From an uncultured Clostridia bacterium (lineage in GTDB: Bacteria > Bacillota > Clostridia > Lachnospirales > Lachnospiraceae), in contig CAMOSC010000006.1 of the NCBI GenBank assembly GCA_946624325.1, forward strand, positions 1 to 36,890: a DNA stretch of 36,890 nucleotides, given 5' to 3'. The notes beneath the pieces are model-generated. The model saw only the letters and a list, made by a program, of their open reading frames with translations. It was not told the origin of the DNA and did not search any database. The position numbers and the translations under genes are program-made. Positions 1-36,890 of the stretch are shown piece after piece. The first letter of the stretch is position 1. Each line of letters opens with the position of its first letter.

Positions 1-297
1 CGCCAGCTCTGCGGCCTTTTTGTATTCCCCGTCAAGCATTTTCCTGCGGATCAGCTCCAGATGATCCGCCATCAGGGGTGCCTTCGGAGGCTTTTTCCAT
101 TGAGGTGCCTGCAGCTCTTCGTGATCCAGCTCAATAAGCTCTGACTCCGGGGAACCGGTCATGCGCAGCAGCAGGGTTCCGTTCCCGGTGATGAAGCGGT
201 TTACCGCCTCCGCGGCGGGCAGGGACTGGGTGATGATATGTCTTCCGGAAAAACCGCGGCGCTTTTCCTTCGGCATCGTCCTTACGGGTATTGACAT
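1..297 (-). CDS. N-terminal part of a glycoside hydrolase, GH95-like (truncated by window edge)
   Basis: Manual reverse translation from ATG at 297: MSIPVRTMPKEKRRGFSGRHIITQSLPAAEAVNRFITGNGTLLLRMTGSPESELIELDHEELQAPQWKKPPKAPLMADHLELIRRKMLDGEYKKAAELA. Open to the window edge; AAAGGAG RBS just upstream; '(E)LIRRKMLDGEYKKAAELA' resembles the N-domain helix of GH95 enzymes. Confidence 0.55.
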   Translation of the reverse strand, partial: MSIPVRTMPKEKRRGFSGRHIITQSLPAAEAVNRFITGNGTLLLRMTGSPESELIELDHEELQAPQWKKPPKAPLMADHLELIRRKMLDGEYKKAAELA

Positions 298-314
298 AAT
301 AACTCCTTTCCGTA

Positions 315-343
315 TTGTCCTTTGCGGGTGAATTGGGTATAAT
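315..343 (+). promoter_or_regulatory. sigma-A-like promoter for the yesM-like gene
   Basis: TTGTCC (315-320), 17-nt spacer, TATAAT (338-343). Confidence 0.55.
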
Positions 344-409
344 AAAGCACAGGTGGTGCAGGATGTTTGTCCGGGTGCAGCAATCAGACAAGCAATATGT
401 ACTGGTTAT

Positions 410-563
410 GTTACTGTTCGGAGGCCAGACTCCGGAAACGGCAAAAAACGCCATTTCCGGAGTTGCGGCGTGCTCGCCGGATGCAAATCCATGAGAAACC
501 AAGGATTTGGGCCGGCTGAATCCATGGCATCTCATGGATTTGCACCTGGCTCTGAACAGTAAC
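410..563. repeat. Inverted-repeat intergenic element, copy 1 (~154 bp)
   Basis: Ends GTTACTGTTCGGAGGCC.../...GGCTCTGAACAGTAAC; internal stems CTCCGGAAACGGC/GCCATTTCCGGAG and GCAAATCCATGAG/CTCATGGATTTGC; second copy at 6618-6770. Confidence 0.85.
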
Positions 564-606
564 CGGGTTATCTGCATACAGGTCCTTAACCGGGAGGGAA
601 CAGACC

Positions 607-2409
607 ATGGACAGGAAAGCGGTACGGGAACCGTCTATAACCGGGATTGCAAGGCGGCTGATCCGCAATCTTTTTATCCCGATCATTTCCCTGATCATTC
701 TTTATCTGGATGTATCCTATCTCTATTTTATGAATGATGCCCTGTCCTCGCAGCAGGCAAGGTTTGAGGCGGCCGCTCAGGCATCGGAGCAGATCCGGGA
801 TAATGCGGAGCAGTTTTTTTACTCGGTAGAGAGCATTCCGGAACTGACCTATATTCTGGATACCTATTCCGAGAAAAAGGACGTACTCTATGCGCTGTTA
901 AAGACCCTGCGCCCCCAACTGGAAAATATGGTACTGAATAATCCGGCCATTTCAGACGTCAGAATCTACAGCATCCGTCCGCTGCTGCTTCGGGCGGAGC
1001 CGCTGCATTCCCCGGAGGAGCTTGAGCTGTCCGCGGCAGAGGCGGCGCGCCTTTCCTCCCGGTACGGAAACCGCCTTGCCTGGCGCTGCACGGCCTCGGG
1101 GGATCCGGGCGTTCTGCCGAAGATCTCCGCCATTTACCGCCAGAACGGGTACAATTATGTAAAGCCCATCGGATATATTGAGGCCGGGATTTCCGATGAA
1201 GCATTGGCTGCCTTCTGCAGGCAGTTTACGCATTCGGAAAGCTATCACGGCGGAGCCTTTTCCGTCTATCAGGATGATACGCTGATCTATACGGACGGTC
1301 TTTTGGATGCCCCCCTGACGGGGCGGGAGCTTGAGCGGGCAGCCGAAAAGGGAAGCCTGTTCCTGTTTCGCTCTCTGCGGTATGTAAACTGCGTGAGCTT
1401 TCCGGAGCTTTCCCTGCGTATCACGATCACGGGCTCCGTTTCCAGCCTTTCCGGCGGCATACCGTTGGTTCTCCTGGCTTTCCAGACCGTAATCCTGTTT
1501 ATTGTCGCAGCGCTGCTGATCCGGTATTACAGGAACATGAAGAGCCTTGCCCTGCGGATTTCCGAATTTTCCGGCTTCATGGAGACAGCCAGCCCTGAAA
1601 TGCTGACCGAATACCGTCCGGATGCCGCCGATGGGACAGGCTATATTGAACTGACCAAGCTGGTAGAGGCCTATAACCGGCTGATCTTAAACAACCGGGA
1701 GCTCCAGAGGAGGCTTCGGGAAATGGAGCATCTGACGGAGGAATCCAGATATCAGGCTCTGCAGGCACAGATTCATCCGCATTTCATTTACGGCACTCTG
1801 GAGAACATCCGGATGCTCGCGCTCCAGAACCATGACCGGGATGCAGCCACCATGATTTACGCGCTCTCAAACCTGATCCGCCGGACCATCTCCATCTCCT
1901 CGGATGCGGTGAGCCTGCGGGAGGAGCTGGATGCCGCTCACGATTACCTGAAAATCCAGCAGATCCGTTTTGGAGGGCGATTTACCTATGCAGAGAATGT
2001 TTCCGTTGACCCGGACGAGGTTTTCCTGCCCTCCTTTACCCTTCAGCCGCTGTTGGAAAACGCCATCATTCACGGCGTCTCAAAGACCGATGAGGACTGT
2101 CTTCTGACCCTGACCATAGCCCGGACGGAAACCCGGGTGAAGATCGTGGTTCATAATACCGGTCCTGCCGCCTCGGAGGACCGGCTCAACAGGGTAAACC
2201 TTCTGCTCGCGGGAGGACTGGCCCCCGAAGATTTTGAAAAGGACGGGCATGGCAGGGCGCTTTACAATATACGCGAGCGCCTGCGTATTGTGTCTGAGGG
2301 AGAAGCCTCGATCCGTCTGGACAGAGATTTCTCCGGAACAGCCGTGCTGATTTCGCTTCCGGCTGACCGGTTCACGTCAAAGGAGGAAGGTTCATGTTTC
2401 ATATCCTGA
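607..2409 (+). CDS. YesM-type sensor histidine kinase (extracellular sensor, HAMP-like, His_kinase + HATPase)
   Basis: ORF 600 aa; TM near N-term, second TM ~aa 280-305, 'QIHPHFIYGTLENIRMLA' H-box, 'LQPLLENAIIHGV' N-box, 'GHGRALYNIRERL'; overlaps start of the response regulator. Confidence 0.93.
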   Translation: MDRKAVREPSITGIARRLIRNLFIPIISLIILYLDVSYLYFMNDALSSQQARFEAAAQASEQIRDNAEQFFYSVESIPELTYILDTYSEKKDVLYALLKTLRPQLENMVLNNPAISDVRIYSIRPLLLRAEPLHSPEELELSAAEAARLSSRYGNRLAWRCTASGDPGVLPKISAIYRQNGYNYVKPIGYIEAGISDEALAAFCRQFTHSESYHGGAFSVYQDDTLIYTDGLLDAPLTGRELERAAEKGSLFLFRSLRYVNCVSFPELSLRITITGSVSSLSGGIPLVLLAFQTVILFIVAALLIRYYRNMKSLALRISEFSGFMETASPEMLTEYRPDAADGTGYIELTKLVEAYNRLILNNRELQRRLREMEHLTEESRYQALQAQIHPHFIYGTLENIRMLALQNHDRDAATMIYALSNLIRRTISISSDAVSLREELDAAHDYLKIQQIRFGGRFTYAENVSVDPDEVFLPSFTLQPLLENAIIHGVSKTDEDCLLTLTIARTETRVKIVVHNTGPAASEDRLNRVNLLLAGGLAPEDFEKDGHGRALYNIRERLRIVSEGEASIRLDRDFSGTAVLISLPADRFTSKEEGSCFIS

Positions 2410-3854
2410 TTGTGGATGACGAGCCCATTATCCTGAACGGATGCAGGATGATGATCACCGAACTGCTGGAGCTGGATTTTCAGGTCAGTGTTTCTACTGC
2501 ACAGAGCGTTTCGGCAGCCGAAAAGATCCTGCTGGAGCAGCCGGTTGACCTGGTCCTGGCGGATATCCGCATGCCTGTCCGTGACGGCTTTGACCTGATC
2601 CGTTTTGCGGGAGAGAATGCCCTCACGCCTGATTTCGTGATCCTCACGAGCCATGCGAGCTTTGACTACGCGCAGAAAGGAATCCGCCTCGGCGTCCGGG
2701 ATTTTATTCTGAAGCCCATAAACGAAGAGCAGCTGAGGGCGGTCATAACAGCCTCCCGTGCCAGGAAGGAGCAGCGGGAGCAGGCGCTTTTAAAAAGCCG
2801 CTACCATGATATCCTGACCATGCTCCGCTATGACATCACCCCCGGTGAGCTGATGCTGGAAAGCAAAACGGTCGCGGCGCTTTTCCCGCTGCCCTGGTTT
2901 CAGGTGATTGCCGTTCAGTTTGCCGCGGAAATGCCGCAGGAGAAGGATTACCCGGGCATCCTGGACAATTACTGTCCGGTTTCGCATGCTTTTGTCCTGC
3001 GGGACGTACAGCAGTTTATCTGGATCTGCAACTTTAACAGCCCGGCGGAGCTGAGCGTAAAGGCTGAGCCGCTGCTGCGCGATGCTTTCCATGCCCCCTT
3101 CCTGTTTGCGTCGAGCATGTATACCGACCTTTTCGACAACCTGCACAGCCTTTATGTCAACGTACAGCAGAAGCTTTTTTACAGCAGGGTTTTCGGGGAA
3201 AATGCCAGCGCGGTTTCGGCTTCCCTGTTTTCCTACCAGGACTGTCTGGCCGTATTGTTTTCCGAACGGGAGGAGACGGAGCGTGCCGTTTCGACACTGC
3301 TCAGGCGCCTTTCCGTCCGCAGGGACGATACCCCGCAGGCGTTTTCCATGATTCTGGAAAGCTTCCGTCAGAATCTGGTGCTGTATTATACGAATTCACA
3401 GCTGACGGTTCCGGAGAAGCTGCAGGAAACGCTGCCGGTGCCGGCATCCTATGCGGAACTGAAGCAGGCTGTCATCCGCCTGACGGATACCGTGCGTGAA
3501 CAGACCCGGGACAACCGGAAGGAGGATGGCGACAGGCAGGTTATTTCCCATCTGCTGAAGTATATACGCACGCATTACAGGGAAGACCTCTCCCTGGACG
3601 ATCTGGCGAAGGCGGTCGGCCTGCAGCCCGGCTATATCTGCACGCTGTTCCGCAGCCAGACCGGGAACTCCTTTCTCACCTTCCTCCATCAGGAGCGGAT
3701 CCGTGAGGCAAAGCAGCTGCTGGAGAGCACGGATGACACGATGGAAGTGATTGCCGGGAAGGTGGGTTATAACAGTACGACACAGTTCAACCGGGTCTTC
3801 CGCAAATATACTCAGATGACGCCTGCGGAATACCGGAAAAGCCATAGCGGGTAA
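2394..3854 (+). CDS. YesN/AraC-type response regulator
   Basis: ORF 486 aa; receiver 'ILIVDDEPIILNG...LVLADIRMPVRDG...LKPINEEQL' and C-terminal AraC HTH 'LSLDDLAKAVGLQPGYICTLFRSQTG...VGYNSTTQFNRVFRKYTQMTPAEYRK'. Confidence 0.95.
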   Translation: MFHILIVDDEPIILNGCRMMITELLELDFQVSVSTAQSVSAAEKILLEQPVDLVLADIRMPVRDGFDLIRFAGENALTPDFVILTSHASFDYAQKGIRLGVRDFILKPINEEQLRAVITASRARKEQREQALLKSRYHDILTMLRYDITPGELMLESKTVAALFPLPWFQVIAVQFAAEMPQEKDYPGILDNYCPVSHAFVLRDVQQFIWICNFNSPAELSVKAEPLLRDAFHAPFLFASSMYTDLFDNLHSLYVNVQQKLFYSRVFGENASAVSASLFSYQDCLAVLFSEREETERAVSTLLRRLSVRRDDTPQAFSMILESFRQNLVLYYTNSQLTVPEKLQETLPVPASYAELKQAVIRLTDTVREQTRDNRKEDGDRQVISHLLKYIRTHYREDLSLDDLAKAVGLQPGYICTLFRSQTGNSFLTFLHQERIREAKQLLESTDDTMEVIAGKVGYNSTTQFNRVFRKYTQMTPAEYRKSHSG

Positions 3855-3941
3855 GCCTCAGGCCTGCGGAATACCGGAAAACCATACCGGGTAAGCTTTA
3901 GGCCTGCGGAATACCGGATTAGTCATACCGGGTAAGCCTCA
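3821..3941. repeat. Three tandem copies of a 40-41 bp unit overlapping the response-regulator 3' end
   Basis: Units starting at 3821, 3862 and 3902: GCCTGCGGAATACCGGAAAAGCCATAGCGGGTAAGCCTCAG and variants. Confidence 0.9.
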
Positions 3942-6521
3942 GACTTCCTCGGCGGACAGTCCCATGGGGAAGATGCGCTGCCGGCTTTCCGGGGCCCGGA
4001 ATACCAGGCGGTAGCGCTTTCCGGCTTCGGCAGGGAAGGTTACGATGGACCGACCGCCCTCTGCCGCTGCGAGTCCCCTGCCGTTCGCCGCATCCGACAC
4101 CGCAGGCAGTCCGTCCGCCGCATCGGTCACCGCAAGCAGTCCGTCTGCCTGCAGCCTGCACGGCCCGCTCTGAGAGGCGGTGATAAAGCCCTCCGTAAGA
4201 TGGCTTTCCTTCCAGGCCAGGTCCACGGTGTATCCGCCGCGGGCCTTCATGCCCTTCAGGCAGCCCTCCTGCCAGTCCGCGGGAATGGCGGGCAGCAGAC
4301 GGATCACACCGTTCTGGCTCTGCAGAAGCATTTCGGCGATTCCGGCTCCCAGGCCGAAGATGGCGTCGATCTGCTGCGTGTTCTTTGTCAGCATGCCGCA
4401 GCCGAAGCCCTTGCCCATGCTCTTGATCAGATGGCCGCATTCCAGTGCGTTTCCGAAGCGTGCCTCCAGGCAGATGCGCCAGGCGGCCGGCCAGCCGCCG
4501 GATTCCGCGGCATGAAGCTGCCTGCGCTCAAGGCTTCTTCGGGCTGCCTCAAAGAGTCCGGGCGTCTTTTCGGAAATCAGGCTTCCGGGATAGACCGGGT
4601 ACATATGGGAGATATGGACCATGCCCGGCGAGCACTCCTCATAATCCTCCTGCCATTCCAGCAGCTGACCGTACTTCCCGGTTTTGTAGGGCGGGAAACG
4701 CCGGCCGGCTTCCTTCAGCTTTTCCGTAAAGTCTTTATCCCCCATGTTCAGGAGTTCATCGGCCCTGCAGACGTTTGCAAACAGCTCGCGCAGAATGCTC
4801 ATATCCATGGTGCAGGCGGTGGTCACCGCGCTGATGGAGGGGTGGTTTGGCGAGCAGCGGCTGCCGGAAGCGATTTCCTCCGCCAGTGAAGCGGTTTCCT
4901 CCGCGCTGCCGGTGAGGAAGCGGTTTTCCGGGGATATGGACGGCGCCGTGACAAGAAAACCCTCCGCGTTTTCCGTCAGGAAGCCGAGCATAAATTCCGC
5001 CTGCTCCCGCAGAACGGGATACATTTCCCGCAGAAAATCCAGATCGCCCGTGTACTCGTAATGGGTCCAGATATGCTGGCACATCCAGGCGCCGCCGAAG
5101 GGCCACCAGGACCAGGCGGCATCCTCGCAGGCAGGCTCGCTGCCCCGCCAGAGATCCACGTTGTGGTGGGCGGTCCAGCCGCCCAGATGATAGTAATGCT
5201 CCGCGGTTTTCCTGCCTGCTATGCGCAGTTCCTTCAGCATTTCCATGAGGGGCAGGTGACATTCCGGCAGGGCCAGCGGCTCCGCGGGCCAGTAATTCAT
5301 CTCCACGTTGATGTTGGTGGTATAATTGCTGCACCAGGGCGGGGCGGGCTGATCGTTCCAGATACCCTGCAGGTTGGCGGGCTGTGAACCCGGCCTGGAG
5401 CCGGCAATGGTGAGATAGCGGGAGTACTGCAGATACAGCGCGTAGAGCGCCGGATCGTCGCAGCCGCGGGCGCAGCACTCCATCCGCTTTGAGGTGGGAA
5501 GGCTGCCTGTGAGGGCTTTGCCCAGATCGATTTCCACCCGGCCGTAGAGGGAGCGGTAATCCTCGATATGCTCGGAGAGGAGCGCTTCAAAGTCTTCCCG
5601 CACCATCCTGTCCTTCATGCGCGCCAGGTCCCCCAGGACCGAGCGGGCGAGGCTTTCCGTGCGGTTATCCCGGGGTATCCCGAAGCCCGCATAATTGGTT
5701 TTTGCCTGCAGGGCGATGCAGGCATGGCTCGCGTGATTCACATAAATGCGCTGGCCGTCGGTCAGTACGGTTCCGTCCGTAGACAGAATGGATGCGGCCG
5801 CGGCAAAGCGCAGGGCCTTCGACGCCTCTTCGGGTCCGTAAAAGGCGGCGGGCGTCACCGGCGTATAGCCGGGCTCGCAGTGGTCCGGTGCAATACCGGT
5901 CAGAAGGAATGCGTTTTCGGTTACCCGGCTTTCGCTCTTTAATACGGATTCGAGGTCCAGGGCAAAACACAGGGGCTTCGGATCATTGTCGGAGGATGCA
6001 AAAAAACGGATCAGTGCGCAGTCCGCCGGATGGCTGACAAAACAGCTGCGTGTATAGCGGATTCCGTTCGCATCCCAGCTGACGGTTTCCACGGCTGTTT
6101 CAAGGTCCAGTATCCTGCTGTAATCCGCATCGGCAGCGGGCTTTTGCTCTATGATATTTTTCAGAGCCATGTTCCGGGTGTTATCCGGCATGCCCGTCAT
6201 AATGTGGAGGCTGGCCATGGGCAGATAGGTCTCCTGCCACCTGCCGGCCATCTCGTCGTTGATGATGTTGTTGGCCTCCTTGACCTGTCCGGAGAGGGAG
6301 AGGCGTCTGACCTCCATCAGCTTCTCATAAAAATCCGGCCTTTCGGCAAAGGATTCGCTGCCGGACCAGAGGGTATCCTCGTTGATGAATATTTCCTCCC
6401 GCGGTATCCGGCCCATGACGGAAAGGCCAAGCCTCCCGTTGCCGAGATAGTGGGCATCCCAGAAAGCCTCCGCCGGTTTCTGCTCATAAAGGTAATAGGA
6501 TGTGTGCCTGTCTGTATGCAT
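3939..6521 (-). CDS. Glycoside hydrolase family 95 (alpha-L-fucosidase-like)
   Basis: 860 aa; 'AFWDAHYLGNGRLGLSVMGRIPREEIFINEDTLWSG...', 'NLQGIWNDQPAPPWCSNYTTNINVEMNYWPAEPLALPECHLPLMEML', 'WTAHHNVDLWRGSEPA' typical of GH95. Confidence 0.93.
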   Translation of the reverse strand: MHTDRHTSYYLYEQKPAEAFWDAHYLGNGRLGLSVMGRIPREEIFINEDTLWSGSESFAERPDFYEKLMEVRRLSLSGQVKEANNIINDEMAGRWQETYLPMASLHIMTGMPDNTRNMALKNIIEQKPAADADYSRILDLETAVETVSWDANGIRYTRSCFVSHPADCALIRFFASSDNDPKPLCFALDLESVLKSESRVTENAFLLTGIAPDHCEPGYTPVTPAAFYGPEEASKALRFAAAASILSTDGTVLTDGQRIYVNHASHACIALQAKTNYAGFGIPRDNRTESLARSVLGDLARMKDRMVREDFEALLSEHIEDYRSLYGRVEIDLGKALTGSLPTSKRMECCARGCDDPALYALYLQYSRYLTIAGSRPGSQPANLQGIWNDQPAPPWCSNYTTNINVEMNYWPAEPLALPECHLPLMEMLKELRIAGRKTAEHYYHLGGWTAHHNVDLWRGSEPACEDAAWSWWPFGGAWMCQHIWTHYEYTGDLDFLREMYPVLREQAEFMLGFLTENAEGFLVTAPSISPENRFLTGSAEETASLAEEIASGSRCSPNHPSISAVTTACTMDMSILRELFANVCRADELLNMGDKDFTEKLKEAGRRFPPYKTGKYGQLLEWQEDYEECSPGMVHISHMYPVYPGSLISEKTPGLFEAARRSLERRQLHAAESGGWPAAWRICLEARFGNALECGHLIKSMGKGFGCGMLTKNTQQIDAIFGLGAGIAEMLLQSQNGVIRLLPAIPADWQEGCLKGMKARGGYTVDLAWKESHLTEGFITASQSGPCRLQADGLLAVTDAADGLPAVSDAANGRGLAAAEGGRSIVTFPAEAGKRYRLVFRAPESRQRIFPMGLSAEEV
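4081..4140. repeat. 30-bp tandem duplication inside the GH95 C-terminal region
   Basis: CCGTTCGCCGCATCCGACACCGCAGGCAGT followed by CCGTCCGCCGCATCGGTCACCGCAAGCAGT; encodes repeated ADGL(L/P)AV(T/S)DA. Confidence 0.85.
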
Positions 6522-6617
6522 AGCTTTTTCCCCTGTTTCTGACCAGTAACTTATACTGTGAAAAATCCGGACTTTTTATTTATGGTGCTGCCCCGCCGGG
6601 TGGGGCATGAAGGTTTT

Positions 6618-6770
6618 GTTACTGTTCAGAGCCAGACTCCGGAAATGGCGAAGAGCAGCCATTTCCGGAGCTGCGGCGTGTCTGCCGGATGCAAATCCGT
6701 GAGAAACCCTGGATTTCAGCCAGCTGAATCCATGGTTTTTACGGATTTGCGCATAGCTCTGAACAGTTAC
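6618..6770. repeat. Inverted-repeat intergenic element, copy 2 (~153 bp)
   Basis: GTTACTGTTCAGAGC.../...GCTCTGAACAGTTAC ends; CTCCGGAAATGGC/GCCATTTCCGGAG perfect stem; GCAAATCCGT/ACGGATTTGC stem; clearly homologous to 410-563. Confidence 0.88.
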
Positions 6771-6786
6771 CATAGTTTTAAAAAGA

Positions 6787-6808
6787 GGGGAACGGTTTCC
6801 CGTTCCCC
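6787..6808 (-). terminator. Intrinsic terminator after the sugar-binding protein gene
   Basis: GGGGAACGG-tttc-CCGTTCCCC hairpin followed on the minus strand by CTCTTTTT. Confidence 0.75.
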
Positions 6809-6855
6809 CAGTGCTCAAAAGTGTCGGAATGGTGCCGGCTGACGGTTTCCCCGCA

Positions 6856-8394
6856 TCAGAAGCCAAACTGCTCCTTCAGCTGCGCGGCCCTTTCGGTCAT
6901 GTAGGCGTCAAGCTTTTCCACGCCGATCTGCTTGATGATGCTCATCCAGTTCTCGTAGGCAGCCTCAAACTCCTCATCGCTTTCTGCGGTGTAGATCTTT
7001 ACAAGCTCGGCGTTTCTCGCGTCGTTGATCTTGCTGCGGATAACCGCCTCATCGGATCCGCTTGCGGGCAGGGCTACGGCCAGCTCCGGATAGGAGACAA
7101 TCTTATCCAGGTTCTTGGTGAAGTCGGCAAGGTTCTCTTCGTCCAGACCGGAATAGTAGGTGTATGCCTCATCCAGCTCGGTGGTGCACATATACCAGTC
7201 GTTCGCGTAGTCCGTGGTGAAGGTGTCGCCCGCGCGGGCTGTCAGATATTCCTCGGTAAACTGCGGGGCGCCGTTTTCGTCGGCAACCCAGTCGATGCCC
7301 TCTCTGCCCCACAGTGCCAGATGACGGCCTTCCTCGCTGTTCATGTAGGCAACCATCTTGATGGCGGCTTCCGGATCCTTGCAGTTTTTGGAGATAAAGA
7401 GTCCCGCCCAGCCGGAGTTGGCGCGCTGCTGTTCAACGGCATCATCCGGAATCGGAACCAGGGCGATCTGACCGTCCGGGAATTCCTTCTTCAGGTCGCG
7501 GTTGAGGTTCTCCATCTGGGGCGTGGGCCTTGCGTTCCACTCATACATGAAGGTCAGTCCGGAGATTTCCTGCTGTCTTGCGTCGTCTTCCACGGTGAGG
7601 GCAAGGTTCTCTACAGAGAAGTATCCGGCCTTGTACATCCTGTTGACAAACTTCAGGTAGTTGTAGAAGCCTTCGGTCTCGTCGCGGAGCTGTACGGTGC
7701 CTGCGTCATCGGTATAGAGGAATTCGTTGCTGCTGGCGAGCCAGTCGCAGAAGCAGGAGAGCCTCCAGACATTGTTTCCGGCGTTCAGCGGCATCATATC
7801 CGGATAGGCTTCCTTGACCATGCCCATAACATTGAAGATATCCTCCAGGGTATCCATGGACGGGGAGCCGAGGGCCTCCCAGATATCCTTCCTGTAGTAC
7901 AGGCCGGAAACGCCGGGGGCTACACCCTTTGCGTTTGCCCATTCCTCCTGGGTATTGTAGTTCTGGACGATGGTATAATAGTGCTCATCCTCGGGATCGA
8001 TATTGTGGGTCTTGGCGATGCCGATGCGCTCGGAATCCGGCTCCCAGTCAATACCGTACTCGGCGATCAGCTCGTCGTAGGAGTACACCAGCTCCGGATC
8101 GCAGAGCTTGGAAACATCATCGGTCCAGACGAGGTCCGGAAGCTCGCCGGATGCGATCATCAGGCCGAGCTGGCCGTCGTCCGCGGCGCGGGTCACTTCG
8201 AAATTAACGCCGCCGTTTTTGGTCAGCTCCTGCGGGATAATGCCCTGCCAGGAATCCTGCGGGAACCAGGTGAAGTCCACAAACAGATCCAGGGTAACCG
8301 GCTCGGCCTCCGCTTCCTCAGCGAATACGGCCATGGGGGCGAGAGTCATGCACATAGAGCCTGCAAGGACAAGTGACAACAGCTGCTTTTTCAT
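6856..8394 (-). CDS. Extracellular solute-binding protein, family 1 (sugar ABC importer)
   Basis: 512 aa; signal peptide MKKQLLSLVLAGSMCMTLAPMAVFA; SBP-like body; adjacent to two CUT1 permeases. Confidence 0.9.
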   Translation of the reverse strand: MKKQLLSLVLAGSMCMTLAPMAVFAEEAEAEPVTLDLFVDFTWFPQDSWQGIIPQELTKNGGVNFEVTRAADDGQLGLMIASGELPDLVWTDDVSKLCDPELVYSYDELIAEYGIDWEPDSERIGIAKTHNIDPEDEHYYTIVQNYNTQEEWANAKGVAPGVSGLYYRKDIWEALGSPSMDTLEDIFNVMGMVKEAYPDMMPLNAGNNVWRLSCFCDWLASSNEFLYTDDAGTVQLRDETEGFYNYLKFVNRMYKAGYFSVENLALTVEDDARQQEISGLTFMYEWNARPTPQMENLNRDLKKEFPDGQIALVPIPDDAVEQQRANSGWAGLFISKNCKDPEAAIKMVAYMNSEEGRHLALWGREGIDWVADENGAPQFTEEYLTARAGDTFTTDYANDWYMCTTELDEAYTYYSGLDEENLADFTKNLDKIVSYPELAVALPASGSDEAVIRSKINDARNAELVKIYTAESDEEFEAAYENWMSIIKQIGVEKLDAYMTERAAQLKEQFGF

Positions 8395-8598
8395 GGTTTT
8401 TACCTCCTGTATGGATAGTATTTGAGTTACTGTTCAGGAACATATTGAACACAGCTTGTCCGGGAGACGGATAAGTCTCTCCGGAAACGCTTAAATCAGC
8501 GCTTCCCTGATGGACGGGGCATTTATGACGCCCCGGTTTTCCGTAAACGGTTTCACAGGGAACGCGTTCCGGTGCCGCGGCGGGAAGAAGCCCCGGCA

Positions 8599-9501
8599 TT
8601 ATTCCTTCACGGCTCCGACCATCATGCCCGTCACAAAGTACTTCTGCAGGAAGGGATAGATCATGATAATCGGGACAACCGTAATGACCATGGCAGAGGT
8701 CTGGACAGACAGGCTGGTGGTATTGCCGGACTGGTGCAGGGATGCGTTGACATTCTGCGACGCCGTGGTATTGTTCTGGTTGATGATCTCCATCATCAGA
8801 TAGGGGAGCGTGCGCAGCGTCTTGGTTTTCACAAAGAAGGTGCTGTCATACCAGTTGTTCCAGTGGCCGACGCCCACAAACAGCGCCAGGGTGGCCATGA
8901 AGGGTTTGGAAATCGGCATGATGATCCTGGTAAAGACCTTCAGCTCGGAGGCGCCGTCCAGCTTGGCGGACTCGCGCAGGGAATCCGGAATGTCCTCAAA
9001 GAAAGCCCGTCCGATTGTTATATAGAAGAGGTTGAGCGCTCCGGGAACCACATAGACCCAGAAGGTATCAACCAGCTTCAGCGTCCTGAGCACCATGTAG
9101 TACGGGATGATGCCGCCGGAAAAGTACATGCAGATGATGATGAAGATCATATAGTACTTTTTCCCGATCAGTCCCTTAAAGGACATGGCGTAGGATACCA
9201 GGGTGGTGAAGAGAACCGTAATAACGGTTCCGACGATTGTACGCGCAACGGAGAGGCCCAGCGCCCGCACCCATTTGATATCCGTAAAGAACGAGGAATA
9301 GTTGCTCAGCGTAAATGCCCTGGGAACCCAGTAGATCCCGCCCTTGCTGGCATCCACGCCCTCATTGAAGGAGATGATCAGCACATAATAGAACGGATAA
9401 ACCGTGGCAAACAGGATCAGGATGCAGAAAACCATGATGACGGTATCCATGATCCAGTCTTCCCTGCTGCGTTTTCTTTTTCTTCTGATGCGTTCCGCCA
9501 T
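8599..9501 (-). CDS. Carbohydrate ABC transporter permease (MalG/LplC-like)
   Basis: 300 aa, multiple TM segments, EAA-type motif 'ESAKLDGASELKVFTRIIMPISKP'. Confidence 0.93.
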   Translation of the reverse strand: MAERIRRKRKRSREDWIMDTVIMVFCILILFATVYPFYYVLIISFNEGVDASKGGIYWVPRAFTLSNYSSFFTDIKWVRALGLSVARTIVGTVITVLFTTLVSYAMSFKGLIGKKYYMIFIIICMYFSGGIIPYYMVLRTLKLVDTFWVYVVPGALNLFYITIGRAFFEDIPDSLRESAKLDGASELKVFTRIIMPISKPFMATLALFVGVGHWNNWYDSTFFVKTKTLRTLPYLMMEIINQNNTTASQNVNASLHQSGNTTSLSVQTSAMVITVVPIIMIYPFLQKYFVTGMMVGAVKE

Positions 9502-9571
9502 ATACTCACCTCATTGATAATCCGCTGCCTTTTCGGCGCTGTCCGTTTCATGCCGCACTTTCCGAAGAACC

Positions 9572-10519
9572 TTAGAACAGGCCGGAGCCCGCCAGCTTCT
9601 TGGACGTGAAATTGCTGGCAAAAATCAGCAGCAGTGAAATAATGGACTGCACCAGGCCTACGGCGGTGGCGTAGGAGTAGCGCCCTTCCTGGAGACCGAC
9701 CCTGAAGACATAAGCCTGTATGATTTCGGAGGTATCCGCGTTGACGCTGTTGCCGAGCAGATACGACTGTTCGAAATTGGAACCGGACAGACCGCCGCCG
9801 AGCAGGTTTCCGATGGTCATAATCAGGACGATCACGATGGTGGTCTTGATGTTGGGCATGGTGATATAGCGGATCCGCTGCATTCTGGAAGCGCCGTCGA
9901 TCTGCGCCGCCTCGTAAAGCTCCTGGCTGATACCGACAATGGAGGCCAGGAAAATGATGGTCCACCAGCCCATCTCTTTCCAGATATCCAGCCCTACGGC
10001 CAGTCCCCAGAACAGCTTCGGGTCGGTCAGGAAATTGATCGGAGCCGAAATCAGGTGCAGGGAGGAGAGCAGGGTGTTGATGATTCCGTTTTTGGACAGG
10101 AACTGGAAGGATATTCCGGAGATAATGATCCAGGATATAAAGTGCGGCAGATAGCTTGCCGTCTGAAGGACCTTCTTGAAGCGGAGGTTGCGCAGCTCAT
10201 TGACCATCAGGGCGAAGAGGATTGGCATGGGGAAGGTGAAAATCAGCTTCAGCACGCTGAGCGCTATGGTATTGCGGACCAGTCTGTCGAATTTGTAGTC
10301 GTTGACAAACTCCATGAAGTATTTGAATCCCACCCATTTGCTGGTGAACATTCCGCTGATGCCGGTGCTGATGCGGTAATCCTTAAAGCCGATGATCAGG
10401 CCGAACATGGGAATGACATTGAAAATCACCAGGTAAAGAATACCCGCCCATACAAAAGCCTGTATGGCCGACTGCTTTTTGAACCTTTTCCAGAAGCTCT
10501 TTTTTTCGGTCATAAGCAT
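9572..10519 (-). CDS. Carbohydrate ABC transporter permease (LplB-like)
   Basis: TM-rich; EAA motif 'YEAAQIDGASRMQRIRYITMPNIKTT'; likely start MLMTEKK (10519) or MTEKK (10513) rather than the extended ORF start. Confidence 0.93.
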   Translation of the reverse strand: MLMTEKKSFWKRFKKQSAIQAFVWAGILYLVIFNVIPMFGLIIGFKDYRISTGISGMFTSKWVGFKYFMEFVNDYKFDRLVRNTIALSVLKLIFTFPMPILFALMVNELRNLRFKKVLQTASYLPHFISWIIISGISFQFLSKNGIINTLLSSLHLISAPINFLTDPKLFWGLAVGLDIWKEMGWWTIIFLASIVGISQELYEAAQIDGASRMQRIRYITMPNIKTTIVIVLIMTIGNLLGGGLSGSNFEQSYLLGNSVNADTSEIIQAYVFRVGLQEGRYSYATAVGLVQSIISLLLIFASNFTSKKLAGSGLF

Positions 10520-10996
10520 CTTCCTTCCTGCCCGATAGGATCTTTTCGCACAACCCCTTCCCATCGGCTGTTTATGCCGGGGCGGGACGTAAAGCCGTTC
10601 CTCTGCCGGCAGACCGGGCTGCCGGTGGTCCGGACCTTCGGTCCTGTGTTTATATGACCATCATAGGGCATCCGCGAAAACATTTAAAGATACAATTTTT
10701 CGGGGACAGCACAAAAATTCTGTAATCGGGAATGCGTATGGTTACTATTCAGAACCGGGCGCCAATCGCGGAAAGAATGCGGACTCCGCCGGCGGAAATC
10801 TATGTGCGGCAGGCATGTCGTATGGCCGGGAGAAGAGAGAATATTTAAAATGCATAACATTTGACAGGATAAACTTCCATCTTGCCTGAAACTGTGCTAC
10901 AATGAGACCATACAAGGTGCGGCTGCGGGCAGCGGCCGCCGCCATCCGCAGGGGAAATTGTTCAGAGCCCGTATAACCGGGAGAAAGGAAGGTTTT

Positions 10997-12259
10997 ATGA
11001 GAAGGAAAGTATTGCCCGCCGTCCTGACATTTGCGTTGACTGCCCTCATGCCCTGGAGCGCATCGGCGGGGGCCGTCGGCGCAGCCGTAGAGGCTGAAAC
11101 CGAAACGTCCGGGGAAGCAAGCCTTGAGGATATTGAAGTGGGCGAGGCCGTCATCGTCGGCGGCGTCAGCACGGGAGAGGATATTCTGGGAATTCTTCCC
11201 CCGGTGGAGGAGGAAGAAGAGGAGGAAGGGTATGTCATTGCGCTGGATGACCTGAACATTTCCATCCGGCTTAAGGATTTTGTATCCGTCAGACAGGATG
11301 AGGACGGTTTCGTGTATATCCACACCCTCAGGGACGGATCCATCCCCTATGTGATTGTCGGCAGTTATGATATTCCCTATGAGAAAGTGGCGGATGCCTT
11401 TACGAACCTGATGTCGGATACCTATGAGGATCTCGATGTGGATGCCCTGATCGAGGGAATCGAGATCGGGGATCTGGAGTTCACCAAGGTGATCTACCAG
11501 TATACCATCAGCGGATATGACGCGGTTGACACCCGGCTTTTCTGCGATTACAGGGGAACCTCCTATATGTTCGGCATGAAGGAGGTTGAGGATCTGGATT
11601 TCACGGTGGGAGAGGATTATCTGAAAGCCGTGGCGGGGAGCATTGAGCAGCTTGCCGGCGGCTTTGGGGATTATGAATACCATGTGGATGCGGACCATGA
11701 CAGCCTGCTGTTTGAGGACCTGGACCAGGGCGGTGTCGGCGGCGGAGGCAAGGATATCATCCTGAGGCCTGAGGAGTCCACGGAATCGGGTGAGGATGCG
11801 GGAAAAACCTTCAATGAGGAGGATGCCCCGTACGAAGGCATCTGGATTCCCTTTGAGGACGGCTTTATGCTTTATCTGCCGACGGACTGGAACTGGCTGG
11901 AGCTGACGCAGGAGCAGCAGCAGAGCGGCGTGCTGGTCGCGGCCGGCGATGCCTCGGTGGGCGAACCGATGCCCTTTATCAACGTCGCGGCAGCCTATGA
12001 AGAGTCTGTCAGCTCCATGGAAGAACTGGCCGAAATCATTGAGGCGGGCGGATATACCGTGGAGGAAATCGGCATGGTCAACGACCTGGAATGCCTGGTA
12101 TACCATGACCCGACAGGCGTGGTCCGCGGCGAGATGTTCATGTACCCGCTGGATGAGGAGAGCGGATACTTCTTCGCCCTGGTGGCCAACAACTACGACC
12201 GGGATGAGGAGACCTTTGATTCGATCCTTCTGTCCCTCTCCAGGTATGAGGAAGAATAA
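10997..12259 (+). CDS. Secreted acidic protein of unknown function
   Basis: Start MRRKVLPAVLTFALTALMPWSASAG (signal peptide) with AAGGAAGG RBS; acidic run PPVEEEEEEEG; 420 aa. Confidence 0.85.
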   Translation: MRRKVLPAVLTFALTALMPWSASAGAVGAAVEAETETSGEASLEDIEVGEAVIVGGVSTGEDILGILPPVEEEEEEEGYVIALDDLNISIRLKDFVSVRQDEDGFVYIHTLRDGSIPYVIVGSYDIPYEKVADAFTNLMSDTYEDLDVDALIEGIEIGDLEFTKVIYQYTISGYDAVDTRLFCDYRGTSYMFGMKEVEDLDFTVGEDYLKAVAGSIEQLAGGFGDYEYHVDADHDSLLFEDLDQGGVGGGGKDIILRPEESTESGEDAGKTFNEEDAPYEGIWIPFEDGFMLYLPTDWNWLELTQEQQQSGVLVAAGDASVGEPMPFINVAAAYEESVSSMEELAEIIEAGGYTVEEIGMVNDLECLVYHDPTGVVRGEMFMYPLDEESGYFFALVANNYDRDEETFDSILLSLSRYEEE

Positions 12260-12372
12260 AAGCGATGAAGCGGTTCTGAAACAGCCCGCCCCGGCATGGT
12301 TCGGGAACGGCCGGAATCATGGGGAAAGCCGGAATAAAATACCCCGTTATATCGCGTAATGTCCCGTAAAAA

Positions 12373-12405
12373 ACGGCTTCACGGAGGAACTGTCCGTGAA
12401 GCCGT
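12373..12405. terminator. Bidirectional intrinsic terminator between convergent genes
   Basis: ACGGCTTCACGGA-ggaactg-TCCGTGAAGCCGT, A-rich 5' flank and T-containing 3' flank. Confidence 0.8.
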
Positions 12406-12408
12406 ATT

Positions 12409-13575
12409 CTATTCGCTGAAATTGTAATCGGCATCCCAGAAAGCCTGAGCGGTGAGCCCGGGATGCAGGGCCTCTACTTCCGAGGTGATTTCTCTGCACA
12501 GGCCCTCCGGGTCCGTGGTATCGAAATCCACTATGACGTCAAACTGGATGACATTGTTTTTCAGATAAAAGCCGTGAACCTGAAGGACGTGCTCATGCTT
12601 CATGGCGATATCCGTGATCTCCTTCCTGAGTTCCCCGGCGAATGCATTCTGGCTGTTCTTGGAGTAAATGCCGATGGCCGAGAGCAGCACATGGTGATCC
12701 TGATAGACCTTTACGCTGATCCGGCGGATCAGGTCGCTGATCTCATAAGCCGGCATCGTGTCAATGACTTCAACGTGCAGGGAACCGGTGATGCGGTTGG
12801 GACCGTAATCGTGCAGCATCATATCATAGACGCCGTACACCTCGGGAAAGGACTCTACCGTCCTGCGGACTGCGCGGACGATGTCCGGACTGACCCGCTG
12901 GCCGAGGATTTCCGAGATGGTGCTGTACTCCATTTCCACACCGGTTTTGATGATAAGAACGGAGATCAGGGCGCCAAGCCATGCCTCCAGCGCAAGACCC
13001 GAGGATAGGAAAATCACGGCGGCCGTAAAGGTGGAGGCCGAGATCAGGGCGTCCATGAGGGCGTCCTTTCCGGAATTGATGAGGGTTTCGGAGTTGACCT
13101 GCTTTCCCGTGGCGGTGACATGTCTGCCCAGCACGATCTTCACCAGGATGCAGACAGCCACAATGACCAGTGAAAGAACGGAGTACTCCGGGACCTCCGG
13201 CCAGAGGATTTTGCGGATGGATTCGATCAGCGAGGAAATTCCGGCCGAAAAGATCAGGGCCCCTAACAGCATGGCGCTTAGATATTCCATACGTCCGTGG
13301 CCGTAGGGGTGCTTTTTGTCCGGCTTTTTTGCGGCCAGCAGGGTTCCGATAATGGTAATCAGGGAGGAGCCCGCATCCGTGAGGTTGTTGACGGCATCCA
13401 GCGTGATGGCGATGGAGCGGGTGGCGAGTCCCGTGAAGGCTTTGATCAGGGCGAGCAGGGTATTGGCCAGAATCCCCGTAATGCCGGTGCGGACGATCAC
13501 GAGGTTTCTGTCCGCCTGCGGGTCAGACGGTGATGTCGGAAGAATCCTGGAGATGAACTGTACAATCTTATTCAT
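12409..13575 (-). CDS. Cation diffusion facilitator (CDF) family transporter
   Basis: Start MNKIVQF; 'SIAITLDAVNNLTDAGSSLITIIGTLLAAKKPDKKHPYGHGRMEYLSAM' signature; C-terminal cytoplasmic domain. Confidence 0.94.
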   Translation of the reverse strand: MNKIVQFISRILPTSPSDPQADRNLVIVRTGITGILANTLLALIKAFTGLATRSIAITLDAVNNLTDAGSSLITIIGTLLAAKKPDKKHPYGHGRMEYLSAMLLGALIFSAGISSLIESIRKILWPEVPEYSVLSLVIVAVCILVKIVLGRHVTATGKQVNSETLINSGKDALMDALISASTFTAAVIFLSSGLALEAWLGALISVLIIKTGVEMEYSTISEILGQRVSPDIVRAVRRTVESFPEVYGVYDMMLHDYGPNRITGSLHVEVIDTMPAYEISDLIRRISVKVYQDHHVLLSAIGIYSKNSQNAFAGELRKEITDIAMKHEHVLQVHGFYLKNNVIQFDVIVDFDTTDPEGLCREITSEVEALHPGLTAQAFWDADYNFSE

Positions 13576-13597
13576 AGCTGTATATCCTGAAGTATGT

Positions 13598-13739
13598 TGA
13601 CTGTTCAGAGCGAGTAGGTCATTCAAAAATAACTGCACCGAATGCCCGCTTGTTTTTCCGAACAGCACAGGTCAAAAATCCTCGGCGATGCCTGCATCGC
13701 CTGTGTTTTGTGCCATTTCCGGAGTCTGGCTCTGAACAG
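13598..13739. repeat. Related/mosaic inverted-repeat element upstream of the CDF gene
   Basis: Ends GACTGTTCAGAGC.../...GCCATTTCCGGAGTCTGGCTCTGAACAG; right end equals the reverse complement of the left end of the 6618 element; interior differs. Confidence 0.7.
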
Positions 13740-13820
13740 GAAACCATAAAAAACCAGCAGGCCAAATCCGAGAGGAAAAATGTCGTGCCCGGCCCGGACC
13801 GCTTCGGGCGGAAGGCTTTG

Positions 13821-14183
13821 TCAGTCCGAAATATCGGTATCCAGTACAATCCGGAAGCTGTAATCAGGGTATGCCTCCTGAACTTTCTGCAGGATGCTGC
13901 GATAGACACTGTTCCTGTCCTTTACATCAAAACCGATGATTACGTCAAACTGTGCGCGTTTTGCGGCTTCATCCAGATAAAAACCGTGTACCTGCAGGAC
14001 TCCGGGGAAGCTGCCCGCAATTTTGCGGACAGCCTTTTCCATGGAGGCTGCCGCATCATTTTTGCTGTTGACGGCGTAGACGGAAATACCGGTCATGATG
14101 ACGGCGTGGACGGACAGGAAAACATTGGCGATAATCCCGATCACGCTGGTTCTGATAATTACATGATTCCGGTCTGTATCCAT
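13821..14183 (-). CDS. Mini-CDF: first TM segment + CDF C-terminal cytoplasmic domain, TM2-TM6 absent
   Basis: MDTDRNHVIIRTSVIGIIANVFLSVHAVIMTGISVYAVNSKND...VLQVHGFYLDEAAKRAQFDVIIGFDVKDR...; aligns to both ends of the adjacent CDF protein; GGAGG RBS upstream. Confidence 0.8.
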   Translation of the reverse strand: MDTDRNHVIIRTSVIGIIANVFLSVHAVIMTGISVYAVNSKNDAAASMEKAVRKIAGSFPGVLQVHGFYLDEAAKRAQFDVIIGFDVKDRNSVYRSILQKVQEAYPDYSFRIVLDTDISD

Positions 14184-14299
14184 ATTCAAGGTGCCTCCTC
14201 TGCGGGCAAGCTGCCCGAAATATTTCCCCTAATTATAAGCCTCCGCCGGCTGCTTGTCAATGCGCGGGGGAGGAGCTGCCTGAAACGGGAGAAACAGGC

Positions 14300-14328
14300 T
14301 TTACACGGCGCCTGATTTGGGGCATAAT
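14300..14328 (+). promoter_or_regulatory. sigma-A-like promoter
   Basis: TTTACA (14300-14305), 17-nt spacer, CATAAT (14323-14328), upstream of the 14365 CDS. Confidence 0.55.
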
Positions 14329-14364
14329 ATAGATAAGGAAATCGAGAGAAGACAGAGGAGGTTT

Positions 14365-14883
14365 ATGATGGGACAGAAAATGACATCAGCGTATGCCAGC
14401 AAACTGATCAGGAAGCTGAATGAAGATAAAGAGTACTGGCTGGAACTGGAAAGAACCGGTCATCTCTATACGGCGGCCGTAGGCGAGACACCGGTGATTC
14501 CGGATTATGATTACGGCAAAGTGGCATCGCGAATTGAGGAGATAGACAATCAGATCTGCGTCCTGAAGCATGCCATCAACAAGGCCAATGTGGAAAGCGA
14601 AATTGATGTGGAGGGAAAAATCCTCAGCGCCGATCGGATTCTCGTGCGCATGGCACAGCTCAATGGCCGTAAACTGATTCTGGATAATATGCGCAAGCAG
14701 CAGCCTCAGAAGAGGCTTCCGAGCGGTTATGGGGCCAGAACCACTGTGGCGGAATATCAGTATATCAACTATGACCTGGAACTGATCCGCAATGAGTATG
14801 ACCGCATTGACCGGGAAATATCCGCCATGCAGCTGGCGCTCGATCATTACAACCAGACAGAGGAATTTGAAGTGGAACTCTGA
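14365..14883 (+). CDS. DIP1984-like / septicolysin-like coiled protein (tentative family)
   Basis: 172 aa from ATG at 14365 with AGAGGAG RBS; 'SRIEEIDNQICVLKHAINKANVESEIDVEGKILSADRILVRMAQLNGR' resembles the DIP1984 family pattern. Confidence 0.6.
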   Translation: MMGQKMTSAYASKLIRKLNEDKEYWLELERTGHLYTAAVGETPVIPDYDYGKVASRIEEIDNQICVLKHAINKANVESEIDVEGKILSADRILVRMAQLNGRKLILDNMRKQQPQKRLPSGYGARTTVAEYQYINYDLELIRNEYDRIDREISAMQLALDHYNQTEEFEVEL

Positions 14884-15130
14884 GAAACCCACTGTCCTGC
14901 CGCCCGGTACAATGCCGGAGGCAGCCTTTGGGAGCGGCTTTCAGAGTCGGTATTTTCCGGTGCAGACCTTCCGCGCTTTGCGCAGCCTTTTGGATTCCGG
15001 TGACAGATAGCGTGAAATGTTAGGGTTATTGATTATCTGTTATTCTTTTATTGGATCAGGGTTTAATGTTCGGAGGCATCTTGAGGAGGTATCTCTTCTA
15101 CACCGGTCTGCACGAAAACCGGTCCTTCGG

Positions 15131-15175
15131 GACAAGGGGCATGGGGGTTCGGTTTCCCATGCCCCGTTCCTTGTC
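15131..15175. terminator. Strong hairpin, terminator-like or structural
   Basis: GACAAGG-GGCATGGG ... CCCATGCC-ccgtt-CCTTGTC. Confidence 0.5.
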
Positions 15176-15191
15176 GCGGCATTCGCCGTAT

Positions 15192-15266
15192 GCAGAAAAA
15201 CTGCCAGACTGTCCCGCGTGAACCTGAAAAAACGGTTCCCCCGTGCCTGTCTGGCAGTTTATCTGC
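15192..15266. repeat. Long imperfect inverted repeat with inner hairpin
   Basis: GCAGAAAAACTGCCAGAC (15192-15209) pairs with GTCTGGCAGTTTATCTGC (15249-15266) with one mismatch; inner GAACC/GGTTC. Confidence 0.75.
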
Positions 15267-15330
15267 GCATAAATCGGGTGATCTCCCGTCAGATTACCGA
15301 TGTGAAACGGCAAATTGCTCAGAACATCCC

Positions 15331-15777
15331 TCAGAACGCTGCCGAAATGATTTTCTGCAGGGAGAAGCCCAGGAGGTTCAGAATTTTCTGATAGAGAACA
15401 GGATCGTCGTAAACCAGGATATAGTCATGAGGCACAAGGGTTTCCTCGGACAGCCTGTTCCTGAGCATGTCTGCGAAGGTTCTCTTGTCCGCATAGCTAG
15501 TGGTGACGGCTACAGGCTCGGAAGTGCCGTTTAAGTTCAGGGCAATATCCACCTCGTCAAAGCCGATGTGCCAGCGTTCCGCCTCCCGGCCCACAAAGAC
15601 AAACTCCCGGCAGCCGGCGAGAAAGAGCTGCCGCGCCTGGCTCCGGATATACTCTTCATTAATAATATGATCCACCAGAAAACAGCAGGTAAAGCGGTGC
15701 GCAGGCTTCAGCTCAATCTGTCCGTAGACCAGCGGGGTACTGGATAAGTTATATGATAAATGTTGATTATATCTCAA
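15331..15777 (-). CDS. Hypothetical protein
   Basis: 148 aa from TTG at 15777 with AAAGGAG RBS; no family confidently recognised. Confidence 0.65.
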   Translation of the reverse strand: MRYNQHLSYNLSSTPLVYGQIELKPAHRFTCCFLVDHIINEEYIRSQARQLFLAGCREFVFVGREAERWHIGFDEVDIALNLNGTSEPVAVTTSYADKRTFADMLRNRLSEETLVPHDYILVYDDPVLYQKILNLLGFSLQKIISAAF

Positions 15778-15892
15778 ATGATACTCCTTTTGAATGATTT
15801 CCTTCGGGTTTCCCCTACTTTACGCTTTTTGAATCCATTTGTCAAGCCTTTCACAAAATGTTAACAGAAACGAAAGTTTCCTTTCGCGGCGG

Positions 15893-16042
15893 GAAGGGCC
15901 GAAATTATGATGCACCAATCCGGCCGCAGATACCGTAAGCGCGGCGGAAGGAAAATGTCTGAAGGCGACTTCCCCGGAGCCTGAAGACATTTCTCCTGAA
16001 GCCACGCGAAGGGTTGAAATCATGATGCAGCAATCCTGCCGC
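15893..16042. repeat. Pair of ~35-bp direct repeats flanking an inverted repeat, upstream of LysR
   Basis: GAAGGGCCGAAATTATGATGCACCAATCCGGCCGC and GAAGGGTTGAAATCATGATGCAGCAATCCTGCCGC; between them AATGTCT.../...AGACATT. Confidence 0.75.
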
Positions 16043-16075
16043 CGCTGCGCAATACAGCAGGCACAATGAAAGGGA

Positions 16076-16104
16076 TTGCATAAATCATATAAAAAAAGTA
16101 TAAT
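16076..16104 (+). promoter_or_regulatory. sigma-A-like promoter of the LysR-led gene run
   Basis: TTGCAT (16076-16081), 17-nt spacer, TATAAT (16099-16104). Confidence 0.6.
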
Positions 16105-16204
16105 GGAAGCAGTAAAGTCCGCCATAGAGTTTTATGCTCTGCAGACAGCATTCTTCCGCCGGGAAGAAAGCGCCTGCAGATTTCCGCGCGATCGGAGGTA
16201 AGCC

Positions 16205-17158
16205 ATGGATTTTCGGTCGATCCGTTACTTTGTTGTGGTAGCCCAGGAACTGAATTTTACCCGGGCAGCGGAGAAGCTGCATATGAGCCAGCCTCCGCTG
16301 AGCAACCAGATCCGTGATATGGAGCTGGATCTCGGTGTGCAGCTGTTTGTGAGAGGCAAGCGCCATCTGACCCTGACGGAGGCGGGCTGGGTTCTGTACC
16401 GCCGTGCACAGCAGATGCTGGAGCTGGCCGATAAAACCCGCGAAGAGGTAGGCGCGCTGGAGAAGGAGCTTTCCGGAAAAGTCTGCATAGGGCTGGTGGA
16501 AGGAAGGGCCCCGTTTCTGGCAGCCAGATGGGTGGCGGGCTTCCATGAGGAGTTTCCGCTGGTCCGCTATGCCATGTGGAACGGCAGCAGCGACGATGTA
16601 CTGGACCGTCTTGAGCAGGGCCTCGTGGATCTTGCGGTCATTGCGGCGCCCTTTGACAGGGAGCATCTGGACGGCTTTACGGTCGGCTCGGAGCCCTGGG
16701 TGGCTATTATACCGGGGAACCACAGGCTGGCGGAGAAACCCGGTGAGCCTCTGGCGCTGCGGGAACTGGTCGGGGAGCCCCTGATTGTGCCGCAGCGCAA
16801 ATCCCGCATTGAGGCGATTGAGCGCTGGTTTTCCGGAATCGGGGCCGGCGTGGACATCCTCTGCACCCTGTCCAATTATCTGGATGCGGTGGCTCTGGTG
16901 GAACAGAATGCGGGGATCGCGATCTTTCCGCAGACCACCTATACGCCGAACCGGCATGTGGTCTCCCGCGTGATCGTGGAGCCTGCGAAGATGGCGGAAT
17001 ATGTGCTGGTGTGGAACCGCGGGCAGCAGCCGACGGGCGTTGCCGGGGAATTCATCCAGTATGTCCAGGATTTCCTGGAGGAGGACCGGATTCATCAGGA
17101 GCGGTTCCGCGTGAAGGAGCAGGAATTTGTTATTCCGGAAGGCGCGCAGTTGTTATAA
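16205..17158 (+). CDS. LysR-family transcriptional regulator
   Basis: MDFRSIRYFVVVAQELNFTRAAEKLHMSQPPLSNQIRDMELDLGVQLFVRGKRHLTLTEAG... HTH and substrate-binding domain. Confidence 0.95.
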   Translation: MDFRSIRYFVVVAQELNFTRAAEKLHMSQPPLSNQIRDMELDLGVQLFVRGKRHLTLTEAGWVLYRRAQQMLELADKTREEVGALEKELSGKVCIGLVEGRAPFLAARWVAGFHEEFPLVRYAMWNGSSDDVLDRLEQGLVDLAVIAAPFDREHLDGFTVGSEPWVAIIPGNHRLAEKPGEPLALRELVGEPLIVPQRKSRIEAIERWFSGIGAGVDILCTLSNYLDAVALVEQNAGIAIFPQTTYTPNRHVVSRVIVEPAKMAEYVLVWNRGQQPTGVAGEFIQYVQDFLEEDRIHQERFRVKEQEFVIPEGAQLL

Positions 17159-17169
17159 GGAGCAGTGTT

Positions 17170-18105
17170 ATGACATTTCAGGAATATCTGGAAGAGGACA
17201 GGGAACGGTTTACCCAGGCGTTGATCAAGGCGGAATCCCCGGAGCGGGCCGTGGCGGTGGTAGAGGCGGAATATGACCGCCTGCTGCTCCGGTATAACGA
17301 CGGCTGCGGCGACAGCGGACTGCGGGAACAGGCCGCCATGATGATTCAGGCCGCCAGAGCCGGAGCGATAGTGGACTGTGTCGGGGAAATCCGGGTCTGG
17401 GAGCGAAGCGCACAGACCGCGGAAGCGGAACAGAAGCGCAGGCGGAGCTTTGGCGCGGCGGGACTTGGGTGCATCGCGGTGTCCGTGATCGGAAGCATTC
17501 TGCTGCATCCGCTCGGGGTGGGCATCAGTGCCGTCATTCCCGGAGTGTTTTGCGCGGCTTCCGGTGTCCTGTTGTATCTGGCGGGCCGGAGCGCGGGACA
17601 GGGAGGCGGAACAAACCGCATTCTGCGTCTCCTGCGCCTTCCCGGGAGCAAAAATCCTGCGCTTCCCGCTCCCGGGGCCGGTGAGGAGGTCCTGCCGGAC
17701 GGGTCTGTCCGGCGGCTGGAAAAGCTGGTGGATCCTGCAAGGATTTACCGCTCGGTCCATACTGCCCTTCTGATTGTGGACCGGAATCTGGAGGAGGCAG
17801 CCTCGAGGGCCCGGTGGACCGAGTCCGGAAGCGGCGACTTTGCGCAGGATACCGACGAGCAGGAGCTTACGGTTTTTGCGGATCTGCTGGAAGCGGTCTA
17901 CAGCGGCGACGGACAGTTTGCCCTGGACAGGCTGAAATCCCTGAAATATTACCTGCACAGAAGGGGAATTGAGACGGCGGATTACCGCGAAGAGACCAGG
18001 GAGTATTTTGACAGGATGCCGTCCGCGGACGGTCAGGCCCTGACGATCCGCCCGGCCCTCCTGAAGGATGGGAAGCTGTTGAAAAAAGGTCTGGCGGCAG
18101 GCTGA
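17170..18105 (+). CDS. Unknown two-TM membrane protein, partner of Hsp70-like gene
   Basis: ATG 17170 (MTFQEYLEEDRERF...), 311 aa, central hydrophobic hairpin 'GLGCIAVSVIGSILLHPLGVGISAVIPGVFCAASGVLLYLAG'; 11 nt after LysR and 17 nt before the next CDS. Confidence 0.82.
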   Translation: MTFQEYLEEDRERFTQALIKAESPERAVAVVEAEYDRLLLRYNDGCGDSGLREQAAMMIQAARAGAIVDCVGEIRVWERSAQTAEAEQKRRRSFGAAGLGCIAVSVIGSILLHPLGVGISAVIPGVFCAASGVLLYLAGRSAGQGGGTNRILRLLRLPGSKNPALPAPGAGEEVLPDGSVRRLEKLVDPARIYRSVHTALLIVDRNLEEAASRARWTESGSGDFAQDTDEQELTVFADLLEAVYSGDGQFALDRLKSLKYYLHRRGIETADYREETREYFDRMPSADGQALTIRPALLKDGKLLKKGLAAG

Positions 18106-18122
18106 GGAATACGGAGGAAAGT

Positions 18123-20033
18123 ATGGATCGTTTTTTCGGATTTGACCTGGGCGATGCGGAAAGCGCGGTTGCCCGGCTGGAGAAGGGAGACCAGGCCGCG
18201 CCGGAGCTGATTGCCGTCCAGGGGGAGAAAAGCTTTGTTACGGCGTATGCCCTGCTGCCGGAGGGCGGCTTTGCCCTGGGTGAGAAAGCCTGCTACAGTG
18301 CGGACGCGCTCCGGCGGAAGATCCGCTTTAAGAGCCGTTTCCTTAAGGATCCGGGGAGCCGCGCGGATGTGAAGAGCTTTGCCGCCGGGGTGCTGGGCGA
18401 GCTGTACGGGAGCGGGGATCTGGTCAAAAATGAAGACTGCTGTTTTTACGTCGGTTGCCCCGCCGGCTGGAATAAAAACACCCGGGAGGAGTACCGTGAG
18501 CTGTTTGAGCGGGCAGGTTACCCGCCCGTAAGGATTGTGTCGGAATCCAGGGCCGCCATGGTGAGCGCCTGCCAGTCCAAGCACCTGCAGGTGGGCTATG
18601 ATATCCTTTCCAGACCGGTGCTGGTGGTGGATATCGGGTCGTCCACAACGGATTTTGCCTATATCATGGGCGGACATGAGGTGGAAATGCAGACCGCCGG
18701 CGAGGTGGTGCTGGGCGGCGGCGTCATGGATGAAATTCTTCTGGAGGAGGCGGTGAACGCCTCGGAGAATGCCGAAGCCATCCGGAAGATTTTTGCGGAG
18801 AGCGAGCCCTGGAAAAACTTCTGCGAGTTTGCCATGCGGCGCCTGAAGGAAAAGTATTATGCGGACGAGGAGTACTGGCAGGAGCATGAGTGCGCGGAAA
18901 CCTTAATGATCTACTACCGGGGACGGGAGCGGCTGAAGCTGTTCATGAACCGGGAAATGGCGGACAAGGCGGAGCGCCGCGGGAGCGGGACGCTGTCCGG
19001 AAAATCTTTCTATGAGGTATTCTCCGAGAGCCTGCTGGCAGTGAAGGAACATATCCAGGGCCGGGATCCGGAGCTGATTTTTCTGACGGGCGGTGTATCG
19101 AAGCTTCCCGCGGTTCGCGGATGGTGTGCCGAGGCCTTCCCGGATTCCGTGGTAATTGCCGGAATGGAACCGGAATTTGCGGTCGCAAGGGGGCTGGCCT
19201 GGAGCGGAAGGATTGACGAGGAGCTGCGGGAATTCCGGGCGGATCTTGAGCAGCTGAAGCAGTCCAGCTGTGTGGAGGATATCGTGAGCAGCCACATGCC
19301 TCAGCTTTACCGGGATATCGTGGACGTACTGGTGGAACCGCTGCTTTCCAAAGCCGCTGTCCCGGTATTTGAGGGGTGGCGCGACGGCGCGATTGAACGT
19401 CTGAGCGATACGGACGGGCGTCTGCAGGAGGAAATCGGCGCATATCTGCGAACGGAGGAAGCACGGGAACTCCTCGGGAAAACCATCGCGAAGTGGCTTA
19501 AGCCCATTGCCGATGAGCTGGAAGAGCATACGGTTCCGATCTGCGTCCGGCATAATGTCCCATACAGGGCACTGAGCCTCAACAGCTACTTCGCCGCGTC
19601 GGATATTGATATCCATGTAAATGCCCGGGATGTATTTGCCGTGGAGGAGGTGACATTCCTGATTGATTCGATCATCTCCATTTTCGTGGCCCTTCTGTGC
19701 GGCGGCGGGGGAATTGCGCTGATATCCAGCGGGCCCAGCGGCATTGTGGCGGGGGCCATGCTGTCCCTCCTGCTGCTGTTCCTCGGAAAGAAAAAAATGG
19801 AGGATGCGCTGCTGAAGGCAAAGCTTCCGAAGCCCGTGCGTAAACTCGTGCCGAGAAATGCATTCCGTTCCCGCATGGAAAACGTCACCGGCACCGTGAA
19901 GGCCCGTTTTTATGAGAATCTGGAAAAAAACAGGAATGAGGAGATTACCGCACGGCTTGTGGATGAAATCTCGGCCCAGATTGAAAACTGCCTGACCCGG
20001 ATGGCCGAGGTCGTTGAAATCCCGCTGGGATAG
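18123..20033 (+). CDS. Hsp70/actin-fold ATPase with C-terminal membrane hairpin
   Basis: 636 aa; phosphate-1 'FFGFDLGDAESAVARL', phosphate-2 'PVLVVDIGSSTTDFAYI', adenosine motif 'IFLTGGVSKLPAVRGW'; C-terminal TM 'FLIDSIISIFVALLCGGGGIALISSGPSGIVAGAMLSLLLLFLG'; no recognisable Hsp70 substrate-binding domain. Confidence 0.88.
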   Translation: MDRFFGFDLGDAESAVARLEKGDQAAPELIAVQGEKSFVTAYALLPEGGFALGEKACYSADALRRKIRFKSRFLKDPGSRADVKSFAAGVLGELYGSGDLVKNEDCCFYVGCPAGWNKNTREEYRELFERAGYPPVRIVSESRAAMVSACQSKHLQVGYDILSRPVLVVDIGSSTTDFAYIMGGHEVEMQTAGEVVLGGGVMDEILLEEAVNASENAEAIRKIFAESEPWKNFCEFAMRRLKEKYYADEEYWQEHECAETLMIYYRGRERLKLFMNREMADKAERRGSGTLSGKSFYEVFSESLLAVKEHIQGRDPELIFLTGGVSKLPAVRGWCAEAFPDSVVIAGMEPEFAVARGLAWSGRIDEELREFRADLEQLKQSSCVEDIVSSHMPQLYRDIVDVLVEPLLSKAAVPVFEGWRDGAIERLSDTDGRLQEEIGAYLRTEEARELLGKTIAKWLKPIADELEEHTVPICVRHNVPYRALSLNSYFAASDIDIHVNARDVFAVEEVTFLIDSIISIFVALLCGGGGIALISSGPSGIVAGAMLSLLLLFLGKKKMEDALLKAKLPKPVRKLVPRNAFRSRMENVTGTVKARFYENLEKNRNEEITARLVDEISAQIENCLTRMAEVVEIPLG

Positions 20034-20088
20034 AGGGAAACCGGTACGGATACAAAGTACAACTGTGTTTTGTGAGGAGGTTTAAAAG

Positions 20089-21255
20089 ATGCTGAAAAAC
20101 AGACGGATGAAAAAGCTTGCGGGTTGGATGGGAAGCGGTATCCTGGCTTTGAGCATGGCTTTTGGCTGCGCCGCACAGGCTGAAGACGGAACGGATCTGA
20201 CGGTTCAGGGCGATGTGATCGAGGTGGAAAAGTACGGCCATGCCGTTCTGGATATTACGGTGGAGGATTTCCTCGAAGCCGGTTTTGCCCTGGGCGATAT
20301 TGTCACGGTGGAAGCCGGAAGCTACAGCGGCGATATGCCTTTCTTCAACGGCTATTACGTGGACCGCGGGGAATATATGCTGCGTGCCTACCCGGGTTAT
20401 GAGAATATCGCTGTCTGCATCAATTACGGAAACTTTGCCGAGACTGCAGGGATCGGCGAGGGGGATCCGGTGACCGTCACGCTGAAGGAAAAGGCCGGCG
20501 CGCTGGATCTGCAGGAGATCAATAATCTGGAGTATTCCAAGGTCCGCAAGGATTACGACAGCGACGAGATTTTTGCCAATTTCCGTCCGGTTACCGTCGG
20601 CCGAATTGGGGAAGGGAAACTGTACCGCTCCGCTTCGCCCGTGGATGATGCGTTTAACCGGGCGTCATACGCGTATGCGCTGATGGAGCCCCTGGGCGTG
20701 AACGGAATAATGAATCTGGCGGATACGGAGGAGGAACTGACGGAGCGCTTTGAAGCGGAGGATTTCAAATCGGATGCCTATCGTGAGCTCTATGAAGCCG
20801 GGGGCGTTATTGCCCTTGGACTGCCGGCGGATTTTTCCTCGGAAGAGTTTCAGGAGGGGATTGTGAAGGGGCTGACCTTCCTGTCGGAGCTTGATCCCCC
20901 CTATCTGGTACACTGCACCGAGGGGAAGGACCGGGCCGGCTATGCCAGTATGATGCTGGAGGCCCTGCTCGGCGCCGATATCGATGAAATTACCGAAGAT
21001 TACATGCAGAGCTTCGTAAACTACTATAAAGTGGAACCGGACACGCACAAATATGAGCTGATTATTGAGAAAAACCTCATGGAGATGTTAAAGGAAGTGA
21101 CAGGCTCCGACACCCCGGAGGAGGAAGACCTGCAGGAGGCCGCGGAGCAGTACCTGATCGGCTGCGGCATGGAAGAGGAAGCAATTGAGCGTCTGCAGGA
21201 GAAGCTCTCGGGGGAATCCGCGGAGAACGAAGAGGAGAGCGGATCCGCGGCCTGA
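20089..21255 (+). CDS. Secreted tyrosine/dual-specificity phosphatase-like protein with extra N-terminal beta domain
   Basis: 388 aa; signal peptide; P-loop HCTEGKDRAG; 'KLYRSASPVDDAFNRASYAYALMEPLGVNGIMNLADTEEE'; GAGGAGG RBS. Confidence 0.88.
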   Translation: MLKNRRMKKLAGWMGSGILALSMAFGCAAQAEDGTDLTVQGDVIEVEKYGHAVLDITVEDFLEAGFALGDIVTVEAGSYSGDMPFFNGYYVDRGEYMLRAYPGYENIAVCINYGNFAETAGIGEGDPVTVTLKEKAGALDLQEINNLEYSKVRKDYDSDEIFANFRPVTVGRIGEGKLYRSASPVDDAFNRASYAYALMEPLGVNGIMNLADTEEELTERFEAEDFKSDAYRELYEAGGVIALGLPADFSSEEFQEGIVKGLTFLSELDPPYLVHCTEGKDRAGYASMMLEALLGADIDEITEDYMQSFVNYYKVEPDTHKYELIIEKNLMEMLKEVTGSDTPEEEDLQEAAEQYLIGCGMEEEAIERLQEKLSGESAENEEESGSAA

Positions 21256-21333
21256 TCCGGCGCGAGTTCAAATAACCGTTTTGCCGGAAGCTTTATCCGG
21301 GAGAAGCGGGACAGACTGAAGGAAACCAGAATT

Positions 21334-22710
21334 ATGAAATACGATGTTATTATTATCGGCGCCGGGCCCGGAGGCATCTTCTCGGCCTATGAGCTGATCA
21401 GGCTGAAGCCTGAAACGAGGATTGCAGTATTTGAGAGCGGAAATCCGCTCGAAAAGCGGCGCTGTCCCATAGACGGCGTCAGGGTTAAGAGCTGCATAGG
21501 CTGCAAACCCTGTTCCATTATGAACGGTTTTGGCGGGGCGGGGGCCTATTCGGACGGCAAGTACAATATCACCAATCAGTTTGGCGGAACGCTGTATGCG
21601 TATATCGGGAAGCAGGAAGCCATTGACCTGATGAACTATGTGGACAGCATCAATATGGCCCACGGGGGTGAGGGCACAAAGCTGTACAGCACCGCCGATT
21701 CGCAGATCAAAAAGCTGTGCCTCCAGCATGATCTCCATCTGCTGGACGCCCAGGTGCGGCACCTCGGAACCGATATCAACTATGTGGTGCTGGAGAATCT
21801 CTACCGTGAGCTGAAGGACAAAGTGGACTTTCATTTCCTTTCCACGGCGGAAACGGTTGAGAAGACGGAGGGCGGGTACCGGGTTCTCGTAAACGGACGG
21901 TATTATGAGGCGAAGGACTGCATCATCTCTGCCGGCCGCAGCGGCAGCAAATGGATGGAAAGCGTCTGCCGCAGCCTGAAGATACCGACAAAATCCAACC
22001 GGGTGGACATCGGCGTCCGCGTGGAGCTGCCCGCGGCCGTCTTTTCCCATCTGACGGACCAGCTTTACGAGAGTAAAATCGTATACCGTACCTCCCACTA
22101 CGGAGACCTGGTGCGGACCTTCTGCATGAATCCGAAGGGCGCCGTGGTCAATGAGAACACCAACGGAATCGTCACGGTCAACGGACACAGTTATGAAGAT
22201 CCGGAAAGACAGACGGAGAACACCAATTTTGCCCTGCTGGTTGCCAAACATTTTTCCGAGCCGTTCAAGGACAGCAACGGATACGGAGAGAGCATTGCCC
22301 GTCTTTCCAACATGCTGGGCGGCGGCGTGATTGTACAGCGCTTCGGCGACCTGGTAACCGGACACCGCAGCACGCCCTCGCGGATTGCGGAAAGCTTTGT
22401 GACGCCCACGCTGTCAGCCACGCCGGGAGATCTGAGCCTGGTTATTCCGAAACGCATTCTGGACGGCATCATTGAGATGATTTACAAGCTTGATAAGATC
22501 GCGCCCGGAACCGCCAATGACGATACGCTGCTCTACGGCGTGGAGGTGAAGTTCTATAACATGGAGGTGGAGATCGACAGCCACCTGGAGACCCGGCATA
22601 AGGGCCTGTTTGTGATCGGGGACTGCAGCGGGATTACCCACTCGCTGTCCCATGCTTCCGCCAGCGGCGTACATGTGGCGAGATATCTGGCGGGAACGGC
22701 TGCAGAATAG
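21334..22710 (+). CDS. NAD(P)/FAD-dependent oxidoreductase
   Basis: MKYDVIIIGAGPGGIFSAYEL dinucleotide-binding motif; C-terminal 'GLFVIGDCSGITHSLSHASASGVHVARYL'; CIGCKPC cysteine cluster. Confidence 0.92.
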   Translation: MKYDVIIIGAGPGGIFSAYELIRLKPETRIAVFESGNPLEKRRCPIDGVRVKSCIGCKPCSIMNGFGGAGAYSDGKYNITNQFGGTLYAYIGKQEAIDLMNYVDSINMAHGGEGTKLYSTADSQIKKLCLQHDLHLLDAQVRHLGTDINYVVLENLYRELKDKVDFHFLSTAETVEKTEGGYRVLVNGRYYEAKDCIISAGRSGSKWMESVCRSLKIPTKSNRVDIGVRVELPAAVFSHLTDQLYESKIVYRTSHYGDLVRTFCMNPKGAVVNENTNGIVTVNGHSYEDPERQTENTNFALLVAKHFSEPFKDSNGYGESIARLSNMLGGGVIVQRFGDLVTGHRSTPSRIAESFVTPTLSATPGDLSLVIPKRILDGIIEMIYKLDKIAPGTANDDTLLYGVEVKFYNMEVEIDSHLETRHKGLFVIGDCSGITHSLSHASASGVHVARYLAGTAAE

Positions 22711-22764
22711 TCATCCATGGTCATCAGGACAAAGTACAAAACTGCGTTTTGGGAGGAGCAGGAT

Positions 22765-25700
22765 ATGAGACAGGGAGAAACAGAACTTACGGACCTTTCC
22801 GGACGCTGGCATGTAAGGCTGGCGGATGGTTCGGAATACGAGGCCGTACTTCCCGGCACGCTGGATCAGAACCGGATCGGGTATCCGGACCGGATGGATC
22901 ACCCCATCCATCCCGATGAGGATTCGGGGATGAATGTCCGCGACGAGGAAAATGCGGACACCATCGCCACGCGCTTCACCCGGAAATATACATATGAGGG
23001 AGCGGCGGTTTTTTCAAGGACGGTTGCGTACCGGGAGAAGTCGGGAAGGCGGCTTTTTCTGGAGGCGGAGCGCGCCAGGTGCCTGCGCCTGTATGCGGAC
23101 GGTACGGAAATTCCGCATTTTATTCCGGGAACGCTTTCCACGCCGCATGTTTTTGAACTGACCGGGAAGCTTAACGGGGAGCACAGGCTGGAAATTGTTT
23201 CCGACAACAGTTATCCGGGCCTGCCCCATGACAATATTGTCTATTCTTCCACGGCGACGGATGAAACCCAGACCAACTGGAACGGCATTACCGGGTATTT
23301 CCGCCTCCGGGAGGAGTCGGAGATTTTTCTTTCCGCCCTGAGGGTTTATCCGCTTGAAGAGAGCACAATGCTCCGCGTTGAAGCGGAGGTGAGCGCACCC
23401 TGCCCCTGGACCGGAACGCTTGCGTGCGAGAGTACGGCCATTGCGGGCCGGAGGGTTTCGCGGCCCGTCCGGGGACGGGCAGGAACGGTTTGCCTGGTTT
23501 TTGAGCGGATTCCTGTCGAACAGGGCGCTGATCTCTGGGATGAAGACGGCGTCATGCAGGAGCTCTGTGCCAGACTGGACTTTGAAACGGAATCCGGAGA
23601 AAGCGGGCAGCCGGCCGGAGATATGTGCGGTAGCGGCATTGCCTGTGCCGCAGCTGGATATGAAGGTCTGCCGGATCAAACGGAAGCGGAACCCGGCAGC
23701 GGGAACTGCCATACCGGAGCGGGAACCAGTGAAAGGGCGGTTTCCTTTGGTCTGAGAACCTTCGGAGACAACGGAACGGGAAGGCTTGCATTAAACGGCC
23801 GGACGATATTTCTGCGCAGCGAAGCAAACTGCGCGGAGTTCCCGGAGACCGGCTGTCCGCCCACGGATAGCGCTTCCTGGGAAGAAATCCTTAGGCGCTA
23901 CCGGGCTTACGGCATCAACTGCATGCGGTTTCACTCCCACTGTCCGCCGGAAGCGGCCTTTGAGGCGGCGGACCGCCTGGGGATGCTCATGCAGCCGGAG
24001 CTCTCCCACTGGAACCCGAAAAATGCCTTTGAGACGGATGAAAGCTTCGTCTATTACCGCACGGAGATGCGGGAAATCCTGCGGACGCTGGCAAATCATC
24101 CTTCTTTCGTCATGCTGACCTGGGGAAACGAGCTTGCCTGCGGGGAGACCGGGCATGAGCGCATGCGTGAATTGCTTCGGGAGGCAAAGGAGACGGACCC
24201 GACCCGGCTGTACGCCGAGGGCTCCAACGCGCATTACGGCATGGCCGGGGCGGAGAAGGATGCGGATTTCTATGCCAGTCAGAACTGGTACAGTATGCCG
24301 CTTCGCGGGACCGCGGCCGGCGGCAGGGACGGAAGCGGTCTGAAGGGGTATATCAACAATGCGTATCCCGGCAGCCGCACGGATTATTCCGATACCATGA
24401 AAGCGCTCAGGGAAACCTTCAAAAAGCCTGTTTTCAGCTTTGAGGTGGGACAGTTTGAGGTCCTTCCCGATTTCGGTGAGCTGGCGGATTTCCACGGCAT
24501 CTCGGATCCGGCAAATTACCGGCTGATTCAGAGGAAGGCAGAGCGGCTCGGATTGATGGATGTATGGCCGGAGTATGTGCAGGCTACGGGAGAGCTCTCC
24601 CGGCTTGCCTACCGGGAGGAGATTGAGGCTGCCATGCGGACGGAAGCGCTTTCCGGCATCTCGCTCCTGGGCCTGCAGGATTTCCCGGGCCAGGGCACAG
24701 CCCTGGTCGGCATGATGAATGCCCATCTGGATCCGAAGCCCTGGCCTTTTGCCAGGCCCGAAGCCTTCGCCCGGTTTTTCAGGGACTGTCAGGTGCTGAT
24801 CGGCCTTTCCGGATATACCTGGGAGAATACGGAGACGCTGTCGGCCGTGCTGACGGTGGCAAATTACGGGAAAGAAAGGCTGGAGGGGGAGGTTGAGGCG
24901 TGGCTTCTGGCGGAGGAAGGCGATGATCTGAAAGGGCTTCCCGAAAGTCTTAAGGAGGAGGCTTTCCTGCGATTCGCCGGGCTTGAAGGAAATCCGCAGG
25001 AGGATGTCGGAATCCGCTGTGTATGGAAGTACCGGTCGCAAAACCGTATCGTCTGTGAGGCGGGAAAGCACACGAAAGCGGGAGTGCTTTCGGCGGAGCT
25101 TTCCGGTATCCGCCGGGCATCCCGCATGGAGCTTGTGGTGCGCATCGGGGAGGTCATGAACGGCTGTCCGCTTTGGGTGTATCCGGCCGAAAACCCCCAA
25201 AAGCCCGACTGTGTCTTTGAGACGGAGTCGATGGATGAGGCGGCAGGGCGCGTACTTGAGGAGGGCGGGATTGTCTACCTTTCTCCGAAAGCTTCCGCCG
25301 CTGCCATGCCGCGCTCCGTCAAAACGCAGTTTACCACGGATTTCTGGTCTGTGGGCACCTTCCCGGGACAGCCGGGCGGCATGGGCCAGCTGATTGATGT
25401 GTCTCACCCGCTGTTTAAGGACTTCCCGACGGAGTTCCATACCAACTGGCAGTGGTGGCCGATGGCAGGCTCAAGAGCTGTTATCCTGCCGGATTCCGTC
25501 ATCTGCGGGAGAAATGACCGGGCGGCTGCGGACAGCCCGGGACGCGGGAAGGAAGTGCCCGAAGGAAAGCCGGAAAAACCGGGAAAGCCTTTCAAAGCCA
25601 TTATTACAGAAATGGACAGTTATGCGTATATGCGTCCCATGGCGCAGCTTTTTGAGTGCCGCTGCGGAAAGGGCCGCGTACTGTTTTCCTCCATGGGTCT

Positions 25701-25842
25701 CCAGGATCTCAGACAGTATCCGGAGGCCAGGGCCCTGCTTGGAAGCATATACCGTTATCTCGCTTCCGACGCTTTTGCCCCGGAAGCGGAGCTTACTCCG
25801 GAGGAACTGGAAAGCCTGGCTCCCTGCCGGCAGGAAGTATAA
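22765..25842 (+). CDS. Glycoside hydrolase family 2-like protein
   Basis: Start MRQGETEL after GGAGGAG; 'TWGNELACGE' (GNE acid/base) and 'FSFEVGQFEVLPDF' (putative nucleophile E); jelly-roll-like N-terminal region. Confidence 0.87.
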   Translation: MRQGETELTDLSGRWHVRLADGSEYEAVLPGTLDQNRIGYPDRMDHPIHPDEDSGMNVRDEENADTIATRFTRKYTYEGAAVFSRTVAYREKSGRRLFLEAERARCLRLYADGTEIPHFIPGTLSTPHVFELTGKLNGEHRLEIVSDNSYPGLPHDNIVYSSTATDETQTNWNGITGYFRLREESEIFLSALRVYPLEESTMLRVEAEVSAPCPWTGTLACESTAIAGRRVSRPVRGRAGTVCLVFERIPVEQGADLWDEDGVMQELCARLDFETESGESGQPAGDMCGSGIACAAAGYEGLPDQTEAEPGSGNCHTGAGTSERAVSFGLRTFGDNGTGRLALNGRTIFLRSEANCAEFPETGCPPTDSASWEEILRRYRAYGINCMRFHSHCPPEAAFEAADRLGMLMQPELSHWNPKNAFETDESFVYYRTEMREILRTLANHPSFVMLTWGNELACGETGHERMRELLREAKETDPTRLYAEGSNAHYGMAGAEKDADFYASQNWYSMPLRGTAAGGRDGSGLKGYINNAYPGSRTDYSDTMKALRETFKKPVFSFEVGQFEVLPDFGELADFHGISDPANYRLIQRKAERLGLMDVWPEYVQATGELSRLAYREEIEAAMRTEALSGISLLGLQDFPGQGTALVGMMNAHLDPKPWPFARPEAFARFFRDCQVLIGLSGYTWENTETLSAVLTVANYGKERLEGEVEAWLLAEEGDDLKGLPESLKEEAFLRFAGLEGNPQEDVGIRCVWKYRSQNRIVCEAGKHTKAGVLSAELSGIRRASRMELVVRIGEVMNGCPLWVYPAENPQKPDCVFETESMDEAAGRVLEEGGIVYLSPKASAAAMPRSVKTQFTTDFWSVGTFPGQPGGMGQLIDVSHPLFKDFPTEFHTNWQWWPMAGSRAVILPDSVICGRNDRAAADSPGRGKEVPEGKPEKPGKPFKAIITEMDSYAYMRPMAQLFECRCGKGRVLFSSMGLQDLRQYPEARALLGSIYRYLASDAFAPEAELTPEELESLAPCRQEV

Positions 25843-25911
25843 AACAGAAAACGTATAAAAAGAGCCATGTTGACAGGCTCACGGCATAAAGCGGCCGTTC
25901 GCTGGCACGGC

Positions 25912-26070
25912 TCTGCCATATGGCAGAAAATAGCTTATTGCTTCGATCGGATGGGCGGAAAAACCATCCGCCCACCCGATTCCGCAGGCGGACATGCTCA
26001 GCCTCCGGCTGCTCATGTTCAACACCCGGCAGATGTGGAAGCTCGCGAGCGGCTTCCACGCCTGCCGGGT
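25912..26070. repeat. Cluster of intergenic hairpins/palindromes
   Basis: TCTGCCATATGGCAGA perfect palindrome (25912-25927); GGGCGGA/TCCGCCC (25953-25973); ACCCGGCAG..GTGGAAGC/GCTTCCAC..CTGCCGGGT (26024-26070). Confidence 0.8.
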
Positions 26071-26084
26071 TCCTGCACAAAGAA

Positions 26085-26119
26085 AAAAAGCTTTCAGGCG
26101 TCTTGCCTGAAAGCTTTTT
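26085..26119. terminator. Bidirectional intrinsic terminator
   Basis: AAAAAGCTTTCAGGC-gtctt-GCCTGAAAGCTTTTT between convergent GH2 and AraC genes. Confidence 0.88.
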
Positions 26120-26128
26120 GCATGTTTG

Positions 26129-26980
26129 TTATTTTCCTTCCAGAGTCCTGTATTCCAGAGGCGTGAGGCCGACATGCTTTTTGAAGGAGCTGCAGAAAAC
26201 GCTCTCGCCGGAAAAACCGGTGGCAGAACAGATTTCACGGATGGAGAGCCGTGAGTTCTTCAGCAGATATTTTGCGGTATTGATGCGGACATGGATGATA
26301 TACTCATGCGGCGTGAAGCCTGTATCCCGTTTGAAGGCGCGGATGAAGTGGAACTTGCTTAAACCGGCCAGCTGAGCGAGCTGCTCCACCGGGACATCCT
26401 CCGCAAAATGCTCCCCGATATAGGAGATCACCACGTCGCTTGTCTGAAGCATCTGGGAACGGCTGCTCTGGCCGGGAACATAGAGGCACAGCTCCGTGAG
26501 GATATCGGTGATGTGTTTTGAAAACAGCGCCTCATGAATGACTTCGCCGTTGTGGAAGGTATCGTAGATGGCCGTCAGGGCTTTTACGGCGTTGGCCGGT
26601 TCGCGAAGAACCACGGAGTTTCCGCCGATGCGCTGGACGATCATCTCGTAATAGGCCCTGGCACTCGGGCCGTCAAAATGACACCAGAGCGCTTCGCAGC
26701 CCGTCTCGGTGCGGTAGGAATGCGGCTTGTAGCAGTCGATCAGAACAAAGGAGCCCGCCGTGATGATGTCTGCCTGATCGTCCAGCTCCACGGTCAAACG
26801 GCCGGAACGGATATAGATCAGGAGAAAGCTGTCATAGGAATCCCTCCTGAGGGAATATCCCGGCTCATAGATAAAACGACCGGTATAGAGCGGGTAGAAG
26901 AACATGTCTTTGGCGACACGGCTCGGAACATACACATAATAATCCGATTCGGCAGAGACAAAGGATTCACGGGATTTCAT
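26129..26980 (-). CDS. AraC-family transcriptional regulator with N-terminal cupin
   Basis: 283 aa; C-terminal 'VPVEQLAQLAGLSKFHFIRAFKRDTGFTPHEYIIHVRINTAKYLLKNSRLSIREICSATGFSGESVFCSSFKKHVGLTPLEYR'. Confidence 0.94.
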   Translation of the reverse strand: MKSRESFVSAESDYYVYVPSRVAKDMFFYPLYTGRFIYEPGYSLRRDSYDSFLLIYIRSGRLTVELDDQADIITAGSFVLIDCYKPHSYRTETGCEALWCHFDGPSARAYYEMIVQRIGGNSVVLREPANAVKALTAIYDTFHNGEVIHEALFSKHITDILTELCLYVPGQSSRSQMLQTSDVVISYIGEHFAEDVPVEQLAQLAGLSKFHFIRAFKRDTGFTPHEYIIHVRINTAKYLLKNSRLSIREICSATGFSGESVFCSSFKKHVGLTPLEYRTLEGK

Positions 26981-27263
26981 AGATCACACCTCGCTAAACA
27001 TCCAAAATTGAATATATTCACTGAAAGGGAAATGCATATCGGGATATTCATATAACATATATAGACATATTTTAAAAGAAAAAAATGAAAAATGCAATAA
27101 AAAAATGAAAAAAATATGGGTACTTTTCGGGGACGGAGCCCTGAAATGACAGAAAACAGCTGCCGTCCCACAGCGGAATGCATGATATATGCCCGAAAAA
27201 AGAAAGCCTGAATACCCCGCGGGCCGCGGCACGGGGCAGCGTACAGATGTTCAAATCGTTGCA

Positions 27264-27788
27264 TTAAACGTCCGGGAGAAGAATATTCGGATTTCTGTGA
27301 TCTCCCTCCGTAGCGTATGTCAGAAGCTGCGTCCAGATATTCCCGCCGCGGATATGCATGACATAGCGGTATCCTTCCGTCTCGAAAGAAACGACGGCGC
27401 CATCCACACTGCCCCGGTCGGGGCGGATGCGCAGCAGCGTATCGGAACAGATGCTGATGGTGAGAGGGGCGTCGGCAAAGGATCCAGGGAATAAGGGGCT
27501 GGCGCAGTCCTTGCGCAGCAGCATATTCAAGGCCTTGTAGTTTTCGGGAAGAACCACATAACGGCTTCCGTTGTACTCCGTGATGACCGCTTTTTCCGGT
27601 TCGGTAAAGGTTTCTGCCCCGTTTACGAGACTTGCGGCATTGAAGGAAGCCCCGAGCCGGAGAATATAATTATTGGAAGCATATTTTGCACGGATGATGT
27701 AGACCAGGAAAAATATACCGAAGGCCAGCAGGAGAAGGGAGGCTGTGATGAGAATCCTGCCGCCCCATCTGCGTAAAAATGATTTCAT
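27264..27788 (-). CDS. Membrane-anchored hypothetical protein
   Basis: Start MKSFLRRWGGRILITASLLLLAFGIFFLVYIIRAKY; AAAGGAG RBS; 174 aa. Confidence 0.75.
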   Translation of the reverse strand: MKSFLRRWGGRILITASLLLLAFGIFFLVYIIRAKYASNNYILRLGASFNAASLVNGAETFTEPEKAVITEYNGSRYVVLPENYKALNMLLRKDCASPLFPGSFADAPLTISICSDTLLRIRPDRGSVDGAVVSFETEGYRYVMHIRGGNIWTQLLTYATEGDHRNPNILLPDV

Positions 27789-27897
27789 GACTGAGGCTCC
27801 TTTCCGGTACCGCAAACGGGTCAAAGTGATCATACTGCCGTATGCGGAAATGGTATCTGCTGCGACGGGGAAACGGTACGGCGGGAAACGGAAGGAA

Positions 27898-28476
27898 TCA
27901 GGGCTTTTCCGCATCTGCGGGCACGACGGGCCGGTCTTCTTTACGGACAGGCTCAATTCCGTGCCAGATTTTCCGCGAGCGGACAAAGACCATCAGAATG
28001 CCCGCAAATGAGAGAAGAAACAGGCATGCGCAGGCCCACTCGCCGTTCCGTGCATCGCTGTTTAGCAGCAGGAAAATCAGATCCCCCGCCAGGGCCGCAC
28101 CGGTTAAGAGCATGCAGCCAAAGCTGCTCCTTAAAACGCGGCCGATGCCGGTTTCTTTCCGGAGCTTTGTCATGGGTGACGGCGCACCGTACATCCTGAA
28201 AAGCCCGCCGGCCAGATATACCGCGGGAAGAAGGGCGGCTATGGCGGGAATAAGCACATACAGGCAATAGGTGGAGGGGGATGCTCCGAAGAGGTAGATG
28301 ATGAGCGGGATCAGGAACAGAAGACTGCCCGGGATAAGGGAATACAGCGCACTCTTTGACGATTTTTCCTTCAGGATGAACCACTCGCCCCGGTATACGG
28401 GAACCTGTTTCTCGCGGCCTTTTTCGTCAATCTGTGTCTGCAGACCGTAGTCTTCCTTCAGTTTTCGCTCTTTCAT
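27898..28476 (-). CDS. Multi-TM hypothetical membrane protein
   Basis: 192 aa with about four hydrophobic segments; same strand and just upstream of the 27264-27788 gene. Confidence 0.78.
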   Translation of the reverse strand: MKERKLKEDYGLQTQIDEKGREKQVPVYRGEWFILKEKSSKSALYSLIPGSLLFLIPLIIYLFGASPSTYCLYVLIPAIAALLPAVYLAGGLFRMYGAPSPMTKLRKETGIGRVLRSSFGCMLLTGAALAGDLIFLLLNSDARNGEWACACLFLLSFAGILMVFVRSRKIWHGIEPVRKEDRPVVPADAEKP

Positions 28477-28507
28477 CGGTGAATATCCCCCTGATTTTCA
28501 GCCATAT

Positions 28508-28660
28508 CCGGACTCCGGCTCCAAACATCCTGCAAGTATGTCTCTGCTCCGGAAACGGCGTGACTTGCGGGCGCCGGACTCCGGCTCCGGACATCCGGCA
28601 GGTACGCTTCTGCTCCGGAAACGGCGTGACTTGCGGGCACCGGACTCCGGCCATGAACAG
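28508..28660. repeat. 66-bp tandem repeat, ~2.3 copies
   Basis: Units start CCGGACTCCGG at 28508, 28574 and 28640 (partial); each contains GCTCCGGAAACGGCGTGACTTGCGGGC. Confidence 0.9.
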
Positions 28661-28934
28661 TTCAGTTATCGCGATATATGAAAAATGATTCCGCAGGGCG
28701 TGCGCACACACCGGTACAGGTGCGGGAGCATGCGGGAAAAGCTTCGCGGAAATTTCCCGGACCAAGCGGAACCGTACCGGGTTTCTATTGGAAAAGTGTA
28801 CCAGAAAAGCAATTCCATGGCAAGTGTAAACCTATGAATTTGCACACCGTTCCGATGGCACGCGCTTTGCATGCGGACACGCCTCAGGGTGCGGAAACCC
28901 TGTAATGATGGAACACAGTATTGTGGTAAAGTGC

Positions 28935-28963
28935 TTGACACACTTGTATACTTACGGTATAAT
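28935..28963 (+). promoter_or_regulatory. Perfect-consensus sigma-A promoter of the Opp-type operon
   Basis: TTGACA (28935-28940), 17-nt spacer, TATAAT (28958-28963). Confidence 0.85.
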
Positions 28964-28985
28964 TGAACACAACTGGTGTTTTTTT

Positions 28986-29018
28986 GTAACGATTCAAAAC
29001 TGTTTTTTGAATGGTTAC
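28986..29018 (+). promoter_or_regulatory. 5'-leader hairpin upstream of the SBP gene
   Basis: GTAACGATTCAAAA-ctgtt-TTTTGAATGGTTAC; 14-bp stem with one mismatch. Confidence 0.7.
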
Positions 29019-29056
29019 GCTTTTTTCCAGACATATCTACAGGAGGAGAATGGCAA

Positions 29057-31465
29057 ATGAAGAAACAGCTTGCTTTGCTCATGGCTGCATCCATGGTACT
29101 CGGTACCGCTGCAGTCGCCTACGCCGAAGAAGCGGCAGACACGCCGCTGGTTGTTGCGACCAACACGCTTTCCCAGAAGTTCAGCCCGTTCTTTGCGGAT
29201 ACCGCGTATGATCAGGACGTGGTAGCGCGCACCCAGATGAGCATGATGACCACCGACCGTGTGGGCGGCATCATCTACAACGGCATTGAGGGCGAAACCG
29301 TCAACTACAACGGCACCGACTACACCTACTATGGTACCGGCGACCTGTCCGTTGAGTACGACGAAGCTACCGACATCACCACCTACGGCTACAAGATGCG
29401 TGAGGACCTGGTTTTCTCCGACGGCGTACCGGCAACCATCGATGATGTCATTTTCAACTACTATGTATTCCTGGACCCCGCTTACAACGGCTCCACCACT
29501 CTTTCCAGCTACGACATCGTAGGTCTTCAGGCTTACAGAACCCAGATTCCGGAAGCAAACCTGGAAGAGACCCAGGCCGCTGCCGATGCCATTATGGCTG
29601 CTTACACCGCAAACGGCCCCGAGTATACCGTGGCTGAGAGCGACGGCTTTACGCAGGAGCAGTATGACAGCTATGCACAGGCTGCCACCGCTCTGTGGAA
29701 GGAAGACGTTCAGGGCATCGTGGATTATGTCTACGCGAACTATGCTGCGGACTACGCTGAGGATATGCTCGGCAAAACCGCCGAGGAAGTCGGTGAGGAT
29801 GAGGGCCTGAAGGTTGCTCTGGGCATGGCTTTATGGGGCTTTGCAAGCATTGAAGACGGTGTGCTCACCACCAGCGACGGCAAGGAATTCAAGCTCGATG
29901 AGGCTGCGCCGACCGTTGATGATTATTATGAGGCTACCTATGCGGCTTACGGCGGCGATATCGACGCTTACCTCGGCACCGAGTCTGCCACAGGCGCTAC
30001 CTCCGATGCCATCAAGAGCGAACTCCTTCAGAAGATCGCAGAGGACGCCGGCGTAGATATGGAAGCAGGCGTTCCGAACATCTCCGGTATCACCCGTGTG
30101 GATGATTACACCCTCGAGGTGAAGGTGAACGGCTTCTCCGCTCCCGCGGTTTACTCCATTCTCGGCTTAAGCATCGCTCCGATGCACTACTATGGCGACG
30201 AGGCTCAGTACGACTATGAGAACAACCAGTTCGGTCACCCCTTCGGCGACCTGAGCACTGTTCAGGCAAAGATCGACGCTCCCATGGGCGGCGGCCCCTA
30301 CAAGTTTGTGAAGTATGAGAACCGTGTGGTTTACTACGAGGCAAACGAGAACTACTACCTTGGCGCACCGGAAATCAAGAGCTTCCAGTATAAGGAGACC
30401 AACGCCTCCGAAGTTGCAAGCGCGGTTCAGACCGGAGCTGCAGACGGCGGCGAGATGACCGGAAACAAGGCAAACTTTGAGATGCTCCGCGGCTTCAACG
30501 ACAACGGTGAGGTTACCGGAAATGTCGTTACCACCTACAGCGTCGCAAACCTCGGCTACGGCTACATCGGCATGAACGCCGATACCATGAACGTTGCCGG
30601 AGAGCCCGGAAGCGAGGCCTCCAAGAACCTTCGTAAGGCATTCGCAACCGTTCTGGCCGTATACCGTGATACCGCGTATGACAGCTACTACGGCGACGCC
30701 GCAGCTGTTATCAACTATCCGATTTCCTCCACCTCCTGGGCAGCTCCGCAGCCGTCCGACGAAGGCTACCGCGTAGCGTACTCCGTTGATGTGGACGGAA
30801 ACCCGATCTATACCGCAGACATGAGCACCGAGGACAAGTATGCCGCCGCCCTTGAGGCAGCAAAGGGCTTCCTGATTGCGGCAGGCTATACCTACGACGA
30901 GGCATCCGGCACCTTCACCGAGGCTCCGGAAGGCGCTTCCCTGTCCTATGAGGCCATCATCCCCGGCGACGGCACCGGCGACCATCCGAGCTTCGCAATC
31001 CTGACCGACGCCCGCAATGCCCTTGCCACCATCGGCATCGAACTCAAGATCAACGACCCGGCAGACTCCAACGTTCTTTGGGATGCGCTTGACGCAGGTA
31101 CCCAGAATATGTGGTGCGCGGCATGGGGCTCCACCATTGACCCGGATATGTATCAGGTATATCATTCCTCCAATATCGTAGGTCTCGGCGGCTCCGATTC
31201 CAACCACTATCACATTCAGTCTCCGGAGCTTGACGCCATGATCCTTGACGCCAGAAAGTCCGCTGATCAGTCCTATCGTAAGGAAGTTTACAAGGCTGCC
31301 CTCGAGGAGATCATGGACTGGGCCGTAGAGATTCCGGCTTATCAGAGACAGAACATTGTCATCGCTTCCACTGAGCGCGTTGATATCGACACCGTGACTC
31401 CGGATGTTACCACCTATTGGGGATGGCTGTCCGAGGTTCAGACCATGAAGATGCGCGAGCAGTAA
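29057..31465 (+). CDS. Peptide/oligopeptide ABC transporter substrate-binding protein (SBP_bac_5), enlarged
   Basis: Start MKKQLALLMAASMVLGTAAVAYAEE; 'GGGPYKFVKYENRVVYYEANENYYLGAPEI' family signature; 802 aa. Confidence 0.9.
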   Translation: MKKQLALLMAASMVLGTAAVAYAEEAADTPLVVATNTLSQKFSPFFADTAYDQDVVARTQMSMMTTDRVGGIIYNGIEGETVNYNGTDYTYYGTGDLSVEYDEATDITTYGYKMREDLVFSDGVPATIDDVIFNYYVFLDPAYNGSTTLSSYDIVGLQAYRTQIPEANLEETQAAADAIMAAYTANGPEYTVAESDGFTQEQYDSYAQAATALWKEDVQGIVDYVYANYAADYAEDMLGKTAEEVGEDEGLKVALGMALWGFASIEDGVLTTSDGKEFKLDEAAPTVDDYYEATYAAYGGDIDAYLGTESATGATSDAIKSELLQKIAEDAGVDMEAGVPNISGITRVDDYTLEVKVNGFSAPAVYSILGLSIAPMHYYGDEAQYDYENNQFGHPFGDLSTVQAKIDAPMGGGPYKFVKYENRVVYYEANENYYLGAPEIKSFQYKETNASEVASAVQTGAADGGEMTGNKANFEMLRGFNDNGEVTGNVVTTYSVANLGYGYIGMNADTMNVAGEPGSEASKNLRKAFATVLAVYRDTAYDSYYGDAAAVINYPISSTSWAAPQPSDEGYRVAYSVDVDGNPIYTADMSTEDKYAAALEAAKGFLIAAGYTYDEASGTFTEAPEGASLSYEAIIPGDGTGDHPSFAILTDARNALATIGIELKINDPADSNVLWDALDAGTQNMWCAAWGSTIDPDMYQVYHSSNIVGLGGSDSNHYHIQSPELDAMILDARKSADQSYRKEVYKAALEEIMDWAVEIPAYQRQNIVIASTERVDIDTVTPDVTTYWGWLSEVQTMKMREQ

Positions 31466-31522
31466 TCCGTATTCCTGCGGATCTGCCGGTTTTACCGCGC
31501 ATATCATACAGCTTTTCATTCA

Positions 31523-31553
31523 GCCGCCCTTTCCGGGGAACGGAAAGGGCGGC
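31523..31553 (+). terminator. Hairpin after SBP gene (terminator/attenuator or mRNA stabiliser)
   Basis: GCCGCCCTTTCC-ggggaac-GGAAAGGGCGGC followed by TTGTT. Confidence 0.6.
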
Positions 31554-31599
31554 TTGTTCCTATCAGTGCAGGCGTCCCGGATTACAGGCCGGGGCATAC

Positions 31600-31669
31600 T
31601 TCCTCTGATCAGCCGGAACTCCGGAAACCGTGTTTCCCAGTGTCTCCGAAGCCCGGCTGAACAGAGGAA
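31600..31669. repeat. Inverted repeat in SBP-permease intergenic region
   Basis: TTCCTCTGATCAGCCGG (31600-31616) / CCGGCTGAACAGAGGAA (31653-31669), one mismatch; inner GGAAAC/GTTTCC. Confidence 0.75.
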
Positions 31670-31703
31670 ATCTGCGTACATCAGAACGGAAGGAAATAAA
31701 CCC

Positions 31704-32699
31704 ATGTGGAAATTTATCGTCAGACGTGTGGCGCTGGCAGCCGTCATCGTTTTTCTTGGGTCCTTTATTATCTACGGCGTCATGCGTGCCATGCCCACGA
31801 GCTTTGTGGAGGCTATGGCAAGGCAGCGCGCCGCTGCCTCTGCCACTACGGGCGGTCCTACCTACAAGGAATGGCTGGATCAGCTCAATGCCGCCTATCA
31901 TCTGGATCAGGGCGTATTCCTGGGCTTTATCAGCTGGTTCGGCAGCGTCATCACAGGGGATTTCGGGGACAGCTGGAAATATGGCGTACCCGTTATCCAG
32001 AAATTCAGCGAAGTCATCTGGTACTCCGTCGTTCTCAATATCATTTCGCTGGTGCTTGAAGTGGTCATCTGCATCCCGCTCGGCATCCAGGCGGCGCGCC
32101 GCCAGTACAGCGGCTTCGACTACGGTATCATGGTTTTCGCCATGCTCTGCATTTCCCTGCCGACCTTCTTCCTGGCGACGGTGCTGAAGTATATCTTTGC
32201 CGTTCACCTTGGATGGTTTGACCTCTACGGCATTGTAGGCCGTTATCATGAGCAGCTCAGCAGCACGGGCAAGATGCTGGATATGGTGAACCACATGTTC
32301 CTTCCGGTGCTGACCCTGGCCATGCTGCACATCGGAGGCCTGACCAGGTATACCAGAACCAATATGCTGGAGGTGCTCAACGCGGATTATATCCGTACCG
32401 CAAGGGCGAAAGGCCTTTCGGAGCGCGTGGTCATCAACCGTCACGCATTCCGGAACACCCTGATTCCGCTTGTCAGCTACATGAGCTATCTGATCCCGAG
32501 CCTCTTCTCCGGATCGATGATCACGGAAACCCTGTACCAGATTCCCGGTATCGGCTATATCTCCTATGATGCCATGGTGGCGGGAGATCTCCCCTTTACC
32601 ATGTTCTATTCGGTCTTCCTGCTGATCCTCACCCAGATCAGCCTGATGGTGGCCGATATCATGTATGCCGTGGTAGACCCGCGGGTACGCATCAACTAA
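31704..32699 (+). CDS. Oligopeptide-type ABC permease (OppB/DppB-like)
   Basis: Start MWKFIVRRVALAAVIVFLGSFIIYGVMRAMP; 'YIRTARAKGLSERVVINRHAFRNTLIPLVSY' EAA loop. Confidence 0.94.
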   Translation: MWKFIVRRVALAAVIVFLGSFIIYGVMRAMPTSFVEAMARQRAAASATTGGPTYKEWLDQLNAAYHLDQGVFLGFISWFGSVITGDFGDSWKYGVPVIQKFSEVIWYSVVLNIISLVLEVVICIPLGIQAARRQYSGFDYGIMVFAMLCISLPTFFLATVLKYIFAVHLGWFDLYGIVGRYHEQLSSTGKMLDMVNHMFLPVLTLAMLHIGGLTRYTRTNMLEVLNADYIRTARAKGLSERVVINRHAFRNTLIPLVSYMSYLIPSLFSGSMITETLYQIPGIGYISYDAMVAGDLPFTMFYSVFLLILTQISLMVADIMYAVVDPRVRIN

Positions 32700-32720
32700 G
32701 CGCGGAAGGAGGAAAGAGAA

Positions 32721-34481
32721 ATGAGCGAGGAAAAGAACAAGAACACTTCAAATGAACAACAGCTCTCTCTGGACGACGGCCGCCGCGTAAAGGTGCTCTC
32801 GCCGGGCATGATGGTTTTCAAGCGCTTTATCCGCAACAAGCTGGCCATTGTGGGCATCTGCGTGCTGATCTTCATGTTTGTCTTTTCGTTTGTGGGCGGA
32901 ATAGTTTCACCCTACAGACAGGACCAGGTTTTCTACAAGAACGATTTCGCCAACAAGGAATACGCCAGTGCCGTCATCAACAACGAGTACCGTTTCACGT
33001 CGGCGACCGGCACGCCCCTCTCCACGATGGTGCGCGCCACCTTTAACAGCAAGGTGAAAAACGCATCTGAGGAAAGCGTCAGCTTCACGGCGGACGGAAA
33101 CACCTATATCGCGACAAAGCTGGATGATGATTTTTACACCATCTCCTCCGGACAGGATCTGGCGACCATCGCACTGCTGGGCAAGATGACGGATATCAAA
33201 CCCATCGGCGATGCGGAGATCGGAAAGGATCTGAAGGACGCCGCCACAGAGGCCATCAGGGAGAATGCCGCATCCTTTGAGCTGGACGGCGTGGAGTACA
33301 GCATCACCAAGGGAGCCGCCAAGAGCTACACGCTCGGCGCGCTGGCTGAAACGGGCCTCGCCAGCAAGCTTTCCTTTGACGCCCACGACAATGCCTACAC
33401 GAAGCTCATCGCGGACTACGAATTCCGCAAGGAAGCGGAGACTGCCATGCACGCGGAAGCGGATTCCTTTACGGCCGGCGGGGTGGAGTATATCCTGGAC
33501 ACCGACGGAGAGAACAGCGCGGTGATCTATGAAAAGGGCAGGGACGAGGCAATCGCCAGCGTGAGCAACGTGATTGTCAGCCCGGTCAATTCCGACGTAT
33601 TCCTTCCGATCGAGTATAAGGACGCGGCTGCGGAGGCCATTGCGAACCGTGAGACCTCCTTCACCTATGTCAATGCGGACGGCGAGGAGGAAACCCACAC
33701 CATCACCATGCGCGGCAACAACTACATCATCAGTACCATGCAGAAGACCCTGCTGATCGATATGTACGCCTATCCCAGCTTCGCGCATCCCCTGGGCACC
33801 GACGACCACGGCATGGACGTGCTCACACGCCTCATGTACGGCGGCCGCATCTCCCTGATGGTGGGCTTTGTGGTTATGATTCTGGAAAACATCATTGGTA
33901 TCATCATCGGCGGTATCTCGGGATATTTCGGCGGCTGGACCGATACGCTGCTCATGCGTTTCGTGGATCTCTTCAACTCCATCCCCTACTACCCGATGAT
34001 GATCATCGCCGGCGCCATCATGGATTCCCTGGAGGTGGATCCCTACAAGCGCATATTCCTGCTGATGGCCATCATGGGCATCATGGGCTGGACCGGCGTG
34101 GCCAGGGTGGTCCGTGGCCAGATCCTCTCCCTCAGGGAACAGGATTTCATGGTCGCAACCGAGGCAACCGGCATCCGCGTATCCAGACGTATCTTCATCC
34201 ATCTGGTGCCGAATGTCATGCCGCTTCTGATCGTGCAGGCCACCATGGGTCTGGGCGGCATTATCCTGACAGAGGCGACCTTAAGCTTCCTGGGACTCGG
34301 AATCAAGTATCCGCTGGCTTCCTGGGGTTCCATTATCAATGCCGCCAGCCAGATCTATGTCATGACGAATTTCTGGTTTATCTGGATACCGGCGGGACTC
34401 TTAATCGTTCTGACGGTGCTCGGCTTCAATTTCGTGGGCGACGGTCTGCGCGACGCGTTTGACCCGAAGATGAAGCGGTAA
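32721..34481 (+). CDS. Oligopeptide-type ABC permease (OppC/DppC-like) with large extracytoplasmic insertion
   Basis: 586 aa; TM1 'LAIVGICVLIFMFVFSFVGGIV', later 'FAHPLGTDDHGMDVLTRLMYGGRISLMVGF' and EAA 'DFMVATEATGIRVSRRIFIHLVPNVMPLLI'; ~270 aa between TM1 and the HPLGTD motif. Confidence 0.94.
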   Translation: MSEEKNKNTSNEQQLSLDDGRRVKVLSPGMMVFKRFIRNKLAIVGICVLIFMFVFSFVGGIVSPYRQDQVFYKNDFANKEYASAVINNEYRFTSATGTPLSTMVRATFNSKVKNASEESVSFTADGNTYIATKLDDDFYTISSGQDLATIALLGKMTDIKPIGDAEIGKDLKDAATEAIRENAASFELDGVEYSITKGAAKSYTLGALAETGLASKLSFDAHDNAYTKLIADYEFRKEAETAMHAEADSFTAGGVEYILDTDGENSAVIYEKGRDEAIASVSNVIVSPVNSDVFLPIEYKDAAAEAIANRETSFTYVNADGEEETHTITMRGNNYIISTMQKTLLIDMYAYPSFAHPLGTDDHGMDVLTRLMYGGRISLMVGFVVMILENIIGIIIGGISGYFGGWTDTLLMRFVDLFNSIPYYPMMIIAGAIMDSLEVDPYKRIFLLMAIMGIMGWTGVARVVRGQILSLREQDFMVATEATGIRVSRRIFIHLVPNVMPLLIVQATMGLGGIILTEATLSFLGLGIKYPLASWGSIINAASQIYVMTNFWFIWIPAGLLIVLTVLGFNFVGDGLRDAFDPKMKR

Positions 34482-34500
34482 GGGAGGGGAGGAGAAGCTT

Positions 34501-35664
34501 ATGTTTAAGAAGAAAAAGACAGATGCCAATTTTATCTCAGCCCGCGAGTCCAGGAAGATCAGCAAGGCAAACCAGAAAATCACAAGGGAGCTGGATAAGA
34601 GGCTTTCCAGAAAGCACGTTCCGGAGAGCGAATACCTGACGTCCATGAAGGATCCCGGAAACGTAGTGGAATTTGACGACCTCCACACGTATTTCTTCAC
34701 AGATGTCGGCACCGTGCATGCGGTTGACGGCGTGAGCTTCAATGTGCCGGTCGGAAAAACCGTGGGTATCGTGGGTGAGTCGGGCTGCGGCAAGAGCGTT
34801 ACCAGCCTGTCGTTAATGCAGCTGGTTCAGCGCCCCACGGGACAGATCGTCAGCGGTGCCATCCGTCTGAATCTTGGCGACAAGGCCTATGACGTGGCGA
34901 AGATGCCCATCGAAGCCATGCAGAAAATCCGCGGAAACGTGGTCTCCATGATCTTCCAGGAGCCCATGACAAGCTTAAATCCGGTGTTCCGCATCGGATT
35001 CCAGCTGGACGAGGTCATCTCCCTGCACAATACGGGCATGGATAAAGAGGCGGTGAAGAACCGCAGCATCGAGGCCCTGAAGATGGTGGGAATTCCGGAT
35101 CCGGAAAGGGTTTATTCCCGGTATCCGCATGAGCTCTCCGGCGGCATGCGCCAGCGCGTGGTCATTGCCATGGCGCTCGTGTGCAACCCGAGGCTGATCA
35201 TTGCCGATGAGCCGACAACAGCTCTGGACGTGACCATCCAGGCACAGATCCTGGAGCTTCTTCGCAACTTAAAGAGTGAGATCAACGCCTCCATCATGCT
35301 GATTACCCACGACCTGGGCGTGATCGCCGAGATGGCGGACTATGTGGTGGTTATGTATGCCGGACGCGTGGTGGAAAAAGGACTGGCCCACGAGGTCTTC
35401 CTGGATCCGCGCCACCCCTATACCATCGGCCTGATGGAGTCCAAGCCCGTCATCAACAAGACTGTCGACAGGCTGTATTCCATACCCGGTTCCGTGCCGA
35501 ACCCCGTCAATATGCCGGATTACTGCTATTTCCGTGACCGCTGTGAGCGCTGTGTGGAACGCTGCTCGGGCAAGTACCCGCCGGAGATCCATGTGAGCGA
35601 TACCCATATCGTCAGCTGCTGGCGGTATTTTGACGATCAGAAGCGAGGTGGAAGAGATGAGTAA
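34501..35664 (+). CDS. Oligopeptide-type ABC ATPase (OppD/DppD-like)
   Basis: Walker A GESGCGKS, signature LSGGMRQR, Walker B LIIADEPTTALD, C-terminal Opp/Dpp cysteine region. Confidence 0.95.
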   Translation: MFKKKKTDANFISARESRKISKANQKITRELDKRLSRKHVPESEYLTSMKDPGNVVEFDDLHTYFFTDVGTVHAVDGVSFNVPVGKTVGIVGESGCGKSVTSLSLMQLVQRPTGQIVSGAIRLNLGDKAYDVAKMPIEAMQKIRGNVVSMIFQEPMTSLNPVFRIGFQLDEVISLHNTGMDKEAVKNRSIEALKMVGIPDPERVYSRYPHELSGGMRQRVVIAMALVCNPRLIIADEPTTALDVTIQAQILELLRNLKSEINASIMLITHDLGVIAEMADYVVVMYAGRVVEKGLAHEVFLDPRHPYTIGLMESKPVINKTVDRLYSIPGSVPNPVNMPDYCYFRDRCERCVERCSGKYPPEIHVSDTHIVSCWRYFDDQKRGGRDE

Positions 35665-36664
35665 CCAGTCTGAAAATGTTGTGGAGGTTAAGCATCTCTG
35701 CAAATATTTCCCCATCAAGGCGGGACTGTTCAACCGTGTGGTGGGGCAGGTGCATGCCGTGGAGGATGTCAGCTTTACCATTAAGCGCGGCACGACCATG
35801 GGTCTGGTGGGCGAATCCGGCTGCGGAAAGACCACCATCGGAAAGACCCTGCTGAACCTGACGCCCAAGACCTCCGGAGAGGTGATTTTCAACGGCAGCC
35901 AGCGGATTGACGCCATGTCTCATAACGAGCTTCGCGCTTTCCGCCCGAAAATCCAGATCATATTCCAGGATCCGTACTCCAGTCTTTCTCCCAGGCTTCC
36001 CGTGGGTGAGATTATCGGGGAGGCTGTGCGCGAGCACAAAATCGTTCCGGATGCGGAGTTTGATGCCTATATCTCCCGTATTATGAAGAGCTGCGGCCTG
36101 TTTGACTATCAGAAGGACCGCTATCCGCATGAGTTTTCCGGCGGTCAGCGCCAGCGTATCTGCATAGCCCGCGCCATAGCCCTGAATCCGGACTTTATTG
36201 TCTGCGATGAGCCGGTTTCCGCGCTGGATGTTTCCATTCAGGCGCAGATCATCAATCTCCTGGAGGATCTCCAGAAGGAGTTTAACCTGACCTATCTGTT
36301 TATCAGCCATGACCTGTCGGTGGTGCAGCATATTTCGGATACGGTTGGCGTTATGTATCTGGGCAATATGGTGGAGTTTGCCTCCAAGGAGGAGATTTTT
36401 GCGAATCCCCTGCATCCGTATACGCAGGCGCTCTTTTCGGCTATCCCGGTGCCGGATCCCACGGTGAAGATGAACCGCATTATCCTGGAGGGAAGTCTTC
36501 CGTCGCCGGCGAATCCGCCGGAGGGCTGCAAGTTCCATACGCGCTGCCGCAACTGTAAGGGCGTGTGTAAGCGCGTGGCGCCGAAGACGCTGGATATGGG
36601 CAACGGACATACGGTTGCGTGCCATATCTATGACCCGGAGAGCGGGTATGCAAACGAGCAGTGA
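35657..36664 (+). CDS. Oligopeptide-type ABC ATPase (OppF/DppF-like)
   Basis: Start MSNQSENVVEVKHLCKYFPIKAGLFNRVVGQVHAV; Walker A GESGCGKT, signature FSGGQRQR, Walker B FIVCDEPVSALD; 8-nt overlap with the preceding gene. Confidence 0.95.
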   Translation: MSNQSENVVEVKHLCKYFPIKAGLFNRVVGQVHAVEDVSFTIKRGTTMGLVGESGCGKTTIGKTLLNLTPKTSGEVIFNGSQRIDAMSHNELRAFRPKIQIIFQDPYSSLSPRLPVGEIIGEAVREHKIVPDAEFDAYISRIMKSCGLFDYQKDRYPHEFSGGQRQRICIARAIALNPDFIVCDEPVSALDVSIQAQIINLLEDLQKEFNLTYLFISHDLSVVQHISDTVGVMYLGNMVEFASKEEIFANPLHPYTQALFSAIPVPDPTVKMNRIILEGSLPSPANPPEGCKFHTRCRNCKGVCKRVAPKTLDMGNGHTVACHIYDPESGYANEQ

Positions 36665-36752
36665 GGCCTGATGCCGCGGTGGGTTGGCAGGCCGGGGAGG
36701 GCTCGCTGCCTGCGGCAGCATCGCTTGGGCGGCCCGGACGTCGGGCGGCAAA

Positions 36753-36890
36753 CCCTGTTTTCGGTTCCTTCGCTCGCAGGGTCTTTCTAATGGCGGCGCC
36801 AGGTTTACAAATGGCTGTCCCGGAGGGGAAGCGCGGCTGGCACCCCCATAAGAAAGACCGGCTGCTCGTTCAGAGGCCCGTCAAACAGGG
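36753..36890. repeat. Nested inverted repeats at the window end (may extend beyond)
   Basis: CCCTGTTT (36753-36760)/AAACAGGG (36883-36890) and GGTCTTTCT (36780-36788)/AGAAAGACC (36851-36859). Confidence 0.6.

Follow-up and report, generated by a model that had tools for sequence, protein, structure and literature searches.

A two-gene unit of rumen and gut Clostridia encodes an Hsp70-like ATPase with a C-terminal membrane hairpin and a partner membrane protein

The stretch of DNA analyzed here (the window) comprises 36,890 nucleotides of a contig from an uncultured Clostridia bacterium of the Lachnospiraceae and carries, on the forward strand, two genes separated by a 17-nt spacer. The first encodes P0001, a 311-aa membrane partner protein (17170–18105, +), and the second P0002, a 636-aa Hsp70-like ATPase with a C-terminal membrane hairpin (18123–20033, +). 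Both open reading frames were confirmed at these coordinates, in agreement with a first-pass annotation made from the sequence alone, which had described closely spaced genes for a 311-aa protein with two transmembrane (TM) segments and a 636-aa protein. Ribosome-binding sites precede P0001 (AAGGAG, 17157–17162, +) and P0002 (GGAGG, 18113–18117, +). Identity with relatives over the full length is 59–67% for P0002 and 33–42% for P0001, and neither is therefore a chance reading frame. A genuine LysR-family regulator gene (16205–17158, +) lies 11 nt 5' of P0001, where the annotation had placed it; its membership in the unit did not hold up, because it adjoins the pair in the window and in no other locus, and it is thus regarded as incidental. 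In a genus-mate of the window the pair is present without any of the window's immediate neighbors, and therefore either the unit moves or its surroundings do. Directly 3' of P0002 (20089–21255, +) is a gene, not conserved beside the pair, whose product has a signal peptide and an HCTEGKDRAG motif resembling that of tyrosine phosphatases, and positions 607–3854 (+) hold what look like a sensor kinase gene followed by a response regulator gene, a putative two-component pair.

P0001 consists of an N-terminal helical domain (about residues 1–80), a TM hairpin formed by residues 94–112 and 117–135 (17449–17574, +), a C-terminal helical domain and a conserved tail (18040–18102, +; TIRPALLKDGKLLKKGLAAG). 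The hairpin is predicted in 30 of 39 relatives, with a single TM segment in the other nine. The tail, with the pattern RPA-V-DG-LLKKG-A, is the best conserved segment of the protein (conservation 0.82), followed by the N-terminal domain (0.70) and the C-terminal helical domain (0.69), with much lower values for the hairpin (0.38) and the linker (0.11). Such a distribution would be expected of a protein whose cytosolic parts carry out its function, and would fit a partner working through protein contacts and using the membrane for anchoring alone. No match to P0001 was found in profile libraries or among known folds, including a Foldseek search with its predicted model, and by the searches run it is unrelated to RodZ, FtsZ, and PilN. 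When a profile of the tail was run over 1728 ORF C termini, the best match outside the family was the partner protein of a distant pair (L075, represented by two overlapping loci) and the second best was the C terminus of a GrpE, in which LRPAMV resembles the RPA-V of the tail. This resemblance covers 11 residues at an E-value of about 0.1, which is chance level, and P0001 was rejected as a GrpE-like exchange factor; neither GrpE (PF01025) nor a J-domain was among the listed Pfam hits of 39 partner proteins.

The ATPase head of P0002 (residues 1–365; 18123–19217, +) matches Pfam HSP70 (PF00012) above cut-off (E 4e-9), with MreB second, and DnaK residues 1–361 align with the family profile (E about 1e-11). 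Residues Asp8, Lys70, Glu141, Asp170, Thr175, and Asp177 correspond to Asp8, Lys70, Glu171, Asp194, Thr199, and Asp201 of DnaK, and a TGGVS adenosine motif is present. The predicted model of P0002, which is moderately confident (pLDDT 67, pTM 0.45), matched the heads of DnaK, BiP, and MreB in Foldseek. The residues for ATP binding and hydrolysis are kept in three deep lineages, including the Calothrix and L075 relatives described below. The intact actin/Hsp70 motifs read by the annotation are thus borne out, and P0002 is likely to be an active ATPase. The best NCBIfam match is YegD/PRK11678, which at 27.5 bits falls far below its cut-off of 331; the YegD model spans 450 aa and has no stalk, hairpin, or partner. 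In one locus (L079:2867–4655, –) a P0002 homolog is interrupted, with residues 1–367 and residues 413–636 encoded by separate ORFs in different frames; this break at the head-stalk junction is a frameshift, a deletion, or an assembly error.

The head is followed by a long helical stretch (residues 366–513; 19218–19661, +), in which Trp419, Trp458, and Cys474 are common to the three lineages, a glycine-rich TM hairpin (residues 516–555; 19668–19787, +) and a basic helical tail (residues 556–636; 19788–20030, +), predicted to be cytosolic and ending in an invariant EIPL. This arrangement is that given by the first-pass annotation, and the hairpin is kept in all 37 close relatives. No substrate-binding domain or lid was detected, as had also been noted; the Pfam HSP70 match stops at profile position 374 of 599 and the DnaK linker DVLLLDV is absent. 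Searches of the PDB and NCBIfam with the C-terminal half gave no match, and no solved dynamin was found by sequence. The rear part of the PADLOC LeoBC profile (PDLC03841), corresponding by position to trunk and paddle, matched a distant P0002 relative (L085) with an E-value of 5e-7, and overlapping regions of the profile matched the window P0002 (E 0.006) and the Calothrix relative (E 0.0075) weakly. The link to dynamins thus rests on one PADLOC profile. LeoBC is a component of the Eleos defense system.

Positively charged residues flank the hairpins of both proteins. Among P0001 relatives, the 15 residues before the hairpin hold a mean of 3.2 Lys + Arg, with 5.0 after it and 1.2 in the loop. 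By the positive-inside rule, this charge distribution would place the soluble domains of P0001 and P0002 in the cytosol, on the same side as the flanks of each hairpin. The annotation had put soluble domains at the membrane; the membrane location stands and is here sharpened to the cytosolic face, whereas an envelope location does not agree with the charge pattern.

A homolog scan of one genome per species across 84,980 species returned 59 loci, nearly all from rumen or gut Clostridia. In every one of the 59 fetched loci a P0001 homolog, encoded on the same strand, lies directly upstream of P0002, and in most of them the two are within 50 nt of each other. Within one rumen genus, both genes occur in the same 32 of 47 genomes and neither occurs in the other 15; among 200 genomes sampled from the window's family, P0002 and full-length P0001 were each detected in four, and these are the same four genomes. 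The two genes thus co-occur, and the outcome that the annotation named as refuting, a pair not conserved together, did not arise. The pair is single-copy in all 13 genomes tested and rare (1 of 300 genomes in a phylum sample, 2 of 341 in a class sample, besides the 4 of 200 in the family), and no third component is conserved beside it. Evolutionary distances of P0001 and P0002 correlate with r 0.94, a value that has no independent gene as control. The anatomy of the two proteins and their pairing are firmly established, and it is probable that they form a physical complex. No description of the pair was found in the open-access literature searched and no described family matches it, so the annotation's view of a candidate undescribed system is upheld.

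The layout of the pair recurs in three far lineages. A conjugative plasmid of the cyanobacterium Calothrix carries the gene for a P0002 relative of full length (27% identity across residues 5–626), preceded by a 268-aa two-TM protein that is matched by the partner profile (E 3e-4); no P0001-like tail was seen in this partner. A second clostridial family (L075) has a P0002 relative at 22% identity with a partner whose tail could be aligned. A further deep phylum lineage (L085) has one at about 20% identity with a full-length profile alignment, the C-terminal half alone giving an E-value of 1e-10 in a one-sequence test; its partner tail (RPIIISGEVRKKGLVRK) is similar by eye and weak by profile. 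Either an old origin or wide transfer accounts for this spread. Two other distant matches were discarded, one as an ordinary GrpE-DnaK operon (L086) and one as an unrelated Hsp70-like gene (L084:1255–2712, +; G1055), which encodes 485 aa, is overlapped at its start by a coiled-coil gene and is followed by a helicase-like gene. The Calothrix pair sits among integrase and phage-integrase genes (L065:2084–13575), and a gene with a putative Cas6-like start (L088:2738–3493, +) is found close to the distant pair of G012:C29.

Loci of the rumen genus often contain a perfect TATAAT close to the start codon of the partner gene: it stands 2–16 nt ahead of the ATG in 24 of 45, compared with 0.8% of background windows. 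Of the 518 ORFs in these loci that reach 200 aa, 25 have TATAAT at a distance of exactly 9 nt upstream of an early ATG, and all 25 are P0001 homologs; many relatives among L006–L064 show this arrangement, for example L010 around position 5100. With the promoter ending 9 nt upstream of the start codon, the first gene in this genus is predicted to be transcribed from its own sigma-70-type promoter into a leaderless mRNA, and many rumen relatives look leaderless. In the window species, by contrast, P0001 has an ordinary ribosome-binding site, and the TATAAT promoter of the rumen relatives is absent. No CIRCE or CtsR site was found in any of the 45 upstream regions, nor was a LexA operator, and transcription of the unit looks constitutive.

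Hsp70 heads are usually seen as the drivers of soluble chaperones. Here a head of this type, apparently catalytically intact, is part of a protein that carries a membrane hairpin and has an obligate partner in the membrane, from rumen Clostridia to a cyanobacterium, and if the pair works it would represent a new coupling of Hsp70-type ATP hydrolysis to the bilayer. The reading we favor, with somewhat less than even confidence, is that the pair may be a two-protein, cytosol-facing ATPase machine of the inner membrane, an ATP-cycled scaffold or remodeling complex. In P0002, the Hsp70/actin-type head would sit on a helical stalk in place of a substrate-binding domain, with the stalk leading to the hairpin and basic tail. 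P0001 would be the dedicated membrane partner, anchored by its own hairpin with its N-terminal domain and tail in the cytosol. As the head binds and hydrolyzes ATP, it would move the stalk at the membrane surface, and P0001, probably via its tail, would control nucleotide exchange, hydrolysis, or head assembly. Together they would form a scaffold that remodels or organizes the membrane or a complex within it. Physical interaction, topology, ATP-driven movement, and output are all what we infer for the pair, and membrane scaffolding or remodeling as its output is a tentative assignment that could well be wrong. With two genes only and no conserved third component, the unit is directly testable. 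The annotation had suggested an ATP-driven membrane scaffold, chaperone, or stress/defense device; the scaffold is still the best reading, whereas the stress and defense part found no operators, significant PADLOC matches, or phage relatives to sustain it.

The mechanical analogy would be to head-stalk-hairpin proteins such as dynamin-like proteins, mitofusins, and atlastin. LeoBC, BDLP1, mitofusin, and atlastin share with P0002 the order of head, helical stalk, hairpin or paddle, and helical tail, and LeoBC adds profile similarity to the rear half. LeoA–C belong to the bacterial dynamins, and the paddle of LeoA is hydrophobic and rich in glycine (PMC4159319); bacterial dynamin genes often come in pairs (PMC6104087). 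Unlike these proteins, P0002 has an Hsp70-type ATPase head and not a dynamin GTPase. Because P0002 lacks the GTPase head and sequence searches recovered no solved dynamin, the LeoBC similarity is treated as support for a stalk-and-paddle mode of working and not for dynamin membership. The bolder form of the proposal, an ATP-driven counterpart of mitofusin and dynamin in which an Hsp70-type head has taken the place of the GTPase on a dynamin-like stalk and paddle, with a dedicated membrane cofactor, is speculative and rather unlikely.

Another reading, an unlikely one, is that P0002 is an Hsp70-like chaperone tethered to the membrane and serving membrane or nascent proteins, assisted by P0001 as a co-chaperone or as its nucleotide-exchange factor. 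P0002 resembles DnaK in its ATPase head, catalytic residues, and adenosine motif, with the equivalents of Lys70 and Thr199 in place, and the RPA-V of the P0001 tail recalls GrpE. Against this, P0002 differs from DnaK in lacking the substrate-binding domain, lid, and linker and in having a TM hairpin; its companion is a membrane protein rather than GrpE or DnaJ, no gene for either of which is conserved near the pair; the GrpE likeness does not rise above chance; and heat-shock control was not seen, with no CIRCE or CtsR site upstream.

An actin-like membrane filament or assembly ATPase in the style of FtsA, PilM, or MreB, anchored to the membrane or linked to cargo by P0001, is improbable. P0002 shares the ATPase superfamily and membrane association with MreB, FtsA, ParM, and PilM: MreB_Mbl matches 36 of 37 relatives and FtsA 26, weakly in most, the heads are matched by a PHROG "partition protein" (ParM-like), and MreB appeared in Foldseek. 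P0002 nevertheless scores better as an Hsp70, exceeding the Pfam cut-off for HSP70 and staying below that for MreB (MreB_Mbl, 19.0 bits against 27). Actin-like filament proteins usually bind the membrane via an amphipathic helix or a partner, and a TM hairpin of its own on a long helical region is atypical for them. Nor are cell-division, pilus, or partition genes conserved among the neighbors, which look mostly housekeeping.

It is also quite doubtful that the pair serves phage defense or abortive infection, with the head as infection sensor and the hairpins as the cause of membrane damage; this reading is retained because of the patchy distribution and the plasmid copy. The unit shifts between contexts, its rear half resembles LeoBC of Eleos, and Hsp70-like ATPases occur in other conflict systems, namely the GAP1-N2/DO-GTPase systems (PMC7159879) and CoCoNuT with its CnuD (PMC11090510). 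Those ATPases, like P0002, lie outside canonical chaperone operons and some lack a peptide-binding domain; their partners are GTPase, tubulin, GrpE, McrB, and nuclease proteins, in contrast to the single membrane partner of P0002. PADLOC 2.0 returned very weak hits for the window proteins, none of them significant, and no hit at all for the partner proteins. No relative was found in phages or viral contigs, and a viral origin of the pair was rejected on that basis. Defense-gene clustering was not noticed, the promoter looks constitutive, the pair is single-copy without effector diversity, and in one genus it is common and syntenic among its housekeeping-looking neighbors.

A LysR-regulated three-gene metabolic operon, suggested by the 11 nt between the LysR gene and P0001 in the window, is most improbable and largely refuted by the comparative data, in which LysR adjacency is confined to the window, the genus-mate shares the pair only, and P0001 of rumen relatives is immediately preceded by a promoter.
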